61,629 nt of DNA from Candidatus Poribacteria bacterium (lineage in GTDB: Bacteria; Poribacteria; WGA-4E; WGA-3G). Of the stretch, positions 1-61,629 are shown one piece after another. The first letter of the stretch is position 1. Each line of letters starts with the position of its first letter. The translations under genes and the position numbers were made by a program. The stretch covers positions 104,268 through 165,896 of the forward strand of contig VXMD01000031.1 of assembly GCA_009841255.1 (NCBI GenBank), written 5' to 3'. The notes beneath the pieces were generated by a model that was given only the letters and a program-made list of their open reading frames with translations, was not told where the DNA came from and ran no database searches.

Positions 1-52
1 GGTGTGTCCTGCCAACCCATTCTGACAGCTCCCGTTAGGGCAACATTAAAAT

Positions 53-1000
53 ATGTTTGAAGAGATTCTTTCAGCAACCATACGCGGGGCAACCCCACTC
101 TTACTTGCCGCACTCGGCGAAGTCATCTCCCAGCGCGCCGGTGTGCTGAACATCGGTATCGAAGGGATGATGCTCATCGGCGCATTCTTCGGGATGGTCG
201 GCTCCTTCTACACGGAAAAATTAGCGATGATCTACATGCCAGAACTCGCCATGATCGCACCGTGGTTCGGACTTTTGATGGCAGGCATCAGTGGACTGAT
301 CGCCGCCGCACTGTTCGCACTCTGTGCAATAAGACTTCGGGGTGACCAAGTGATCATCGGCACAGCAATGACGCTCTTAGCGTTAGGTTTAACAGAGGTC
401 GTCTATCAACGACTCTTCGGCGCAACCGGGATCGCACAAGGGGTGCCAGCCTTCCAACAGATTGCGGTTCCACTGCTCTCCCAAATCCCTTTCTTCGGAC
501 GCGCCCTGTTTTCGCACAATATTCTCGTTTTTCTCACATTCCTGCTGGTACCGTGTGTCTATTTCTTCCTCTACCATACACAACAGGGACTCAGGGTCCG
601 TGCGTGTGGCGAACATCCAAGGGCGATTGCCGCCGCCGGTGCGAACGTTCTCCGCTTGCGGACAGTATGTCTGCTCTTCGCCGGTGCGTTGGCAGGTATG
701 GCGGGCGGGTATCTCTCCCTCGCCGATGTCCCCTATTTTACACCCGGTATGACAGTCGGACGCGGATTCATTGCGCTGGCGATCGTTATCTTTGGAAAAT
801 GGCACCCTGTGAAGGCGTGCGGTGCCGCCCTGCTTTTTGGACTCGGTTCGGCACTCGATGCGCGATTCCAGGCGTTGGGGTGGGATGTACCGTATCAGGT
901 ATTCTTGATGTTGCCCTATGTGCTCTGTTTAGCGGTGTTAGCAGGCTTTGTCGGACGCGCCGAGGCACCCCTCGCATTGGGGAAACCCTACAGGGAATAG
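53..1000 (+). CDS. ABC transporter permease, nucleoside/simple-sugar type (BPD_transp_2)
   Basis: A 315-residue, very hydrophobic protein with about eight membrane segments. Near the N-terminus it carries LGEVISQRAGVLNIGIEGMM, the hallmark of the second permease (YufQ/RbsC-like) of ABC importers for nucleosides or simple sugars that work with a BMP-type lipoprotein. A cytoplasmic loop with the ATPase-contact pattern lies around residues 180-215. In this family the gene normally follows a sister permease and an ATPase, which would lie left of the window. The ATG at 53 has no good Shine-Dalgarno, only an A-rich leader (TTAAAAT), a pattern repeated at many starts here. The substrate cannot be read from the sequence. 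Confidence 0.88.
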   Translation: MFEEILSATIRGATPLLLAALGEVISQRAGVLNIGIEGMMLIGAFFGMVGSFYTEKLAMIYMPELAMIAPWFGLLMAGISGLIAAALFALCAIRLRGDQVIIGTAMTLLALGLTEVVYQRLFGATGIAQGVPAFQQIAVPLLSQIPFFGRALFSHNILVFLTFLLVPCVYFFLYHTQQGLRVRACGEHPRAIAAAGANVLRLRTVCLLFAGALAGMAGGYLSLADVPYFTPGMTVGRGFIALAIVIFGKWHPVKACGAALLFGLGSALDARFQALGWDVPYQVFLMLPYVLCLAVLAGFVGRAEAPLALGKPYRE

Positions 1001-1213
1001 TCGTCAGTTATCGGTTATCAGTTTTTTTCAGTTAAGAGGGTACCTTCACACAGGACCCCTTTTGGTAGAGCATCAAACCCCGTAGCCTGCAACAATACGC
1101 AGAAACACTTTCTTCGCATTGGATTTCAGCGTTCGCAAAAACACGCAGGCGGATATACGGAAATGAACGCCATAGATACAAACGACCTGTTCGAACCGCA
1201 AGGTAAAATTAAA
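997..1213. repeat. Intergenic repeat block: heptamer tract plus degenerate copy of the CTTGCGG-end element
   Basis: Directly after the permease stop the DNA reads as degenerate heptamers (TCAGTTATCGGTTATCAG). It is followed by fragments also present at 20.0-20.3 kb: CGTAGCCTGCAACA, GATATACGGAAA, and a terminal ACCGCAAGGTAAAATTAAA at about 1195-1213. The block ends inside the 3' end of the Omp85 gene. No gene is seen in it. Confidence 0.75.
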
Positions 1214-4200
1214 AAGTACTGCCAAGACGCACATGGAAAGCTCTCGTGGGATCTAACGCACCCGGTGTGGAGACAAGCGGGATCGCATAATCGACGCCAG
1301 CGGTGAGGGCACCGAGATCGAAATAAAGCCCGGCACCAACAGAGGTGGGTAGCGGTTGCGTTGTATTGATATCCGCTAAGGATCCCCAAACGTTACCAGC
1401 ATCAAAAAAGAACGCCCCGCGAACCATCCAATAGATGGGGAAGCGGAGTTCCGTGTTAAAGATGAATTGCACATCGCCGCGATGGATGCCTGTACTATCC
1501 CTGGGACCCAGAGAGCGTTCCGCATAACCGCGAACCGTTGTCCCGCCACCTGCCCAAAACCGCTCAAAAGAGATAAGTTCCGCGCGACGGTTTGAGCGCA
1601 ATCCCGTCGTGATCCCGAATCGGACGCCGGTCGCTAATACAAGTCCACCGATAAGTTGTTGGTAATATCGAGTATCCGTTGTCGTCTTAATAAAACTGAT
1701 TTCACCCTGCAAGAAGCCGCCAGCGTATTCAACGGTGAGATCGTTCAACATACCACCCGTAGGATTCAAATAACGCTCACGGTTGTCGTAGGTCCAGGAG
1801 AGTCGAACACTGCTCACAGTTGTGCTGAAAGGACTCTGACCGTAGGGGTTGGGTAACCCAACCCGTACAGCAGGGAGACTTTGCATCGGTGGAACGGGTT
1901 GGTCCAAGTCCCGGTAGCTATATCTGAGATCGAGATGGTGCGATTCAAACACGTTTCTGCTAAGGATGAAACTCCCTTGAAGGGCACGGACATTATCGTC
2001 TACCTCCAACTTCTTGGCTAACACCTGTAGACTCCCCCGGGTCCGTCCAATCAACCACGGTTCTGTGAGCGTTGCATCAAAGAGATACCCTAATTCGTCG
2101 CGCCATCCGAGTCTGGCGCGTGCGCGACCTCGAATGTTCCGATTAAAGAGAAAATTACTGTCCGTCAAGCCTAACGTTCCGCGGAACCCCTCTGCGAAAC
2201 TGTAGCCACTACTCACACTGTATGTCCTCGGTTTCTGTTTTTCGACCTGTATTAAAACATCGTTGATTTTCCTCGGGCGAAGGACAGCGGCATTCATAAC
2301 TTCGGACGCCTGAGCACTCCCTGTACCACGGGTAGACTGCGCGAGACGCTCATATTGGACGCTCCGAAAAAGTCCTGAACCATAGAGATTTTGCAAGGCA
2401 CTGTTTAACTTTTCTGAGGTCCAAAGTTTCTCCTCAAGGTGTGCTACCTCCCGTTGAAGCACATGTTGTTTTACAACGTCTGTGTCCCCTTGAAAATAGA
2501 AGGTACCGAACACGACCTGTTCACCTTCTGTCTCCACAGTGAGGTGCAGGACCCCGTGTTCATAAACCTCAAGATGTGGAACAGATGGCAAAGATTCTGC
2601 CGGCGAGGTTTGAAACCCCGCCAGTGGCACATCCGGTGTTTTTTGTATAAGGGTATACCGTGGGTTCCCTTCAATGTCTTGGAGGCTCCAGCGGTTGCCG
2701 ATATAAGCAGCTATGCCAACGCCTGTAAGCGTAAGGTTATGTCTCTCGAATTCCGTTCGGATTTTCGGTGGGAGATTCCCTTCCGCAAGCGGTCCTGAGA
2801 AATTGCCTGTTACTTGAAAAACCGGTGCTACCGTTTCTAAGATATACGCGTTACTCACCACTGCATCAATGTATCCGATTTCGTGATAGGCTTTTAAGAT
2901 TGCGTCACCGTAGGCTTTCCGCGCAAGCGAGGCATTCGGCTGCGGGAGCGGGAGTTCACGCTGCAAACGCTTCAGAAGTGTAGCAGTCCCTAACGCCGTG
3001 TTTCCACTGATGTCGCATCGATGGATCATCTCTTTATGTTCTTCAATTACGGTGAGATGTATCACAACTTCACCGATACGCCGGTTGTTTGGGTTCTGTT
3101 TATCAAGCCTCGTCGTGATGAGGACGTTCGGATAACCGGCTTTTCCGTATAAAATTTTGAGCCGATGTATATCTGTATCGAGTTTGGGTTCATAAAAAAA
3201 GCGTCTCTGTTCGCGTTGAAATAACAACCTTGCGATGTCCGCTTGTAAGTTTCGCAGGAATCCACCGATGGGTTTCATCGTTATCTCACGCTTCAGTTGC
3301 GCCTCCGAAAACGCTCTGTTCCCCGAGAAAGTGATGCCCTTGACGACATAACGCGTCCCCGGGTTAATCGTCAGCCGAATACTGGAGGCATCCAGTATTT
3401 CCTCATCTACAGTGGTGTCGTGGTAGCCTTCGGCTTTGAAATAGGATTTTATCCGGCGTTCCCATATAGAAGAAGCGGTGGTGTTTATGAGAGAAACTAT
3501 ATCTTCTCTGAACGCATCTTGAAGTGATAACGGAAGTTCTCCGGCATCCGAAAAAAAATTAATCCGAACTTCTTTTCCCTCGTTGACGTGAAATTGTAGA
3601 ATACCAGTCTCAGGAATAAAGATTGTGGTGATGGTAGCGGTAGGATAATTGCTTTTATGGTAAAGTGCCAACATGGATAATACATCGCTATCCACAGCGG
3701 ATTTGTTGTAAATCGGGAAGTCCCGGCTAAAGTTACAAACCTCTTTGAGAGTGTTATCTGAAAGAATAGCATTGTCCTGAAATTGCAATTCTTTGATGGT
3801 TGACGCGTCTCCTACGGTGATTTGGTAGGTTAACGCCCCGGCTTCCGTGAGTGCATCGGGGACTCTGACTTGAGCGTCAAAGTACCCGTACGTTTGACAG
3901 ACCTCTCTAATGCGTTGCCCATCGGCTTTGGCGATTGTAGGCACATACTTTTCTCCCGTCCTTGAACGGATTGTCCGCTCAATAGCGTTCTTAACTTCGT
4001 TTTCAGGGATGCCGGAGAGCACAATTTGTTCGATGTGGGCGAAAGGGGTCAGGTGGTACGTTAAAACAAGACTCCCCGATCTATCCTGCGTGTATACCTG
4101 AATTTGGGAATACTGCTGTGTCGCGTAGAGTGCTTTAATGCTCTGCCCAATGGCATATCGAGACAAGACATCACCAACATATACGACTGTCTGGTTTCTA

Positions 4201-4499
4201 AGTATATTGAGTTGTTCTGTGGTTTCTTCCACAGGCGTGGTGCCAATGTAGTACTCTATTTTGGCAATCTGTTTTTGATTGGGTGCATCCAATTCCTGCG
4301 CGCCTACAGATTGCACGAAAAAGCAGCAGAGCAATACAATAGCAATCAGTATATTAGTTGTCAGTAAAGAAGTTTCCAGTCGCCAGTGAAGAATTCGCCA
4401 GTAACTGGTAACTGGTAACTGGTAACTGGTAACTGGTAACTGACAACTATTAAAACCGCCCCTTGAATTCAATGTCAATCCCGTGTTCCCTTTTTTCAT
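1209..4499 (-). CDS. Omp85-family outer-membrane assembly protein with about seven POTRA domains (BamA/TamA-like)
   Basis: From the N-terminus: a hydrophobic signal segment ending VQSVGAQE, about seven successive POTRA-like units filling roughly residues 60-750, then a 16-strand-type beta barrel. The barrel carries the loop-6 motif TTVRGYAERSLGP about 105 residues from the end and closes with a terminal Phe (RLGSTF), the usual beta-signal. At about 1,096 residues it is longer than BamA (about 800, five POTRA) or TamA (three POTRA). It lies just downstream of the tamB-like gene and is probably co-transcribed, so it may serve as TamA, BamA or both. The start is uncertain: the ATG at 4499 overlaps tamB by 50 bases and puts a stretch translated from the heptamer repeat (LPVTSYQLPVTSY) before the signal core. 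An ATA at 4352-4350 directly precedes an ideal signal peptide. Confidence 0.87.
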   Translation of the reverse strand: MKKGNTGLTLNSRGGFNSCQLPVTSYQLPVTSYWRILHWRLETSLLTTNILIAIVLLCCFFVQSVGAQELDAPNQKQIAKIEYYIGTTPVEETTEQLNILRNQTVVYVGDVLSRYAIGQSIKALYATQQYSQIQVYTQDRSGSLVLTYHLTPFAHIEQIVLSGIPENEVKNAIERTIRSRTGEKYVPTIAKADGQRIREVCQTYGYFDAQVRVPDALTEAGALTYQITVGDASTIKELQFQDNAILSDNTLKEVCNFSRDFPIYNKSAVDSDVLSMLALYHKSNYPTATITTIFIPETGILQFHVNEGKEVRINFFSDAGELPLSLQDAFREDIVSLINTTASSIWERRIKSYFKAEGYHDTTVDEEILDASSIRLTINPGTRYVVKGITFSGNRAFSEAQLKREITMKPIGGFLRNLQADIARLLFQREQRRFFYEPKLDTDIHRLKILYGKAGYPNVLITTRLDKQNPNNRRIGEVVIHLTVIEEHKEMIHRCDISGNTALGTATLLKRLQRELPLPQPNASLARKAYGDAILKAYHEIGYIDAVVSNAYILETVAPVFQVTGNFSGPLAEGNLPPKIRTEFERHNLTLTGVGIAAYIGNRWSLQDIEGNPRYTLIQKTPDVPLAGFQTSPAESLPSVPHLEVYEHGVLHLTVETEGEQVVFGTFYFQGDTDVVKQHVLQREVAHLEEKLWTSEKLNSALQNLYGSGLFRSVQYERLAQSTRGTGSAQASEVMNAAVLRPRKINDVLIQVEKQKPRTYSVSSGYSFAEGFRGTLGLTDSNFLFNRNIRGRARARLGWRDELGYLFDATLTEPWLIGRTRGSLQVLAKKLEVDDNVRALQGSFILSRNVFESHHLDLRYSYRDLDQPVPPMQSLPAVRVGLPNPYGQSPFSTTVSSVRLSWTYDNRERYLNPTGGMLNDLTVEYAGGFLQGEISFIKTTTDTRYYQQLIGGLVLATGVRFGITTGLRSNRRAELISFERFWAGGGTTVRGYAERSLGPRDSTGIHRGDVQFIFNTELRFPIYWMVRGAFFFDAGNVWGSLADINTTQPLPTSVGAGLYFDLGALTAGVDYAIPLVSTPGALDPTRAFHVRLGSTF
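4374..4452. repeat. Heptamer tract between tamB and the Omp85 gene
   Basis: About six near-perfect AACTGGT heptamers in tandem, read on the plus strand, running from the Omp85 signal-peptide region to the tamB stop. It ends CTGACAACTATT, so the minus-strand tamB stop TAA is followed at once by TAG TTGTCAG. The same TAGTTGTC/TAGTTATC edge abuts other stop codons in this window. Confidence 0.9.
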
Positions 4500-7400
4500 T
4501 CGTCTCAATTTTAATGGATACATTTTTTCCAAGTGGGTACTCCGCGCTGATATATCGTGCCTCTTCATCGAGCGGGCGATGGAAACTAAACGTGAACCCA
4601 CCGAGCGCGCCTGACAGCGCAGCGTTGCGTAGGAGGAAATCTATAATATCGTCATGTGAGAGGACTTCCGTGGTCGTTTCTGGAGGCGCGCTCAGGATGA
4701 AGTTCGGATTGCTGAGCGTGCCGGTAACGGCGGCATACACCTGAAGGTCTATCGTGCTTCCATCTCTCGGTAGCACGCCTCGAATGCGGTTCGGGGTCCG
4801 AAGAAAAATATTGAGTTCCGGATCAAAACTGACAGTGCTCTGGTTACTGATTGTAGAACCCTCAATGAATTCAAAAGTCTGCGGCGGAATCCCAATTTTC
4901 CCTCTGAGCACCGAAACGTTCCCACTGAAAACCGGCTGACGGAGTGGACCGAAGAGTTTGCCCGCACAGGCGATTTCAATATCCGTGGGTCCTGTGATAG
5001 ATGAAAGCACACGAAAATTATCGGGGATGTCAATATCTATCCCATCAAGATGTAAATCCCGTAGAATCGGGTAGTCCAATACAAGTTCCGTTTCCTTGAC
5101 TGAAACCCCTGTAAGCCAATCCCGAACATTTTCCCAATTCTGTTGATAGTAGCCGCCTCTAATATGCAGCTCTCCTGTTAGATGGGGACGAAGCAATTCC
5201 CCGCGTAGACCAAAGGCAGTGGAAGAAAGCTCAATTCGATACTGTTCCGGTTGTTCAAAAACCGTTGATGTGAGCCCCATTGACACGTTCAACGTCGGCG
5301 GTTTCTCCCATATACGTCTATCGGGTGGGGCTGTGATGTCGCCTGAAACCAAAAATCCGCCGTCATTTAAGGTGCCCTCCAGTCTAATATTCGCCCCTTT
5401 TTCTGACAACTTAATGTTGCCCCCAGCCGCCTCAACTCGAAGACCCGCTTCTGGAAGTTTAAACCCAATATTATTGAAAAGCACACCACCATCGACTTGT
5501 GGGGTTTCTATCGTCCCTGTCAGCTTGACATGAACCTCGCTTGTACCAGTCGCGGCACTGAGTCCAGGGACCACAGACGGTAACACGGTCAGGTCGTTTA
5601 CGCTTATATCCAAAGTCCCATACATCGGACGCCGTTGGAAATCCGTCCAAACGTTCTCTGGAGACTGTTGCAGTGCCGTAAGAAACGGAATTAACGCAAA
5701 CTTGTAGGGCATCCTCCATGAGAAAGTCAACTGATTGCCGCCGAACTGAACCTCAACGTAGCGCTTCTCTGTTATTTCCCATTTCCCATTCTGATACCGG
5801 ATTCTCCATCGCAGGTCAATCGGAACATCATGTAGATAGAGTTCAGCAGGTTCGTTTTCGTGCCGTCGCACGGTTATCTTCGGATCCTCGCTGGTGCCGC
5901 TCATCTGTAAACTGCCCGACAGCGCACCCGTAACCCGATACGGCGCGGGCCATTTGTCAGTTATCACGGAAACATCAAAATTTTTGAACCGCAGCGCACC
6001 GTCAAATGCCCCGTTCACCGACCACCTGCTTTCAGCATCAATACTGAGCGTTGTCTTGGCTGACAAGGTTCGTTCATCACCAAGTAAACCGTCAGGTTTT
6101 GTATCCTCCTCGGTAAAGGTCTGCTTGACTGAAAATTCGTCTCGGTTTTTAAGCGTGAAGGTTTCCGTTAAAACTAAAGTTCCATCACTCAGGACGATCA
6201 GAGTCGGTTGCAAACGCTGGAAGTCATAATACCGATCCATCGCTTTGAAAGCGAGGCGGACCTTGTCAATTGATAAAGTCGCATTTGAAACAGATACAAG
6301 GTCCGTGAGTGAAGGGATCTCTCGGACTTGCGGAAACGGCGCACTTTCGCCAGGCACTAAGAAACTATCGAACGGCACTGTTAATGTCTTCAAGGTCGCT
6401 GTTATATACCCCTCTACCGCTTCTGACATGTCTGACGGTAAGGCAGGACGGACAGCTGAACCGAGTGGAAATCGTTCTAATCTTAACCCTTGTAATATCA
6501 AGTGCTTTGGCATTAAGCCATCTAATACGAACTGCCCTTGTTCAAGTTTACAAGTACCGTCCCCTATGTCAAATCGGAACGCAGTAAAGTCAATCAGGTT
6601 TTCCCGCGCACTGAGGTGCAACTGCATATCCTGAAAAGGGAACCCCTGAAAGTCCTTGAGATGCAGTTGCGGTGCTTCAACAAACACGTTGCCCACCACA
6701 TACGGCGATTGACTTGTGCCTTGTATTTCCAAATCTATGTCAACGGTGCCCTCCGCCTCTGAAAAGAGAGTTTCAATCCCTGGGAAAAAATGGAGCGGCA
6801 GTTCGCTACCTCGAAGACGGACATCAATGAGGGGTTCCGCAATAAATCGCTCAGATATATCCATCGCTTCAAACGCCAGATTAAACGGAATAACACCCGC
6901 GAAGGTTAACGTCCCTTCACGGTTTTTGAGTTCTATGCCGGTGACGTTTATGCGTTCATCTCGATACTCGATCTCGCCTGTCCACTCCTTTTCATTGAGC
7001 GTTCCGTGCCACGCTATCCCAATTTCGGGAGCTATAAAAGTGCCTGCAATGTTGACCTCCATCGCTGCCGTTACCATCGGTGATGTCAATTCTAACGGAA
7101 TGTGCACGGCAAGAGGTTCCGCCGCCTCAGTCGTTCCCACCGGATCAGATCTGAATCGGAGCGGCGCACTGTTAACGAGACGGAAATCGTAGCCATCAAG
7201 CTCCAGTTCGCTTACTTCACCGATTACCGTCATCTGCTGTGGATCTAAGCCTGTACCGCTAAACTTAACATATCCCGAAGCGAAACCATAGTCCCCAATT
7301 TCTATCTGTGACGCTGACACATCAATCTCAAAATAGTTATCAGTTTTCAGTTTTAACCATTGACTCGTGCTTTGCTGTCTTGTATCGGAGTCGAGTCGAT

Positions 7401-10400
7401 GGTTAAGGTTGTCAGTTGTCGGTAAGAGGTTTTCGTTTAACAAATCCCTCTTTAACTGATAACCGTTAACCGAAGACCGATCACCACCCGTGCGTGGGAA
7501 CACGGCTTTTCCTTGGACACGATAGGGACCCTCTCCCACCTGTCCGTTTGCTTCCACCCTTTGCACACGAACGAATTCTGAATCGAAATGAATATCTACA
7601 CGAAGCCGATCCAGCGTAATAGCGGGAATATAAGAGACAACACGGATCGGACTCTGCTTGACTGTTTCAGCGTATAGTAGCACAAGCGGATCAGCGAGCG
7701 TACCGCCGATCTCCACGGACGCCTCTAAAATCCCAGTTATTCCGTTGCCGGAGCCAAGCGTATCAATTGCCTCCATCGGCAAGGTGGCGAGATCCAAAGT
7801 AATGGTATCGACGCGGAGATGTAACTCCGAATCGTTAACCGCTTCAGGGTGAACGTCAATATATCCTTCCAAGTTCACATCGTTCCCGAAGAGTTTGAAA
7901 TCACACCCCTCAAAACGCAGCGTCTCCTCCTGATATGTTATCACCCCACTCGCATCGGCAATATCAATAGCACCCGCATCTGTTCCCAATATGAGCGTCG
8001 GGATTGACCATTCTAATCGAATATTGGGTTGGATGGATGTCCCAGTCATTTTCACGTCATACCGAAGGGCACCGGTTTTCAGCGTGCCAAGCGGAAGTCC
8101 CAATGCCTCTTCAAAAGGGAACAGTGCGAACCCATCAGATACGGCATGTAGGTTCATCGTCTCACTTCTGGCATCCAAAGTTCCCGTCAACTCAAGAAAC
8201 GCGACTTCGTCTTCAGATGTCCGCAAGAAAAGCGCATCGATTGTCCATGTGTCGTCTTTGAGATGCAGGCGAATCGGTTCAGAATTTGTGAAGGGAACAG
8301 AGTGATCGGTTAAAGAGGAATCCGGTTCAACAGACCCACCTCTTAACTGGTCACTGTTAACGTTACCTATCAACTCGCTCTGATTAGATTTGTTTAAGGC
8401 ACGAGTTGATAGGTAAAACTGAGAACTATTCACAAGAATATCCACATCGTAGGGATAGACGTGTTGTTTCTGGGACTCGGTAGCTTCGTTCTCAGTCGAT
8501 GGTGCCAAGTCTGCCAACGTCCCATTAATTGACGCACGCCCGCTAGCGGTCCCCGTAACCGCCTCAAGCATTGGGTCTAATATGGGTAGGATCGGTGTAA
8601 TATCAAAACTTTCACTCTCCGCTGTGAACCGGTATGGGTTCCCCGTAGCCATGCTGATGTAACCCTGAATCTGGCTCGTCCCCTCGAAGCCGTGTCCATG
8701 GAAATCGTAGATATCGGGTTCACCGGTAGTATCCTTCCGTTCCGCAAACTTACCGAGCAGATAGACATCGCCGAGCAGATATTTTCTGCCGCGTTCGTTG
8801 TGCAAGAAGGTTAAGTCTGAAAAATCGAGTTCAACCTGAATATCCGGACGCGCCGGTTTTTTGAGCGTGCCAACAACCCGAACGTCAAATTGCCCTTCAA
8901 ACGGAAAATCGGGGAGGTTTGCCGCTTTCGCAATTTCTTCCAACTTGACAGGGGCGTCGCTTTCAAGGAGCAGATCATAGTCACCGTTGGCGGCGACTGC
9001 AACCTTAAATGTAATTTGCTGCCCGCGCGTCGTTATCTTGAAGTCTGGCACTGTGAAGTTGTAATCCTCAATCTCCAAAGGGAGCGTCAACGGATCCAAA
9101 TAGATACCCCACGCCACGCCTTCGGTAACACTGAAGGCGGCACGACCATCCAGATGGATGAGCGTTCCACTTAATTTTAGCTCACCTCTGATTTCACCCG
9201 TCACAGGATATTCGGCACCTAACAAGAGTTTCGGATAATGTTGGACGTAAACAGGATCAGCGACAACACTGATATCCGCAGGAAAATCATCTCTAACCTC
9301 CACAGTTCCGGTAATTCGCGTGCGACTCTCGTATTCGGTTTGAGTCGTTATCAGGCGTCCGTTTTTACCATCAACTCGTGCCTTAACACTTTTATCAATG
9401 TGCGAGTTGATGGTAAAAGGTGTCAGTAGGTTTTCGGAGTTTCCTTTCTCTTTAACTGATAACTGGTAACTGGTAACTGACGACTCTTCTATTGTATTCT
9501 TCGTCATCAATCCGTTTTCGATGAATACCCGTCCCTCATGATAGCGGAAATCGCTCGACAAAGCACCGATCGGAATGTCGTTGAAGGTCGCATTCGGGAT
9601 TTTCATAAACCCGGTCAGCGCGCCATCCGACAATTTCGCAGACAATTCCGCTGTTCCGCCGATATCCGTACTATTGGCAATTTTCATCAGGTCATCGAAA
9701 TCGATGCCTGTTGCGTGGATATTCAAGACGTCTTGTCGTTCAACCGGAAAGGGACCCGTGATATTAATCTGAGCTTCACCGAAGTTTCCGTCGATTTTCA
9801 ATTCACCTGATACTATTGTGCAATTGAGCGTTGAATCGTCAAGTTTAACCTCGTCAAGGGTTGTCCTCGTTAGGGTTATCTCGCTGTCGAGTTTGAGGCT
9901 TGAAATGTCCGTACTATTTCCACTGAGTTCTCCACGACTTGAGAGAAGTCCCTTGCTGTCCATAAGGTTTTCAGGCAGTTGCGTGAACAGTGACAGCAGG
10001 GGGATCAGTTGGATGTCTGTCGCATCCCACTTTCCGCGGTAGGCAATCGGATGGGTTGAGAGTTGTTGAAGGTGCGTTAGCAGATGACCTTCCAACGCGT
10101 TTTCGGACGTGATGCTTCCATCGCTGACCACAATACCATCGGCGACTTGGAAACTGAGCTCGTTTAATGTGAATATTGGGGTGGGTTCAGAGTTGAATTT
10201 CGCGTCAGCACGTAAGGCTGTCAACGCTATTTTGGGATTGTTCTCTCCTATGACAGCAGAAAACCTCGGTATTCCCACAGAGAACGTTCCTGCTAAAGCC
10301 GAATCTGTACCATCCACTATGAGCGTCGCGTCAACATCGCCTTCAAGTTCAATATCTTCGCCAAAAAACGGCTCTACATCTGCCAGGTTCAGGTTCACGT

Positions 10401-11151
10401 CAACCTCGCTGTTCCAAAACGGAACGGTGTCTTCGTAGGTCAATTCACCTCTAACCTCAACAGTGGAGTCACCAAATTCCAATCGAAGTTTATCTAATGT
10501 GCTACCGCTGACGGAGATCTGAAAATCGGCATCAAACGTGTCAATTGCCGTTTCAGCACCATTGACCCTGAAACCGCCGCTATTAATTGCAAATCTTCCA
10601 TCGTGCTCCCATGTGTTGAGAGGTCCCTCCACCCTAATGGTAACCCCATCAATCTGGACATCAAGGTTGTGCTGCGTGTCGGTGTAACCGATTGTTCCAT
10701 CAGTCAATTGGAACTCTTCAATAGCAAAATCGAATTGTGTGGCGTCTTGTCCGTCCTGTTTCGTAAAGATATGTGTCAGATTAAAGGCACCATCGGCGTT
10801 CCGGAGTGCGTGAATCTCCGCTTTATCCACCTGTAGTTCCTTCACTTCAAATTTCCCAGTGAGCACCCCTAACAGATTGTATTTGAGGACGACCTGACCC
10901 GTGGAAATTACGGGTTCGTTTTCCTTAGAAATCTCGACGCTTTTAACGCTGACGCTCCCTAAAATATTTCCCTCTATTTTACCGACGTTTGCCGTGTAGG
11001 TATCGTCTATCCGATTTTTCAGTTCGGTCTCAAGCCGTTCCTCCACCCAATCCAAGAAGGTCCTTGAGCGGATAAAGAAAAGCGTTCCACATAGCCCAAC
11101 AACGAGAAATATCCCAACGAAAATGGATATGATTCCGAGTCTTTTTCGCAT
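4450..11151 (-). CDS. tamB: TamB-like giant envelope protein (DUF490/AsmA-like)
   Basis: A 2,233-residue protein with one N-terminal membrane anchor (about residues 7-29), a long beta-rich repetitive middle of the AsmA/TamB type (many short units of the form LxLxGxLxxP), and a C-terminal TamB/DUF490 domain ending in IEFKGRF. TamB proteins bridge the periplasm as a hydrophobic groove for phospholipid transport and help outer-membrane protein assembly with an Omp85 partner; here the Omp85 gene follows directly. It is nearly twice the E. coli length (about 1,260). Three stretches, about residues 552-597, 906-951 and 1224-1273, are polar and unlike the rest, and correspond to inserted repeat DNA. 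The start codon follows AACCGCAAGG, a repeat-derived ribosome-binding site. Confidence 0.88.
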   Translation of the reverse strand: MRKRLGIISIFVGIFLVVGLCGTLFFIRSRTFLDWVEERLETELKNRIDDTYTANVGKIEGNILGSVSVKSVEISKENEPVISTGQVVLKYNLLGVLTGKFEVKELQVDKAEIHALRNADGAFNLTHIFTKQDGQDATQFDFAIEEFQLTDGTIGYTDTQHNLDVQIDGVTIRVEGPLNTWEHDGRFAINSGGFRVNGAETAIDTFDADFQISVSGSTLDKLRLEFGDSTVEVRGELTYEDTVPFWNSEVDVNLNLADVEPFFGEDIELEGDVDATLIVDGTDSALAGTFSVGIPRFSAVIGENNPKIALTALRADAKFNSEPTPIFTLNELSFQVADGIVVSDGSITSENALEGHLLTHLQQLSTHPIAYRGKWDATDIQLIPLLSLFTQLPENLMDSKGLLSSRGELSGNSTDISSLKLDSEITLTRTTLDEVKLDDSTLNCTIVSGELKIDGNFGEAQINITGPFPVERQDVLNIHATGIDFDDLMKIANSTDIGGTAELSAKLSDGALTGFMKIPNATFNDIPIGALSSDFRYHEGRVFIENGLMTKNTIEESSVTSYQLSVKEKGNSENLLTPFTINSHIDKSVKARVDGKNGRLITTQTEYESRTRITGTVEVRDDFPADISVVADPVYVQHYPKLLLGAEYPVTGEIRGELKLSGTLIHLDGRAAFSVTEGVAWGIYLDPLTLPLEIEDYNFTVPDFKITTRGQQITFKVAVAANGDYDLLLESDAPVKLEEIAKAANLPDFPFEGQFDVRVVGTLKKPARPDIQVELDFSDLTFLHNERGRKYLLGDVYLLGKFAERKDTTGEPDIYDFHGHGFEGTSQIQGYISMATGNPYRFTAESESFDITPILPILDPMLEAVTGTASGRASINGTLADLAPSTENEATESQKQHVYPYDVDILVNSSQFYLSTRALNKSNQSELIGNVNSDQLRGGSVEPDSSLTDHSVPFTNSEPIRLHLKDDTWTIDALFLRTSEDEVAFLELTGTLDARSETMNLHAVSDGFALFPFEEALGLPLGTLKTGALRYDVKMTGTSIQPNIRLEWSIPTLILGTDAGAIDIADASGVITYQEETLRFEGCDFKLFGNDVNLEGYIDVHPEAVNDSELHLRVDTITLDLATLPMEAIDTLGSGNGITGILEASVEIGGTLADPLVLLYAETVKQSPIRVVSYIPAITLDRLRVDIHFDSEFVRVQRVEANGQVGEGPYRVQGKAVFPRTGGDRSSVNGYQLKRDLLNENLLPTTDNLNHRLDSDTRQQSTSQWLKLKTDNYFEIDVSASQIEIGDYGFASGYVKFSGTGLDPQQMTVIGEVSELELDGYDFRLVNSAPLRFRSDPVGTTEAAEPLAVHIPLELTSPMVTAAMEVNIAGTFIAPEIGIAWHGTLNEKEWTGEIEYRDERINVTGIELKNREGTLTFAGVIPFNLAFEAMDISERFIAEPLIDVRLRGSELPLHFFPGIETLFSEAEGTVDIDLEIQGTSQSPYVVGNVFVEAPQLHLKDFQGFPFQDMQLHLSARENLIDFTAFRFDIGDGTCKLEQGQFVLDGLMPKHLILQGLRLERFPLGSAVRPALPSDMSEAVEGYITATLKTLTVPFDSFLVPGESAPFPQVREIPSLTDLVSVSNATLSIDKVRLAFKAMDRYYDFQRLQPTLIVLSDGTLVLTETFTLKNRDEFSVKQTFTEEDTKPDGLLGDERTLSAKTTLSIDAESRWSVNGAFDGALRFKNFDVSVITDKWPAPYRVTGALSGSLQMSGTSEDPKITVRRHENEPAELYLHDVPIDLRWRIRYQNGKWEITEKRYVEVQFGGNQLTFSWRMPYKFALIPFLTALQQSPENVWTDFQRRPMYGTLDISVNDLTVLPSVVPGLSAATGTSEVHVKLTGTIETPQVDGGVLFNNIGFKLPEAGLRVEAAGGNIKLSEKGANIRLEGTLNDGGFLVSGDITAPPDRRIWEKPPTLNVSMGLTSTVFEQPEQYRIELSSTAFGLRGELLRPHLTGELHIRGGYYQQNWENVRDWLTGVSVKETELVLDYPILRDLHLDGIDIDIPDNFRVLSSITGPTDIEIACAGKLFGPLRQPVFSGNVSVLRGKIGIPPQTFEFIEGSTISNQSTVSFDPELNIFLRTPNRIRGVLPRDGSTIDLQVYAAVTGTLSNPNFILSAPPETTTEVLSHDDIIDFLLRNAALSGALGGFTFSFHRPLDEEARYISAEYPLGKNVSIKIETNEKREHGIDIEFKGRF
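7331..7480. repeat. In-frame repeat insertion A in tamB, with 24-nt-loop palindrome
   Basis: Heptamers (AGTTATCAGTTTTCAG) lead into an inverted repeat: arm AACCATTGACTCG (7355-7367), a 24-nt loop (7368-7391, beginning TGCTTTGC) and arm CGAGTCGATGGTT (7392-7404), all paired if one G-T pair is allowed. It is followed by an AAGAGG...CCTCTT module also found at 43985 and by more heptamers. The reading frame of tamB stays open through it. Confidence 0.85.
8298..8432. repeat. In-frame repeat insertion C in tamB, with 24-nt-loop palindrome
   Basis: The heptamer tract TTAACTGGTCACTGTTAAC precedes a perfect 15-bp inverted repeat: TTACCTATCAACTCG (8363-8377) and CGAGTTGATAGGTAA (8402-8416), around a 24-nt loop. 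The loop is in the opposite orientation to copies A, B and D. The tract closes with GAGAACTATTC. It is translated in frame. Confidence 0.87.
9360..9495. repeat. In-frame repeat insertion D in tamB, with 24-nt-loop palindrome
   Basis: A perfect 16-bp inverted repeat, TTTTACCATCAACTCG (9363-9378) and CGAGTTGATGGTAAAA (9403-9418), surrounds a 24-nt loop beginning TGCCTTAA. Four heptamers (TAACTGATAACTGGTAACTG) follow. The tamB frame continues. Confidence 0.88.
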
Positions 11152-11157
11152 TTTTTT

Positions 11158-11334
11158 ACCGTTCCTTGCGGTTAAAGCATGTGGATTGAGCTTTCACGGT
11201 TTTTCTCGCGTTCCAATCTGTCTGTATTTCCATCAGGCCCGGTAGGTGCGGTTTGTAACCGCACCGGGCAGCCGTTAGAACTATCACAGTCCCCTTTAAC
11301 TGATAACCGATAACTGAAAACTGATAACTATCCC
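11158..11334. repeat. tlyA-tamB intergenic repeats (CTTGCGG end, REP palindrome, heptamers)
   Basis: Three kinds of repeat fill the whole gap. Next to tamB is the end CCGTTCCTTGCGGTT. At 11238-11268 there is a palindrome, GGTAGGTGCGGTTTG and its complement. From 11283 there are heptamers (TAACTGATAACCGATAACTG) reaching the tlyA stop, which again reads TAG TTATCAG on the minus strand. No independent gene is seen. Confidence 0.85.
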
Positions 11335-12281
11335 CCAAAAAACGCATGCGCGGCTTCTACAACTTCAACAGTCGTATACTGGAGTTGATAGGAATCCGTG
11401 CGCTCACCATCGACCGTAAGCCAAAGTAAGTACTCAATATTCCCGATGTCCTTATGGATTGGCGAATAGGTGAGACCTCTCACTGTGGCTCCGAGTTTTT
11501 CCGTAACGAAAGCACTGAGGGTATCTATCGTCTGGATATGTACCTGTTTGTCAGGCACGATTCCACCCTTTTTCACGTATGCTTTGCCGGCTTCAAATTG
11601 CGGTTTCAAGAGTGCGATAATGTCAAAAGGGGTGTCGATTAACGGAGACTCCGGTTTAACAGGTTCACCTCTTAACCGATGACCAACAACCGATAACTTT
11701 GACCCGCAACTCGTGCTTTTAAGTTTTGTATCGGAGTCGAGTTGCGGATCAAAACTCCTCAGAAGTTTAATCACACTCGGTAGGACGGTTCTCAAAGAGA
11801 TAAAGGAGACATCAATCACAGCGATGGAGGCGAAGTCTTCTGTGTGATTCAACGCCGATGTTCTTAGAAGTGCCGGCGTTAGGTGCCGGATGTTCGTTTT
11901 CTCAATCGGTTGTACCTGTGGATGCGTGCGCAGTTTCCACGCCAGTTGCCCGTAACCAACATCAATCGCATAGACGAATTTCGCACCGTGCTGGAGGAGG
12001 CAATCGGTGAATCCGCCTGTTGACGCACCGACATCAAGCGCAACACGATTTTGAACGTTTAGGTCAAAAGTGTGTAACGCCTTTTCTAACTTGAATCCAC
12101 CGCGGCTCACATATTTTTGTTGCTGCTGCACGACCACCTTGGCATCGGCGGGAATACGCTGCCCCGGCTTAATTCTGGCGTTCCCGTTAACACACACTGC
12201 CCCCGCGAGAATGAGCCGTTTCGCCTGTTCCCGACTCTCTACCAAATCGTGCTCTACCAGAAAAGTATCTATTCGTTGCAT
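11328..12281 (-). CDS. tlyA: TlyA-family rRNA methyltransferase (hemolysin A-like)
   Basis: The N-terminal S4 RNA-binding domain (residues 1-60, RIDTFLVEHDLVESREQAKR and GAVCVNGNA) is followed by an FtsJ-like SAM-dependent methyltransferase domain with the glycine motif ALDVGASTGGFTDCLLQ and VDVSFISLRTVLP-type motifs. TlyA enzymes 2'-O-methylate rRNA. The family is usually 240-275 residues; this one has 317 because about 40 residues (about 174-214) are encoded by an inserted repeat. It heads the tlyA-tamB-Omp85 run and has a well-spaced promoter upstream at 12488-12517. In many genomes tlyA sits next to xseAB/dxs, which lie about 5 kb upstream here. Confidence 0.92.
   Translation of the reverse strand: MQRIDTFLVEHDLVESREQAKRLILAGAVCVNGNARIKPGQRIPADAKVVVQQQQKYVSRGGFKLEKALHTFDLNVQNRVALDVGASTGGFTDCLLQHGAKFVYAIDVGYGQLAWKLRTHPQVQPIEKTNIRHLTPALLRTSALNHTEDFASIAVIDVSFISLRTVLPSVIKLLRSFDPQLDSDTKLKSTSCGSKLSVVGHRLRGEPVKPESPLIDTPFDIIALLKPQFEAGKAYVKKGGIVPDKQVHIQTIDTLSAFVTEKLGATVRGLTYSPIHKDIGNIEYLLWLTVDGERTDSYQLQYTTVEVVEAAHAFFGG
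11640..11760. repeat. In-frame repeat insertion B in tlyA, with 24-nt-loop palindrome
   Basis: Heptamer-like DNA (CTTAACCGATGACCAACAAC) precedes a 16-bp inverted repeat with one mismatch: TTTGACCCGCAACTCG (11698-11713) and CGAGTTGCGGATCAAA (11738-11753), around a 24-nt loop. The loop shares TGCTTT and TTGTATCGGAGT with copy A in tamB. Copies A and B are translated in the same frame, giving LDSDT in both proteins. Confidence 0.88.
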
Positions 12282-12487
12282 TCTTTAGTTTGTTCTATAG
12301 AAAGGGTTCCCTCAGCATTGCTGGAAAATCTGAGTTGGGGAAAGGTATGAACTGACAAAATATTATAACGCAAACTGCCAGCCGATCTATGTCCGATTTT
12401 CAACGGATTCCCGTTCAACCCGCTGAATACCACCCGCGCATTCAGCGTTGATGCCCTACGCGTTTAAGATCTGAACTCGCGTTGTAT

Positions 12488-12517
12488 ATAGTATCACAAG
12501 AAATCAATAGAGGTCAA
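12488..12517 (-). promoter_or_regulatory. Sigma-70-type promoter for tlyA-tamB-Omp85
   Basis: On the minus strand TTGACC (12517-12512) and TACTAT (12493-12488) are separated by 18 bases, about 205 bases upstream of tlyA and just past the end of the MscS gene. Prediction from sequence only. Confidence 0.55.
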
Positions 12518-12521
12518 GTTT

Positions 12522-13730
12522 TTATTCCGCTTCCTTCGGGTAAAAATGGACATCTCGTTGTGGGAAAGGTATGGTAATATTGTATTCTTTAAATTTGCGC
12601 CAAATCGAAAAATGGAGATCGCTTGCAATATCAAAACGCCGAAAGGAGTCAGGAATCCACACTAATAATTCAAAATCGAGAGAAGATTCACCAAAACTAA
12701 TAAAACGCACGAACGGGGACGTGACGTTTTCCATAGTAGGATCCGGTTCTTTAATTACCGTCGGATGCTCATGTGCCGCTTCAATGAGAGCTGTTCTCAC
12801 CATCTCCACATCTGAACCATACGACACCCCGACTGGAACCCGAAGACGAAATCGATGGCTATCGTGGGTGAGGTTATGAACGGACTCGGTAATCAACTGT
12901 GAGTTCGGAACAATAATCTCCTTTTCGTCAAGCGAAACGATAACCGTTGAACGGAGATTGATGCTACTCACTCTTCCAAATATGTCGACGTCCATAATCT
13001 CCACGAGGTCCCCAATTTTGATAGGACGCTCAAAAATAAGGATAAATCCTGAAATCAGGTTCGAGGCAATATTCTGTAAACCGAAACCGATACCGATACT
13101 CAACCCACCGAAAATTATCGCCAGTGTTGTGAAACTCACGCCAACGACACTGAGACTGATAAGGCCCCCAATAATGATAAGCGTAAAGTGAAAAAAGCGA
13201 AGCAAGATAAACTGGGTATGCCTTGCAATTTGGAAATCTTGGAACACCTGTCTCCTGAGCACCCATTGCAGGTATTTAGAGAGGATAAACATCCCGAAGA
13301 TGATCACAAACGCATAAAATAGCCTCGCTAAAGTTAAGTTACCCCCCTCTTCAACGGTTTCAATTGGCGATGCTTCTCCAGATTCATCAATCTCGACAGT
13401 TTTTTTAGGAGGTTGAAACAACTCTGTAAGTGGGTAATGAAAGAGTTTACTAAGGAAACCCGTGCTAATTCCTGCAAACCTGAAAGCCAAACCACCCCCG
13501 ACAATCAGAATGATGAGAAATAGCAACGCGAGTAACCGATTTTGGATATCTTTGGATATCCTGAGGCGATCAAAAAGACGACGGAACCATCGATATAAAG
13601 ATCCTGCTACCAGCAATGTGGCAGTCAAAGTCAGGATTAATGAAATAATTTGGGAAACTTTTATGGGTTCACCCAAAATGTTTACCGATGTTTCAACTAA
13701 ATCACGGATCTGTTGAATTAATTCATTCAT
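12522..13730 (-). CDS. MscS-family mechanosensitive channel
   Basis: A 402-residue protein: several N-terminal membrane helices (about residues 20-45, 62-90, 130-150 and 175-205), then the MscS pore helix and beta domain with GFGLQNIASNLISGFILIFE (about residues 220-240) and ERPIKIGDLVEI, and a C-terminal alpha/beta domain ending in PFPQRDVHFYP, typical of MscS. It would open under membrane tension to release solutes at hypo-osmotic shock. It follows corA by 53 bases on the same strand and may be co-transcribed with it. Confidence 0.92.
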   Translation of the reverse strand: MNELIQQIRDLVETSVNILGEPIKVSQIISLILTLTATLLVAGSLYRWFRRLFDRLRISKDIQNRLLALLFLIILIVGGGLAFRFAGISTGFLSKLFHYPLTELFQPPKKTVEIDESGEASPIETVEEGGNLTLARLFYAFVIIFGMFILSKYLQWVLRRQVFQDFQIARHTQFILLRFFHFTLIIIGGLISLSVVGVSFTTLAIIFGGLSIGIGFGLQNIASNLISGFILIFERPIKIGDLVEIMDVDIFGRVSSINLRSTVIVSLDEKEIIVPNSQLITESVHNLTHDSHRFRLRVPVGVSYGSDVEMVRTALIEAAHEHPTVIKEPDPTMENVTSPFVRFISFGESSLDFELLVWIPDSFRRFDIASDLHFSIWRKFKEYNITIPFPQRDVHFYPKEAE

Positions 13731-13783
13731 CTTATCTTATCCTATCTATTATTTATGGTGGATGCTATGCAGCGTGTCTAAAT

Positions 13784-14860
13784 TCAGAGCCATTTTCTGA
13801 ACTTGAAATAGAGAAACATAGCGATGCCAACGCCCGCCATCACTAACAAAACAATAGGGTAGCCCCATTCCGCTTCCAGTTCGGGCATGGATTTGAAATT
13901 CATCCCATAAATACCGGCGATGAAGGTCAGCGGAATAAAAAACGTCGCAACGATCGTTAGCACCTTCATGACTTCATTCATCCTATGACTCACCGCCGAG
14001 GTATAGGTATCAAACAGATCCGAAGCCGCGCTGCGAAGGGTCTCTAACATGTGGATAATCTGAATCAAATGATCATAGACATCTCGGAAATATAGAGATG
14101 TTTCTTGCGTGAAGAGTGGAATTTCGTCATCTAACACATCATTGAGAACATCGCGCAGCGGAAGAATCGGTCTACGTAAAAGTAGACACTCCCTTCTCAG
14201 ATCGTTGATTTTCGCGAGAACTTCTGATGTCGGGTTTGTAATGGCTTCTTCCTCCACCGATTCAATTTGATCGCTGAGGTGTTCCAACACGATGAAGTAG
14301 TTATCAACAATAACATCTATCAACGCGTATGCAAGATAATCGGACCGCATCTTTCGAACTCTGCTATTAACGTTTGTGAGTCTACTGTGAATAGGCGCGA
14401 AGAGGGATCCGGGGTTTTCTTGGAGCGACATTACAAAATTTTCGCCAATAATAAGACCGATTTGCTCCCTGGAGATGTTTAGAGATGCCGTATTAGAATC
14501 AAGATGCTTGAAAATAATAAAGACATAGTCTTCATGTATTTCTATTTTGGGGAGATGGGTAGGACTCATCAAATCTTCAAGCACAAGGGAATTAATCCCG
14601 AAATGCTCTCCAATCTCTTCAATAATCTGCGTATCATGAACGCCTTCAATGTGAATCCAGGTGACAGTCGCTGTATCTTTGAAAGGCAGGCACGCCTCTA
14701 TCGTTTGAACCTCTTCTTCATGAAGGTGTGTTTCATCATAATCAGTGACGGTAATCCTAACCGGCTCTGTTCGCTCTTCACCAACATAAACAAGCGTTCC
14801 AGGCGGAAGCCCAACTTTTTGGGAATATCTTTTGAAGGGATTTAACAAAGAAATTCTCAA
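13784..14860 (-). CDS. corA: CorA-type magnesium/cobalt transporter
   Basis: 358 residues of the CorA family: a large cytoplasmic funnel domain, then two C-terminal membrane helices. The first is followed by the signature YGMNFKSMPE (GMN motif, near residue 325) and the protein ends with the basic tail YFKFRKWL, as is usual. It forms a pentameric inner-membrane channel for Mg2+ (or Co2+/Ni2+). The ATG at 14860 has GGAG nine bases upstream. Confidence 0.95.
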   Translation of the reverse strand: MRISLLNPFKRYSQKVGLPPGTLVYVGEERTEPVRITVTDYDETHLHEEEVQTIEACLPFKDTATVTWIHIEGVHDTQIIEEIGEHFGINSLVLEDLMSPTHLPKIEIHEDYVFIIFKHLDSNTASLNISREQIGLIIGENFVMSLQENPGSLFAPIHSRLTNVNSRVRKMRSDYLAYALIDVIVDNYFIVLEHLSDQIESVEEEAITNPTSEVLAKINDLRRECLLLRRPILPLRDVLNDVLDDEIPLFTQETSLYFRDVYDHLIQIIHMLETLRSAASDLFDTYTSAVSHRMNEVMKVLTIVATFFIPLTFIAGIYGMNFKSMPELEAEWGYPIVLLVMAGVGIAMFLYFKFRKWL

Positions 14861-15227
14861 TTTACAGTCTCCGTGACATAACGCGAGTCAGTAATATTAT
14901 CCGCATCGGAGAAACCCTTCCCTCGTAGGGGCGAGGTTGCCTCGCCCGATAATCCAGTGCACACTTAATTATCGGTTTCACCATAATGATAGAAATTACG
15001 AGATACACCCAAAAACAGGGCATCTGTTCCAACAATTATGACGAACAGAATTCGCATAAAGTTACATTAGCCGTAATACGCATGATTTTAGGCAGGAGAT
15101 AAAAATTAGTGGAGAATTGAATGGCTCTGGAAAAGGAAGTTAGTGAGTTTCGAGGCGGGTCTATTGGGTTTGTGAAGAGGCATTCAAAAAATCTAACCCT
15201 ATTGCATTTTTGGTAGATTTTGTGAAC
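14861..15227. other. corA-dxs intergenic region
   Basis: About 370 bases without a convincing gene. It holds one REP palindrome (14924-14949: GTAGGGGCGAGGTTGCCTCGCC) and moderately AT-rich DNA upstream of corA. No clear promoter could be chosen. Confidence 0.5.
14924..14949. repeat. REP-like palindrome
   Basis: GTAGGGGCGAGGTTGCCTCGCCC: the head GTAGGGGCGAGG is answered by CCTCGCCC. Same design as the palindromes at 17623, 33160, 53998 and 54029, where the stem sequence differs. Confidence 0.75.
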
Positions 15228-15276
15228 AAAAAAGCCTGTCTACATCTCCACGCTAAAGCATGAAGTTTTGACAGGC
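15228..15276 (-). terminator. Rho-independent terminator of dxs, with a conserved 29-nt loop
   Basis: On the minus strand GCCTGTC (15276-15270) pairs with GACAGGC (15240-15234) across a 29-nt loop, followed by six T residues, 35 bases after the dxs stop. The loop contains GCTTTAGCGTGGAGATG and matches the loop of the plus-strand hairpin at 42424-42466 at 26 of 29 positions, although the stems differ. Confidence 0.75.
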
Positions 15277-15310
15277 TAGAGGAAAATAAGCCGCAATCCC
15301 AGAATCGCTG

Positions 15311-17164
15311 CTACTGTAGCATCGCTTGAGCCGTGCGGACAACAGCATCGGCATCGCACTGACACAGCGCATAGAGATGCTGAACATCGCCGTGTTCAAC
15401 AAATTCATCTGGAATACCGAGATTTCTGACGTGTACGTCTTTGAGACCTGCTGCAGCGAGTGCCTCTAAGACAGCACTCCCGAAACCGCCCATTATCACG
15501 CCATCTTCAATCGTTATTACCTTACCGATCCGTTCCGCAAGCGGCAGAATCGTCGCGGTGTCCAGCGGCTTGACAAACCGTGCGTTAATAACCGCCGCTG
15601 AGATTCCAGAATCCGCTAACGTTTGCGCCGCTTCAAGCGCAGGATAGACGCGGTTGCCGATACCAATCACAAGCACGTCCTCACCCTCTCTGACGATTTC
15701 ACTTTTTCCAATCGGGAGTACCTGCGGTTCCGCCGCCATTTTCACACCGACACCAGTGCCGCGCGGGTAACGGAACGCAATCGGACCCTCTTGATATGAT
15801 ACAGCCGTCTTTACCATAGACTGGAGTTCGTTCTCATCTTTGGGTGCCATGACAACCATGTTTGGAATAGAGCGGAGGAATGCGAAATCGAAAACACCGT
15901 GATGTGTTGGACCGTCCGCGCCCACAAGCCCTGCTCTGTCCAATGCAAAAACAACGGGAAGGTTTTGGATGCACACGTCGTGTAGCACTTGATCGTAACT
16001 TCGTTGAAGGAAAGTAGAATAGATAGCCGCAACGGGACGCATGCCTTGGGTCGCAAGTCCACCCGCAAATGTAACGGCGCACTGTTCTGCCAAACCAATG
16101 TCAAAGCATCGACTCGGAAATGCGTTGGCAAACTTATCGAGCCCCGTACCCCCAGGCATTGCTGCCGTAACACCGACGATCCGCGCATCGCGTTTCGCTA
16201 ATTCAATCAACGTCCGGCTGAAGACTTCCGTATAGGCGGGTGTTTCTGGCTTCGGTTTGGTCGTCTTACCCGTTTTCAGATTGAACGGACCACTAACACT
16301 ATAGAACCCCACAGGATCCTCTTCCGCTGGCGTATACCCACGACCTTTTTCGGTTACCACATGCAGTAGAATAGGACCAGAGAGGTTGCGGATGCCTGTC
16401 AAAACAGGTATCAGTGCCTCTAAATCGTTTCCGTCGAGCGGACCGAAATAGCGGAACCCGAATTCCTCAAACAGTGTGCCCGGTTTCAAGGATGCCTCAA
16501 TCTTCCGTGCGATCTGCTTGGCATCTTCTGAAATCATGTTCATCAACTCCTTCGCACCCGAGCGGAGGAAATTGTACTGCGGCGAACTCGTGAGTTTGTG
16601 AAAATGTTTAGAGAACGCCCCGACAGTCGCTGAAATCGACATATTGTTGTCGTTGAGAATGACGGTCATATCGTTTCTAAAGTCACCCGCGGCGTTCAAC
16701 GCTTCAAACGCCATGCCGCCTGTTAACCCACCATCTCCAATGACAGCAACCACTTTGTAATGCTCATTGATGAGATCTCTCGCAGTGGCAATCCCCAACG
16801 CCGCCGCGATGGAAGTACTGGAGTGCCCCGCCCCAAAAACGTCATATTCACTCTCGGCTCTACTGAGGAATCCACTGATACCCCCACTCTGCCGGAGCGT
16901 TGGAAAGGATTCTCGCCTACCCGTGAGCAATTTATGCGGATACGCTTGATGTCCAATGTCCCAGATGACTTTGTCGCGCGGTGTATCATATACTTTGTGC
17001 AACGCTATTGCGAGTTCAATAGTCCCGAAGTTTGGAGCGAAATGCCCTGGATGCTCAGAGAGCACTGCCAACAGATAAGCGCGCATCTCTTCAGCAAGCC
17101 CCTTGAGTTCATCGAGTTCAAGTTTTTTCAAATCTGTTGGGTTGTTAATCTTTTCTAAGAACAT
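15311..17164 (-). CDS. dxs: 1-Deoxy-D-xylulose-5-phosphate synthase
   Basis: 617 residues, full length for DXS. It carries the thiamine-diphosphate motif GDGGLTGGMAFEALNAAGD with NDNNMSIS (about residues 145-180), an HxGHQAYPHKLLTGR-like stretch near residue 70, and the central transketolase domain with DIGLAEQCAVTFAGGLA and the GLVGADGPTHHG motif. It condenses pyruvate and glyceraldehyde-3-phosphate, the first step of the MEP isoprenoid route; dxr for the second step is at 46.5 kb. It is last in the minus-strand run ymdB-xseA-xseB-dxs. The ATG follows a copy of the ACCGCAAGGTAAATTAAA repeat end, which provides AAGG as ribosome-binding site. Confidence 0.97.
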   Translation of the reverse strand: MFLEKINNPTDLKKLELDELKGLAEEMRAYLLAVLSEHPGHFAPNFGTIELAIALHKVYDTPRDKVIWDIGHQAYPHKLLTGRRESFPTLRQSGGISGFLSRAESEYDVFGAGHSSTSIAAALGIATARDLINEHYKVVAVIGDGGLTGGMAFEALNAAGDFRNDMTVILNDNNMSISATVGAFSKHFHKLTSSPQYNFLRSGAKELMNMISEDAKQIARKIEASLKPGTLFEEFGFRYFGPLDGNDLEALIPVLTGIRNLSGPILLHVVTEKGRGYTPAEEDPVGFYSVSGPFNLKTGKTTKPKPETPAYTEVFSRTLIELAKRDARIVGVTAAMPGGTGLDKFANAFPSRCFDIGLAEQCAVTFAGGLATQGMRPVAAIYSTFLQRSYDQVLHDVCIQNLPVVFALDRAGLVGADGPTHHGVFDFAFLRSIPNMVVMAPKDENELQSMVKTAVSYQEGPIAFRYPRGTGVGVKMAAEPQVLPIGKSEIVREGEDVLVIGIGNRVYPALEAAQTLADSGISAAVINARFVKPLDTATILPLAERIGKVITIEDGVIMGGFGSAVLEALAAAGLKDVHVRNLGIPDEFVEHGDVQHLYALCQCDADAVVRTAQAMLQ

Positions 17165-17337
17165 ATTTTAATTTACCTTGCGGTTCGATCAGGGAGGTTT
17201 GATAAATAAAGGGTTTCCGCTCCGTATATCCGCCCTCCGCTACGCTTACGGACTACACGGTTTGGACTGATGTTTATAAAGACTCTTTAACTGATAACTG
17301 ATAACTGAAAGTGAGCGTACGAACGCTCTGATAACTA
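17165..17337. repeat. xseB-dxs intergenic repeats
   Basis: The gap is repeat material. It begins with the CCTTGCGGTTCGATCAGG end abutting the dxs start, continues with CGTATATCCGCCC fragments shared with 20.08 kb, and ends with heptamers (TAACTGATAACTGATAACTG) reaching the xseB stop (TAG followed by TAGTTATC on the minus strand). Confidence 0.85.
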
Positions 17338-17523
17338 CTAAAAATCTGTTTCCAGGACATTTTCAACACGTTGTTCAGCGTTTTCGAGCATCTGCCTACA
17401 CGATGCGATCAAACCGATGCCCTCTTCAAAGAGTTTGAGGGAATCCTCAAGCGGTAGTTCGTTCCCCTCTTCGAGCTGCTCAACAATTTGTGTGAGTTTT
17501 TTGAGTTTTTCTTCAAATGTCAT
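17338..17523 (-). CDS. xseB: Exodeoxyribonuclease VII small subunit
   Basis: 61 residues, typical size for XseB: MTFEEKLKKLTQIVEQLEEG at the start, then LPLEDSLKLFEEGIGL and a C-terminal helix. It forms the small helical subunit bound to XseA, the single-strand-specific nuclease used in repair. It lies downstream of xseA and upstream of dxs on the same strand. The ispA gene often found between xseB and dxs is absent. Confidence 0.95.
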   Translation of the reverse strand: MTFEEKLKKLTQIVEQLEEGNELPLEDSLKLFEEGIGLIASCRQMLENAEQRVENVLETDF

Positions 17524-17691
17524 TTTTTTTACCTATAACATTACATTATTGAATTGTAGGAGGGAACTCCGATTCCCGACTCTTTAAAGGTAGTAGGCAC
17601 ACTCCGTATGCCGTCCACTGTTCGTAGTAGGACGATTCATCGCACGTCCTCTTACGTCCCCTGATAAGGGAGGTCCTGACGGTAGACACGG
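17524..17691. repeat. xseA-xseB intergenic REP elements
   Basis: Two REP-like units: GTAGGAGGGAACTCCGATTC (17555-17580 region), of the family found in tandem at 36641, and the palindrome GTAGTAGGACGATTCATCGC (17623-17650). A region with CCTGATAAGGGAGG follows near 17660. No gene seen. Confidence 0.8.
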
Positions 17692-18933
17692 CTACTCCTC
17701 CGACAAAAGCTCCTCAACGCGACATGCCAGATGTCCATCGGCGAGTTGAACCTCGACCCTATCGCCTACCGACACCTGTTCAGCCGAGGAGAGGACTTCC
17801 CCATCCGTTTTCCGACTGATGCTATATCCGCGCTGCAATGTAGCCAACGGACTCAGCGCGTTTAAACGTTGTGCAAGGGTTCGGAAGTCGCGTTCACGAT
17901 TAGAAAGACCCCGCGTCATAGCATTCCGACACATAGTTTCTAAGTCGTCTATCCTCTGGGAACGTTGATAAAGAGCGTCCTTTCTTCGTGTCGGTGAGAG
18001 TCGGGTCTCAAGGTCTTGGAGGCGTGTTGTGTGCGCATCAAATCGGGCATTTATCATTCCCCGCAGCCACGCGTCATATCCGTCTAATCGGTCAAGAAGT
18101 TCAGTCTGATCTGGAACGATATGTTCAATTGCCGCCGAAGGTGTCGGTGCGCGATGATCCGCCACCAAATCAGAGATCGTGGTATCCGTCTCATGCCCAA
18201 CCGCTGACACGACCGGAATCACAGAAGCGAAAATTGCACGCGCAACTATCTCCTCGTTGAACGCCCAGAGATCCTCAATCGAACCGCCACCGCGACCGAC
18301 GATTAACACATCTATATCCTCCCGTTGGTTCATTGCCCGGATCGCCTGAACAATCTCCTCTGCCGCATCATCACCTTGTACACGGCTCGGATGTAGCAAC
18401 ACCTCGGCTAACGGGTATCGCTTGCGGAGCTGTTGGCAGATGTCCTGAAACGCCGCGCCTGTCGCCGATGTTACCACACCGATTTTCTTCGGATATTTGG
18501 GTAACGGTTTTTTATGTGCAGGATCAAACAAACCCTCTACAGTAAGCCGCTCCTGCAATTCCTCAAAAGCCCGTTGCAACGCACCGACTCCCAATGGTTT
18601 CACCGCTCTCACCGTAATCTGGTATATCCCCTGAGGCCCATAGACCCCAATTTTTCCTTGTACCTGCACCTCTTCACCGTGGCGAATCAAAGCGCGAAAG
18701 CGAGCCGCGTTATTCTGCCAAATTATACATTTGATTTGATTTGTCTCATCTTTAAGCGTGAAATAGATGCGCCCCGAACCATGGTGTGTGCAATTTGATA
18801 TCTGTCCACGCACATACACATTTTGCAGATGCGGCTGTTGTTCTATCAGACGCTTCAGCAGATCCGTTATTTCACTAACACTATGGACAGTTCTTGTTGC
18901 CATCGGCATTTCCAATTGCATAATAGTCTTCAC
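17692..18933 (-). CDS. xseA: Exodeoxyribonuclease VII large subunit
   Basis: 413 residues. The N-terminal OB-fold (about residues 15-110) has VYVRGQISNCTHHGSGRIYF; the catalytic domain has GVVTSATGAAFQDI, IVGRGGGSIEDLWAFNEE and SAVGHETDTTISDLVAD. These are the conserved blocks of XseA, the catalytic subunit of exonuclease VII. A coiled-coil region follows (residues about 290-350). The start may be at 18933, or at one of the Met codons a few residues in (MQLEMPMATRTVHSV); the OB-fold begins soon after all of them. Confidence 0.95.
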   Translation of the reverse strand: MKTIMQLEMPMATRTVHSVSEITDLLKRLIEQQPHLQNVYVRGQISNCTHHGSGRIYFTLKDETNQIKCIIWQNNAARFRALIRHGEEVQVQGKIGVYGPQGIYQITVRAVKPLGVGALQRAFEELQERLTVEGLFDPAHKKPLPKYPKKIGVVTSATGAAFQDICQQLRKRYPLAEVLLHPSRVQGDDAAEEIVQAIRAMNQREDIDVLIVGRGGGSIEDLWAFNEEIVARAIFASVIPVVSAVGHETDTTISDLVADHRAPTPSAAIEHIVPDQTELLDRLDGYDAWLRGMINARFDAHTTRLQDLETRLSPTRRKDALYQRSQRIDDLETMCRNAMTRGLSNRERDFRTLAQRLNALSPLATLQRGYSISRKTDGEVLSSAEQVSVGDRVEVQLADGHLACRVEELLSEE

Positions 18934-18936
18934 TTT

Positions 18937-19250
18937 TTAATTATATCTTGTGGTTCGGTCAGGTAGATGAAGATATTTTCGTTTCTTTACGTTACCCGCC
19001 CACGTGTTTTTGCTTGGGGTGTTTTTGCTTGGGTATTTCTGCGTATTGCTTGGGGTTTTTGCTTGGGCGTTTCTGCGTATTTCTGCGTGTTTCTGCGTGT
19101 TTCTGCGTATTGTTGCATCTTTTGTAGCAGAGTCTCCTATTAGGAAATCCTGCCTCTTCACCCTTTCTTATCAAGGCACATCACAGTCAATCACATAAAT
19201 CACAGTCGCTCTTATAACTGAAAACTGACAACTGGTAACTGATAACTAAT
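18937..19250. repeat. ymdB-xseA intergenic region: tandem GTTTTTGCTTGGG / TTTCTGCGTRT array
   Basis: Some 310 bases of repeats and no gene. At 18943-18975 lies a diverged CTTGTGGTTCGGTCAGGT end. At 19003-19120 short units TGTTTTTGCTTGGG and TTTCTGCGTATTG/TTTCTGCGTG alternate in tandem. From 19205 there are heptamers (AACTGAAAACTGACAACTGG) reaching the ymdB stop. The array carries many accidental open frames. Confidence 0.85.
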
Positions 19251-20027
19251 TTAATACTGATGCTGCACCGGCACGATGCTCACTGCCAGTCCTGTTTCTT
19301 CGTCAAGTTCTATCTCAGCACCACAAAGCTTGACGTTACCTTTAGCGACAACAAAACGCGCAGGCATCATCGTCAAAAACCGCCCAAGCGAAATATCTAT
19401 CTGCGTGCCGATCACCGAATCGTAGGGGCCCGTCATACCGACATCTGTAATGTAAGCCGTGCCTTGTGGAAGAACACGCGCATCCGCCGTCTGAACGTGC
19501 GTGTGCGTGCCAAGCACTGCACCCACTCTGCCGTCTGCGTGCCAGCCCATCGCAATTTTTTCAGAGGTCGCTTCCGCATGAAAATCAAGGAGAATATAAG
19601 GTGTCACCGCTTTCACTTCAGGTAAAATCGCATCAAGCGCGTGAAACGGATTGGTATAAGCATTCATGAAAAGCTGACCCGCGAGATTAATGACACCGAG
19701 TTGCATTTGTCCGTCATCGGAGGTAACAAGGGTTACACCGCGTCCAGGAACATCCGTCGGATAATTCGCAGGGCGTATCAACTGCGGTGTTGTCTCTATA
19801 AAGCCGAAAATCTCGTGCTTATCCCAAACATGGTTCCCTGTTGTAATCGCCGAGACCCCGGATGCCAGCAGTTGATCAACAATGTCAAACGTTAACCCTT
19901 TGCCACCCGCCGTGTTCTCTCCGTTCGCAACGATGAAATCGTAGTTGTGCCGGTATTCTTCCAAAAACCGGACTGTTGCTGATCTGCCGGGTCTGCCAAC
20001 AATATCCCCGATAAACAATATTTTCAT
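19251..20027 (-). CDS. ymdB: YmdB-family metallophosphoesterase (cyclic-nucleotide phosphodiesterase type)
   Basis: 258 residues, the usual length of the YmdB/TIGR00282 family. Metal-binding motifs are all present: FIGDIVGRPGR at the N-terminus, ANGENTAGGKGLT, TTGNHVWDKHEI, DFHAEATSEK and VLGTHTHVQTADARVLPQGT. In Bacillus the enzyme hydrolyses 2',3'-cyclic nucleotides. It lies between pyrE and xseA on the minus strand. Both its start and the preceding pyrE stop lie in the ends of one mobile-looking repeat (20030-20266). Confidence 0.93.
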   Translation of the reverse strand: MKILFIGDIVGRPGRSATVRFLEEYRHNYDFIVANGENTAGGKGLTFDIVDQLLASGVSAITTGNHVWDKHEIFGFIETTPQLIRPANYPTDVPGRGVTLVTSDDGQMQLGVINLAGQLFMNAYTNPFHALDAILPEVKAVTPYILLDFHAEATSEKIAMGWHADGRVGAVLGTHTHVQTADARVLPQGTAYITDVGMTGPYDSVIGTQIDISLGRFLTMMPARFVVAKGNVKLCGAEIELDEETGLAVSIVPVQHQY

Positions 20028-20029
20028 AT

Positions 20030-20266
20030 TTTTAATGTTCCTTGCGGTTCGGTCAGGTCGGTTTCAAGTTTAACGTTCCTTTCCGTATATCCGCCCTCCA
20101 TTTCATTACGGGCTATGCGCCCTTTAAACAAACCCGTAGCCTGCAACATCGGCGCAGGGTGTTTTTGCTTGGGTATTTCTGCGTATTGCTGGGGTGTTTC
20201 TTCAGATATACGGAAAGACCCTTTATGCATCAAATCCACCTGACCGAACCGCAAGGTAAAATTAAA
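20030..20266. mobile_element. MITE-like element with inverted CCTTGCGGTTCGGTCAGGT ends
   Basis: About 235 bases bounded by inverted ends: CCTTGCGGTTCGGTCAGGT on the left (about 20040-20058) and its complement ACCTGACCGAACCGCAAGG on the right (about 20234-20252), both flanked by TTTAAT-like sequence. Inside are a second inverted pair around CCGTATATC and the GTGTTTTTGCTTGGG unit. It fills the pyrE-ymdB gap: the right end contains the pyrE stop codon (TAA in TTTAATTTT), and the left end gives ymdB its AAGG ribosome-binding site. It encodes no protein. Related ends occur near 1.2, 11.2, 17.2, 18.9 and 44.8 kb. Confidence 0.75.
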
Positions 20267-20774
20267 GATCCGCAAGCGTAAAAACGGATGCGAACGAACA
20301 ACCGAGCGCATTAATTTTCGTCGCACCACCTGCCTGCCGATCAATAGCAGCAACGACGTGCTCCACCCTATACCCCTCTGCACGGATCTGCTCAATAGAT
20401 GTACAGACCTGTCCCGCAGTCGTAATCACATCTTCTATGACGACAAGTGTACTGCCTTCCGCAACGCCACCTTCAATGAGGTTACACGTGCCGTACGTTT
20501 TCGCTTCCTTCCGAACATAGAAACACGGCAATCCCGTTTGCAACGAGAGCGCAGTTGCGAGCGGGATACCCCCTAATTCTAAACCTGCCAACCCGTCGCA
20601 TTCAGAGGGCAGTAATTTTGCCATCTCCTCAGCAATCGCAGCGAGCAGTGCGGGATCGCTCTCGAACCGGTATTTGTCCCAATAAAAGTTGCTGATGTTC
20701 CCAGAGCGGAGTACGAATTCTCCTGTAAGATAGGAAACCGCGCGTATCTGTTCTGCAAGTTCTGTTTTTGTCAT
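20262..20774 (-). CDS. pyrE: Orotate phosphoribosyltransferase
   Basis: 170 residues. It has the PyrE features VLRSGNISNFYWDKYRFES, the LGGIPLATALS block, FYVRKEAKTYGT and the PRPP-binding loop VVIEDVITTAGQV. The enzyme joins orotate and PRPP to give OMP in pyrimidine synthesis. It is at the short end of the family. The last codons and stop lie inside the MITE-like end (20262-20266), so the C-terminal few residues may be altered from the ancestral protein. The start has no Shine-Dalgarno; heptamers run up to an A-rich ATAAAAATATG. Confidence 0.94.
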   Translation of the reverse strand: MTKTELAEQIRAVSYLTGEFVLRSGNISNFYWDKYRFESDPALLAAIAEEMAKLLPSECDGLAGLELGGIPLATALSLQTGLPCFYVRKEAKTYGTCNLIEGGVAEGSTLVVIEDVITTAGQVCTSIEQIRAEGYRVEHVVAAIDRQAGGATKINALGCSFASVFTLADL

Positions 20775-20775
20775 A

Positions 20776-20992
20776 TTTTTATAGTTATCAGTTATCGGTT
20801 GTCAGTTGTCGGAAGAATGGTTGTCGGTGTGTCCCGCTTCGCTCCATTTTCGGTTATAGGTACGTTCGCTGCGCTCACTTTAAGTTATTGGTTATTGGTT
20901 ATAAGTTAAGAGTCTCTCGCTAAACGATAACCTCTTAACTTACAACCTAAAGGTTTTTCGGAGAAAAACCGAACCGATAACTGACAACTATT
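20776..20992. repeat. selD-pyrE intergenic heptamer tract
   Basis: About 215 bases of heptamer variants (AGTTATCAGTTATCGG, GGTTATTGGTTATAAGTTAAG) with an AAGAG...CTCTT module and the hairpin AAGGTTTTTCGGAGAAAAACCG. It ends with GACAACTATT at the selD stop, which reads TAA TAG TTGTC. Confidence 0.88.
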
Positions 20993-22034
20993 AAAACACT
21001 TCAATATGTGCCGTGTCTCCTGCTACCACTTCCCCAATAACAGCCGCTTCTGGACAATCCGCCGCACGGAGTTCCGCTATCGCCGCGTCGGCGTTCTCTG
21101 CCGAAAGCGAAAACAGCAGTCCACCCGACGTTTCTGCCTCCATCAAAATATGCCGCATCGCCTCACTATCGGTATGGAAGGTAACCTTGTCAGCGAGGAA
21201 CGTCATATTCGCAAGATAGGCTTGCGTATAGGTGTCCTGTGCAACGAGTGCAGGAGCATCGGTAAAGTAAGGCACAGCACGACTATCAATCCTGAGGCGA
21301 ACATCGTTGCCCGCTGCCATTTCCGACGCGTGTCCCAACAAGCCGTAACCCGTGACATCTGTACACGCACTCGCACCGTACTTCAGCATGACTGCCGACG
21401 CAGAAGCGTTGAGTCGGGCCATCGATTCGACGAGCTGCGGTAAAACGGCATCACTGATTTTATCGAATTTCAGTCCTGTGGTGAGGATACCGATACCGAG
21501 ATTCTTGGTCAGGATCAGTACCTCACCCGGACGCGCGCCGTAGTTCTTGACGAATTTCTCCGGATGCACAATACCCGTTACAGCGAGTCCATACATCAAC
21601 TCTGGAGCATCCACCGTATGTCCACCGACAAGCGCCGCCCCTGCCTCAAGCGCCTTTTCCGTGCCACCTTGGACAATGTCACCGAGGATCGATAGCTCCA
21701 AGTCCGCCTTGGGCCAACACGTGATGTTCAACGCCGTTTTCGGGACACCGCCCATACTGTAGACATCACTCAGTGAGTTCGTCGCAGCAATCGCACCGAA
21801 GGTATACGGATCATCCACGATAGGCGTGAAGTAGTCCACCGTGTTAACAAGTGCAAGTTCGTCAGAAATGCGGTAGATCCCAGCGTCATCGGAGGTTTCA
21901 GTACCGACAAGTAGGTTCGGATCCGTGGATTTCGGAATTTTCCCTAAAATGTGCGCAAGCTCACCCGGAGCGAGTTTTGACGCTCACCCTGCACATTTGA
22001 CGGTCGCCGTGAGTCGAATTTTTTCTTCTGCCAT
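20991..22034 (-). CDS. selD: Selenide, water dikinase (selenophosphate synthetase), a selenoprotein
   Basis: The full gene is 347 codons and starts at ATG 22034. Codon 17 is TGA (21986-21984) in the context VKCAG-U-ASKLAPGEL, exactly where SelD has its catalytic Cys or Sec (Cys17 in E. coli). Downstream are the next catalytic Lys, TSDDAGIYRI, NTVDYFTPIVDDPYTFG, GGHTVDAPELMYG and DVTGYGLLGHASEMA. The enzyme makes selenophosphate from selenide and ATP. The reading frame downstream is intact, so the TGA is best read as selenocysteine. This implies selA, selB and a tRNA-Sec elsewhere in the genome. It lies between the sugar isomerase and pyrE on the same strand. Confidence 0.95.
21953..21986 (-). 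promoter_or_regulatory. Sec codon and putative bacterial SECIS hairpin in selD
   Basis: The UGA at 21986-21984 is followed nine bases later by CTCGC, a TCCGG loop and GTGAG (21974-21960 on the minus strand). An outer GCG/CGC pairing flanks it, ending at 21953. This is the location and size expected of a bacterial SECIS element read by SelB. The exact fold is inferred. Confidence 0.6.
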
Positions 22035-22049
22035 GATAGAATAGATACC

Positions 22050-22260
22050 TCTTTAGTAGTTATCAGTTATCGGTTATTCGGTTATCGGTTACAAGAGAGG
22101 TATGTTAAACGAGCGGAAACGCCCAAGCAAAAACACCTCTTAACTGGCAACTGAAAGGATTTTCGGAGACGGGGAAGCCCACACGGGCTTCATACCCGGG
22201 AAATGCCATAAGGCATTCATACCGTTGATTCTGATTCACCGAACCGACAACTGACAACTA
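22050..22260. repeat. Isomerase-selD intergenic repeats with two REP hairpins
   Basis: Heptamers (AGTTATCGGTTATTCGG) and an ACCTCTTAACTGG module carrying a GAAACGCCCAAGCAAAAAC insert lie on the left. Two tandem hairpins follow: GAAGCCCACACGGGCTTC (22168-22185 area) and AATGCCATAAGGCATT, each followed by CATACC. The right end is GACAACTGACAACTATT at the isomerase stop. Confidence 0.85.
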
Positions 22261-23157
22261 TTACCCCAAATCCGACAAAACCGATTTCACATACGCCACA
22301 CTCCGACCATCTTGATGGAACTGGTCGCCGTCGCGGATACCTTCGATTGCTAGATAACCGTCGTAGTTGACATCCAATAACGCCGCAATTGCGAAACGGT
22401 AGTCGATCTCGCCATCAGGAAGCGGAGCTTGGACGTAGATAGCCGTTTCCAGATTCGGGATATGCACACGATAGAGGCTCTTGCAATGCCAATAGTTAAC
22501 GTGCGACGCAAGCGCAACGATCGCATCTTCGCACGATTCCTCTGGAACATCGTAAGTCCAATAGATGTTCCCCAAATCCGGATTCACGCCGACATTCGGG
22601 GCATCGATTAATTCTAACAGATGCAGTGTCGACCAACTGTTATCCGCAATCGAGTTTTGATGGACTTCTATGGAGATCTCTACTCCCAGATTGGCAGCAA
22701 TACCGGCGACTTCGCTCACGGCTTTTGCAGTGCGTTCATAATCCGCCGCACTCGCGAGACGACTCGACCCTTGCGAGACCGATTCACCACGATACGTGCC
22801 TTTACCATTCGGGTCACGCGGTGGCGTGGTAACCGTGGAATTCACAACCCCCGCACCCACATTCGCCGCAAAATGAACAGCGTTGATCATACTCTGTTTG
22901 TTCGCAGCAGCGACACGCGGATGCGCCGCACCACCCCCACCACGAATCGCTACGCATGGAATCCCAGCGTCTTCAAGCTCCAAGCGGAGCGTTTTGGCTT
23001 CAGGATCAGGGAGGTTCATCGCAGGAAGTTCAATCCCGTCGAATCCAATCGCTTTAGCATGATCCAAAAACCGGCGTCGATCTGTCGCATCGGTAGGTAA
23101 CCCGCCACCGTTATACGGATACGATGCACAGCGTCTAAAAGCGTACGCAATCTTCAT
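22261..23157 (-). CDS. Sugar phosphate isomerase/epimerase family (xylose-isomerase-like TIM barrel)
   Basis: 298 residues with the AP-endonuclease-2/xylose-isomerase-like barrel pattern: GFDGIELPAMNLPDPEAK near residue 37, GVEISIEVHQNSIADN with the metal-binding Glu, VGVNPDLGNIYW, NYWHCKSLYR and GYLAIEGIRDGD near the end. These Glu, Asp, His and Glu positions match the metal site of the superfamily. The true substrate is unknown. Its ATG overlaps the stop of the HD-domain gene (ATGA at 23157-23154), so the two are translationally coupled. Confidence 0.85.
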   Translation of the reverse strand: MKIAYAFRRCASYPYNGGGLPTDATDRRRFLDHAKAIGFDGIELPAMNLPDPEAKTLRLELEDAGIPCVAIRGGGGAAHPRVAAANKQSMINAVHFAANVGAGVVNSTVTTPPRDPNGKGTYRGESVSQGSSRLASAADYERTAKAVSEVAGIAANLGVEISIEVHQNSIADNSWSTLHLLELIDAPNVGVNPDLGNIYWTYDVPEESCEDAIVALASHVNYWHCKSLYRVHIPNLETAIYVQAPLPDGEIDYRFAIAALLDVNYDGYLAIEGIRDGDQFHQDGRSVAYVKSVLSDLG

Positions 23158-23879
23158 TGAGTTTCTCCTTCAAATAGGTATGCCACAGCCTGCTGAAACT
23201 GGCGAAAGAGGTGAGGATTTACAGCATCTATTGCTGCCGGAGCCTCCCGAGCATCGTTGCTATCGGAGGCCCCTTGTTGAGGTGCGGTGTCATTTCCATC
23301 GGATTCGGCGTTCGCACCACTGTCATGTTTAGATAGTTTAACACGGACCCCGTTTTTTTGTAAAGCGGCGTCTCGCTCAGCGATCGCACCGAGAATACTA
23401 CGGTAATACCACGCCTGATCCTCAACACCGCCGTGGAACCGATCCCATACCGTATCACCGATGACATCGTATTCTGAGATGATAGTGCGGAGGTTGTGCA
23501 ATTTGTCGGCGCATGTTACAGTGCAGACTTCAGGACTCGCAGTCCGTAACGCTTCAATCCGTTCCGTCTTACGGGCTCGCCACCGCAACGCTTTGTTCTC
23601 TGAGCAACCATCAACAATCTCCGCAATAGCGTTGCCAAAACGTTCTCGAATGAATTCCAGGGTTAGATCGGTATCCTCAACGGTATCGTGCAGGATACCC
23701 CCAATAATCACGGCTTCAGGGCATCCCGCTTCCATTAAAATGAGACCGACGGCATAGGGGTGTGTGATATAGGGCGTGTCAGTGCCTTTCCGGTATTGCC
23801 CTTGATGGGCTTCGGCGGCGACTTCTATTGCTTCTTCAATCTGGTTTTTTCGAGTACCGTTCTGCGTCATGCTTTCCAA
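23154..23879 (-). CDS. HD-domain hydrolase of RelA/SpoT type (small ppGpp-hydrolase-like)
   Basis: 241 residues (or five fewer if the start is at the Met of MTQNGTRK). The HD domain covers residues about 15-165, with RKGTDTPYITHPYAVGLIL, GGILHDTVEDTDLTLEFI and TCADKLHNLRTI, i.e. the H...HDxxED...D metal site of SpoT/Mesh1 proteins. There is no synthetase or TGS/ACT domain, so it would be a stand-alone hydrolase of (p)ppGpp or a related nucleotide. The last 80 residues include a low-complexity linker. It is the first gene of the eight-gene minus-strand run to dxs and overlaps the next gene by four bases. Confidence 0.85.
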   Translation of the reverse strand: MESMTQNGTRKNQIEEAIEVAAEAHQGQYRKGTDTPYITHPYAVGLILMEAGCPEAVIIGGILHDTVEDTDLTLEFIRERFGNAIAEIVDGCSENKALRWRARKTERIEALRTASPEVCTVTCADKLHNLRTIISEYDVIGDTVWDRFHGGVEDQAWYYRSILGAIAERDAALQKNGVRVKLSKHDSGANAESDGNDTAPQQGASDSNDAREAPAAIDAVNPHLFRQFQQAVAYLFEGETQ

Positions 23880-23984
23880 TCGTGCTTGTAATCGTCTTAT
23901 CCTATGTTAGAAAATCAGAGACTTAAAGATTGTTAAATGATACACTATTTTCAGTAAACCCGTCAAGATGTTTTTTGGGTGATT

Positions 23985-24090
23985 TGGGTTATAAGTTATA
24001 AGTTATAAGTTAAGCCTTATAGCAGTTGGGAAGGTTTAGCACGACACAAGCACTCTTAACTTATAACCATAAACCAACAACTCAAAAGGA
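23985..24090. repeat. Heptamer tract upstream of the S23-like gene
   Basis: GGTTATAAGTTATAAGTTATAAG heptamers (in 23985-24015), then a spacer, then CTTATAACCATAAACC before AAAGGAG. A second tract with the same heptamers (AACTTATAACTTATAACC) follows the gene at 24462-24510, so the gene is bracketed by copies. Confidence 0.8.
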
Positions 24091-24097
24091 GCATATA

Positions 24098-24463
24098 TTG
24101 CAGAATTTCAGAAACTTAGAAGTGTGGAAAAAATCTCATGCATTAACATTAAGTGTATATGAATCAATATCCCAGTTCCCCCGCGAAGAAATATATGGAT
24201 TGACAAGCCAAATTCGTCGAGCCTGTGCCTCCATACCAACCAATATAGCTGAAGGGAGTGGGAGAGAAAGTGCCGCTGATTTCGCTCGTTTTCTTCAAAT
24301 AGCAGTCGGATCCGCAAGCGAAACCGAGTATCTTGTTCTACTCGCTCACGATCTAAAATACATTACCACAGCACAGTACACCGAATTAATAGAGACAACG
24401 ATTCGCGTGAAGAAAATGCTTATCGCTTTACTAAAGCGTATCAGAGCCAGTAAGAACCAATAA
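24098..24463 (+). CDS. Four-helix-bundle protein of the 23S rRNA intervening-sequence (S23) family
   Basis: 121 residues when started at the TTG at 24098, which has AAAAGGAG seven bases upstream; an ATG-less extension further upstream would read through repeat DNA. The protein has the family pattern FRNLEVWKKSHALTLSVYES, LTSQIRRACASIPTNIAEGS and FARFLQIAVGSASETEYLV. Such proteins form small four-helix bundles, often pentameric. They are found within rRNA intervening sequences and elsewhere; their function is unknown. The gene is flanked on both sides by the same heptamer repeat, suggesting it travels as a cassette. Confidence 0.9.
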   Translation: MQNFRNLEVWKKSHALTLSVYESISQFPREEIYGLTSQIRRACASIPTNIAEGSGRESAADFARFLQIAVGSASETEYLVLLAHDLKYITTAQYTELIETTIRVKKMLIALLKRIRASKNQ

Positions 24464-24515
24464 CTTATAACTTATAACCAACAACCAAGAACCAACACCC
24501 AATTGAGGTAACATC

Positions 24516-25976
24516 ATGACAACGCTTGCTATCGCCGGAATCATGCACGAATCGAACACATTTAGCGACACCCCCACCGACGCCGCTGCCTTCTCTCAAA
24601 CCCACGCCGGTAATATAATAAAGACGTGGGGAGAAGCACATCACGAAATAAGCGGATTCATTCAAGGCGCCACACAATACGATTATACGATCTATCCGAC
24701 GTTCATGGCGACTGCAATGCCCGCAGGACGCGTGACGGACGATGTGTTCGACCGGATGACCGAGATATTAATCCAGCACCTCAAAGCCGCCCCGAAACAC
24801 GAAGGACTCCTGCTCGCACTGCACGGGGCGATGGCAGTCGAGAGTTATCCCGACGGCGATGGCGAGGTCTTACGACGGCTCCGAGATGCATTCGGGCAGG
24901 ACTTTCCGATTGTTGTCACGCTTGACCAACACGCCAACGTCTCCAAGCAGATGGTCACCGAATCCACGGCACTCGTGATTTACAAGACAACGCCGCATAT
25001 CGATCAACGCCAACGCGGACTACAGGCAGCAGAACTGATGATGCGGATACTCCGAGGAGAGGTTACACCCACACAAGCACTCGCCAAACCGCCGATGCTC
25101 CTCAATATCCTGTATCACGTCACCAGTGTGCCGCCGATGGCACCTATTCTCAACACCGCGACGCAGTTAGAAGAAAGCCCGAATATCCTCGTCGGGAACG
25201 TCGCCGTCGGCTATCCGTATGCCGATGTCCATGAGGCGGGACCCGCCTTCGTCGTTGTCACTGATAACGACCCGAAACTCGCCCAAAGCGAAGCCGATCG
25301 CCTCTCCGACATGCTTTGGAATGTCCGTGGACAACTCACGCTCGATCTCCCCGATGCCGCGCAGGCAGTTGAGCAAGCCATACAATCTGAAAAACATCCC
25401 GCTATTCTTGTCGAAATGGGGGATAACATCGGCGGTGGTTCACCCGGGGATAGCACTTTCATTCTATCGGAGTTGGTCCGGCAGGAAGCCTCCGGATTCG
25501 TTGTCGTCGTTTTTGATCCAGAGGCTGTTCAAACGTGTATTCAGGCGGGAGTCGGTGGGACAGTCTCCCTCGAAGTCGGTGGAAAAGCGGACAACCTACA
25601 CGGCGATCCCGTCCCGATTCGCGGCACTGTCCGGCTCATCCACGACGGACAGTACATAGAAACGCAACCTCGGCACGGCGGGGTGAGATACCACAATCAG
25701 GGGTTGACGACTGTCGTGACAGTCGGAGATTCTCTGGTCGTCTTGACAAGTCGGCGACAGACACCCTTTAGTCTCCAGCAACTCTACAGTCTCGGCATCG
25801 ACCCGACGGAGATGCGGATGATTGTCGTCAAAGCCGCCGTCGCCTACCGTGCCGCCTACGAACCCATTGCAGGACAGATTATCGAGGTAGACACACCCGG
25901 ACTGACAGCGGTGAACCCGTTACATTTTGAATATCACAACCTCCGCCGACCGCTGTTTCCGTTAGATGATTTGTAG
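24516..25976 (+). CDS. M81 family metallopeptidase (MlrC/microcystinase C-like)
   Basis: 486 residues, the usual length of the M81 family. Visible blocks: IAGIMHESNTFSDTPT at the N-terminus with the Glu-Ser-Asn-Thr-Phe signature, LLALHGAMAVE, VTLDQHANVSKQM with the metal-binding His, IYKTTPHIDQRQRG, and further on VEMGDNIGGGSPGDST. Characterised MlrC cleaves linearised microcystin; most members have unknown peptide substrates. The start has a GAGG ribosome-binding site eight bases upstream. The downstream LamG gene has its own promoter. Confidence 0.92.
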   Translation: MTTLAIAGIMHESNTFSDTPTDAAAFSQTHAGNIIKTWGEAHHEISGFIQGATQYDYTIYPTFMATAMPAGRVTDDVFDRMTEILIQHLKAAPKHEGLLLALHGAMAVESYPDGDGEVLRRLRDAFGQDFPIVVTLDQHANVSKQMVTESTALVIYKTTPHIDQRQRGLQAAELMMRILRGEVTPTQALAKPPMLLNILYHVTSVPPMAPILNTATQLEESPNILVGNVAVGYPYADVHEAGPAFVVVTDNDPKLAQSEADRLSDMLWNVRGQLTLDLPDAAQAVEQAIQSEKHPAILVEMGDNIGGGSPGDSTFILSELVRQEASGFVVVVFDPEAVQTCIQAGVGGTVSLEVGGKADNLHGDPVPIRGTVRLIHDGQYIETQPRHGGVRYHNQGLTTVVTVGDSLVVLTSRRQTPFSLQQLYSLGIDPTEMRMIVVKAAVAYRAAYEPIAGQIIEVDTPGLTAVNPLHFEYHNLRRPLFPLDDL

Positions 25977-25978
25977 GA

Positions 25979-26006
25979 TTGACTTTTTTCCATATCAAGC
26001 TATAAT
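25979..26006 (+). promoter_or_regulatory. Sigma-70-type promoter for the LamG gene
   Basis: TTGACT (25979-25984), 16 bases, TATAAT (26001-26006). It gives a leader of about 110 bases before a strong AAGGAGG site and the ATG at 26123. Confidence 0.6.
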
Positions 26007-26122
26007 TATGGACATAAAATGATTCCTAAGACTTGTTGAATTTCGATTGAGCCCTTGATATCATGGGCATGAACGTCTGTGGGCAGTAGATGTAACAGGA
26101 AACGACCAAGGAGGTAAAACGG

Positions 26123-26926
26123 ATGACACTTATCATATCTGTCGCTTTTAAGTTACGCTATTCCACTGTATTTTTGGCAACGTTGTGCGTCCTTTTTGGG
26201 CAATCCATTGATGTAGCAGGAGAATTGGTGGCGCGCTGGGAGTTTAATGAAGGTAACGGCAATACCGTTAAAGATAGCTCTGGCAAGGGCCATGATGGTG
26301 CCTTCGCCGGTGGGGATCCACAGTGGGTACCTGGTGTTGCGGGCAGTGCTTTGGCGTTTGATGGTGATGACTACGTTGCCATTGATGCTTGGATTACAGA
26401 AACGGGTGCCGCAGATTTCACGATTACGGCTTGGATAAAAACCACCAAGACCAGCGTTAGTTTTCTGACGAAGAACAATGGGGATCGGGTACTTGACTTT
26501 CATGAAAAACTGTTTTACGTGGGAGATGCGGCGACTTCAGAAGGCGGTAAGACCGGAGCCGTCGAATGGGTCGGTCACAGTTGCGACTGGATACGAGGCG
26601 ATACAGATGTTTCGGACGGTAAGTGGCACCACGTCGCCGTGACTTGGGAGTTCAAAGCACTGGAGGGGCATATCTATGTCAATGGGATAGAAGGCGTCCA
26701 TCACATGGGGTATAACGGTGGCACGGATATAAAAGGAAACACGTGGCAGATTGGATTTACAAGCGGCTGGCCCGGTGGGATCGATTACGAGGGTGCCGTT
26801 GATGACATCCGAATTTATGACTCGACACTGACTACCGATGAGATTGAAGAGGCTATGGTTGAAGGACTTGCGGTTGACCCGACCGGTCTTCTCACTGTGA
26901 GTTGGGGAAAGATCAAGATGCAATAG
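26123..26926 (+). CDS. Secreted LamG/concanavalin-like domain protein
   Basis: 267 residues: a signal peptide (hydrophobic FLATLCVLFGQSIDVAG), then one LamG jelly-roll domain with RWEFNEGNGNTVKDSSGKGHDG, FDGDDYVAID, FTITAWIKTT, DGKWHHVAVTWE, IYVNGIEG and GAVDDIRIYDSTLTTDEIEEAM. LamG folds bind sugars or proteins. The tail AVDPTGLLTVSWGKIKMQ is shared in outline with the two LamG proteins at 59-61 kb and may be a family-specific C-terminal signal. Start supported by AAGGAGG. Confidence 0.88.
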   Translation: MTLIISVAFKLRYSTVFLATLCVLFGQSIDVAGELVARWEFNEGNGNTVKDSSGKGHDGAFAGGDPQWVPGVAGSALAFDGDDYVAIDAWITETGAADFTITAWIKTTKTSVSFLTKNNGDRVLDFHEKLFYVGDAATSEGGKTGAVEWVGHSCDWIRGDTDVSDGKWHHVAVTWEFKALEGHIYVNGIEGVHHMGYNGGTDIKGNTWQIGFTSGWPGGIDYEGAVDDIRIYDSTLTTDEIEEAMVEGLAVDPTGLLTVSWGKIKMQ

Positions 26927-26995
26927 ATGCAAACGGATGCGTTTTTCAGACCTCGCGGTTTATAATTCCGCCTGTTTTCCTATAGCCCACAAAAA

Positions 26996-27811
26996 TTACG
27001 ACGTTTTTGCGAACACACCGAGCGTCTCGTATACGTCATCACGGACATATCCGAGTTTCTCAGCCAAATGAAGAGAAGCCGCATTTTCAGAACTGGCGGA
27101 CCAATGCGGATAAATGCCGCGCGCAATACAGTCCTCAAGCAGTTTAGCCGCGACAACCGTCGCAAATCCCATGTTGCGAAAGTCAGGATGCGTTTCAATC
27201 CCAATATGAATCCCTTCACGACATTGCATCAGTGAGACGGCATGACTGATAATACGACCCTCAATCGTTGCACAGAAGCCGATCCCCCGTTCAGCGAAAT
27301 CAGCGAGCGAACTGAAACCCGGGAAACTGGAAAGCCCTTCATTTCTAAGTCGGTTCGCCAAGGAAATGTCAACGCGTTCAATATGGCAATCGCGAGGGAT
27401 CCGTTTTTGGAGGTTCCGCAGATGTCTGAGATTGAGGGATTCCGGTGAAAACGCAATGCCGGGTATCTGTTTGATATGATAACCATGGACGTGAAGGATC
27501 AACGCGCGCCATGCCGCTGAGGTAGGAATAACCCACATTTCTGATAATTGCTGGACCAATTTTTGCGCCATGGGATGCGTCGCATCACCACCGAGTATCG
27601 CCCACCCCGGATGCGTTAATTGAGCAACCCGTGGATCCGTTTTTGAATCTGCAAGCGCGATGCCGCTATGTCCCTCAAGAACGCTGTGAATGAAGATACG
27701 CTGGGGAAGATAATTGGTAAAGAGCGGGATAAGCACGCTCCGTTTATCTGGGTCAATTGATACGATATTTATCGACTTACTTTCACAAATCGGTAATACT
27801 CTGTTCCCCAA
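26996..27811 (-). CDS. GNAT-family acetyltransferase
   Basis: 271 residues. The C-terminal half has the GNAT acetyl-CoA pattern: ISHAVSLMQCREGIHIGIET, HPDFRNMGFATVVAAKLLEDC (the RxxGxA/G pyrophosphate loop is RNMGFAT) and NAASLHLAEKLGYV. The N-terminal half is of the GNAT_acetyltran (PF12746-like) kind. The substrate is unknown. The start at 27811 is a TTG without a clear ribosome-binding site, so the N-terminus is uncertain. It converges with the LamG gene, 69 bases away. Confidence 0.82.
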   Translation of the reverse strand: MGNRVLPICESKSINIVSIDPDKRSVLIPLFTNYLPQRIFIHSVLEGHSGIALADSKTDPRVAQLTHPGWAILGGDATHPMAQKLVQQLSEMWVIPTSAAWRALILHVHGYHIKQIPGIAFSPESLNLRHLRNLQKRIPRDCHIERVDISLANRLRNEGLSSFPGFSSLADFAERGIGFCATIEGRIISHAVSLMQCREGIHIGIETHPDFRNMGFATVVAAKLLEDCIARGIYPHWSASSENAASLHLAEKLGYVRDDVYETLGVFAKTS

Positions 27812-27880
27812 GTCGAGTAGGGTCTTTCACTAGACCGCACCATAGGTGTCAATTTTAGAAAAAATTGTCTCATATCATTG

Positions 27881-28116
27881 TAGGTTGGGTTGAACGGATG
27901 CCATCACACCCCCGAAAAGCAATAGAAAATGAACCTGTTCCATAGATGTTACGTCAAACAAAAACCGAGTGAAACCCAACGGTTTTAGGGGTTCCGAAAC
28001 ACAAGCGTTGTGAAGTTGGGTTTCCCTATGTTCTGGGTGTCTACGCGGCTGTGTTGGATTTCAGGTGTATTTGGAACACCTACCTCTGCTTTCTCAACGC
28101 CGTTCAACCCAACCTA
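27881..28116. mobile_element. MITE-like element with 17-bp terminal inverted repeats
   Basis: TAGGTTGGGTTGAACGG at 27881-27897 is matched by its exact complement at 28100-28116. The 236-base interval holds an inner inverted pair (AAACCCAAC ... GTTGGGTTT) and no gene. A fragment of the same family, TGTAGGTTGGGTTGAGCG, lies at 50297-50314. Confidence 0.7.
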
Positions 28117-28128
28117 TAGCACGGAAAC

Positions 28129-28210
28129 TTAGCCCCAGCGGGGCGATATGTGTGTAGAACGCGTTCACCCACACCTCTTTAGCCCCAGCGGGGCGACAGG
28201 TGTATAGAAC
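28129..28210. repeat. Two copies of a TTAGCCCCAGCGGGGCGA repeat
   Basis: Units at 28129-28160 and 28179-28210 share TTAGCCCCAGCGGGGCGA, then a RTRTGTRTAGAAC-like tail. The second copy supplies the last residues and the stop codon of the gene at 28179. Confidence 0.8.
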
Positions 28211-28535
28211 GGCCTTCCAACGACTGGTGATCCAACAAGACAAGACAAGCATTGATCATATTTTCAACATCTTCTCGCGTATCATTACGTAATGGACCCG
28301 CCAGTGCCGCACGATACAGATTCACGGCTCGACTCGGCTCCCCCGCCTTTTCATAACACGATGCCGCGCTGATCCGATGTACCGCTCCCTCCAATTCACG
28401 ACCCAAAGCATCGAGCATTGGTGCAATATGTTCCTCATAGGTGGCAACTGACAACCAAAGTGATTGTGCTGTTTCTGACGTGCCAATATCCGACAATGCT
28501 TGTGCTTTAGAGAGAATATGTGACTTTCGGTTCAT
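28179..28535 (-). CDS. Small hypothetical protein, helical (TPR-like)
   Basis: 118 residues; I do not recognise the family. The sequence is alpha-helical with a TPR-like stretch (AASCYEKAGEPSRAVNLYRAAL). The final ten residues, ending LSPRWG, and the TAA stop are encoded by the GCCCCAGCGGGGC repeat, so the ancestral C-terminus may be lost. The reading frame could also be fortuitous, but composition and length favour a real gene. No partner is evident. Confidence 0.5.
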   Translation of the reverse strand: MNRKSHILSKAQALSDIGTSETAQSLWLSVATYEEHIAPMLDALGRELEGAVHRISAASCYEKAGEPSRAVNLYRAALAGPLRNDTREDVENMINACLVLLDHQSLEGRSIHLSPRWG

Positions 28536-28752
28536 TATCTCTTTAAGTGCCTTCGTGTAGGGTTTAGTTTTTGAGCAGACATGTGTTTACTCCTCTCGAC
28601 GGTAGTAAGAAAATTGAATACGATGTCCTGTCCCGGAAAAGACACAGAGAGCTGTATCTGTCTTTAGTCCCGTGCGGAAGATATGCTTATAGCAAAATGC
28701 CTTCGTACCCACTTTAGCCTTGTAGGAGTGACCTACGGGTTGTGATTCTGAT

Positions 28753-29499
28753 TTAGAAGACACTCTTAATAATCCAGTTTACACCAGAAATAAGCTCAAC
28801 AACTTCATCATTAGTTGGTTCTCGTTCTTTTTTATGGGAGCATAGATTCCGAATGTCAGCAAGCAGTTGGATTTTTCGCCATGTGGGATTATCATAAACT
28901 CCTTTGTTTTTCAAGGGATCATTCAAATCTGCGATGGTTGGAGATTTTTTGCGGATAGAAATATTGTGATTTTGAACGACACGTTGCAGATGTCCCTCAA
29001 GTACTACACCTGCTAAAACTCCTGCTGCTCTCAGATTAACTTTTCTGAGTTGTTCAGCTGCTTTAAGCTCTGAATCTTGAAGGTCAGCGAGCAAGTGCCC
29101 TTTAACATCTTGAAGCACGCTATCTATCCGAGACTCTAGAGACTTGAGAATCTGTAATTGATTAACCACTCTTTGTCGCACTACCTTATTTCCATCTACT
29201 TCATTCCAACCCGGGTAATTTGATGTTCGTATCCTAAGACTTCCGTTGATGTAGTCTTGGATCACATAGCTTCCTGTAGATATGGTCTTCCCTTTGGAAT
29301 CGACCCTATAATAGGCAATAAATTCTTCAAGACGTTCGTTACCTAATGCTTCAACTACTTTATATGCACGAGAATACCAGATCTGATATGTTATGCCGAA
29401 CTTGATATAGTTTTTTTCCTCTGTTGTAAGTTCAATAAGATTTTTCTGTTCATCTAAAAGTGCTTGTAATTCATTTTTAATTTTTTCTGATGTACTCAT
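28753..29499 (-). CDS. HEPN-like hypothetical protein, possible defence gene
   Basis: 248 residues, not assigned to a named family. The N-terminal half is helical and charged. The C-terminal part has RAAGVLAGVVLEGHLQRVV, then TIADLNDPLKNKGVYD and LADIRNLCSHKKEREPT; RNLCSH fits the Rx4-6H motif of HEPN ribonucleases and DUF4145-like proteins. It has a good ribosome-binding site (TAAGGAG) and lies about 540 bases downstream of a large N6-methylase gene on the same strand, which suggests but does not prove a role in defence. The DNA is more AT-rich than its neighbours, consistent with transfer. Confidence 0.7.
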   Translation of the reverse strand: MSTSEKIKNELQALLDEQKNLIELTTEEKNYIKFGITYQIWYSRAYKVVEALGNERLEEFIAYYRVDSKGKTISTGSYVIQDYINGSLRIRTSNYPGWNEVDGNKVVRQRVVNQLQILKSLESRIDSVLQDVKGHLLADLQDSELKAAEQLRKVNLRAAGVLAGVVLEGHLQRVVQNHNISIRKKSPTIADLNDPLKNKGVYDNPTWRKIQLLADIRNLCSHKKEREPTNDEVVELISGVNWIIKSVF

Positions 29500-30039
29500 A
29501 GTTCGCTGAATCTCCTTAATTTTGGAATTAAGAGTAGATTAAAATGAAATGAATAAACGGGATATTTCTCTCACTTGACTTTGGTAACTTTACTTAAGGT
29601 TTTGTTTGTAGGAATTCGATGTTCAGTATTGGGCAAAAGTAAGCAACCGCTCAGATTTGCTTAAAATAACGGTCCCTAAACAAATAGTTGTTTGAATTAT
29701 ACGATTTTTTACTCGGGATGTCATTTTTTTTAACAGAGTGGAACGTTTGGTTTCAAATAAGGGCAGGAGATGTTCCCTCTTGAGAATCAGAAATAAGTAG
29801 ATGGTACGGCTACACAGGCACAACCATACTACTTCGTTAGATTGACTCACCGTATTTTAGAAACGGGCGATAAATCGCCCTACTACGAACCTGCTTACTC
29901 CCACATAAGGAAAGTCTTTGATTAGGAAGGTTTTCCTTCAATCTTTAACATTGGTATGATGGATAAAATTAGAGAAGAGTTTTTGATGTCCAATATCCTC
30001 TAAACCGAGAAATCTGCATAATCCGTGATAATCCGCGAT
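29500..30039. other. Intergenic region between HEPN-like and methylase genes
   Basis: 540 AT-rich bases without a convincing gene. They contain one REP palindrome at 29862-29888 (GGGCGATAAATCGCCCTAC). A 75-codon open frame at 29623-29850 on the minus strand has no ribosome-binding site and no recognisable features. Confidence 0.55.
29862..29888. repeat. REP-like palindrome
   Basis: ACGGGCGATAAATCGCCCTAC: GGGCGAT pairs with ATCGCCC, with the GTAG head in reverse orientation. Confidence 0.7.
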
Positions 30040-33000
30040 TTAGACACCCTCCCACAGCACCCCATCAATCTCCCCCATAACCCGTAACGTCTCCGCAACA
30101 GCCACCAAAATCGCACGATACTGCCGCACATCTTCATGACGCAACGCCTCACCGCGCCGATCTTTTAACCACTTCTCACACACCTGATACGCACCCACTT
30201 CATATTCCCAGACCGCAACAGGCACATCCGTGAAATACTGGGTCGGATTGACCCAAACCCGTCCATCCGAATACCGCACCCGTGAGACGACACCGTCGCC
30301 TTCACCCTCAAACCGATGCACCGTTGAAATCCCTCTCCCTGTAGGAGCGACCTCCGGTCGCGATTCTTTCAAGAGATGACAATCAATCAACTGCTGTCCC
30401 AACGCCGCGAGCGTGCGGAACTGGTCAAGGTTTTGTGGCAACGGAATGCGTGGGAAATCGTATCGCAGAAACGCATAATACCGCTCGCGATAGGTCGGAC
30501 TATACAAGATTGCATAAATATAGGCGAGAATCTCCTCCGGCGCAACACCTACAGGCAGATGAAACGGTGCCACCTGCCGGAGCCCCAACACTTCTGAAAG
30601 CACGGTGAGGAACGTCGGTTTGAAATTGAGCGAGCGTTCCGTTGAGATCCCCAATTCTTCGGGATCTGGATATAGATAGAGCGGAAATACATAGGTAGAT
30701 TCACTGGTTCTGTTTGAGATGTAGGATTTATCAGTGATTTGATCCGTTATCAAGGCGTGTTGCCACATTGGACTTTTGACGACGCGGCAAATACAAAGGG
30801 TAGGATTTTCGGCTAATAAGTGGCGCATAACATCACGACGCGGTCGTGCGTGAAACCCCGATGTTTGTCCCGTGTAATAGGTCCAGCGTGTGTCGAATGG
30901 ACGGTAATGGGTGGACGCGACATGTTGATCAGCATCGGGATGATTACGGAGGTCTGTTTGAGCAGATGGAACATTCCAATCACCACTATCCTTTAAATCG
31001 TATTTTTCCTTTACTTCAATTTCAGTGAGTGACACAAAGTCAGATACAGTTTCGCGTAACTGCTCGGTAGTCTGATGAATTGTCAATCCATCTCGACCAG
31101 TAGCAATCCCAACCGAACCCGTATGAAAGATGTCGGTAAGTTCCCATCCACTTTCATATTCGGCACTGTGGTCTGTAACTTGCGGCACAAACAGGTAGCG
31201 AGGTGATGTCGGTTGTAACTCACACCATTCAGTGGATTGAACATCGGTTTCTGAAAGAATCCTATATTTATCTTCTCGGAGTCCCCACATGTCTGCATAA
31301 TAAACTTTTGCCTGTTCAGGATTATCGTGTTCTTTGACACATAACAGGATGCAAACCCCCTGTGAAATGTCAAAGACATTTTCATCTCTCTGCGCCTCAG
31401 GAACTGCTTCCGTCCTTCTGTTGCTCCCGTGTAGGTTAAACAAGTAAATGGCGTTGAAGCTGTCTAATAGGCTTTTCCGCATCCCACGGAACATCGGACC
31501 ATCAAGGAAACTATTATTGACAATATAACCGACAATCCCTTCACCGTTTTTATCAATGCGCCACTGCGCCCACCGAGTAAATTTCACATAATCTGCTTGA
31601 AGTGTTTTGGAGTTTCTTTCACCGAGCGGTTCTCCATCAACCTGTCTATAGTCCTCAATGAGTTCCCCAATAAAAGTTAACTCTCTACCTACGCGACTTG
31701 GATTGGCAGAATCGCGCGGATAAGGCGGATTACCGAGAATAACAAGGAGCGGTTCGTCCCGTTTCACCGACAATGCCGCGTTCGCCTCATCCGAGATAAA
31801 CCCCGCAAAAGGCAACGATGGCTGCATTTCCCCAGGGTTCTCCAACGTATTCGTGAGGTAGATACGGAGACGTTCATCGGCGTGCCACCCCTGCGCTTGT
31901 AAGAACAGACTCAACTTCAGATGTGCGATCGTATACGGGGCAACCAGCAACTCAAACCCGAAAATCCGTTTCACCAACTGCGCGTTGATATACGGGCTCC
32001 ATTCCCCCGTGCCATAAGTCTCCGTGACCGACTCGCGGATATGATCCAACACCGTCAGCAGGAATCCACCGGTGCCTGTCGCAGGATCAAGGATGAGCGT
32101 CCCGTCATCGGCGAGACCATCGGGTCTGTTCAACTCCGTTTTGAGGAGGCTATCCACAGATCTGACGATATAGGAGATCACCTGTGGCGGTGTGTAATAG
32201 ACACCCCGATCGACGCGTCGCTGTGGGTCGTATTCAGCGAGGAAGGTCTCGTAGAAGTGGATAACCGGATCTTCGAGGTGATTTCTCGCGACAAACGCCG
32301 TACGGAGCATCTCCGTCGGGACGTTGCGGAGCAGCGACGCGATGTCGTCCAGAATGTAAGTGACATTCGTCTCCAATGTCGGAGAGGCGACGTGATAAAA
32401 GAGTTCGATGAGAAACGGATTTGACCTCGGAAGTGCCTCAACAGCCGTATGCCGTGAGAAATTCGTCGCATTCGGTAGGGTGCAGCGCGCCGCGAATAAT
32501 CCGTAGGCGAGCGTTTGGGCATACATATCCGAAAAATCATCTGGGGTCAGCGTAGAGATGAGCGTCTCCCTGAACGCCGAGAACATCGCGTGGATGTTGC
32601 TATTTTCATCGGTGAGCGTCGTTGCGATCTGAGTCTGGAGTTCCCGTGTCCGTCTCGCGAGGTATCTCGCTAAGACCTCTGGCGACGCAATTTGGAGACT
32701 CCCAACATTCAGAAACCGTTCCAGGAGCGTCTCTAAATTCTCAGGATCGTCTTGGATGTTCACAGTTGCGCGTAGCTGCCCGTCCGTATACAGCCGGAAT
32801 TCGACGAAATTGGTGAGGACGAAGTTATCGAGGTTCTCAATAAATCGAGCGTTCTGTTCCGCTGCATGTCCCGTGAGCGCATCGAGGTCCCTGCCGTATG
32901 CTTCCGCCTCAATATAACCGATAGGCAGCAACCCGTCCATCGCGATGAAGTCTGGTCTACCGATCTGATCTAACCTTCTCGGTTCCTGCGTGAATCGGAC

Positions 33001-33147
33001 GGTCTCTCTGTCGAAATGGTCAACAGCAATCCCTTCGAGAAACGCTTGGAGATGTGGAAATAATGAGAGTTCTGGGGTCGCCTCTGAAGTGCTTTGTGTA
33101 TGGTGTATGCTTTGTAGATAACGCTCGCAATGTGTTTGGAAAGTCAT
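30040..33147 (-). CDS. Type ISP-like restriction-modification protein / N6-adenine DNA methylase
   Basis: About 1,035 residues from the Met at 33147. Order: an N-terminal PD-(D/E)xK-like region (GRPDFIAMDGLLPIGYIEAEA, about residues 60-80), then GHAAEQNARFIENLDNFVLTN and a helical coupler. Next comes a gamma-class methylase with YYTPPQVISYIVRSV, LDPATGTGGFLLTVLDHI (SAM motif I) and VILGNPPYPRD (motif IV NPPY), then a C-terminal target-recognition-like half. This matches single-chain type ISP/LlaBIII-like enzymes but without an obvious helicase. The usual catalytic Lys of the nuclease (ExK) is Glu here (IEAEA). A REP insert encodes EVAPTGRG near residue 930. The 5' end abuts a REP palindrome; a GTG at 33171 would add eight residues. 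Confidence 0.88.
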   Translation of the reverse strand: MTFQTHCERYLQSIHHTQSTSEATPELSLFPHLQAFLEGIAVDHFDRETVRFTQEPRRLDQIGRPDFIAMDGLLPIGYIEAEAYGRDLDALTGHAAEQNARFIENLDNFVLTNFVEFRLYTDGQLRATVNIQDDPENLETLLERFLNVGSLQIASPEVLARYLARRTRELQTQIATTLTDENSNIHAMFSAFRETLISTLTPDDFSDMYAQTLAYGLFAARCTLPNATNFSRHTAVEALPRSNPFLIELFYHVASPTLETNVTYILDDIASLLRNVPTEMLRTAFVARNHLEDPVIHFYETFLAEYDPQRRVDRGVYYTPPQVISYIVRSVDSLLKTELNRPDGLADDGTLILDPATGTGGFLLTVLDHIRESVTETYGTGEWSPYINAQLVKRIFGFELLVAPYTIAHLKLSLFLQAQGWHADERLRIYLTNTLENPGEMQPSLPFAGFISDEANAALSVKRDEPLLVILGNPPYPRDSANPSRVGRELTFIGELIEDYRQVDGEPLGERNSKTLQADYVKFTRWAQWRIDKNGEGIVGYIVNNSFLDGPMFRGMRKSLLDSFNAIYLFNLHGSNRRTEAVPEAQRDENVFDISQGVCILLCVKEHDNPEQAKVYYADMWGLREDKYRILSETDVQSTEWCELQPTSPRYLFVPQVTDHSAEYESGWELTDIFHTGSVGIATGRDGLTIHQTTEQLRETVSDFVSLTEIEVKEKYDLKDSGDWNVPSAQTDLRNHPDADQHVASTHYRPFDTRWTYYTGQTSGFHARPRRDVMRHLLAENPTLCICRVVKSPMWQHALITDQITDKSYISNRTSESTYVFPLYLYPDPEELGISTERSLNFKPTFLTVLSEVLGLRQVAPFHLPVGVAPEEILAYIYAILYSPTYRERYYAFLRYDFPRIPLPQNLDQFRTLAALGQQLIDCHLLKESRPEVAPTGRGISTVHRFEGEGDGVVSRVRYSDGRVWVNPTQYFTDVPVAVWEYEVGAYQVCEKWLKDRRGEALRHEDVRQYRAILVAVAETLRVMGEIDGVLWEGV
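30340..30366. repeat. REP-like element inside the methylase gene
   Basis: TGTAGGAGCGACCTCCGGTC with its CGCGATTC tail, the REP family with head GTAGGAGCGA, translated in frame as part of ESRPEVAPTGRG. Confidence 0.7.
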
Positions 33148-33784
33148 ATAGTAAATATTCTGTAGGGGCACCCCTTGTGGGTGCCCGCATGCCGATTAAA
33201 TTGATGAGATCAACTTGAAAAAATCGCGTTTTTGCATTATACGTTTTCTATCTCCCAAGTGCAAGACCTTTATTACGGCATTCAGCTCTTCCGCAGGAGC
33301 GAACTATGCTCGCTATCCCTCTGTTTGTAGTCGTGCGATTCATCGCACGTTCTTATCTGACAGCTAATTTGTAGGACGGAACCACTCTGGGCTCCGTTCC
33401 ACAATCAAGGTAAATCCCTAAATCCCACAAATCACAGTTCAGACGGATTTTCCAATCAAAAAAATAAATTTGCATTCCTAAATTATATATGTTATTATAA
33501 ACTATATAAGTTATCATAAATAAATAATTTCAAATCAAGTAACAAATCGGAGTGAACACTATGCAACCCAACCCACAAACCATCTTATCAATGGAGAACC
33601 GATGCCTGACAACTGACTGCCGACTATCATCTCAATTAAATGTTACACTTTCCGCCAATTTATTTTTTTCCAAAACAGAGGCCCCAAAAAAATGCCTCTC
33701 ACCCCTTACAACCACTGGGCTCGCTACCAATAACCGAATTACACCAAATGTTACACTGGTGTAACATTTTTAAGGAGAATCTTC
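33148..33784. other. Methylase to acidic-protein intergenic region
   Basis: About 640 bases with no supported gene. Contents: a REP palindrome at 33160-33187 (TGTAGGGGCACCCCTTGTGG), another at 33325-33351 (GTCGTGCGATTCATCGCACG), a very AT-rich stretch at 33460-33540, heptamer-like TGACAACTGACTGCCGACTA near 33607, and two AAATGTTACACT motifs at 33638 and 33746. The divergent genes on either side probably have promoters here, but none could be fixed. Confidence 0.6.
33746..33769. promoter_or_regulatory. Perfect palindrome AAATGTTACAC-TG-GTGTAACATTT, possible operator
   Basis: Arms 33746-33756 and 33759-33769 are exact complements. It ends 15 bases before the ATG at 33785, overlapping the leader and next to AAGGAG. 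A half copy AAATGTTACACT stands 108 bases upstream (33638-33649). This could be an autoregulatory operator or an mRNA hairpin controlling translation. Confidence 0.55.
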
Positions 33785-34516
33785 ATGAAACTTCAAGAAC
33801 ACCACAAAGAATTCGTCGTCAAATGCTTCGCAGGCTTTATGACGTTGACCGATATCGTTGACGCATTTATGGAAGAATTCGAAGACGACCTACCATCTGC
33901 CGACCTGTCAGGTCTGCCCACCATCGCAGAACTGATAGAGGAGGACCACGGCGAAGAAGAAACCGAGATAAAACGTGAGTTCATCAACGATTTTATCGAA
34001 GAACATAGGGAGGTTTTTGAAGAAAAGTACGGGGATAAAGCCGATGAAATGCTCAATGAACGAGCACTTGAAGATTACGATTATGAGTACACACAGGACT
34101 ACACGAAGGATCGTGACAAGCTCCGGAACCAAGCACTCACAGCGCACAAAGAACAGCTCCGAGAAAACCTGTTCAATCGCTTCCGCCGCCTTCATATCGA
34201 CCACCGTCAGTTCCCCAAGAAGTACAAGGCACTCTTTCACGAGACCCGCAACGAATTCTGCGCCAATTACCGTATCCCCGATCTCAACGTTTCCGAAAAC
34301 GTCGTTCAAGAATTAGAAACCCTTTACGGATACCAGAAACAGCGCATCTTTCAACACAGGAACTCAAAAGAGGTTATGCAGCATGTAACCTTGGCGCATC
34401 AAATCCTCAAGACCATCATCGCATGCAACGCCATTGACGCAAAACCAGAAATCGTCGATGTTACCCCTCAAACCCCGAAAGCATTGAAGGAGACCCAAAA
34501 GGCACTAACCAACTGA
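33785..34516 (+). CDS. Acidic hypothetical protein, possibly phage-derived
   Basis: 243 residues, function unknown. The N-terminus (KLQEHHKEFVVKCFAGFMTL followed by TDIVDAFMEEF) resembles a small helix-turn-helix as in DUF2280-type phage proteins; this is a weak impression. The middle is strongly acidic and helical; the rest is helical with many charged residues. AAGGAG lies eight bases before the ATG. It converges on the heparinase-like gene with nine bases between stops. The palindrome at 33746 may control it. Confidence 0.7.
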   Translation: MKLQEHHKEFVVKCFAGFMTLTDIVDAFMEEFEDDLPSADLSGLPTIAELIEEDHGEEETEIKREFINDFIEEHREVFEEKYGDKADEMLNERALEDYDYEYTQDYTKDRDKLRNQALTAHKEQLRENLFNRFRRLHIDHRQFPKKYKALFHETRNEFCANYRIPDLNVSENVVQELETLYGYQKQRIFQHRNSKEVMQHVTLAHQILKTIIACNAIDAKPEIVDVTPQTPKALKETQKALTN

Positions 34517-34525
34517 CCGCTATTC

Positions 34526-36634
34526 CTACATCCCTACATAACTCTCACAGGCTTCATCCAAATCGACGAGGACGGTCCCATCCACCTGAAGAAACCGACC
34601 GTTCAGCATCACGAATTGAACGGCTGCCCCGGAAGTATCTCTCCGCAAGAAGAGAGATTCACCAACAAACCGAATATCCGCAGTAGACATCTCCGCCAAA
34701 CCATCGTCAGAGATGAGGAACGTGTCCGTTGCAGTGGGCAATTGAAGCGTAAAACCCGTCCCCAAAACATCGGGATCCGTAAGCACCTCGATATCGGAAA
34801 GCATCGGCGATATTTTAACTTCAGGTTTCATAGGAAATAACAATGTGTCCATTACCAGTGGCGATTCCCGCGGACTTCGATAGATAACACTGTCCGCCTC
34901 CACTGTTACCGAGAGATCCGGCGTCCCCACCGCATCGATGAACAGATTGCTATAGCGCGGATCCCGTGTCCGCATGTTCCCTGCCTCGGAAACGATATAA
35001 GGGACGACCTTTTGATTGAGACGAAAAACCTGTTCCAATGTGTGTACACCGGCACCGAGGACGAGGTCATGCAAAACAAAGTATTCACCTTTGAGGTAAA
35101 AGATAGCGCGTTTATGGTGAACCGTTGTCGTCTGATGCCATTTTTCGACACAATCAAATGCGGGCGTTGTTATCCACTGCGTATCAATCCTATCGGATGC
35201 GGACAGCGACATCTCAGGCACGCGAACAGCACCGCTCGTCAGGTGTCGTCCGTGTGCGTATAACACAAAGGTCGAGGTATCCGTGTTGTTCGGTGTGCCC
35301 GATGGGTGTACATCGAAAAATAGGTATTGTGTATCCGGTTCCCAACTATCCCGCATGACATAACAACCCGTCTCAGGGAGGGCGTGCGAAGTGGTATCAG
35401 GATACGGAAAATCCTCACGCCGAAAGTTGCTATCAACGATCGCGCCGAGTTCAACGACATCGAAGTTCAGAGCAGGAAGCGGACCGAGCGGTGGGAACGA
35501 GCAATCAGGTTGGCTTAAATGGATACAGGTCGCCACCAGTTTTTCGAGCAACTCTCGGAGGGCATCCGTCTGTGAATCGGATTGAAAACGGAGGAATCTG
35601 GCGAAGTCAGCGATCGCCTCAACGTGGGAGCGCAGTGTCCGATCCTTGTGAAAGCCATCGGAATGGAAGAACGCATCTGCTATCCACCGATAACGACGCA
35701 GCGCGAGCCTCCGAAGTTGTTCACTGCCTCGGAATTCCGGGAGAAGGCGTGCCGCGATACCCATCTCTGTCGTCGCTGTGATAGCCGGCGTCGGATGTAT
35801 GGATAATCGAAGCAGGCACTCAAGGTAGGTTTTGGCAGTCGCATAGGTATCGGATCTTTCTGTTAACGGGATTGATTTATGTTCAGCCTCCGAATCTAAA
35901 AATTCTCTCCGAAAGTCCGTATATGCGGATTTCGCGGTGGGTATATCGTTCGCTGAAACCGCCGATTTCACGGTTTCCATTCCAGGAAAATCCAGATTGA
36001 GGGTGATAAAAAAGTCCTTAGCGCTGAAGGGTAAATTGTATTGATGCTGAGATATGAAGTTGCGTTTGAGAACGGTGTTATAGGCGGTCACTGCGGATGC
36101 CAAAATCGGAAGCTTTTGTTCATTCGCAAGCGAGAAAGCCACATCCATCGGTCCGGTGAGATGAGAATCTGTCGGTGCAGGCGCAACCTCTGCCAACACC
36201 GCCGAGATCCTTCCGAAACCCGCAAGTCGCCACAGTTCCGATTGACGGAGTGACGCACAGACGCAACCCGCCAATGCCAGCGCGCTTCCCGCTTCGAGTC
36301 TTGGACGGGGTTCACCATCTCGATAGGTGTAGAGATACTCCGTGTGCTCTAACAGGATACGGGCAAGTTCGCTATAGCCCAACTCCGTGAGCGGTTCATG
36401 TGCCCCAATCGCAACCGCCTCAACGACGCGTGCAGCAACCGATTCTAATCGCCAAGCCGGATCTTGTGGTGTGAATTCGATCAGGGTCGATTGTGCCTCG
36501 GCAAACGTGAGAAGTTCCTCAAAATCCGCTATCGGCTCAAGTCGCCCGATTGCACGGAGTTCCCGTTTCGCAAGAATTCCCGCGAGGCGTTGGATATGTT
36601 CAGTTTGGAGAGTTGTCCATTTTTCCAGCGACAT
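34526..36634 (-). CDS. Heparinase II/III-family protein (polysaccharide lyase-like)
   Basis: 702 residues when started at the ATG at 36634, which has GGAG about seven bases upstream; the longer open frame continues through four 33-bp repeats and is unlikely to be coding. The N-terminal part is an alpha-toroid-like helical region (residues about 20-380). The C-terminal part is beta-rich, with LPETGCYVMRDSWEPDTQYLFFDVHPSGT and STFVLYAHGRHLTSGAV, the layout of heparinase II/III and alginate lyases. No clear signal peptide is seen, so the location is uncertain. Likely role is uronic-acid polysaccharide breakdown; substrate unknown. Confidence 0.8.
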   Translation of the reverse strand: MSLEKWTTLQTEHIQRLAGILAKRELRAIGRLEPIADFEELLTFAEAQSTLIEFTPQDPAWRLESVAARVVEAVAIGAHEPLTELGYSELARILLEHTEYLYTYRDGEPRPRLEAGSALALAGCVCASLRQSELWRLAGFGRISAVLAEVAPAPTDSHLTGPMDVAFSLANEQKLPILASAVTAYNTVLKRNFISQHQYNLPFSAKDFFITLNLDFPGMETVKSAVSANDIPTAKSAYTDFRREFLDSEAEHKSIPLTERSDTYATAKTYLECLLRLSIHPTPAITATTEMGIAARLLPEFRGSEQLRRLALRRYRWIADAFFHSDGFHKDRTLRSHVEAIADFARFLRFQSDSQTDALRELLEKLVATCIHLSQPDCSFPPLGPLPALNFDVVELGAIVDSNFRREDFPYPDTTSHALPETGCYVMRDSWEPDTQYLFFDVHPSGTPNNTDTSTFVLYAHGRHLTSGAVRVPEMSLSASDRIDTQWITTPAFDCVEKWHQTTTVHHKRAIFYLKGEYFVLHDLVLGAGVHTLEQVFRLNQKVVPYIVSEAGNMRTRDPRYSNLFIDAVGTPDLSVTVEADSVIYRSPRESPLVMDTLLFPMKPEVKISPMLSDIEVLTDPDVLGTGFTLQLPTATDTFLISDDGLAEMSTADIRFVGESLFLRRDTSGAAVQFVMLNGRFLQVDGTVLVDLDEACESYVGM

Positions 36635-36640
36635 GTTGTG

Positions 36641-36772
36641 CTCCGTTTGTAGGAGGGAACTCCGAATCCCGACCTCCGTTTGTAGGAGGGATCTCCGATT
36701 TCCGACCTCCGTTTGTAGGAGGGAACTCCGATTTCCGACCTCCGTTTGTAGGAGGGATCTCCGAATCCCGAC
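36641..36772. repeat. Four tandem 33-bp REP units upstream of the heparinase-like gene
   Basis: Units begin at 36641, 36674, 36707 and 36740, each CTCCGTTTGTAGGAGGGA followed by ACTCCGA or TCTCCGA variants and CCGAC. They are adjacent with no spacers. Single copies of the core GTAGGAGGGA...TCCGATTCCCGAC occur at 17555, 39531 and 56740. Confidence 0.92.
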
Positions 36773-36856
36773 CAATGTAAACAGTTCAGGACATAATAGC
36801 AACATAGCAGGATTTGTCAAGACTTTGCTATTTCTCTGTATTTTGACAATAGACAA

Positions 36857-36890
36857 CAAAAAAGGGACCGGTAAAACCAGTCCCTTTTGT
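36857..36890 (-). terminator. Rho-independent terminator for the STAS gene
   Basis: On the minus strand AAAAGGGACTGG, a TTTTA loop, CCGGTCCC and a run of six T, about 20 bases after the STAS stop at 36911. The hairpin is nearly symmetric and could also act on the plus strand. Confidence 0.8.
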
Positions 36891-36910
36891 CGCGCAGTGA
36901 ACGCCGCGTT

Positions 36911-37252
36911 CTATGCGGAGAGTCCTAAAACTGCCGCATCCTCATTGTCGTAATGCTCAAACATACTCACGAGACGACTCAGAACGACCAAGTTTTTGAT
37001 ATGTTTGCTAACATGGATCGCACCAACGCGACCTTGTTTTCGAGTCGCAAGGGCACGTGCCTCCATAAGAGCACCAAGTCCTGAACTGTCGATCATACTG
37101 ACGTTCTCAAAGTTGATAAGGATCCGCGGCTCGTCGTAAGTCTCTATTTGCGGCGCGATTGCCTTTCGTAATTCTACGACGGAGGGTCCCACTAATTTTC
37201 CACTGGGTTCCACAATCGCTACATTGCCTTGTCGCCGAATTTGCATTGACAC
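36911..37252 (-). CDS. STAS-domain anti-sigma-factor antagonist (SpoIIAA-like), copy 1
   Basis: 113 residues, a single STAS domain. IRRQGNVAIVEPSGKLVG forms the first strands, and NFENVSMIDSSGLGALMEAR contains the phosphorylatable Ser following Asp (DSSG) as in SpoIIAA/RsbV. Such proteins switch a partner anti-sigma factor by phosphorylation. No Ser/Thr kinase or sigma factor is nearby. GGAG lies in its leader, and a terminator follows directly. It is 38% or so identical by eye to the second copy 180 bases upstream, consistent with tandem duplication. Confidence 0.9.
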   Translation of the reverse strand: MSMQIRRQGNVAIVEPSGKLVGPSVVELRKAIAPQIETYDEPRILINFENVSMIDSSGLGALMEARALATRKQGRVGAIHVSKHIKNLVVLSRLVSMFEHYDNEDAAVLGLSA

Positions 37253-37289
37253 TGTTTTTCTCCTTTTTCATTTACGAAAACATTGAAAG

Positions 37290-37319
37290 TGTATATTACT
37301 TTTTTTATTTTTTGTACAA
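37290..37319 (-). promoter_or_regulatory. Putative promoter of STAS copy 1
   Basis: Minus strand TTGTAC (37319-37314), 18 bases of A-rich DNA, TATACA (37295-37290), about 40 bases before the ATG. Confidence 0.4.
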
Positions 37320-37429
37320 TTTGAATCTTCAGTTGAAGCATTCGTTACTTTAGACGCATTTCCGCAAAAAAAGTTAGATTTTTTTTCTTAATAACCCGTT
37401 TTACAAATAATTCTTCAATATTTTGAGAT

Positions 37430-37771
37430 CTATGCGGATAACGCCAAAATTGCTGAATCCTCACTGTCGAAAATTTCAAACAGATGGACGATTCGGGTAA
37501 TAACAATCACATTTTTGATATGTTTGCCGATATGGATCATCCCGATACGCCCCTTCTTTTTCATCACAGCGATGTGTGCCTCTACAAGCACGCTGAGTCC
37601 GATACTGTCAATTCTATGGACATTCTTGAAATTGATGAGCATACGTGGATCGTCATCCGACGCGATTTGCCCCACGAGCGTCTTCCGTAATTCTGAAGCA
37701 GCAGCACCCACTATTCTTCCATTAGGTTCCAAGATCACGATGCCGTCTTGTCGGCGAATTTGAATGGTCAT
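37430..37771 (-). CDS. STAS-domain anti-sigma-factor antagonist, copy 2
   Basis: 113 residues, paralogue of the preceding STAS protein and the same length. NFKNVHRIDSIGLSVLVEAH keeps the Asp-Ser pair, but the second Ser of DSSG is Ile. The shared C-terminal region KHIKNVIVITRIVHLFEIFD...ILALSA shows the two are duplicates. It probably also acts in a partner-switching pathway; the altered residues may change partner or phosphorylation. AAAGGTGA lies just before the start. Confidence 0.88.
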   Translation of the reverse strand: MTIQIRRQDGIVILEPNGRIVGAAASELRKTLVGQIASDDDPRMLINFKNVHRIDSIGLSVLVEAHIAVMKKKGRIGMIHIGKHIKNVIVITRIVHLFEIFDSEDSAILALSA

Positions 37772-38235
37772 GATTTCACCTTTTTCTTAAAAATATTTGA
37801 GTTATCTATTTTCTTCTGTTATATTTTTTAAGCGATTTGAACGTTTAACGCAGGCATTTATTATTCCAAGCAAAAGTTATCAGAAACATCCTGTTTTTGA
37901 ATCTGTGAACTATATTTCACTAAGTAGCAAATTACGTGCCAATCGTTATCAGAAAACCTGTATTTCGCCTAAAATCGGTGAAATTCCAAAGGCTTTTTTC
38001 ACGCAGGAGTGTCTAAAATGCAGACAGACACTGGGTTCATCAACAGGTGTGATAACATCCACACTTTTCCCAAAAAACATAACGATGAGAGGGGGATCTG
38101 TCAGTCCCTCTGCGAACACACAATTTTTGTAGGATATCCCACAATTTCTGCGCCGACAGCGTTTGATAAAGTCACAGGTTGGCTTAAATGTCCACGAAAC
38201 CGAGCACCGCTGAAGACGCATCGAAAAAAAATAGT
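37772..38235. other. Intergenic region between STAS copy 2 and the VOC gene
   Basis: About 460 bases, AT-rich on the left. No gene with support. One imperfect hairpin (AGAGGGGGATCTGTCAGTCCC) lies near 38090. The right edge contains the VOC promoter. Confidence 0.5.
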
Positions 38236-38264
38236 TTGACACATTCTACCGATTATGCGATAAT
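38236..38264 (+). promoter_or_regulatory. Sigma-70-type promoter for the VOC gene
   Basis: TTGACA (38236-38241), 17 bases, GATAAT (38259-38264). This is a near-consensus promoter about 65 bases upstream of the ATG at 38331. Confidence 0.65.
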
Positions 38265-38330
38265 TGCCTATCCTATATCACATTTCAACTCGCGCGCCTG
38301 ACGCGCTTCTAAAGAAAGGAAATTCTAACA

Positions 38331-38702
38331 ATGGCAGTTACATTTCACCACGTTCATCTTCGCTGTGAAGATTTAGAAGGTGCAGTTCGTTATTATGAAG
38401 AGATGTTTGATGGAAAGGTCACCGAGACGGTGGAGGTTCGAGGGTTACCCATCGTACGGATGGAAATTGGGGGTGAACGGATCTTCCTCTCACCCAAGTT
38501 TGGCGACATGGAAGTGGAAGACACCAGCGGAAATCCACGTTGGGGCGTTTATCAACTCGCTTTTACTGTAGAGGACTTGGACGCTGAGGTCGCGAAACTT
38601 CAAGCGAAGGGCGCGGAACTCGAAGACTTGAAACCCAATGGGTTGATGATGGCGTTTTTCACGGGACCCGACAACGTTCAAATTGAACTCATTGAAGCGT
38701 AA
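38331..38702 (+). CDS. VOC (glyoxalase/bleomycin-resistance) superfamily protein
   Basis: 123 residues forming two beta-alpha-beta-beta-beta modules: FHHVHLRCEDLEGAVRYYEEMF and YQLAFTVEDLDAEVAKLQAKG. His near position 5 and the terminal NVQIELIEA supply the usual metal-site positions. Members include glyoxalase I, dioxygenases and antibiotic-binding proteins; the substrate is not evident. An AAAGGAAA site precedes the start. A near-consensus promoter lies upstream. Confidence 0.85.
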   Translation: MAVTFHHVHLRCEDLEGAVRYYEEMFDGKVTETVEVRGLPIVRMEIGGERIFLSPKFGDMEVEDTSGNPRWGVYQLAFTVEDLDAEVAKLQAKGAELEDLKPNGLMMAFFTGPDNVQIELIEA

Positions 38703-38840
38703 TCGTTCGCAGAAATCGCTACCTCGCACTGTTCGTAAATAGTCCTCGCGTCTAATTTTCTCAAAATCGAAAACGGACCTATCACGATGGTGTCATCTCA
38801 CACAGCCGCCTGATTGAACGCCTCGCGCGGGGACGAAAGT

Positions 38841-39521
38841 ATGAAATTTAGCGAACTCTTCCATACGATTCAGGGAGAGGGACAACTCATCGGAGTTCCC
38901 TCTGTCTTCTTCCGAACAAGTTATTGCAATCTGAGATGTGTTTGGTGTGATACACCTTACACATCTTGGGAACCTGAAGATAAGGACATCTCTATCGATG
39001 AAAGCGTTGACGCGATCTCGCAATACGGCTGTAAACATGTCGTTATCACCGGTGGAGAACCCTTTATTCAACCACAAGCGTTGACGGAACTCTGTTATGA
39101 ACTCGATAAGCGCGGGCATCATATCACAATTGAAACGAATGCCACGCTCTTTGCGACAGTAGCGGCACATCTGATTTCCATGAGTCCCAAGTTACGTAAC
39201 TCCAACCCACCACCGAACAATCGTTTTTTCAAACGCCACGAGCGTGAACGTATCCGTCCCGACGTTATCCGTAAGTTTTTAGATGCGTATCCGTGCCAAG
39301 TGAAATTTGTTGTGGATACCCCTGAAGATCTATCGGAAATCCAAGCATTACAGACGGAGATTGATATTCCTGCCGAGACAATCCTTTTGATGCCGCAAGG
39401 GACAACACCCGTCATGCTACAACAGAAACAGGAATGGTTGGTGGACCTCTGCAAAGAAAACGGGTATCGCTATTCCCCGCGCGTGCACGTAGATATATGG
39501 GGAGACAAGCGCGGGGTCTAA
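38841..39521 (+). CDS. queE: 7-Carboxy-7-deazaguanine synthase (radical SAM)
   Basis: 226 residues from ATG 38841. The N-terminus has FSELFHTIQGEGQLIGVPSV, the QueE signature, and the radical-SAM cluster motif CNLRCVWCDT (CX3CX2C). VVITGGEPFIQP follows, then the C-terminal MPQGTTPVMLQQKQEWLVDLC and RVHVDIWGDKRGV. It converts 6-carboxy-tetrahydropterin into 7-carboxy-7-deazaguanine for queuosine or deazapurine DNA modifications. The other queuosine genes are not in this window. An in-frame TTG at 38814 would add nine residues but is a poorer start. Confidence 0.93.
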   Translation: MKFSELFHTIQGEGQLIGVPSVFFRTSYCNLRCVWCDTPYTSWEPEDKDISIDESVDAISQYGCKHVVITGGEPFIQPQALTELCYELDKRGHHITIETNATLFATVAAHLISMSPKLRNSNPPPNNRFFKRHERERIRPDVIRKFLDAYPCQVKFVVDTPEDLSEIQALQTEIDIPAETILLMPQGTTPVMLQQKQEWLVDLCKENGYRYSPRVHVDIWGDKRGV

Positions 39522-39530
39522 TAACTCTTC

Positions 39531-39600
39531 CGTAGGAGGGATCTCCGAATCCCGACGTTTACTAACCGCTGATCGCTGATCCCTGACTGCTGACAACCAA
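39531..39600. repeat. REP unit and heptamer tract between queE and the amidohydrolase gene
   Basis: The REP GTAGGAGGGATCTCCGAATC at 39531-39557 is followed by ACCGCTGATCGCTGATCC and CTGACTGCTGACAACC, a GC-richer variant of the heptamer pattern, reaching the ribosome-binding site of the next gene. Confidence 0.75.
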
Positions 39601-39612
39601 TAAGGCGTGGAA

Positions 39613-40728
39613 ATGAATTACGACATTTTGCTAAAAGGTGGCACTGTCATTGATGCCGCACAGAATCTGAATGCAATGCGCGATGTCGCAATTGCTGGGG
39701 GCACCATCGCTGCGATTGCGCAGGATATCCCAGAAGGCGCAGCGACACAGACCATCAATGTTAAAGATAAATTCGTGACACCGGGACTCGTTGACATTCA
39801 TACGCACGTCTATTACGGTGTAACGACATGGGGTATCAGAGCCGACGGCGTTTGCCTAACAGCCGGAACCACCACCGTTGTCGATGCGGGTAGCCCCAGT
39901 TGGGTGACGTTTCCCGGCTTCCGTGAATTCATCGCTGAACCCGCGCAGACACACATTCTCACCTATATCCACATCTCCGGGATCGGACTTGTCTACGGAC
40001 CTGTCGGTGAAATGCACGATATGGCTTATGCCAACCCAGGACGCGTCGCTGAGACCCTACAAGCACATCCGGATATGACCGTCGGCGTCAAGGTGCGTCA
40101 GGGTAAAATGCAGGTTGGCGATAACGGCGTTGAACCGCTAAAACTTGCCATTGAAGCCGCCGAACGCGCAGAAACACCCGTCATGTGTCATATCGGTGCC
40201 GGCGTGCCACTTCCTGATATTTTGCGGTTACTCCGTCCCGGTGATGTAATTACTCACTGCTTCCAAGGCAACGGTGACAATATTGTTGACGAAAAGGGAC
40301 GCGTGATTCCCGAAGCGTGGAAGGCTCGCGCCGATGGGATTATCTTTGATGTCGGGCACGGGGCAGGCAGCTTCCATTATGAGATCGCACAACGCGCCAT
40401 GGAACAAGGTTTCATCTCTGACGTTATCAGCACCGATCTCCATACAGGCAACATCAACGGACCCGTCTACGATTTACCGACTGTCCTGTCAAAGATGATG
40501 CACTTGGGACTCTCACTTGCGGACGTAATTGAGAAAGCAACTTTCAGTGCCGCAAAGGCTATCCAGCGTGAGGAACAACTCGGGCATCTGAAAGTTGGAA
40601 CCGTCGCCGATGTCGCAGTTTTTGAAGTCCTCGACGGTGAATTTGAATTCTTTGACACACACGGTACCAAGTTTATCGGGAATAAAAAATTAAAAGCAGC
40701 GTTAACGATACGCGAAGGAAAAATCTAA
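39613..40728 (+). CDS. Amidohydrolase / deacetylase-family metallohydrolase
   Basis: 371 residues from ATG 39613, with TAAGG nine bases upstream. It is a dihydroorotase-like amidohydrolase barrel: PGLVDIHTHVYYGVTT (HxH), VGVKVRQGKM with the probable carboxylated Lys, PVMCHIGAG, VITHCFQGNGD, FDVGHGAGSF and the terminal metal Asp in VISTDLHTGNING. The LGHLKVGTVADVAVFE stretch is the usual beta-sandwich closure. Members of the group hydrolyse N-acyl amino acids or cyclic amides; the substrate here is not known. Confidence 0.9.
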   Translation: MNYDILLKGGTVIDAAQNLNAMRDVAIAGGTIAAIAQDIPEGAATQTINVKDKFVTPGLVDIHTHVYYGVTTWGIRADGVCLTAGTTTVVDAGSPSWVTFPGFREFIAEPAQTHILTYIHISGIGLVYGPVGEMHDMAYANPGRVAETLQAHPDMTVGVKVRQGKMQVGDNGVEPLKLAIEAAERAETPVMCHIGAGVPLPDILRLLRPGDVITHCFQGNGDNIVDEKGRVIPEAWKARADGIIFDVGHGAGSFHYEIAQRAMEQGFISDVISTDLHTGNINGPVYDLPTVLSKMMHLGLSLADVIEKATFSAAKAIQREEQLGHLKVGTVADVAVFEVLDGEFEFFDTHGTKFIGNKKLKAALTIREGKI

Positions 40729-40751
40729 ATCGATTTTCCGTAAATACAAAC

Positions 40752-41153
40752 ATGGCGAATACCAACAAAAAACTAAGCGGCTGTTATAGAAGAGTTCTGA
40801 CTTTTGTGTTGGCGGTTGTGGCGGTCAGTTTAATCGCGGGCGGTCTGCTTTATCGTCGGGTTGGCGGACCGGAAGGCGGACGCTATTGGATGGCAGAACG
40901 CGCCCTAAACGGTGTAGAAAAACACCTTAAGTCAAAAAATCGTCCCGATGGCATCTCAGAAGATCAGGTCATTGCAGTCTTCGCGAATGTGCGCGTAGCA
41001 ACCCAAAAACGAAAAGTAAATCTTACCTCACTTTACAGGATCCTGAAATCGTATCAGACCGAATTTCATAACAAAAAACCATCGACCCCAGAAGTACAAG
41101 TGCTTTTTCAGGAACTCGAGAAGACAATTCTTAAAGATGCAGTTAAGGAGTGA
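40752..41153 (+). CDS. Hypothetical membrane-anchored protein
   Basis: 133 residues, family not recognised. A basic N-terminus is followed by one membrane helix (about residues 15-35, VLTFVLAVVAVSLIAGGLLY), and the rest is a soluble helical domain with many Lys. It starts 23 bases after the amidohydrolase gene on the same strand, so co-transcription is likely. It ends 53 bases before the REP palindromes at 41.2 kb. Confidence 0.7.
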   Translation: MANTNKKLSGCYRRVLTFVLAVVAVSLIAGGLLYRRVGGPEGGRYWMAERALNGVEKHLKSKNRPDGISEDQVIAVFANVRVATQKRKVNLTSLYRILKSYQTEFHNKKPSTPEVQVLFQELEKTILKDAVKE

Positions 41154-41202
41154 TGTTTTAAACCCCATCATCTTGCCTGCTGGTTACCACTCCTCACTGC
41201 GC

Positions 41203-41259
41203 ACTGGCGCGGTTGCCTAACCTCGCTCTCTCGTTTGTAGTAGGGCAATTCATTGCCCA
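41203..41259. repeat. Two REP-like palindromes
   Basis: CTGGCGCGGTTGCCTAACCTCGC (41204-41226) and GTAGTAGGGCAATTCATTGC (41238-41257). The first has the same layout as the units at 55379 and 55518; the second resembles 17623. Confidence 0.75.
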
Positions 41260-41280
41260 TTCTTATCTGATTCCCGACGC

Positions 41281-42333
41281 TTATGAACTCCGATTGGCAA
41301 CCATCCCCCGAATTTGAGTTATGTAAACGTCGTCGCTCAGATCTGTATGAATAACCTGTCGAAGCGCGCTTTGATATCTCGTCTTGGCATCCCCCCACGC
41401 CTTGAGGAGCGTCCTGCTTTCGGAGGTTTCCGGATGCGCAACAGCACGTAAAATTTGATGAATAACTGCGAGGTAAAAGAGGAGATGATGGCTATCAACA
41501 CGTGCCGCGATCTCCACAGATGAACAGGTTTCACGATGCGAAGTAACCCACGCCGCATAAGTGGCGACCAACTCCCGATCCAACAACGAGACGAAGTTCG
41601 CTCCCTCTTGGTTCGCCCCAATACTATTGAAGAATTGTATCAACCGCCGTTCCTGCCAATCCCAACCCACACTCGAAAAGTCAATTAAAAAAGGGGTTTC
41701 ATCCGAAATCACGATATTGCGACTCTGGTAGTCGAGACTATCGAAAGTCGGTGGTGCCGTTCGGAGTCGGTTGGAAAGCGCAGCCCATGCCGTGTCAAGA
41801 TGGACCGTTTCTGATGAACGCATGGAACCACAAAGGTAGTCCAAGGTTCTTCTGCCCTGCTCAAGTAAACCTCGCAGGGTAATGTCCAAATCATAACGGA
41901 AGGCGTACGGCGTAAGAAGTTCCCTGTTTTCTGCGAAAATAGTTTCAACCCGACAGAGTTCCATAACTGCGGTCCGCAAAATCGGTTTGAGCGTAGCCGC
42001 GGGACTGCTTTGTGCCATGGCGTCGAGCGTCGATTCGCCACACCACTCCAACAACAGCGCATGAAAGTCTTCCGATCTCCAAATAATTTTCGGGACACGA
42101 CACCCGTTCCGATGTAATATCGACAGGACAGTGGATTCAATTTGACAAGGGGTATAGCCTGAATTAACAACCGGTGTGGTGATGTCGTGTTGTTTGAGCA
42201 GGTAACTCACGGAACCGAACTTTAAACGACAGACGTTGTGTTTTTGCTGACTGCCGTGCTGAATCGGTTCAGGTTTCAGAGCATCCACTTCCGTTTTAAA
42301 GTGACCCGCGAGCTGTTCAATAAGATGTTCCAC
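41281..42333 (-). CDS. Aminoglycoside-phosphotransferase-like kinase (APH family)
   Basis: 350 residues with the kinase-like APH fold. LDYQSRNIVISDE matches the catalytic-loop pattern with Asp and Asn, and TPFLIDFSSVGWDWQERRL is the DFG-like metal-binding segment. The N-lobe region contains SYLLKQHDI. Members phosphorylate small molecules such as choline, homoserine or antibiotics; nothing here fixes the substrate. The start is GTG at 42333 with GGAGG seven bases before it. Confidence 0.82.
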   Translation of the reverse strand: MEHLIEQLAGHFKTEVDALKPEPIQHGSQQKHNVCRLKFGSVSYLLKQHDITTPVVNSGYTPCQIESTVLSILHRNGCRVPKIIWRSEDFHALLLEWCGESTLDAMAQSSPAATLKPILRTAVMELCRVETIFAENRELLTPYAFRYDLDITLRGLLEQGRRTLDYLCGSMRSSETVHLDTAWAALSNRLRTAPPTFDSLDYQSRNIVISDETPFLIDFSSVGWDWQERRLIQFFNSIGANQEGANFVSLLDRELVATYAAWVTSHRETCSSVEIAARVDSHHLLFYLAVIHQILRAVAHPETSESRTLLKAWGDAKTRYQSALRQVIHTDLSDDVYITQIRGMVANRSS

Positions 42334-42388
42334 TGCTATCCCTCCTACTGTTTTATATCACACCGCCCCTTCCAAATCTACAATTTTC

Positions 42389-42417
42389 TTGACATCAGCT
42401 AAGACGCGTGTTATCAT
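42389..42417 (+). promoter_or_regulatory. Near-consensus promoter upstream of the hairpin terminator
   Basis: TTGACA (42389-42394), 17 bases, TATCAT (42412-42417). Transcription would begin at about 42424, the first base of the hairpin at 42424-42466, giving a roughly 50-nt transcript if the terminator works. Confidence 0.6.
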
Positions 42418-42423
42418 ATTTCT

Positions 42424-42472
42424 CAGCGTCAAAACTCCATACTTTAGCGTGGAGATGCAGACGCTGTTTTTT
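42424..42472 (+). terminator. Hairpin terminator with conserved 29-nt loop
   Basis: CAGCGTC (42424-42430), 29-nt loop, GACGCTG (42460-42466), six T. The loop holds CTCCATACTTTAGCGTGGAG, itself a small hairpin with a TTTA-like loop, and matches the dxs terminator loop (15241-15269, other strand) at 26 of 29 bases with a different paired stem. Confidence 0.7.
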
Positions 42473-42473
42473 C

Positions 42474-42502
42474 TTGAAATGCATTGCTAAATCTACTATA
42501 AT
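42474..42502 (+). promoter_or_regulatory. Putative promoter at the structured RNA
   Basis: TTGAAA (42474-42479), 17 bases, TATAAT (42497-42502). It would start transcription near 42509, inside the first predicted stem of the structured RNA, so it may be chance or may mean that the RNA begins there. Confidence 0.45.
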
Positions 42503-42817
42503 ACTTTCAGAGTGTAAGGTTGCTATAGAGGGTTGTTACGCACCTCTAAGGTTAGATGCCTATAGTGTAAAGCTCTAATATCTAAAATCCTGAAAGTCGT
42601 AGCTTACAGTCGTTAGTAGGGAAAGACGGGTCATGCCGAATCCCATTTGAAACATACGACTCACAACTTTTCGTAAGGTGCTTTTTCGCACGCAGTCAGG
42701 ATAGTGTCTGTTGCAGTAGGCTACAGAAGTCTTGCATATTGCAAGCAGTGGTCGTTGATCGCACGAAAGCGTCTGTAAAGATAGGTTTTTACAGACGCCT
42801 CACTCTAAAGAGTGAGG
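42480..42817 (+). ncRNA. HEARO/omega-RNA-like structured RNA, without an adjacent iscB
   Basis: The block GTGTAAGGTTGCTATAGAGG (42512-42531) followed by CGCACC, GATGCC and GTGTAAAGC resembles, from memory, the conserved core of HEARO RNAs, the omega guide RNAs of IscB nucleases. Pairing supports a folded RNA: TTTCAG/CTGAAA (42505-42510 and 42590-42595) closes the core, TAGAGG/CCTCTA lies inside (42526-42531, 42543-42548), and GTCGTA/TACGAC (42596-42601, 42655-42660) stacks next. CTTTTCGT with ACGAAAG closes a third domain. CTTGCA/TGCAAG, an 11-bp stem (42769-42779, 42788-42798) and CCTCACTC-TAAA-GAGTGAGG (42798-42817) end it. The last hairpin resembles IS200/IS605-type ends. No iscB or tnpB frame follows. 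No guide could be assigned with certainty. Confidence 0.68.
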
Positions 42818-42831
42818 TCTATCACAAATAC

Positions 42832-42860
42832 TTGAAATCCAATCGTTTCTGTGGTAAAAT
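42832..42860 (+). promoter_or_regulatory. Promoter of rpsB-tsf operon
   Basis: TTGAAA (42832-42837), 17 bases, TAAAAT (42855-42860). It lies just after the structured RNA and about 175 bases before rpsB. Confidence 0.6.
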
Positions 42861-42866
42861 ATTTGC

Positions 42867-43039
42867 ATCAATTCTGATGAAGAATGTTCATCGGGAGTTA
42901 CACAATCAATACTGGATACGACACACCTCTCGATTTGCACAGCGGGTTCTCTCGGTTGAGAGTCTGATGCAGATATGAAAGAGGTGGACGCGAAAACCCA
43001 GTGGGGGCGACCTGGCCCCCGCAAACCTAGGAGGTTTTT
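42867..43039 (+). promoter_or_regulatory. Structured rpsB leader
   Basis: Within the leader CACCTCT (about 42925) pairs with AGAGGTG (about 42980), enclosing CTCTCGGTTGAGAG, and GGGGGCGACCTGGCCCCC (about 43003-43020) forms a strong hairpin. It is followed by AGGAGG at 43029-43034. Leaders of rpsB are often bound by S2 for autoregulation; that role here is inferred. Confidence 0.5.
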
Positions 43040-43945
43040 TTGGCAGTTACAATGAAAGAACTCCTTGAATGTGGAGTTCACTTCGGACATCAAACCCGTC
43101 GTTGGAATCCGAAGATGGCAGAGTACATCTTCGCCGAACGAAACGGGATTTATATTATCGATTTGCAAAAGACGCTACGAATGCTCGAAACCGCCGCTCA
43201 TTTCGTTGAGGAGATCGCCGCAAAGGGCGGTGGCATATTATTTGTCGGCACGAAACGGCAATCCCAAGAAGCCGTGCGAAGTGAGGCGGTTCGAAGTGGT
43301 ATGTACCACGTCAATCATCGGTGGCTCGGGGGTATGCTGACGAATTTTCAAACCATCCGTCGGAGTGTCAACCGGTTGGATAAACTCGATGCAGATGAAA
43401 CCAATGGACTTTTCGATCAGATGCCGAAAAAAGAGGTAATGCGTCTGCGACGTGAGAAAGGCAAACTCGACAGCAATCTCAGTGGTGTCAGAGAGATGAA
43501 AAGGCTCCCTGAAGTCGTCGTTGTTACCGACACGCGGAAAGAACATACGGCTATCGCAGAGGCAAACAAACTCGGCATTCCCATCATCGCTATCGTTGAT
43601 ACCAACTGCGATCCCGATCCGATTGATTTGCCGGTTCCGGGGAACGATGACGCTATCCGTTCGATTCGTCTTATTTGCTCCGTCTTAGCCGATGCAGTCA
43701 TCAGTGGCAGAGGAGACGCGTTAGAAGGCGCAGAGGTCGCAACGGAAACAGAACAGTCCGAAGCGCCTGTGGCGCAAGTGGATGCTATACTTGAAGTGGA
43801 AAGGCATGAGGAAGAAAGTGTCGCGATTCTCGAAGAAGCGCAACTGTCGGCAGAGCCGGAGGCGATCGGCGATGGCGAACAGCGTCAGGCACGGGCGCCG
43901 CGTCAACGACGCAGAGGAAGACCACCGCGGCGACCGTCTCAATAA
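43040..43945 (+). CDS. rpsB: 30S ribosomal protein S2
   Basis: 301 residues, start TTG at 43040 with AGGAGG five bases upstream. The S2 core spans about residues 1-225: [83 protein letters not shown] and [20 protein letters not shown]. An unusual C-terminal extension of about 75 residues is first acidic (Glu-rich) and then very basic ([20 protein letters not shown]). It begins the classic rpsB-tsf-frr-cdsA-dxr-rseP cluster. Confidence 0.97.
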
Positions 43946-43949
43946 ATGA

Positions 43950-44075
43950 GTAAACAGTTTTCAGTTATCAGTTAAAGTAAAGACGGATTTGTTAAACGAA
44001 AACCTCTTTAACTGATAACTGAAAACTGAAAGGATTTTTGAAAAAAATCTGAACCGAAAACCACTACTAAAAAAG
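43950..44075. repeat. rpsB-tsf intergenic repeat
   Basis: Heptamers (AGTTTTCAGTTATCAGTTA), the module GATTTGTTAAACGAAAACC(TCTT), more heptamers and a hairpin AAAGGATTTTTGAAAAAAATC. The module is the exact complement of 7426-7448 in tamB. It is followed by the tsf ribosome-binding site AAAGGAGG. Confidence 0.88.
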
Positions 44076-44083
44076 GAGGATAA

Positions 44084-44677
44084 ATGGCAATTACAGCAAA
44101 GCTTGTTAGCGACCTCCGTTCACGCACGGGGGCAGGGATTATGGACTGCAAAAAGGCGCTAACAGAAACGAACGGAAATATTGACGAAGCGATTCAGAAA
44201 CTACGGGAGCAGGGATTGAAAGCTTCCGAAGTCAAAGGCGGTAGAGCGACAGAAGAAGGATTGATCGTTTCCTACATCCATCCCGGCAGCCGTGTTGGTA
44301 CGTTAGTCGAAATCAATTGCGAAACCGATTTCGTCGCACGAACAGAGCAATTCCAAACATTGGGAAAAGAGATCGCTATGCAGGTCGCAGCCGCAAAACC
44401 GAAATACATTAAATCGGAAGATGTACCGGCTGAAGATCTTGAAACAGAGAAAGCGATTCTGAAAGCACAAGCTGAGCAGGAGGGTAAACCCCCACATATC
44501 GCTGAGCGGATTGTTGAAGGACGCATCTCTAAATATTACACAGAGACCTGTCTCCTACAGCAGCCTTATATCCGAGATTCAGACAAGACCGTCGAGACCC
44601 TCGTAAAGGACGCAATCGCTCAATTAGGTGAGAACATCGTCGTCAAACGTTTTGTGCTCTATGTACTTGGACAGTAA
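44084..44677 (+). CDS. tsf: Elongation factor Ts
   Basis: 197 residues, the short form of EF-Ts. The N-terminal UBA-like domain has LVSDLRSRTGAGIMDCKKAL with TNGNIDEAIQKLREQG. It is followed by the core with VGTLVEINCETDFVARTEQF and the C-terminal LLQQPYIRDSDKTVETLVKD. It exchanges GDP for GTP on EF-Tu. Strong AAAGGAGG upstream. It follows rpsB as usual, but the next gene is frr because pyrH is missing. Confidence 0.97.
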   Translation: MAITAKLVSDLRSRTGAGIMDCKKALTETNGNIDEAIQKLREQGLKASEVKGGRATEEGLIVSYIHPGSRVGTLVEINCETDFVARTEQFQTLGKEIAMQVAAAKPKYIKSEDVPAEDLETEKAILKAQAEQEGKPPHIAERIVEGRISKYYTETCLLQQPYIRDSDKTVETLVKDAIAQLGENIVVKRFVLYVLGQ

Positions 44678-44699
44678 ATAGGAAAGTGTAACCCTACAG

Positions 44700-44832
44700 T
44701 CTTAATGTGAACCAGAACTGTAGCCTGTAAGCGAAGCGGAAGGGTTTTTGCTTGGGCGTTTCTCCTAGCTCTACGGGGATTAACCCCTAAATCCAAGACC
44801 CACCTGACCGAACCGCAAGGAATGATTAAAAA
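44700..44832. repeat. tsf-frr intergenic element with CCGCAAGG end
   Basis: The right end CCACCTGACCGAACCGCAAGG (44801-44821) belongs to the MITE-like family and gives frr its AAGG site. The middle has GTAGCCTGTAAGCG and the GTTTTTGCTTGGGCGTTTCT unit also seen at 19.0, 20.2, 22.1 and 47.7 kb. It is 5'-degraded compared with the 20.0 kb copy. Confidence 0.8.
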
Positions 44833-45420
44833 ATGCAACAGCAGATTCTTCAACAGGCGGAGTCCCGGATGAAGAAGACAATCGAAGCAACAGCGACGAA
44901 ATTGTCACACGTCCAAACAGGGCGTGCTACACCGGCACTCTTAGATCAGGTTAGCGTTACTTATTACGGCAGCAAAAGTCCCCTGAGTCAGGTCGGCACG
45001 ATTACTACCCCTGAACCGCGGCTGCTCGTCATTCAACCCTGGGACAAAACGCTAATTACAGAAATTGAGAAAGCGATCGCACACTCAGATTTGGGACTCT
45101 CAACGAGTAATGACGGAAACGTTATCCGAATCCAAATCCCCGAACTCACATTGGAACGCAGGACCGAGCTAACAAAGGTCGTACGCAAGCTTGCCGAAGA
45201 GGGTAAGGTCGCAATTCGGAATATCCGACGTGACGCCAATGAAGCCGTTAAAAAAACCGACGGTGGTGATGGGGGTAGCGGCGGTAAAAGCAGAGGGCGG
45301 GGTGGCGATAGAAAGCGTGGAAAAGCGAGCGCGGATCCCGTTCAGCAGCTTACCGATAAGTACATCGACCAGATTAACGAACTGACGGAGACGAAAGAAT
45401 CCGAATTATTAGAAACTTGA
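44833..45420 (+). CDS. frr: Ribosome recycling factor
   Basis: 195 residues. The core is clear: RMKKTIEATATKLSHVQTGRA, ATPALLDQVSVTYYGSKSPLSQ, LLVIQPWDKTLITEIEKAI and VRKLAEEGKVAIRNIRRDAN near the end. In place of the usual short turn (KKLEKDGEISEDE-like) between the last two long helices there is a Gly/Arg/Lys-rich insert of about 30 residues (around 138-167, GGDGGSGGK...RGKASADP). The C-terminal QQLTDKYIDQINELTETKE is normal. It splits post-termination ribosomes with EF-G. Confidence 0.96.
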   Translation: MQQQILQQAESRMKKTIEATATKLSHVQTGRATPALLDQVSVTYYGSKSPLSQVGTITTPEPRLLVIQPWDKTLITEIEKAIAHSDLGLSTSNDGNVIRIQIPELTLERRTELTKVVRKLAEEGKVAIRNIRRDANEAVKKTDGGDGGSGGKSRGRGGDRKRGKASADPVQQLTDKYIDQINELTETKESELLET

Positions 45421-45424
45421 GGAA

Positions 45425-45527
45425 TAGTAACCAGTCGCCAGTTACCAGTGGCCAGTTAAGAGATTTTCATTTAACGAACGCCTCTTGTAACTGGGAACTG
45501 TTAACCGGAAACTGGACACTCTAAAAA
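45425..45527. repeat. frr-cdsA intergenic heptamer tract
   Basis: GTAACCAGTCGCCAGTTACC heptamers, the AAGAGATTTTCATTTAACG...CCTCTT module and heptamers AACTGGGAACTGTTAACC, ending with an A-rich TAAAAATATG start for cdsA that has no Shine-Dalgarno. Confidence 0.85.
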
Positions 45528-45528
45528 T

Positions 45529-46359
45529 ATGTTTTGGCGGCGCGCCTTGAGTGTGGTTGTGCTGGCACCGTTAGTCCTCCTAATTGTTTATAAAGGGGAT
45601 TGGCTCTATCTCATACTTGTATCTGTCGCCGTGGTGATGATGCAAGTTGAGTACTGTCGTTTAGCACAGCACTTCACGGAAAAATTGAATCCGGTGATGC
45701 CGGCACTCTTGTCAGGTGTATTCTGTTTCGTCGCGTATTTTTTGCCTGAACTTACACAGACAACGTCTGCCTCAACCGTCATATTCAGTTACTTTACCTT
45801 CGTGTTCATTTATATTTTCGCAGAAAGTATTTTTCGGGCGAAGGTCGCCGGTGAATTGCTCGCTGTCACACTCAAACTCACCGGTATTTTAACGATCGGT
45901 TGGGCATTAGGCTACCATCTTATCTTACTCCGAAACTCGGATCCGATCGGGCGGCAACTGATTTTCCTATTGGCTGGAATCATTTGGTGTAGCGATACCG
46001 GGGCGTATCTCGTTGGGAGAGCGTTCGGTAAACACAAACTTGGCACGCCGGTCAGTCCACGAAAGACAATCGAGGGAACGATTGGTGGATTGGTCGTCGG
46101 CACTTTGACGAGTTTCTTGCTAAATGCACTCCTTCTCAAAGAAACACTCTCTTGGGAGCACGCTGTCTTTCTTGGACTGCTACTCAGCGTCTTGGGACAA
46201 CTCGGAGATCTCAGTGCCTCTTTGATGAAGCGAACTGCCGGTGTTAAGGACTCCGGACAGGTTATCCCTGGACACGGTGGATTTATTGATAGGTGCGACA
46301 GCCTAATTTTCAGCACACCTGTGCTCTATTATTATCTGGCATTGACGGGACACTTTTGA
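45529..46359 (+). CDS. cdsA: Phosphatidate cytidylyltransferase
   Basis: 276 residues and about eight membrane helices. The C-terminal CdsA signature is complete: GTPVSPRKTIEGTIGGLVVG, then LGDLSASLMKRTAGVKDSGQ and VIPGHGGFIDRCDSLIFSTP. It makes CDP-diacylglycerol from phosphatidate and CTP at the inner membrane. In most genomes uppS precedes cdsA; here frr does. The N-terminus begins with the basic MFWRRAL. Confidence 0.96.
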   Translation: MFWRRALSVVVLAPLVLLIVYKGDWLYLILVSVAVVMMQVEYCRLAQHFTEKLNPVMPALLSGVFCFVAYFLPELTQTTSASTVIFSYFTFVFIYIFAESIFRAKVAGELLAVTLKLTGILTIGWALGYHLILLRNSDPIGRQLIFLLAGIIWCSDTGAYLVGRAFGKHKLGTPVSPRKTIEGTIGGLVVGTLTSFLLNALLLKETLSWEHAVFLGLLLSVLGQLGDLSASLMKRTAGVKDSGQVIPGHGGFIDRCDSLIFSTPVLYYYLALTGHF

Positions 46360-46460
46360 TGGTTCTCAGTGCGGATTGCTACGCAACCCTTTCGGGAGTC
46401 GGTTATCGGACGATTGCCCAACAAAGTCCTCTTGAAACCGACGGCCGACAACCATAAAAC

Positions 46461-47621
46461 ATGAAGCATATCGCCATACTTGGTAGCACCGGTTCTATTG
46501 GGAAGAATACCCTCAGCGTTGTCGAAACGCATGCTGACGAATTTAAGGTAGTCGGTCTCGCAGCGAACCGGGATATCGACACCCTTGAGCAACAGATTCG
46601 ACAGTATCGTCCCGCGTTGGCAGCTCTAAATGAACCGACAGCCGCAGCACAACTCCGAGAACGGATTCGAGATATCAACTGCACACAAGTCCTCGCTGGC
46701 ACCGAGGGGCTTCAAGCCGTAGCAACGATGCCGCAAGCGTCCCAAGTCTTGGATGGAATGGGCGGAAGTGCTGGCTTGCTACCAACTTTGGCAGCGATTA
46801 ACGCCGGGAAAGACATCGCCTTCGTTAATAAAGAGGTTATGGTGATGGCGGGATCGCTTGTGAATGCAGCCGTTCAAAAAAACGGTGTTAACTTAATACC
46901 GATAGATGGCGAAATGAGTGCCATCTTCCAATGCTTAGAGGGTGCGCGCGATCAACAGGCGGATATCCATCGACTCCTGATTACCGCGTCAGGGGGACCG
47001 TTCCGAGAGGCACCCAAAGAGACACTCTATTCCGTCACGCCGCAGCAAGCACTCCAGCACCCGAACTGGAAAATGGGACAGAAAATCACAATCGACTCCG
47101 CGACGATGATGAACAAAGGGCTGGAGGTCATTGAGGCGAAATGGTTGTTCGATATAGAACTCTCGAAGATTGACATCGTCGTCCACCCAGAGAGTATTGT
47201 CCATTCTATGGTGGAATGGACAGATGGGTCCACGCTCGCACAACTGGGACCCACAGATATGCGTATTATGATTCAATACGCTTTAACCTATCCCCGGAGA
47301 CTCTCAACACCTGTGCCACGTTTGGATCTGATGGAGGCACGCACACTACACTTTGAACCGGTTGACTTTGAGAAATTTCCATGCCTATCCCTGGCGTATA
47401 CCGCCGCAGAAGTCGGTGGCACACTCCCTGTCGTACTCAGTAGCGCAGATGAGGTGGTCGTGGAAGCTTTTCTTGATACATGCATCGGATTTATGGATAT
47501 TCCCGCGATCCTCGAGCGCGTGATGGATAAGCATGAAGTGATCCCTAATCCAACGCTTGCCGATATTCTTGAGGTTGACCGCTGGACAAAATCAACAGCA
47601 CGTTCAATAATAAAAAAATAA
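46461..47621 (+). CDS. dxr: 1-Deoxy-D-xylulose-5-phosphate reductoisomerase
   Basis: 386 residues, full length. The NADPH-binding motif is HIAILGSTGSIGKNTLSVV. The catalytic region has FVNKEVMVMAG, PIDGEMSAIFQCLEG, LLITASGGPFRE and KMGQKITIDSATMMNKGLEVIEA (split here as KMGQKITIDSATMMNKG and LEVIEA). The C-terminal helical domain follows. It converts DXP to MEP, the step after dxs (15.3 kb). It follows cdsA after about 100 bases of degraded heptamer repeat. Confidence 0.97.
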   Translation: MKHIAILGSTGSIGKNTLSVVETHADEFKVVGLAANRDIDTLEQQIRQYRPALAALNEPTAAAQLRERIRDINCTQVLAGTEGLQAVATMPQASQVLDGMGGSAGLLPTLAAINAGKDIAFVNKEVMVMAGSLVNAAVQKNGVNLIPIDGEMSAIFQCLEGARDQQADIHRLLITASGGPFREAPKETLYSVTPQQALQHPNWKMGQKITIDSATMMNKGLEVIEAKWLFDIELSKIDIVVHPESIVHSMVEWTDGSTLAQLGPTDMRIMIQYALTYPRRLSTPVPRLDLMEARTLHFEPVDFEKFPCLSLAYTAAEVGGTLPVVLSSADEVVVEAFLDTCIGFMDIPAILERVMDKHEVIPNPTLADILEVDRWTKSTARSIIKK

Positions 47622-47625
47622 AAAG

Positions 47626-47750
47626 AAGTAACCAGTCACCAGTGTCCGGTTTCCAGTTAAGAGGTGTTTTTGCTTGGGCGTTTCCGTCGTTTAACAATGC
47701 CCTCTTGTAACTGGCAACTTCTTTACTGGTAACTGATAATGAGGTAATAA
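47626..47750. repeat. dxr-rseP intergenic repeat with nested unit
   Basis: Heptamers GTAACCAGTCACCAGTGTCC lead to CCAGTTAAGAGG, whose complement CCTCTTGTAACTGG closes the module. Between them is a nested GTTTTTGCTTGGGCGTTTC unit, evidence for one repeat inserted in another. The end is GGTAACTGATAATGAGGTAA, which gives rseP a GAGG site. Confidence 0.87.
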
Positions 47751-47755
47751 ACACC

Positions 47756-49447
47756 ATGGAATTCTTCGTTGACCTGATTAGCTCCACAATTCCGTACATA
47801 AAAACGGCGTTTCTCGCCATTATTCCTCTCGGATTTATTATTTTTATTCATGAACTCGGTCATTTTTATGCCGCGAAACGGTGTGGTATTAAAGTAAATA
47901 CCTTCTCACTCGGATTCGGTCCGAAACTCATCGGATTTCAGCGCGGTGAAACAGATTATAGAATCTCACTCTTGCCATTTGGCGGCTATGTTCAAATGGA
48001 AGGAGAGAGTCCAACTGAACAAACCGGCGCACCCGGTGAATTCTCAAGTGCATCGATCGGCAGTCGAGCGTTTGTTGTCGCCGCAGGTCCCGCAGTGAAT
48101 CTGTTGTTCGGTGTGTTGGTATACTGGCTCGTCTTTGCTACCGGAATTAACACGGATTCCGCTCGGTTAATCGGTGGGTTAACAGGCTTACCCCTCGGTG
48201 AAAAAGAGGCAATTCAGATCGGTTGGGTCGCTGATGATGGACCCGGCGCCGTGGGTGGGCTTATGCCGGGTGATACAATCGTTTCCGTCAATAGAGATCC
48301 AATTGGCCACTGGGCGACGTTCCAAACACGGGTTTTCACGAGCGCAAACAAACCGCTTGATCTCGTTGTCGAGCGAGATGGTGAACGCAAATTCCTTTCT
48401 GTGATACCCGATGCTGAGCCGAGTGTCAGAGGAGATATAGGTATCATTCGAGTGAGCAGTAGAGCCGAAACGGTCGTCAGCGACATTGAAGAAGGAAGTC
48501 TCGCCGCACAAATAGGGATCCAAGTCGGCGACCAGATCGAGAGTATCAACGGTAAGAAACTCCACAACGTTCCGTATTTTGGGTATGGCGTCTGGCACGC
48601 TTCCCAAGACTGGCGTAATGAGAAATATCAGGCACTTTATCAAAGTATTAACGAAAACCGAAAAGTGTTGACGCTCGGTATTCGCCGCGGCGATGAGACG
48701 CTCACACTTCAACTGCCGGTACGCTGGCAAGTGAAAGCGAGTATTCAAGACGATAGCATCGCACAAAACGCTGGAATCCGAGATGGGGACGTGCTTATGA
48801 CGCTTAACGGAGCGTCAGTAGATAACGCAACGCTCTATTCTGAACTCAAGACACTGGAAACCGGTCAACCCGTCGAAATCGGTTTGATGCGCGATGGAAA
48901 TCTGAAAAACGTAACGCTCGTCACAGAGACGCAAAACTTAGAGACTGACACCAAGGGAGTACGCTTCGGATTGGCGTGGCAGACCTCCCTCAGTGGAATG
49001 GAATTTGCCCCAAAAACAGCACCTTTACCGGATTATGACTTCTTCGCAGCGTTCGGGAAAGGCGTTGAAGCAACATGGTTAACCTTTACAACTGTTGGTA
49101 AAACCTTGCAACAGTTGGTAGGTGGTGAGGTATCGCCGAAGCACCTCGCAGGTCCAATCGGTATCGCGAACGCCACGAGCCGTATGTTTGACCGGGTCGG
49201 ATTGAGTAGTGTCCTCTTTTTCATTGGATTCATTAGCATCAATCTTTGCATCGTCAACCTGCTGCCGATTCCGATTGCTGACGGAGGACAGTTGCTGTTC
49301 TTCGCCGTTGAGAAGATCCGCGGCAGACCCATGCCCCGGAGAGCACAAGAGATTGTTCAACAGGTTTGTATCGTTCTTCTGATTGCACTCTTCTTGTACA
49401 TCACTTGGTTCGACGGTATGTCCCTGATTCACGATCTACGGAATTAA
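47756..49447 (+). CDS. rseP: Site-2 intramembrane zinc metalloprotease (M50, RseP-like)
   Basis: 563 residues. The first membrane helix carries the zinc motif HELGHFYAAKRCGIKVN (HExxH), followed by FSLGFGPKLIGF and the short PFGGYVQMEGESP segment. Two or three PDZ domains occupy about residues 130-400 (GLMPGDTIVSVN, IQVGDQIESINGKKL, IRDGDVLMTLNGAS). The last membrane helices include NLLPIPIADGGQLLFFAVE, with the third zinc ligand Asp. RseP cleaves anti-sigma factors or signal peptides within the membrane. It is longer than E. coli RseP (450) by an extra PDZ region. Confidence 0.95.
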   Translation: MEFFVDLISSTIPYIKTAFLAIIPLGFIIFIHELGHFYAAKRCGIKVNTFSLGFGPKLIGFQRGETDYRISLLPFGGYVQMEGESPTEQTGAPGEFSSASIGSRAFVVAAGPAVNLLFGVLVYWLVFATGINTDSARLIGGLTGLPLGEKEAIQIGWVADDGPGAVGGLMPGDTIVSVNRDPIGHWATFQTRVFTSANKPLDLVVERDGERKFLSVIPDAEPSVRGDIGIIRVSSRAETVVSDIEEGSLAAQIGIQVGDQIESINGKKLHNVPYFGYGVWHASQDWRNEKYQALYQSINENRKVLTLGIRRGDETLTLQLPVRWQVKASIQDDSIAQNAGIRDGDVLMTLNGASVDNATLYSELKTLETGQPVEIGLMRDGNLKNVTLVTETQNLETDTKGVRFGLAWQTSLSGMEFAPKTAPLPDYDFFAAFGKGVEATWLTFTTVGKTLQQLVGGEVSPKHLAGPIGIANATSRMFDRVGLSSVLFFIGFISINLCIVNLLPIPIADGGQLLFFAVEKIRGRPMPRRAQEIVQQVCIVLLIALFLYITWFDGMSLIHDLRN

Positions 49448-49560
49448 GGGTTATAGGTTCTTGGTGCGGGTTTTCTTCGAAAATCCTTTAGGTTATAAGT
49501 TAAGAGGGTTTCTGTGCCTGAAGAATCTTAACTTATAACTTATAACTTATAACTTATAAA
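49448..49560. repeat. rseP-UDG intergenic repeat
   Basis: TAAGGGTTATAGGTTC, a CGGGTTTTCTTCGAAAATCC hairpin, and heptamers of the AACTTATAACTTATAACTT type running directly into the A-rich start of the next gene. Confidence 0.85.
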
Positions 49561-49562
49561 AT

Positions 49563-50279
49563 ATGGATAGAGACAATCTCAGAAAAGAATATGTAGAACT
49601 TATTGCAAGTGCGAGGGAACACGTGGAAGAACAACTTCAACTCGGTTTCATAGAATCAGAACTCAGCGAACCTGAGCGGGAATCGCCTTATGCGAATCTT
49701 GATCTACCCGCGCTGGCTACAGACGCCGCAAGTTGCACCAAATGTCGGCTGCACGAAACACGGAACAGTGTGGTTTTTGGTGTCGGAAACCCGGACACTA
49801 ACCTCATGTTTATCGGTGAAGCACCGGGAGCTGATGAAGATCGGCAGGGGGAACCTTTTGTCGGTAGAGCCGGTCAATTGCTCACACAAATCATTGAGGC
49901 AGGCATGAAACTCAAGCGCGAAGACGTCTATATCGCCAATGTGCTTAAGTGTCGTCCCCCCGGCAACAGAAACCCTAACCCCGATGAGGTCGAAACCTGC
50001 AGCCCGTATTTGGTGCGTCAAATAGAACTCATTCAACCGAAGGTGATTGTGGCACTTGGGAGTTTCGCCGCCCAAATGTTGCTTGGAACAAAAATCGGTA
50101 TCACAAAACTTCGCGGGGAGTTCCAGCCGTGTAATGTACCAGGATTACGCGTCCTGCCACATAAAAAACCACCAGCGGTCATGCCGACGTATCACCCAGC
50201 ATATCTGCTCAGAAACCCGAGTGGTAAACGTGATGTGTGGGAAGATGTTAAAAAGGTGCTCGCGTTTTTAGAAGAATAG
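49563..50279 (+). CDS. Uracil-DNA glycosylase, family 4 (iron-sulfur type)
   Basis: 238 residues. An N-terminal helix is followed by the UDG family 4 core. [20 protein letters not shown] supplies two cluster Cys, then [25 protein letters not shown] (split [25 protein letters not shown]) and [21 protein letters not shown] with the other two Cys, HKKPP and [13 protein letters not shown]. The enzyme removes uracil from DNA and binds a 4Fe-4S cluster. No Shine-Dalgarno: heptamers run to ATAAAATATG. Confidence 0.94.
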
Positions 50280-50280
50280 C

Positions 50281-50350
50281 AGTCAGTTACAAGCATTGTA
50301 GGTTGGGTTGAGCGAAGTGTATCTGCTTAAAACTGCAATAGAAAGTAGGG
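50281..50350. repeat. Fragment of the TAGGTTGGGTTGA element
   Basis: CATTGTAGGTTGGGTTGAGC (50294-50313) and the following GCAATAGAAA match the left part of the 27.9 kb MITE-like element. It is truncated on the right. Confidence 0.65.
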
Positions 50351-50372
50351 CGAAAACTTAATCGTTAAAAAT

Positions 50373-52994
50373 ATGCGTTATGCAAACATCGCTTTTCCGT
50401 TATCGGTCGATCAAGTCTTCACCTACGGTGTACCACCGCAGATGGAGGCAGTCTTACAACCCGGAACCCGGGTATTAGCACCTTTCCGCGGGACAAATCA
50501 GGAAGGCGTTGTCGTTGAACGCCTCGATGAAACCGATCTCGCGCCTAACATCGTCAAGAATATTTCCAGCTGTCTGGAGGAAACCCCGACCTTCTCTACT
50601 GACCTGCTCGCCCTCACCAAATGGATGGCGGAATATTATGTCTGTTCGTGGGGTATTGCCCTCTTTTGCGCCGTGCCGGCTGCTGTGCGAACGCAGAAAG
50701 AACAGAAAGTCCGGCTTTTGCCAGGAGCACCTACCCCGCGAGGAAAGATACAAAAGGCACTCGTCGCACTTTTGGAAGCAGAAGGTGAACTTTCCCTCAA
50801 TCAAATTGCCCGACGTGTTGGTATAAGCTACCAGAACCTTCGTCCGAAGATTACCGTGCTACAAGAAAAAGGCATCCTTAGCCTTGATGTCACCCACAAA
50901 CCGAAAGCCAATACGCAGTTAACCTCGGTAGCAACTTTAACTTTACCATCAACAGATATCGAAGTAGAAATTGATCGACTCAGAGGTGAGGTAGAGGGTT
51001 CCGAAGATTCATCTGGTCCGCGATCGGGTAGGCGTCGCTACGTTGCCGCCGCAAAGCATGCCGAAATTTTGCAACTCTTACTTGATGAAGGGGCCCCCTT
51101 GGCGACAGCTGACCTAACCAAACGGGTAAATACCAGCATCTCTCTGCTCCGCACACTTGAAAGACGGGGTTTTCTTCATATCACACGGGCACAAGCCGTT
51201 CGTAATCCTTTGAGTTCCGAACCGATCGCCGCAACACAACCGCTTCATTTGAATTCCGCACAATCGATGGCACTCGCAGAGATTCAAAACAGACTCGTCC
51301 CACAGACGATGGACGCGTCGGTAGAGACACATCCTCACGATGGGACGCTCCAGCCGACCTCCGTAGCCTTCCCTGCTACTGAACGTTCGCCTACCTTTCT
51401 GCTCCACGGTGTAACGGGGAGCGGAAAAACCGAGGTCTACATGCAAGCGATGACAGAAGTTCTGAGAAACGGGAAATCTGCCATTGTATTGGTGCCCGAA
51501 ATATCGCTCACACCTCAGACTGCCTCTCGGTTCGTTGGGCGATTCGGGGAACGGGTGGCATTGCTACACAGCCGATTGAGTGATGGAGAACGCTATGATC
51601 AGTGGCACCGTATCCAAAAGGGTGAAGCTGACATCGTGATTGGACCGCGTTCTGCTGTCTTTGCCCCGGTGAAAGAACTCGGTATGCTGATTATAGACGA
51701 AGAACATTCGGATTCCTATAAGTCGGATATCGTTCCGCGCTACCACGCACGGGAGGTCGCGCAGAAGCGGGGCGAACTCGCCAATTGTCCCGTCCTACTT
51801 GGGAGCGCGACACCGTCCCTTGAAAGCTTTCATCGCGCGAAAAATGGGCGGTATCGGCTTCTCAGTTTGCCCGACCGTGTTCTTGATAGAAAAATGCCCG
51901 AGGTCCACATCGTTGATATGCGAACTGAATTGAAAAAGGGCAACAGAACGATCTTCTCTGATGTCCTCCGAAGTTCGATTGAAGAACGATTGGACAGGCA
52001 AGAGCAAATTATCCTATTTCTCAACAGACGTGGGCATTCCACTTATGTCTTCTGCCGGACGTGCGGTTATGTTGAGCGCTGCGAAAACTGCTCTATTTCA
52101 TTGACTTTTCACTTTGAGACGAAACGCCTCGTCTGCCATCATTGTGGTGCCAAACGTCCGACACATCCGACCTGTCCGCAGTGTAGCAGTCCTGCTATTC
52201 GTTATTTCGGGTTGGGGACAGAGGCGGTCGAACAAGAGGTCCAGAAAACGTTTCCACACGCACGTGTGAAGCGGTTTGATGCCGATTCAACCGCTCGGAA
52301 AAATGCACATCAGCAGATTTTGGAGACCTTTGAACAGCAACAGATCGATATTCTGATAGGTACACAGATGGTATCAAAGGGATTAGACTTCCCGAATGTC
52401 ACACTCGTCGGGGTCATCGCAGCGGATACCAGTTTGAACCTACCTGACTTTCGGGCGAGTGAACAGACGTTTAGCCTGTTGACACAGGTCGCTGGACGTT
52501 CCGGACGTGCCGAACTTGAAGGGAAGGTCATCCTTCAAACCTATATGCCCGAGCACTACTGTATTGCCGCCGCACAGAAGCACGACTATCTCGGTTTCTA
52601 CGCACAAGAGGTAGAAGCCCGCGGCGCGCTACGGTATCCGCCGTTCTCACATGTCGGAACGCTGCTGCTCCGCGGCAGAGACGAAAAACAGGTCGAAGAG
52701 GCTGCACACGCTGTTCGAGACCAACTTCAGGTGTGGCTGACAGATCAAACACCTACCGCTCAGTTAGATGAGAAAGAAGACGATGTTGGAGAGACCGCAG
52801 TAGAAATCCTCGGTCCCGCGCCAGCACCGCTCTCGAAAATCGAAGGAAAATTTCGGTGGCACTTTTTACTTCGAAGCAACTCCGTTGAAAGAATTAGTCA
52901 ACTCCTTAAGCACTTGACTGACAAGCCACCCGTCGCCATTAAATCAAATGCTATTGAGTACGTTATAGACATCGATCCAACGAATGTTCTTTAG
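50373..52994 (+). CDS. priA: Primosomal replication-restart helicase PriA
   Basis: 873 residues. The N-terminal DNA-binding domain covers roughly residues 1-100; a winged-helix region follows, extended compared with E. coli (732 residues). The helicase core has LLHGVTGSGKTEVYMQAM (Walker A), IVIGPRSAVFAP and IDEEHSDSYKSD (DEEH). The zinc-binding module has CRTCGYVERCENCSISLTFH and CHHCGAKRPTHPTCPQCSS (eight Cys). Then come IGTQMVSKGLDFPNVTLVGV and LLTQVAGRSGRAE. It reloads the replisome at stalled forks. Confidence 0.96.
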   Translation: MRYANIAFPLSVDQVFTYGVPPQMEAVLQPGTRVLAPFRGTNQEGVVVERLDETDLAPNIVKNISSCLEETPTFSTDLLALTKWMAEYYVCSWGIALFCAVPAAVRTQKEQKVRLLPGAPTPRGKIQKALVALLEAEGELSLNQIARRVGISYQNLRPKITVLQEKGILSLDVTHKPKANTQLTSVATLTLPSTDIEVEIDRLRGEVEGSEDSSGPRSGRRRYVAAAKHAEILQLLLDEGAPLATADLTKRVNTSISLLRTLERRGFLHITRAQAVRNPLSSEPIAATQPLHLNSAQSMALAEIQNRLVPQTMDASVETHPHDGTLQPTSVAFPATERSPTFLLHGVTGSGKTEVYMQAMTEVLRNGKSAIVLVPEISLTPQTASRFVGRFGERVALLHSRLSDGERYDQWHRIQKGEADIVIGPRSAVFAPVKELGMLIIDEEHSDSYKSDIVPRYHAREVAQKRGELANCPVLLGSATPSLESFHRAKNGRYRLLSLPDRVLDRKMPEVHIVDMRTELKKGNRTIFSDVLRSSIEERLDRQEQIILFLNRRGHSTYVFCRTCGYVERCENCSISLTFHFETKRLVCHHCGAKRPTHPTCPQCSSPAIRYFGLGTEAVEQEVQKTFPHARVKRFDADSTARKNAHQQILETFEQQQIDILIGTQMVSKGLDFPNVTLVGVIAADTSLNLPDFRASEQTFSLLTQVAGRSGRAELEGKVILQTYMPEHYCIAAAQKHDYLGFYAQEVEARGALRYPPFSHVGTLLLRGRDEKQVEEAAHAVRDQLQVWLTDQTPTAQLDEKEDDVGETAVEILGPAPAPLSKIEGKFRWHFLLRSNSVERISQLLKHLTDKPPVAIKSNAIEYVIDIDPTNVL

Positions 52995-53020
52995 GATTAT
53001 CGGAGGCCAATAAATTAAAA

Positions 53021-53980
53021 ATGGGTAACCGGATATTTGACAAACTCGCTGATAATGACTTACTTGCACGTAGCCCGATTCTGGTTTTTGCCGCGGATCC
53101 GCTCGCATCTGCCGGAATTAAAGGGCTCGGACAGGTACAGCATCCGAAACCGCACTATCGAACACACGCAGAATTTTTGCAACTTCAACGCGACCTCGTT
53201 GCAGATGGAAAGTTAGACGGGCTTCTAATGACACCCGCCGATGCTGAAACCCTCGCACTTGAAGAGAACCTATTTGAAGACACGCCGATTACGCCTATCG
53301 TCCGAATGAACTCGGAGACGGCTATCTGGAACCCGAGGTTTGGGGTCTATACCTCGCGGCTGTCGATGCCGTTTCAGACGGTGTTCCCAGAGGACATGCA
53401 ACGCTATTGCGAAGCACTCATTGGTCCTGCCCTTGAATGCCGAGTCAACCTCGGATTGTATTCCATCACACTCAACAACGATCCGATCGCTGATGAGCGC
53501 ATGCTACAAGCGTATGTGCAGTTCGCACACGTCGTCGGTGAAATTGAGGGATTCGATCACCTCCTAGAGGTATTTCTACCGAATATAAAAATGCCGGGAA
53601 TGGATGAGGAGAAACGGGGCATGTATGTCGCCGATTCCATCGTCCGAACGATGAGTTATCTCCGAAAACACCAACGCCCGCGTTTTATCAAAACCGCATA
53701 TACGACCGCCCAAGTCTGGAGCGAATTGTGCCAGTTCGACACGACGCTGGTGATTGGAGCATTGGGCGGTCCCCGTCAAAATGCGCGTAGCACATTTGCA
53801 CTTGCGCATAATGTGGTCAGCAACGGTGGACGTGCCACCCTATTCGGACGTACCATCTTCGGTGAAGACGAACCGATAGGCTTTGTGCAGTGTCTACGGC
53901 GGGTCCTTGATGGTGAGGACGATCCCCAGAATGCCCATGCGGAATATCAGAAGTTGTTACGCGGTTCCCGAACAAGTTAG
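53021..53980 (+). CDS. Class I aldolase-like protein (DeoC/FbaB/LacD-type barrel)
   Basis: 319 residues. The pattern suggests a TIM-barrel class I aldolase. RFIKTAYTTAQVW carries a candidate Schiff-base Lys, LVIGALGGPRQNARSTFALA and the final GGRATLFGRTIFGEDEPI resemble the phosphate-binding end of such barrels. LDGLLMTPADAETLALEEN is a typical early strand. It lies 26 bases after priA with a GGAGG site in between. The substrate is unknown. Confidence 0.65.
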   Translation: MGNRIFDKLADNDLLARSPILVFAADPLASAGIKGLGQVQHPKPHYRTHAEFLQLQRDLVADGKLDGLLMTPADAETLALEENLFEDTPITPIVRMNSETAIWNPRFGVYTSRLSMPFQTVFPEDMQRYCEALIGPALECRVNLGLYSITLNNDPIADERMLQAYVQFAHVVGEIEGFDHLLEVFLPNIKMPGMDEEKRGMYVADSIVRTMSYLRKHQRPRFIKTAYTTAQVWSELCQFDTTLVIGALGGPRQNARSTFALAHNVVSNGGRATLFGRTIFGEDEPIGFVQCLRRVLDGEDDPQNAHAEYQKLLRGSRTS

Positions 53981-53997
53981 CAACATGCCGTCAACCC

Positions 53998-54055
53998 GTA
54001 GGGGCAGGTCTTGTGCCTACCCATATATTGTAGGGGCAGGCCTTGTGCCTGCCCG
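53998..54055. repeat. Two REP-like palindromes
   Basis: GTAGGGGCAGGTCTTGTGCC (53998-54023 region) and GTAGGGGCAGGCCTTGTGCC (54030-54055 region), two near-identical adjacent copies, followed by heptamer-like CTGAAAACTGAAAACTG that touches the ATG of the next gene. Confidence 0.85.
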
Positions 54056-54092
54056 TATTCAGACGGTTCTCGAAACTGAAAACTGAAAACTG

Positions 54093-55364
54093 ATGACGAA
54101 TAAACCGCGTGTTCTGCTGCTCCTTCCAACACGCACGTACCGAGCGACGGATTTCCTCGAAGCAGCCCTGAAGTTGGATGTGGAAGTCGTTGTTGCATCG
54201 GAGGAAGCGGCAACCACAACAGATCTATCCCCACGACACACACTCGTGCTGGACTTTAGCGCGCCAACTGCCGCAACACAGACAATTGTCGAATTCGCCA
54301 AAACCTATCCCATTGCGGCAATAGTCGGTGTTGATGACGATACGACGCTGCTGGCGACGACTGCATCAGAAGCGTTGGGGCTACCGCACAACCCCATCAA
54401 CGCCGCAAAAGCGACACGTAACAAGTATCTCTTGCGGCACACATTGGCAACAAATGGTGTGTCGGTGCCTGCCTACCAACGCTTTTCCATTGAAGACAAT
54501 CCTGCTGAGATCGTAGGCGTTGGGTCACCCAACTCCTACAGCACAGGCACACAAGTGGATTTCCCGTGTGTTATCAAGCCTCTTTCACTGTCGGCAAGCC
54601 GCGGCGTCATCAGGGCAGACACCCCCACCGAATTCATCGAAGCCTTCCAGCGGACAGCGAAACTGATTCGGACTTTGCAGGTATCCGAGGATCCGCCCGC
54701 ACAATATCTACTCGTTGAGGACTACATTCCGGGCATAGAGGTGGCATTGGAAGGCATTCTATTAGACGGTGAACTGAAAACACTCGCGCTTTTCGATAAA
54801 CCCGATCCGCTGGAAGGTCCCTTTTTTGAAGAGACCCTCTATATTACACCTTCCCGTCTGCCGATGGAGATCCAAGCGGCATTGCATCAGGCGACTGCAG
54901 AAGCCGCTTCTGCTTTGGGGTTAAGACATGGACCCATTCATGCTGAACTGCGCTATAACGACACAGGCGCGCACCTTATTGAGATTGCGGGGCGGACGAT
55001 TGGCGGACTTTGTGCCCGGACGTTGCGATTCGGCACCGGCATGGCGCTTGAGGAACTCGTTATTCGACATGCAATTGGGCAGCAGGTGGAAGAATTGCAG
55101 CGTGAGCAGCAGGCAGCAGGTGTGATGATGCTCCCTGTGCCGAAGGCGGGTATTTTGGGCGAGGTCCGTGGCAAAACTGCGGCGTACCGCGTAGATGGAA
55201 TTGTAGAGGTCAACATCACAATCCCAATCGGTGGAGAAGTCGTCCCACTGCCGGAGGGCGCGCGGTATCTCGGGTTTATTTTCGCTCGCGCGGAAACACC
55301 GGAGGCGGTGGAAGCGGCGTTACGTGAAGCCCATCGACAATTGGAATTTGTAATTTTGGCGTAA
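54093..55364 (+). CDS. ATP-grasp carboxylate-amine ligase-like protein
   Basis: 423 residues with the ATP-grasp order. An N-terminal Rossmann-like pre-ATP domain (PRVLLLLPTRTYRATDFLEA, IVGVDDDTTLLATTASEALG, NKYLLRHTLATNGVSVPAYQ) is followed by PCVIKPLSLSASRGVIRADT (ATP loop), LVEDYIPGIEVALEGILLDG and GPIHAELRYNDTGAHLIEIAGRT with the metal-binding Glu and Asn-type positions. This layout is like BacD-type L-amino-acid ligases and PurK-related enzymes. The substrates are unknown. Confidence 0.85.
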   Translation: MTNKPRVLLLLPTRTYRATDFLEAALKLDVEVVVASEEAATTTDLSPRHTLVLDFSAPTAATQTIVEFAKTYPIAAIVGVDDDTTLLATTASEALGLPHNPINAAKATRNKYLLRHTLATNGVSVPAYQRFSIEDNPAEIVGVGSPNSYSTGTQVDFPCVIKPLSLSASRGVIRADTPTEFIEAFQRTAKLIRTLQVSEDPPAQYLLVEDYIPGIEVALEGILLDGELKTLALFDKPDPLEGPFFEETLYITPSRLPMEIQAALHQATAEAASALGLRHGPIHAELRYNDTGAHLIEIAGRTIGGLCARTLRFGTGMALEELVIRHAIGQQVEELQREQQAAGVMMLPVPKAGILGEVRGKTAAYRVDGIVEVNITIPIGGEVVPLPEGARYLGFIFARAETPEAVEAALREAHRQLEFVILA

Positions 55365-55378
55365 AACCTCTACTTCCC

Positions 55379-55442
55379 GCTGGCGAGGTTTCCTAACCTC
55401 GTCACCTACAATTCGGTAGGTGCGGTTTCCTAACCGCACCGA
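55379..55442. repeat. Two REP-like palindromes before the CRTAC1 gene
   Basis: GCTGGCGAGGTTTCCTAACC (55380-55399, continuing TCGTC) and TCGGTAGGTGCGGTTTCC with its complement (55413-55442). Confidence 0.85.
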
Positions 55443-55474
55443 AATTATAGACTTTACAAAATTGGCATAATACT

Positions 55475-57214
55475 ATGTTCACCAAGCCATACACGATAAC
55501 GCTCATCCTCATTACGCTGCTGGCGCGGTTTCTCAACCTCGCCGCTGTCTCCAGTGCGGAGACAGATAAACCTTTTTTCATGGAAGTGACCGCTGCACTC
55601 GGTTTCACACAAACAGAAACACCTTGGCAGGCAGGGACGTACGCCCTACCGGAAGTCATTGGGAGTGGGGTCGCCCTGTTTGATTACGATAACGACGGCG
55701 CGCTCGATGTCCTGCACATCCGATTTCCACCTCCCGGGGTCCCCATCCATTACTGGAAAGGCGGAGAAGGGAATGCTCCCGCACCGAACCGACTCTTTCG
55801 ACAACAGACGGATGGAACGTTTGTTGACGTTACAGAAACCGCTGGCATCGGACATGAAGGCTACGGACAAGGGGTCGCAATTGGTGATGTGGATAACGAT
55901 GGAGATGCGGATGTCTATGTGACGAACTACCGTGCTGATGTTTTCTATCGGAACAACGGTGATGGGACGTTTACCTTACAAAAAGTAGGACTCTCGAACG
56001 AAGCCTGGGGAACATCTGCGACCTTTGGCGATTATGACAGGGACGGATACCTTGATCTCTATGTCGCGAACTATGTTCAGTTCGATCCAGAAGCGGTGTG
56101 TCGCGGAAAACATGGTGCCCCGGATTACTGTAATCCGCAAGTTTTTGAACCCGCCGCGGATCGGTTGTTCCGAAACAACGGTGACGGCACATTCACAGAT
56201 GTATCGCAACAGGCAGGAATCGCAGCAATGCCCGGCAGAGGACTCGGGGTTGTGTGTCTCGATGTGACGGGTGATGGGTGGGCGGATTTTTATGTCGCCA
56301 ATGACGGAGAAGCAAACCAACTCTATGTGAACCAGAAGGATGGCACTTTTGCTGAGGAAGCCATACTGCACGGGCTGGCGTTTAATGCCTACGGACAGCC
56401 CGAAGGGAGCATGGGGATCGCCGTCGGCGATGTCAACGGTGATACGCGTCCTGATCTGTTCGTAACGCATTTGTCTGGTGAAACGAATACATTTTATACG
56501 ACTTCCAACTTCTCAGTATTCGTTGATATGACGGAGATGGCAGGGTTCGCAGGGCGTGATTTACCCTTTACAGGATTTGGATGTGGTTTCCTGGACTTCG
56601 ATAACGACGCCGATCTGGACCTCGCACTCGTCAACGGTCGGGTGAAGCGCGGGCCCGTCCTTGAGGGTGCGAACACAGGTGAATTCTGGAACTTCTACGC
56701 CGAACCGAACCTTCTCTTTCAAAATACTCGGACAGGACCTGTAGGAGGGAATTCCGATTCCCGACAACGTCTTGCTTTCACCGATGTAAGTTCACGCGCG
56801 CCCAATTTCACCGAACGGATCGAAGTCAGTCGCGGAATGGCTTTCGGCGACATTGATAGAGATGGCGATATTGATATGGTGGTGAGCGGTCTGGACAATC
56901 GGCTCCGCTTTTTCCGAAATGATGCACCATTGCCACAACATCACTATCTTTCCGTACAGGCGATCACCCAAAATCGCGATGCCTTTGGCGCACAAGTGAC
57001 ACTCCGGACAGCATCACACGTATTTATAGGGTATGTGCTATCGGGGACAAGTTACCTCAGCAGCAGTGAACCGAACGTGCATTTCGGGTTAGGAACAATC
57101 AATACAATTCAGGCGATTGAGGTCCATTGGCAAGATGGAAGTCGTGAGAAATTTCCTGGCACAACCGCCGATCAACGCGTGAAGGTTTATCAAGGGAAGG
57201 GGGTGTCCTTTTGA
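55475..57214 (+). CDS. Secreted CRTAC1-like protein with FG-GAP/VCBS repeats and ASPIC/UnbV domain
   Basis: 579 residues. The signal peptide is TITLILITLLARFLNLAAVSSAE; the LLARFLNLAA part is encoded by a REP-like sequence. The mature part begins FMEVTAALGFTQTETPW and has FG-GAP/VCBS beta-propeller repeats with calcium-binding DxDxDG loops (FDYDNDGALDV, GDVDNDGDADVYVTNY, GDYDRDGYLDLYVANY, GDIDRDGDIDMVVSG). A C-terminal UnbV/ASPIC domain ends the protein (VHFGLGTINTIQAIEVHWQD). A REP unit inserts TGPVGGNSDSRQ near residue 425. These proteins are usually exported and paired with TPR proteins, as here. Confidence 0.92.
   Translation: MFTKPYTITLILITLLARFLNLAAVSSAETDKPFFMEVTAALGFTQTETPWQAGTYALPEVIGSGVALFDYDNDGALDVLHIRFPPPGVPIHYWKGGEGNAPAPNRLFRQQTDGTFVDVTETAGIGHEGYGQGVAIGDVDNDGDADVYVTNYRADVFYRNNGDGTFTLQKVGLSNEAWGTSATFGDYDRDGYLDLYVANYVQFDPEAVCRGKHGAPDYCNPQVFEPAADRLFRNNGDGTFTDVSQQAGIAAMPGRGLGVVCLDVTGDGWADFYVANDGEANQLYVNQKDGTFAEEAILHGLAFNAYGQPEGSMGIAVGDVNGDTRPDLFVTHLSGETNTFYTTSNFSVFVDMTEMAGFAGRDLPFTGFGCGFLDFDNDADLDLALVNGRVKRGPVLEGANTGEFWNFYAEPNLLFQNTRTGPVGGNSDSRQRLAFTDVSSRAPNFTERIEVSRGMAFGDIDRDGDIDMVVSGLDNRLRFFRNDAPLPQHHYLSVQAITQNRDAFGAQVTLRTASHVFIGYVLSGTSYLSSSEPNVHFGLGTINTIQAIEVHWQDGSREKFPGTTADQRVKVYQGKGVSF
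55518..55543. repeat. REP-like sequence encoding the signal-peptide core
   Basis: CTGCTGGCGCGGTTTCTCAA plus CCTCGCC, matching 41204 and 55380. Translated as LLARFLNLA. Confidence 0.7.
56740..56766. repeat. REP-like element inside the CRTAC1 gene
   Basis: TGTAGGAGGGAATTCCGATT plus CCCGACA, the same unit as the 36.6 kb tandem array, in frame and translated as PVGGNSDSRQ. Confidence 0.8.
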
Positions 57215-58950
57215 AGCAATTTATCTTTTATATGATTGGCTTTTTTCTTTTTGTACTGATAAGCGTTCCTGGACCTGCGGTTGATGAAATTAGCATTGTC
57301 CCGCAAGTCCACACGCCGTTTGTGTCGCAATCAGCGATCAGCAGTCAGTTAAAGAGAGTATCCGCAGACGAGAAACTTCTTGTTACTGACAACCGACAAC
57401 CGAAAGGATTTTTTGAAAAAAAATCCGTACTGACGACTATTCCTCAGCCTGCCGATCTCGACTTGGTTGAGGAAAAACCGCTTTTAGAGGCGATTGCCGC
57501 TGCACAAGCAAAGGTTCGGCGTTCCCCTGACGATGCCGATGCCTGGGGACAGTTGGGGCATATCTACCTCAGCCACGGGTGGGAAGTCCCAGCGATACCG
57601 TGTTATCGCCAAGCGAGCAAGCTTGCACCTGATGAATTCAAGTGGCTCTACTTTCTTGGACGTTTGACAAAACAGCGTCAACCGGAAGACGCCGTGAAAC
57701 ACCTCACTCGCGCCCTGACTTTAGATTCAACATTCGCACCTGCGCATCTCTATCTCGCTTCCGCGCTCCGTATCCTGGGGAAGTTCGATGAAGCAAAACA
57801 CCATTTGCAGCGCGCAAAACACCTACAACCCAACAACCCATTTTCTGAACTCTGGCTCGGTGAAATCGCGCTTGTAAAACGGCAGCTGAAATTCGCTCGG
57901 ACACATTTAGAGAAGGCACTCCGCCTGAATCCAGAGCAAAGCGAAGCGCATGCCCTCATGGCACAGGTCACTATTGCACTCGGAGATACGCAAGCGGCAA
58001 AACAGCACGCCCAAGCCGCCCGGAATCCCAGTCAATACGGTGAATTGATAGACCCCTTGTGGTGGGAGGTGCTTAAAGCCGGTGTCACTGCCCCGCTGTA
58101 TGCCGAACGCGGGAGGCGTTATATGTCGGAAGGGAATTACGCGAGGGCTGTCACTGAATTTGAGCCACTTATTTCAGACGAGCAGAAAGATATAAAGGTC
58201 TGGTTCGACTATGGCGTTTCACTCCTCTATACCGCACGGCACCCCGAAGCCCTATCCGTATTAGAACGCCTCCTGTCGCTACTCGACAAGGATATAGAGG
58301 TTCAGAAGGAGAGACGTCCAGACGAGATAGCCTACTTGCAAGCGCAGGCTTATAACTATATAGGACAGATCCATTATGAAACCGGACAGACTGCTGCAGC
58401 GATCCGTGCCTGTCGAACCGCACTTCAGTATAGAAAAAATAAAACAGATAGCAAATCCCCCAGACAGTCGAATCCTTCGGATTACGACACTTTTTTTTCA
58501 AATGTCCACGCGAATCTTGCGATAGTGTATGAGAACACCGGGCAACTTGGAGAGGCAATCCGGCACTATCAGGCGGCACTTGAACTCGTGCCTTCTCAAC
58601 GCTCCGTGCATCGCGATCTTGCGGGTGTCTATTGGAAACAACGCCGTTATACAGCAGCCGAGCCGCACTACAAACAGGTCATCACGCATAACGCAACGGA
58701 GGTCCAAGTCATTTATAGACTCGGCTTAATTTCTATGATGAAAGAGGACTATCTCGAAGCCGTCTCACTGTTCAAAAAAGTTATCGCAATTGAGGGGACG
58801 CACGTTCGCGCATACGGTGCACTGGGTGTTGTTTATCAGGAACTTGGGAATATCCCAGAGGCGATTGGCACCTTCGAACGGATTTTAGAATTAGAACCCG
58901 GGAATAAGGTTGCGTTAGACAAACTCAGCGAACTTCATGAATTAAAGTAG
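57211..58950 (+). CDS. TPR-repeat protein, membrane-anchored or secreted
   Basis: 579 residues. The start TTG at 57211 overlaps the stop of the CRTAC1 gene (TTGA), so the two are translationally coupled. The N-terminus is a hydrophobic segment (FIFYMIGFFLFVLISVPGP). A block of about 38 residues (about 40-78) is repeat-derived. From residue about 90 there are some ten TPR units, for instance PDDADAWGQLGHIYLSHGW, DSTFAPAHLYLASALRILGK, NPEQSEAHALMAQVTIALGD and HVRAYGALGVVYQELGNIPEA. TPRs mediate protein-protein contact; together with the CRTAC1 protein this looks like an exported scaffold pair. Confidence 0.9.
   Translation: MKQFIFYMIGFFLFVLISVPGPAVDEISIVPQVHTPFVSQSAISSQLKRVSADEKLLVTDNRQPKGFFEKKSVLTTIPQPADLDLVEEKPLLEAIAAAQAKVRRSPDDADAWGQLGHIYLSHGWEVPAIPCYRQASKLAPDEFKWLYFLGRLTKQRQPEDAVKHLTRALTLDSTFAPAHLYLASALRILGKFDEAKHHLQRAKHLQPNNPFSELWLGEIALVKRQLKFARTHLEKALRLNPEQSEAHALMAQVTIALGDTQAAKQHAQAARNPSQYGELIDPLWWEVLKAGVTAPLYAERGRRYMSEGNYARAVTEFEPLISDEQKDIKVWFDYGVSLLYTARHPEALSVLERLLSLLDKDIEVQKERRPDEIAYLQAQAYNYIGQIHYETGQTAAAIRACRTALQYRKNKTDSKSPRQSNPSDYDTFFSNVHANLAIVYENTGQLGEAIRHYQAALELVPSQRSVHRDLAGVYWKQRRYTAAEPHYKQVITHNATEVQVIYRLGLISMMKEDYLEAVSLFKKVIAIEGTHVRAYGALGVVYQELGNIPEAIGTFERILELEPGNKVALDKLSELHELK
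57328..57442. repeat. In-frame repeat insertion in the TPR gene
   Basis: Heptamer-like CGATCAGCAGTCAGTTAAAG, then TTACTGACAACCGACAACCG, the hairpin AAAGGATTTTTTGAAAAAAA and the end GACGACTATTCC. This is the complete intergenic-type element, as at 43.95 kb and 20.9 kb, inside an open frame. Confidence 0.85.
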
Positions 58951-59062
58951 CAGTGTCGGTAGATGCAAGACGTGGGAAGATCAACGGGAAGGTTACTCAT
59001 AGCCGCACTGCGGAATTTTTTACGATACCCCAGTCCGGCTACGAGCGTTGAAAAAAGAGCGG

Positions 59063-59833
59063 CTATTGCCTAAAATGGTTCGTTGCCTTAAGATGCCCCC
59101 AGGTTGTACCGAGTTTACCTGCAGGATCGACTGCCAAATATGCCTGAAATCCCTCCATCAGCACCTTGATATCGTCCTGTTCGAGTGCCGAGTGGAAAAT
59201 GGCGACTTCATCCATAGCGCCGGGAAAGAAGTTACCGTTTGGATCCCAGACACCGCATCCACCGATATTGACGTTAAAGGCAGATGTGCCATGATTTGCC
59301 CAGCCACCTTTTTTCTCGACGTATTCACCATCAATATAGGTATGCACGTATTCCGTCGTAGCGACACACCCGACGTGATGCCATTTACCATCATCGTGTT
59401 TGTATTCCCAAGGCTTCTGTGTGCCACCAGCGGTAGGTGTCCAGAGATTGACAGAGTTTGGGTTAATAAACCCGAATTCGGGCGCGTCGTTCTGTCCAAC
59501 GAGTCCAGTTCGGTTCGCGTTGACATCACCGGTCTGCACCCAAGTGATGATGGTGAACTCTTCGAGGTTGTCAAGGAGTTTCGCTCCCGTTTTGACGCAG
59601 CTGGCTTTTCCATCAAATTTCAGTGCCGTGCCGAACTTACCCTCCACCCATTCAGGGGATTTCTCTAAGTCCGCGTCGTTTCCTCCAGGAGAGAGATCGG
59701 TAGCGACGCCGCCTTTGCCTTCATCGAATAACCATATCCCGACCGCTGTTTCGAGGTCGATTTCGGCGGTGCTCACATGAACAGCCATGAGGCTGAAACA
59801 CACCGCGCCGAGCGTTAATAACACCTTTTTCAT
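59063..59833 (-). CDS. Secreted LamG-domain protein, copy 1
   Basis: 256 residues from ATG 59833, which has GGGAGG before it; a longer open frame upstream is not needed. The signal peptide is KKVLLTLGAVCFSLMAVHVS-TAE. One LamG domain follows: AVGIWLFDEGKGGVATDLSP, FDGKASCVKTGAKLLDNL, FTIITWVQTGD, DGKWHHVGCVATTEYVHTYI and GAMDEVAIFHSALEQDDIK. It ends AVDPAGKLGTTWGHLKATNH, the motif shared with the proteins at 26.1 and 60.1 kb. It probably binds sugar or protein outside the cell. Confidence 0.9.
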   Translation of the reverse strand: MKKVLLTLGAVCFSLMAVHVSTAEIDLETAVGIWLFDEGKGGVATDLSPGGNDADLEKSPEWVEGKFGTALKFDGKASCVKTGAKLLDNLEEFTIITWVQTGDVNANRTGLVGQNDAPEFGFINPNSVNLWTPTAGGTQKPWEYKHDDGKWHHVGCVATTEYVHTYIDGEYVEKKGGWANHGTSAFNVNIGGCGVWDPNGNFFPGAMDEVAIFHSALEQDDIKVLMEGFQAYLAVDPAGKLGTTWGHLKATNHFRQ

Positions 59834-60060
59834 CGTTACTTCCTCCCAATATTTAGCGTGAGCGTGCTTGAAACGCACATCTATAGTGTTGAAATTCATC
59901 TTTAAGTTACATTATGATACCCTATGCAGTATAAAGTCGCAAGAGAAAATGAGGCGGTGGGTGTCGGAAGAGTTCAACTTGTAGATTGGAGGGTACATAG
60001 ACGCGCCTGGACATCTCGCCACGCGCGTCTATAGGTGTTAGTTAGAAAAGGATGTGATTA

Positions 60061-60828
60061 TTACCTGATATGCTGCGTTGCTTTAAGATGTCCCCAAGTT
60101 GTACCCAGTTTGTCTTTCGGATCAACTGCCAAATAATTTACATATCCTTTGTCCATTAATTCTTGGATATCTTCCTGTTCGAGTGCCGAATGGAAAATCA
60201 TGACTTCGTCCATGAGACCCGGGAAAAAGTTTCCACCTGGATCCCAGACACCGCATCCACCGATGTTAACGTCAAAGGGAGCTGCGCCGTGATTCGCCCA
60301 CTTCCCCTTCTGCTCAACGTAATCACCATCGATATACGTATGGACGTAATCCTGTGTAGCGACACACCCGACGTGATGCCATTTACCATCACCATGTTTG
60401 TGTTTTCAAGGATTATTCGTCAAGCCAGCCGACGGGGTCCAGAGGCTAAGTTCATTCGTCGTAATAAAACCGAACTCGGGTGCATTGTTCTGTCCCACGA
60501 GTCCAGTACGGCCAGGCGGCGGGGACGTGGTTTGTATCCATGAAAGAATAGTGAATTCTTCGAGAGCCTCAAGAAGTTTCGCTCCCGTCTTGACACAACC
60601 GGCTTTTCCATCAAATTCGAGTGCTTTACCGAATTTTCCATCCACCCATTTGGATTTGACGACTTCGCCATCGTTTCCTTCACCCGATATGTCTTCAGCG
60701 ACTCCCCCTTTGCCTTCATCAAAGAGCCAGATACCGACGGCTGTCGAAAAATCAATCTCAGCGGTACTGATATGAACAGTGATGAGACTGAGACACATCA
60801 CACACAGTGTTAATAATACTTTTTTCAT
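60061..60828 (-). pseudogene. Secreted LamG-domain protein, copy 2, interrupted by an in-frame TGA
   Basis: The gene aligns end to end with the LamG protein at 59.1 kb, beginning with the signal peptide MKKVLLTLCVMCLSLITVHI. The first 140 codons end at TGA (60408-60406) where copy 1 has Trp (PWEYKHDD against P-stop-KHKHGD). The frame resumes at once with the same homology and closes TTWGHLKATQHIR and TAA at 60063-60061. So there is one nonsense change and no frameshift. It may be a pseudogene, a read-through gene or a sequencing error. Since selD here shows that UGA-selenocysteine exists, Sec insertion was considered, but it would replace a Trp and is unlikely. Confidence 0.85.
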
Positions 60829-60975
60829 AGTCTTCCTTCTTAGGTTTACCGAGAGCGTGCTTAAAACACGCACCTACGGGATTGAAATTCATTCTTATAC
60901 TTCTAATTATAATAGCGTATATAACACGAAATTGCAACAAAAAACCTGATGTAGACGCAGTTTGATGCATATCCG

Positions 60976-61440
60976 TTAAACCACCGAAGGATGCAGGATT
61001 TCTTCATCGATTCGACGATATTCGTAGCGTTCATCGGGTGCAAACACGATCTCTAATTCACGCTGGGCACTCCTTGGAGAGTCGGATGCGTGCACAACGT
61101 TATGCGTAATATTAATTGAAAAATCGCCTCGGATGCTTCCGGGTTGCGATTTCTTTGGATCGGTCTCCCCGTTAAGGATGCGTACCATTTCTATTGCGCC
61201 GCGCCCTTCAACCGCCAAGGCGACAATGGGTGCTGAAGTCATGAATTCGATAAGTACATCGTAAAAGGATTTGCCTTGATGGACGGCGTAGAGTTTTTCT
61301 GCTGTGTCGCGTGGGAGCTGCAGCAATTTCATTCCAACGATTTTGAGTCCTTTGTGTTCATAGCGGGCAATGACTTCACCGATAAGCCCACGTTGAACAC
61401 CGTCCGGTTTGATAAGAACCAATGTTTGTTCTGTCTCCAT
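60976..61440 (-). CDS. ndk: Nucleoside diphosphate kinase
   Basis: 154 residues, at the long end of the family. Near the start: TLVLIKPDGVQRGLIGEVIA; then YAVHQGKSFYDVLIEFMTSA, GSIRGDFSINITHNVVHASD with the catalytic His (NVVHASD) and SPRSAQRELEIVFAP. It regenerates NTPs from NDPs with ATP. The start follows a GGAGG site. A near-consensus promoter lies at 61534-61563 on the same strand. Confidence 0.97.
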   Translation of the reverse strand: METEQTLVLIKPDGVQRGLIGEVIARYEHKGLKIVGMKLLQLPRDTAEKLYAVHQGKSFYDVLIEFMTSAPIVALAVEGRGAIEMVRILNGETDPKKSQPGSIRGDFSINITHNVVHASDSPRSAQRELEIVFAPDERYEYRRIDEEILHPSVV

Positions 61441-61533
61441 AGTCCCTCCATTTTAACCTATGCGCGCCTATACAGCGCACTTGTATTAATGCTTTACGAT
61501 ACAAGCATTCGGGCTTGACAGCAAGCCACTTTA

Positions 61534-61563
61534 AGTATACCATATTTTTTACGGTGTTTTCAA
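61534..61563 (-). promoter_or_regulatory. Sigma-70-type promoter of ndk
   Basis: Minus strand TTGAAA (61563-61558), 18 bases, TATACT (61539-61534), about 95 bases before the ATG of ndk. Confidence 0.6.
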
Positions 61564-61629
61564 TTTTATTTGGATGTGTAAATATAGTGGATTCATTAAT
61601 TACTTATACATCTGTATAATATCTTCAAG

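Follow-up and report, generated by a model that had tools for sequence, protein, structure and literature searches.

Ends of a genus-specific repeat as candidate ribosome-binding sites and stop codons in Candidatus Poribacteria

The terminus of a short, apparently mobile interspersed repeat, specific to one genus of Poribacteria, has probably become a ribosome-binding site (RBS) or a stop codon where copies landed beside genes, with working ends subsequently being kept by selection. The end of this repeat apparently serves as the RBS of around 230 genes, including the core genes frr and dxs; if true, this would represent repeat-derived translation signals on a large scale, and the existence of both filled and unfilled orthologous sites allows a comparison of translation with and without the element. 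The repeat was studied starting from a 61,629 nt stretch (hereafter 'the window') of the 5.73 Mb genome of a Candidatus Poribacteria sponge symbiont, in which gene names were checked with Pfam.

In the window, a two-ended palindromic element of 236 bp (20031-20266) occupies the entire intergenic region between a pyrE-like phosphoribosyltransferase gene (20262-20774, minus strand; PF00156) and ymdB (19251-20027, minus strand; PF13277). Its inverted ends have the sequence TTTTTAATNATN-CCTTGCGG, and an 18-mer representing the end, CCTTGCGGTTCGGTCAGG, matches exactly at 20040-20057 on the plus strand and at 20239-20256 on the minus strand. The initial annotation had proposed that the element possesses inverted ends, that one of these includes the pyrE stop codon and that the other places CGCAAGG before the ymdB start, all of which proved correct. 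The arms (20030-20091 and 20205-20266) are 62 nt each and 77% complementary, with a predicted fold of -92.6 kcal/mol, relative to a mean of -58.05 kcal/mol for shuffled sequences (z = -8.1). The start-facing end (20031-20057, minus strand), of the type termed A below, reads CCTGACCGAACCGCAAGG-AACATTAAA in the mRNA sense and is followed by the ymdB ATG at 20027, the terminus in outward sense being GAACCGCAAGG-AACATTAAAAAT-ATG. The CCTTGCGG or CCGCAAGG motif of this end lies 12 nt before the start codon and includes the AAGG (20040-20043, minus strand) proposed as the Shine-Dalgarno (SD) sequence of ymdB, which is complementary to CCUU of the 16S rRNA 3' end. The stop-facing end, likewise of type A (20239-20266, minus strand), has the outer terminus TTTAATTTTACC, within which lies the TAA stop codon of pyrE (minus strand, 20264-20262).

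Six matches to the 18-mer, with up to three mismatches, were found in the window, against 0.03 expected. The same end had been suggested to precede dxs, frr, tamB and probably xseA. This holds for the first two, where type A ends are found 11 nt before the dxs ATG at 17164 (17165-17193, minus strand) and 12 nt before the frr ATG at 44833 (44803-44832, plus strand), and also for xseA, where the type A end is degenerate (TCTTGTGG; 18934-18963, minus strand) and stands 12 nt before a GTG at 18933. At tamB only the terminus is shared: CCGCAAGG occurs 12 nt before the ATG at 11151 without its GAACCGA context (11152-11175, minus strand), and the end has CCTTGCGG but not the inner TTCGGTCAGG, making it a second end type, B. 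A further type A end (1186-1213, minus strand) provides the stop codon (TAA, 1211-1209) of an Omp85 gene ending at 1209, the second gene in the window with an element-derived stop, which was absent from the initial annotation.

Across the genome, 272 copies of the 18-mer were found with at most two mismatches, against none for the reversed control. Logos of copies not at an ATG locate the terminus at TTTTTAATNATN-CCTTGCGG, information stepping up from 0.35 bits at position -12 to 1.35 bits at position -11, with little consensus in the flanks beyond. Inward of this terminus, copies fall into three types: A, which has TTCGGTCAGG; B; and a third type characterised by CGCAAGGCG. No protein encoded by the element was identified, the repeat being short, non-coding and present in high copy number. 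In a survey of 78 genomes, including that of the window, the end was detected in all 38 genus genomes examined, at between one and 277 copies each, and in none of eight from other genera of the family; eight of 32 more distant genomes contained it once each, which is about the control level. Rfam gave no matches in the window, and no viral contig matched the repeat.

The arrangement of the ends varies between copies. Only 18 left-right pairs were present among the 249 ends in 1.117 Mb of sequence, 15 of which span 180-510 bp, meaning that most copies do not display two intact inverted ends; many resemble a single half-element. Tandem copies of the end with a 21 nt period occur in L034 (at 9350), L045 (at 17485), L053, L055, L069 and L090, putting two CCGCAAGG motifs in succession before one gene (at a distance of 33 = 12 + 21 nt). 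In L064 (7880-8030), L079 (10225-10374) and L080 (10410-10582), single-ended units form head-to-tail arrays that the assembly breaks with runs of N.

The distribution of the repeat relative to genes was analysed using a codon-usage gene caller written for this work, with minimum scores of 18 for distances to starts and stops, the placement of end types and facing counts, and of 30 for 8-mer enrichment and spacing. Outside the window, 60 stretches of the genome were used, 1,055,765 bases or 18% of it in total; as most had been selected because they surround an exact copy, copy densities derived from them are inflated. Genome-wide, the pattern CGCAAGG-N4/5-TTAAAA-N1/2-ATG occurs 227 times and its control never, so that the placement of CGCAAGG before starts, as anticipated in the initial annotation, is indeed enriched. 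Among 194 start-facing ends in 1.117 Mb, a count that, like that for stops, takes in loosely matched ends and some within genes, CCTTGCGG is exactly 12 nt from the start in 66, forming a sharp peak, together with a smaller group of eight at 33 nt, which mostly reflects a tandemly repeated end of 21 nt. Of the 59 stop-facing ends, 18 have a stop codon at precisely 5 nt, namely the TAA of the end itself. No 8-mer is more strongly enriched before ATG than CCGCAAGG itself, found 74 times against 0.97 expected in 603 ATG genes; spacing in the same analysis was 12 nt in 57 of 75 cases, 11 nt in six and 13 nt in three. In contiguous sets of genes, on contigs picked partly for their copies, 29 of 248 have an RBS of the element type (6/43 in the window, 17/146 in C18 and 6/59 in C26). 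Intergenic regions between co-directional genes contain 165 start-facing and 32 stop-facing ends, an approximately five to one excess (p = 9e-23 against the 1:1 ratio expected if ends are equal), which we infer to be due to selection, although oriented insertion could produce it instead.

An enrichment with no counterpart in controls, exact spacing, replaced leaders and the start-facing excess together give good support to the idea that translation signals come ready-made with this repeat family. The AAGG of the end is probably used by ribosomes. In three members of the genus, the 16S rRNA 3' end is GGATCACCTCCTTTCT, the UCCUU of which can pair with AAGG or, better, AAGGA; the 16S gene of this genome is only partial. 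This pairing amounts to only four or five base pairs, and the 12 nt spacing exceeds the 7-11 nt typical of native AAGG sequences; genes without an element end use an ordinary AGGA or GGAG at around 5-10 nt. CCTT, the complement of the motif, survives unaltered in 50 of the 52 ends that have an ATG at 11-13 nt, as against 62 of the 97 others (p = 6e-6), a group containing truncated copies. Start-facing ends also continue AAGG with an A more often (100 of 175) than stop-facing ends do (11 of 39; p = 0.0013). The predicted accessibility of the SD is no worse in element leaders (median 0.50, n = 65) than in native ones (median 0.40, n = 238). At orthologous ends, compared in groups excluding L111, L252 and L254, conservation restricted to AAGG was not found; instead, it extends over all 17-19 nt of the terminus, making another role or gene conversion possible. 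Some ends at an ATG carry no outward AAGG.

The comparison with strains lacking copies, which had been put forward as a check, showed that the element varies in presence and absence at the orthologous sites of ymdB, dxs, frr and tamB, and that relatives lacking it have different leaders at all four, mostly with their own SD. At frr, an element end abuts the ATG in five of 30 loci, including the window itself (the others being L218, L221, L222 and L224), leaders elsewhere typically being AGGGAAAAATCAG-ATG or TTAAGGGAAAAATCAG-ATG. Seven further frr loci of the 30 have an independent insertion 5' of a retained native SD, and because of this position the end is not the RBS in these cases. The dxs gene has the element in five of 30 loci, again counting the window's own; its leader in relatives lacking the element is mostly AGGATTCATAAC-ATG or a similar sequence, or AAATAGGATTCATAAC-ATG. 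For tamB, the start of which is unresolved in several loci, the element is likewise present in five of 30, own locus included, with only around 45 nt left at the start in L247 and L250; the alternative leader is TATAGGAAAACGAAG-ATG. Among 48 pyrE-ymdB loci from relatives, seven have the RBS end (L092, L095, L100, L101, L102, L106 and L111) and L136 has the stop-side end only. An example of a ymdB leader without the element is AAGTGATAAGGGGAAA-ATG, while L091 and L093, which also lack it, have heptamer-type repeats up to ATTAAATATG and no obvious SD. The 3' end of pyrE changes from GAAGGAGAATAG without the element to GAAGGATTTTAA with it; in L102 the stop is instead a TGA just before the element, and in L095, where 35 nt separate the pyrE stop from the ymdB ATG, both the TAA and GCAAGG are element-derived.

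These observations are most readily accounted for by a short, high-copy, non-coding repeat that would have spread across intergenic regions bearing a terminus, outward CCGCAAGG-NATN-ATTAAAAA, that would amount to a near-complete translation-initiation region, combining a putative weak SD (AAGG or AAGGA) with an A-rich spacer. A copy arriving flush with a start codon would displace the earlier leader and its end would become the RBS; at the 3' end of a gene, its T-TAA would become the stop codon. Selection would then retain the working ends while the remainder, usually including the other end, decays. The order of these events is inferred. It is highly improbable that CCGCAAGG-N4-ATTAAAAA is simply the ordinary native RBS of the lineage, which the repeat captured or inserted beside. 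CCGCAAGG does head the 8-mers found before ATG in the stretches sampled, as such a reading would predict, but, when read by eye, almost every copy that has the ATTAAA spacer runs inward into type A or B; the same four genes have different leaders in relatives lacking the element; and the AGGA or GGAG of genes without it is of the usual kind.

Target-site specificity is a more plausible competitor, though a tentative one: oriented insertion directly upstream of starts would make the 12 nt spacing a product of insertion chemistry rather than of selection for an SD. The spacing is far sharper than that of native SDs and off their optimum, types A and B are both found at starts, as are four of 23 ends of the third type, which lacks an outward AAGG, and many copies seem to be single half-elements. 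Against this, 27 type A and 17 type B ends are classed as far from any gene edge, 18 ends fall exactly on stops, the second insertion at the frr site is 5' of the native SD, and copies not at an ATG have few flanking positions in common outside the terminus. An unlikely further possibility, based on folding predictions, is a switch coupling termination to initiation: the arm beyond the stop would sequester, by pairing, the SD of the following gene until termination at the element's TAA brought in a ribosome to release it. With both arms present, the openness of the SD is predicted to be 0.001-0.033 in all four two-ended copies that have both a stop and a start, rising to 0.43-0.69 once 13 nt past the stop are blocked, and the SD is predicted to be hidden (0.001-0.108) in six of seven pyrE-ymdB orthologues. 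Any two inverted ends would nevertheless pair in this way as a trivial consequence, and the SD in the L095 remnant is partly open (0.48). As the element stop is also present in just four of 83 genes with an element RBS in co-directional pairs, coupling cannot be the general role. A further, speculative proposal, which we consider unlikely, is that the repeat is a non-autonomous, mobile 5' leader: insertion would set its SD-bearing terminus one nucleotide upstream of starts, the family would spread by RBS replacement, and two-ended copies would constitute a stop-coupled switch.

There is only partial support for the original suggestion that the repeat is a miniature inverted-repeat transposable element (MITE). 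The existence of polymorphic sites and of two-ended palindromic copies is in keeping with it; however, most copies are single-ended, with the inversion of the ends extending to only the minority of copies that form pairs, and no transposase with these ends was present in the part of the genome examined. The TTAA at both ends of the element reads as part of the conserved terminus, and since the flanks are too diverged for an empty site to be recognised, a target duplication is not resolvable. A parent transposon sharing the ends, sought as the initial annotation had advised, was not found in approximately 20% of the genome. Eleven left-right pairs of 0.7-3.6 kb enclose ordinary genes, except for a fragment of what we take to be an IS630-like transposase with its own TATAGT ends; this gene, in L052 (9400-10235), is apparently frameshifted and adjoins two repeat copies. 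L214 represents the same transposase locus, where the ends are two copies beside the IS. Loci encoding DDE_Tnp_1 and DDE_5 have no such ends, and none of the six Y1_Tnp loci in the genome has end A within around 1.5 kb.

Promoters, hairpins and stop codons are all known contributions of dispersed repeats. REP elements, which are mobilised by RAYT transposases, have a GTAG-flanked imperfect hairpin in the unit, as in the repeat described here; they differ in that the six Y1 transposase loci of this genome lack end A. In the open-access literature, no paper was found on this repeat in Poribacteria, on a MITE supplying SD sequences or on any repeat family doing so at this scale. The nearest precedents are BOX for stop codons (PMC3049150) and TAACTGA repeats for start codons (PMC4679880). 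BOX repeats of Streptococcus pneumoniae, likened here by description and not by sequence, are also high-copy, intergenic and non-autonomous and are reported to encode the stop codon that terminates 36 CDSs, but the passages concerned report no SD for downstream genes, and some BOX-made ORFs lack good SD candidates (PMC3049150). MITEAba12, Correia/NEMIS and RUP resemble the Poribacteria repeat in being short and multi-copy with inverted ends, stops in many frames and occasional gene fusions; the passages concerned describe no RBS role for them (PMC6382973, PMC2229807), whereas for the Poribacteria repeat no parent transposon was found and duplication is unproven. The TAACTGA heptamer, described in Beggiatoaceae in an account whose text does not mention Poribacteria, similarly forms dispersed repeats just upstream of starts, over the expected RBS, and makes stops, but consists of direct repeats with little SD character (PMC4679880), unlike the AAGG-containing element.

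Other repeats are present in the window. TAACTGA-like heptamer repeats, a family separate from the element, occupy many intergenic regions (4388-4451, 9453-9488, 11297-11332, 17278-17311, 19215-19250, 20779-20810 and 43999-44032); one set lies immediately beside the pyrE ATG, where no obvious SD is seen, and another runs over the stop codon of the gene that ends at 11328. Tandem units of the TAGGAGGGAACTCCGATTTCCGAC type at 36641-36805 may be the REP family of the Y1 transposase in L180, as the same kind of sequence adjoins the Y1_Tnp gene there. Finally, a diverged duplication of around 1 kb, with 72-78% identity in pieces, lies at 59154-60831 and overlaps two minus-strand ORFs.

Follow-up and report, generated by a model that had tools for sequence, protein, structure and literature searches.

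What is the structured block that lies upstream of rpsB in this Candidatus Poribacteria genome, and with which nuclease does it belong? In the stretch of 61,629 nucleotides analysed here (the window), the block was originally predicted to be a stand-alone HEARO RNA, possibly guiding IscB, at positions 42480-42817 between an APH gene and rpsB. We find instead that it forms the body of a complete, gene-less IS200/IS605-type element of 411 bp. Our preferred reading, to which we give about three chances in four, is that this non-autonomous element encodes a stand-alone TnpB-type omega-RNA with a trans function, which we infer, and with the right flank as its 3' guide. TnpB is the ancestor of Cas12, and its guide RNA is normally made from its own mRNA, so that guide and nuclease normally spread together. 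If a multi-copy family can consist of gene-less elements with nothing but an enlarged guide RNA, then a guide is able to live and spread alone.

The boundaries of the element (Table 1) are set by two comparisons. In the closed genome G057, near-identical copies at different loci are alike from the left hairpin to the right terminus and share nothing outside, and in at least eight sister species the region upstream of rpsB is uninterrupted, with an empty site that reads ..GTTAT|AAATACTTGAAATTC.. or ..GTTAT|AAATACTTGAAAT.., without the insert. According to the empty sites, insertion took place after TTAT, which is kept once and without target duplication; for every readable left end, in orphans as in TnpB copies, the preceding sequence is TTATC, and the sequence of the right flank is different at every insertion site among the copies whose flanks were compared. 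Subterminal imperfect palindromes at both ends (42424-42466 and 42798-42817), a fixed 5' target motif and the lack of a target duplication are features of PATE-type elements. Inside the element, the left-end hairpin is followed by a conserved sigma-70 promoter, a structured RNA of about 320 nt and the right-end hairpin.

Table 1. Features of the gene-less element and its surroundings (positions in the window)
Feature	Position	Strand	Basis or remark
TTAT target motif (putative TAM for the cognate TnpB)	42411..42414	+	Empty sites of sister species; TTATC 5' of left ends
Non-autonomous IS200/IS605-type element, 411 bp, without ORF	42415..42825	+	Empty sites and copies at different loci
Left-end hairpin CAGCGTC-AAAACTCCATAC-TTTA-GCGTGGAGATGCA-GACGCTG	42424..42466	+	Same left end in TnpB elements
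Sigma-70-type promoter TTGAAA-17-TATAAT	42474..42502	+	Kept among copies; common to TnpB elements
5' RNA domain: outer stem 42503-42510/42590-42597, inner stems, pseudoknot GGTTAGAT/ATCTAA	42503..42597	+	Folding, covariation
Middle RNA domain: stem AGTCGT/ACGACT with GGGA/TCCC hairpin, then TTCGTAAGG and covarying hairpin TGC..GCA	42598..42689	+	
Core homologous to TnpB omega-RNA/reRNA scaffold, CGCAGTCAGGATAGTGTCTGTTGCAGTAGG..GTCGTTGATCGCACGAA	42690..42768	+	Reciprocal covariance models
3' hairpin GCGTCTGTAAA..TTTACAGACGC	42769..42798	+	Counterpart in TnpB elements: GCTTCTGC..GCAGAAGC
Right-end hairpin (42798-42817) and terminus, CCTCACTC-TAAA-GAGTGAGG-TCTATCAC	42798..42825	+	Same terminus after tnpB in L037, L210-L229
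Right flank, predicted 3' guide AAATACTTGAAATCCAATCG	42826..42845	+	Inference from TnpB biology (PMC8612924) and empty sites
rpsB (ribosomal protein S2), downstream gene outside the element	43040..43945	+	PF00318, E 5.6e-98

Much of what had been read from the letters at this locus was borne out. The string GTGTAAGGTTGCTATAGAGG lies at 42512-42531 and occurs once in the window, the 11-bp hairpin corresponds to 42769-42779/42788-42798, the hairpin with the TAAA loop is indeed a right end as in IS200/IS605 elements, and the promoters at 42389 and 42474 were both found, each with 11 of 12 consensus bases. The block itself is real, but the element that contains it is larger and includes a left-end hairpin that had not been listed; of the two neighbours, rpsB stands, whereas the supposed APH gene has no Pfam match and only sub-threshold NCBIfam matches. 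At window 42389-42417, the insertion interrupts the -10 box of what is probably an rpsB promoter; the empty sites read TTGACA-N17-TATAAA, and the first bases of the element recreate TATCAT.

Folding of the single sequence was only moderately better than that of shuffled sequences (z = -2.2, with 3 of 100 shuffles as good), and it is the covariation among relatives that is decisive for the reality of the block. In an alignment of 38 copies, standard pairs occupy 98.0% of the pairing cells of the 37 distinct homologues, compared with 80.4% after shuffling and at most 47% when the partners are slid by 1-3 columns, and both sides have changed in a compensatory manner in 24 of 38 pairs. The nested order that had been seen for the stems holds only in part, as the 5' domain also has a pseudoknot, for which 12 distinct cognate loop pairs fit better than permuted ones (permutation p 0.004, with relatedness ignored). 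The 5' and middle domains add about 190 nt that are not present in TnpB scaffolds. The 5' leader of TnpB genes was considered as the origin of the 5' domain and rejected, because the leader model (R3) had no match in the 5' domain of window-like copies; R3 matched only one other orphan (L140) and TnpB genes, although the first bases after the promoter nonetheless look alike. In tnpB genes of several clades, a conserved and covarying structured 5' leader of about 90 nt, TATCAAGTTGGCAGACAT..GTGTCTGCCTACCC..CTTGATA, stands directly before the start codon (L211:609-700 and equivalents).

As judged by covariance models in both search directions, the core is a homologue of the 3' omega-RNA/reRNA scaffold of TnpB. 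The weaker matches of R1, the model of the orphan-RNA core, are to tnpB genes, at their 3' ends (44-60 bits). The reciprocal model R2, built from 11 tnpB genes only, has its best match in the 61.6 kb of the window at 42690-42779 (E 2.9e-6; E-values of both models are rough), and it also finds nearly all other copies, at up to 108 bits and with the right end aligned. In tnpB, the scaffold AAGGTTGGGACATCAACCTTTGGAG..GACTCGC..GTTGATACCACAATC overlaps the final codons and the stop; its orphan counterpart, CGCAGTCAGGATAGTGTCTGTTGCAG..GTCTTGC..GTTGATCGCACGAA, has stops in the tnpB frame and the same stems, which are kept through compensatory changes although the reading frame is broken. In the geometry of scaffold, right end and flank, the orphan is identical to TnpB elements. 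Compared with full TnpB elements, it has lost the tnpB ORF but retained both ends and the promoter, and its RNA has preserved the TnpB scaffold, yet diversified it, under strong constraint on structure. Because no tnpB that could overlap the scaffold in cis is present at the locus or beside the other copies, we class the RNA as a stand-alone variant.

The further copies for which the original prediction had left room do exist. Among 59 genomes of the family, 14 gave homologues in a nucleotide search, with up to eight per genome; the match in one of these (G041) spans only 32 nt, and 13 carry window-like copies. R1 found copies in 40 of the 59 genomes, including at least 61 copies at 89 bits or more in 19 Poribacteria genomes among the matches listed. 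None of the copies read contains an ORF, no tnpB was found at 62 copy-bearing loci except for one unrelated fragment more than 2 kb away, and no iscB/isrB-type ORFs were found near copies. An exact scan for the core pattern across 84,980 species returned Candidatus Poribacteria only (19/19). The element family is mobile. In the window's own genome there are six matches to Y1 transposase, and cognate ends were looked for next to them and not found. Hairpins resembling the left end, with inverted flanks that vary, are present at six further sites of this genome (L003, at window 15228-15272; L002; L004-L007); three of these sit precisely at the end of a contig, a sign that multi-copy elements may have been left unassembled.

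Other orphan scaffold types without tnpB also occur (L131, L121 in G003, L132-L134 and L139): the type in G003 is short and has the TnpB-like core only (the model has 17 matches there, tnpB genes included), and that of G056, G057 and G022 is longer, with a different hairpin insert. At another locus (L117; 1420-1720 on the reverse strand of G049:C44), a pair of complete scaffolds of the TnpB type stands in tandem, each ending in GTATGTCAA and followed by different sequence. They lie downstream of a gene for a ClpP-like SDH protease (PF01972) and a 70-aa ORF, with no adjoining tnpB and no PADLOC match, and may represent a two-guide array, possibly domesticated.

Full-length relatives of the element exist. 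The TnpB of one clade (L037; 405 aa, PF01385 and PF07282) is encoded in elements that have the orphan's left end, 3' hairpin and TCTATCAC terminus, a promoter at the same position and the same TTAT target. In G057, the left ends of a TnpB element (L211) and an orphan (L050) show no difference in their first 63 bases and stay similar on through the promoter. This clade is present in 25 of the 59 genomes and in 13 of the 13 that carry window-like copies (hypergeometric 1.3e-6, or 2e-4 within the genus, with kinship ignored). R1 had no match above threshold in the scaffolds of this clade, and the orphan core is more like the scaffold of a sister clade than that of the L037 clade, which shares the orphan's ends. 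The window's own genome has 38 TnpB-domain matches. Two of these are intact TnpBs from the sister clade (L128 and L130); the L037 clade is represented by L219, which lacks about 31 aa in frame and whose right end is interrupted, and by L220, which is cut off by the end of contig C40. The right-end hairpin of the L219 element (G000:C3) is interrupted by an insert of about 140 bp.

An orphan HEARO RNA of IscB or IsrB with a 5' guide would suit a genus rich in IsrB, a genome with two IsrB of its own, and the motif UUCGUAAGG-hairpin-CGCA, which we take to resemble the nexus of IscB RNAs. It is nevertheless very improbable. The Rfam HEARO model (RF02033) had no match at E<=10 at 41900-43300 and none in the window at gathering score, and its best score genome-wide was 21.7 bits, at another place, against a cut-off of 83, although the same library detected HEARO in related genomes at 134-148 bits beside iscB and, weakly, at 38.5 bits beside isrB. 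At the IscB/IsrB loci of related genomes, R1 had no matches and R2 reached at most 15 bits with no significant E, so IsrB RNA was rejected as the identity. The gene downstream is rpsB rather than iscB or isrB, and the right end is of the TnpB-element type. The promoter puts the predicted RNA start at the first stem, about 85 nt inside the element, where a 5' guide would have no space, as the original prediction had itself remarked; in TnpB systems the guide is on the 3' side, past the right end. What survives of that prediction is a stand-alone, omega-RNA-like scaffold in an IS200/IS605-type element without a nuclease gene, but not its assignment to the HEARO/IscB family. A group I intron or IStron was also rejected, with no Rfam match at E<=10 and an internal promoter unfit for an intron starting at the left end. 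Still more remote is a cis-regulatory leader of rpsB: the block lies on the same strand, 215 nt upstream of this gene, but it is absent there in sister species, whose rpsB leader is otherwise conserved, and copies stand at unrelated loci, so that this candidate was discarded. Apart from this locus, the Poribacteria genus is rich in IsrB-like proteins (about 350 aa, RuvC without HNH), with up to 18 matches per genome among the matches listed, and the RNAs upstream of the many IsrB-like genes (L081 and L082 among them) are below the Rfam HEARO cut-off or without score.

TnpA needs the left and right ends only, and the element might accordingly be a passive PATE or MITE in which the scaffold is a fossil of a deleted tnpB, with no RNA function. 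Gene-less IS605 copies that retain the last bases of tnpB and the right end are known, such as the PATE-like copy of Halanaerobium hydrogeniformans with its last 58 nt of tnpB (PMC7290912). We consider this unlikely here, given the near-complete pairing and the compensatory changes over 37 distinct copies, the promoter that is retained before the RNA even in divergent copies, and the extra covarying domains not present in tnpB, since fossils do not gain structured domains. A decoy or regulator, in which the RNA would occupy TnpB and curb cleavage or TnpB levels without any use of a guide, appears about equally unlikely. It would fit a scaffold retained yet furnished with large extra domains, and TnpB can be inhibited by part of a TnpB mRNA (PMC10278001), but a decoy would not need a right end kept exactly, with flank after the scaffold as in TnpB reRNAs. 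Because the right end is also required for transposition, this argument discriminates only partly.

We therefore return to the reading of a TnpB-type guide RNA that acts in trans. TnpB is known to associate with the RNA from its right end, with about 16 nt of the adjoining DNA acting as guide (PMC8612924). It also processes the transcript that encodes it (PMC10278001), and its cleavage of empty sites beside the target motif favours retention or drive (PMC11870625). In the orphan, the 42474 promoter would transcribe the RNA through the right end into the flank (a terminator search found none in between), TnpB from another element would bind the scaffold, and the first 16-20 nt or so of the flank would serve as the guide. 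TnpA, also acting in trans, would excise the element and leave the empty site TTAT-AAATACTTGAAATCCAATCG, the allele of the sister species; guided TnpB would cut this site, and repair from a sister copy would restore the element. With TnpA and TnpB both supplied in trans, the element would thus parasitise both. Because the orphan RNA descends from a TnpB guide RNA and has its own promoter but no gene, this element of a sponge-associated Poribacteria lineage probably defends its genomic position with TnpB that is produced elsewhere.

More broadly, these elements may constitute a split TnpB system, in which dispersed, promoter-driven mobile guide-RNA elements with accessory RNA domains of their own all depend in trans on one TnpB gene or on a small number of them; we regard the odds of this as even. 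If true, the guide RNA would be a genetic parasite separate from the nuclease, and the system would parallel, in nature, the transition from omega-RNA encoded in cis to CRISPR guides encoded in trans. The separation of guide and nuclease en route to CRISPR-Cas12, and the defence of many unlinked elements by one nuclease, would become testable. Compact and naturally enlarged scaffolds could also be starting points for RNA engineering.

Stand-alone IscB RNAs that act in trans are known. HEARO/IscB omega-RNA, stand-alone copies included (PMC9755519), is likewise a structured guide RNA in an element of the IS200/IS605 superfamily, but the orphan does not match its profile, the nuclease family is different, and the guide is 5' there and predicted to be 3' here. 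The closest likeness in scaffold core, 3' right-end hairpin, predicted guide position and left-boundary target motif is to the TnpB omega-RNA/reRNA of IS200/IS605 elements of the ISDra2 type (PMC8612924), from which the orphan differs in having no tnpB ORF, a promoter of its own directly before the RNA and the extra domains, and in that it would have to act in trans. PATE or ends-only IS605 copies, such as that of H. hydrogeniformans (PMC7290912), are also gene-less and have IS605 ends, whereas the orphan belongs to a multi-copy family with a conserved promoter and a covarying, enlarged RNA. The RAGATH-18-derived RNAs (PMC11061315) were likewise recognised first as structured RNAs and only later given a role as TnpB guides, but they belong to IS607 elements, adjoin tnpB and have no similarity to the orphan by Rfam search. 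In the open-access literature searched, we found no earlier report of multi-copy, promoter-driven and enlarged TnpB omega-RNAs without tnpB.
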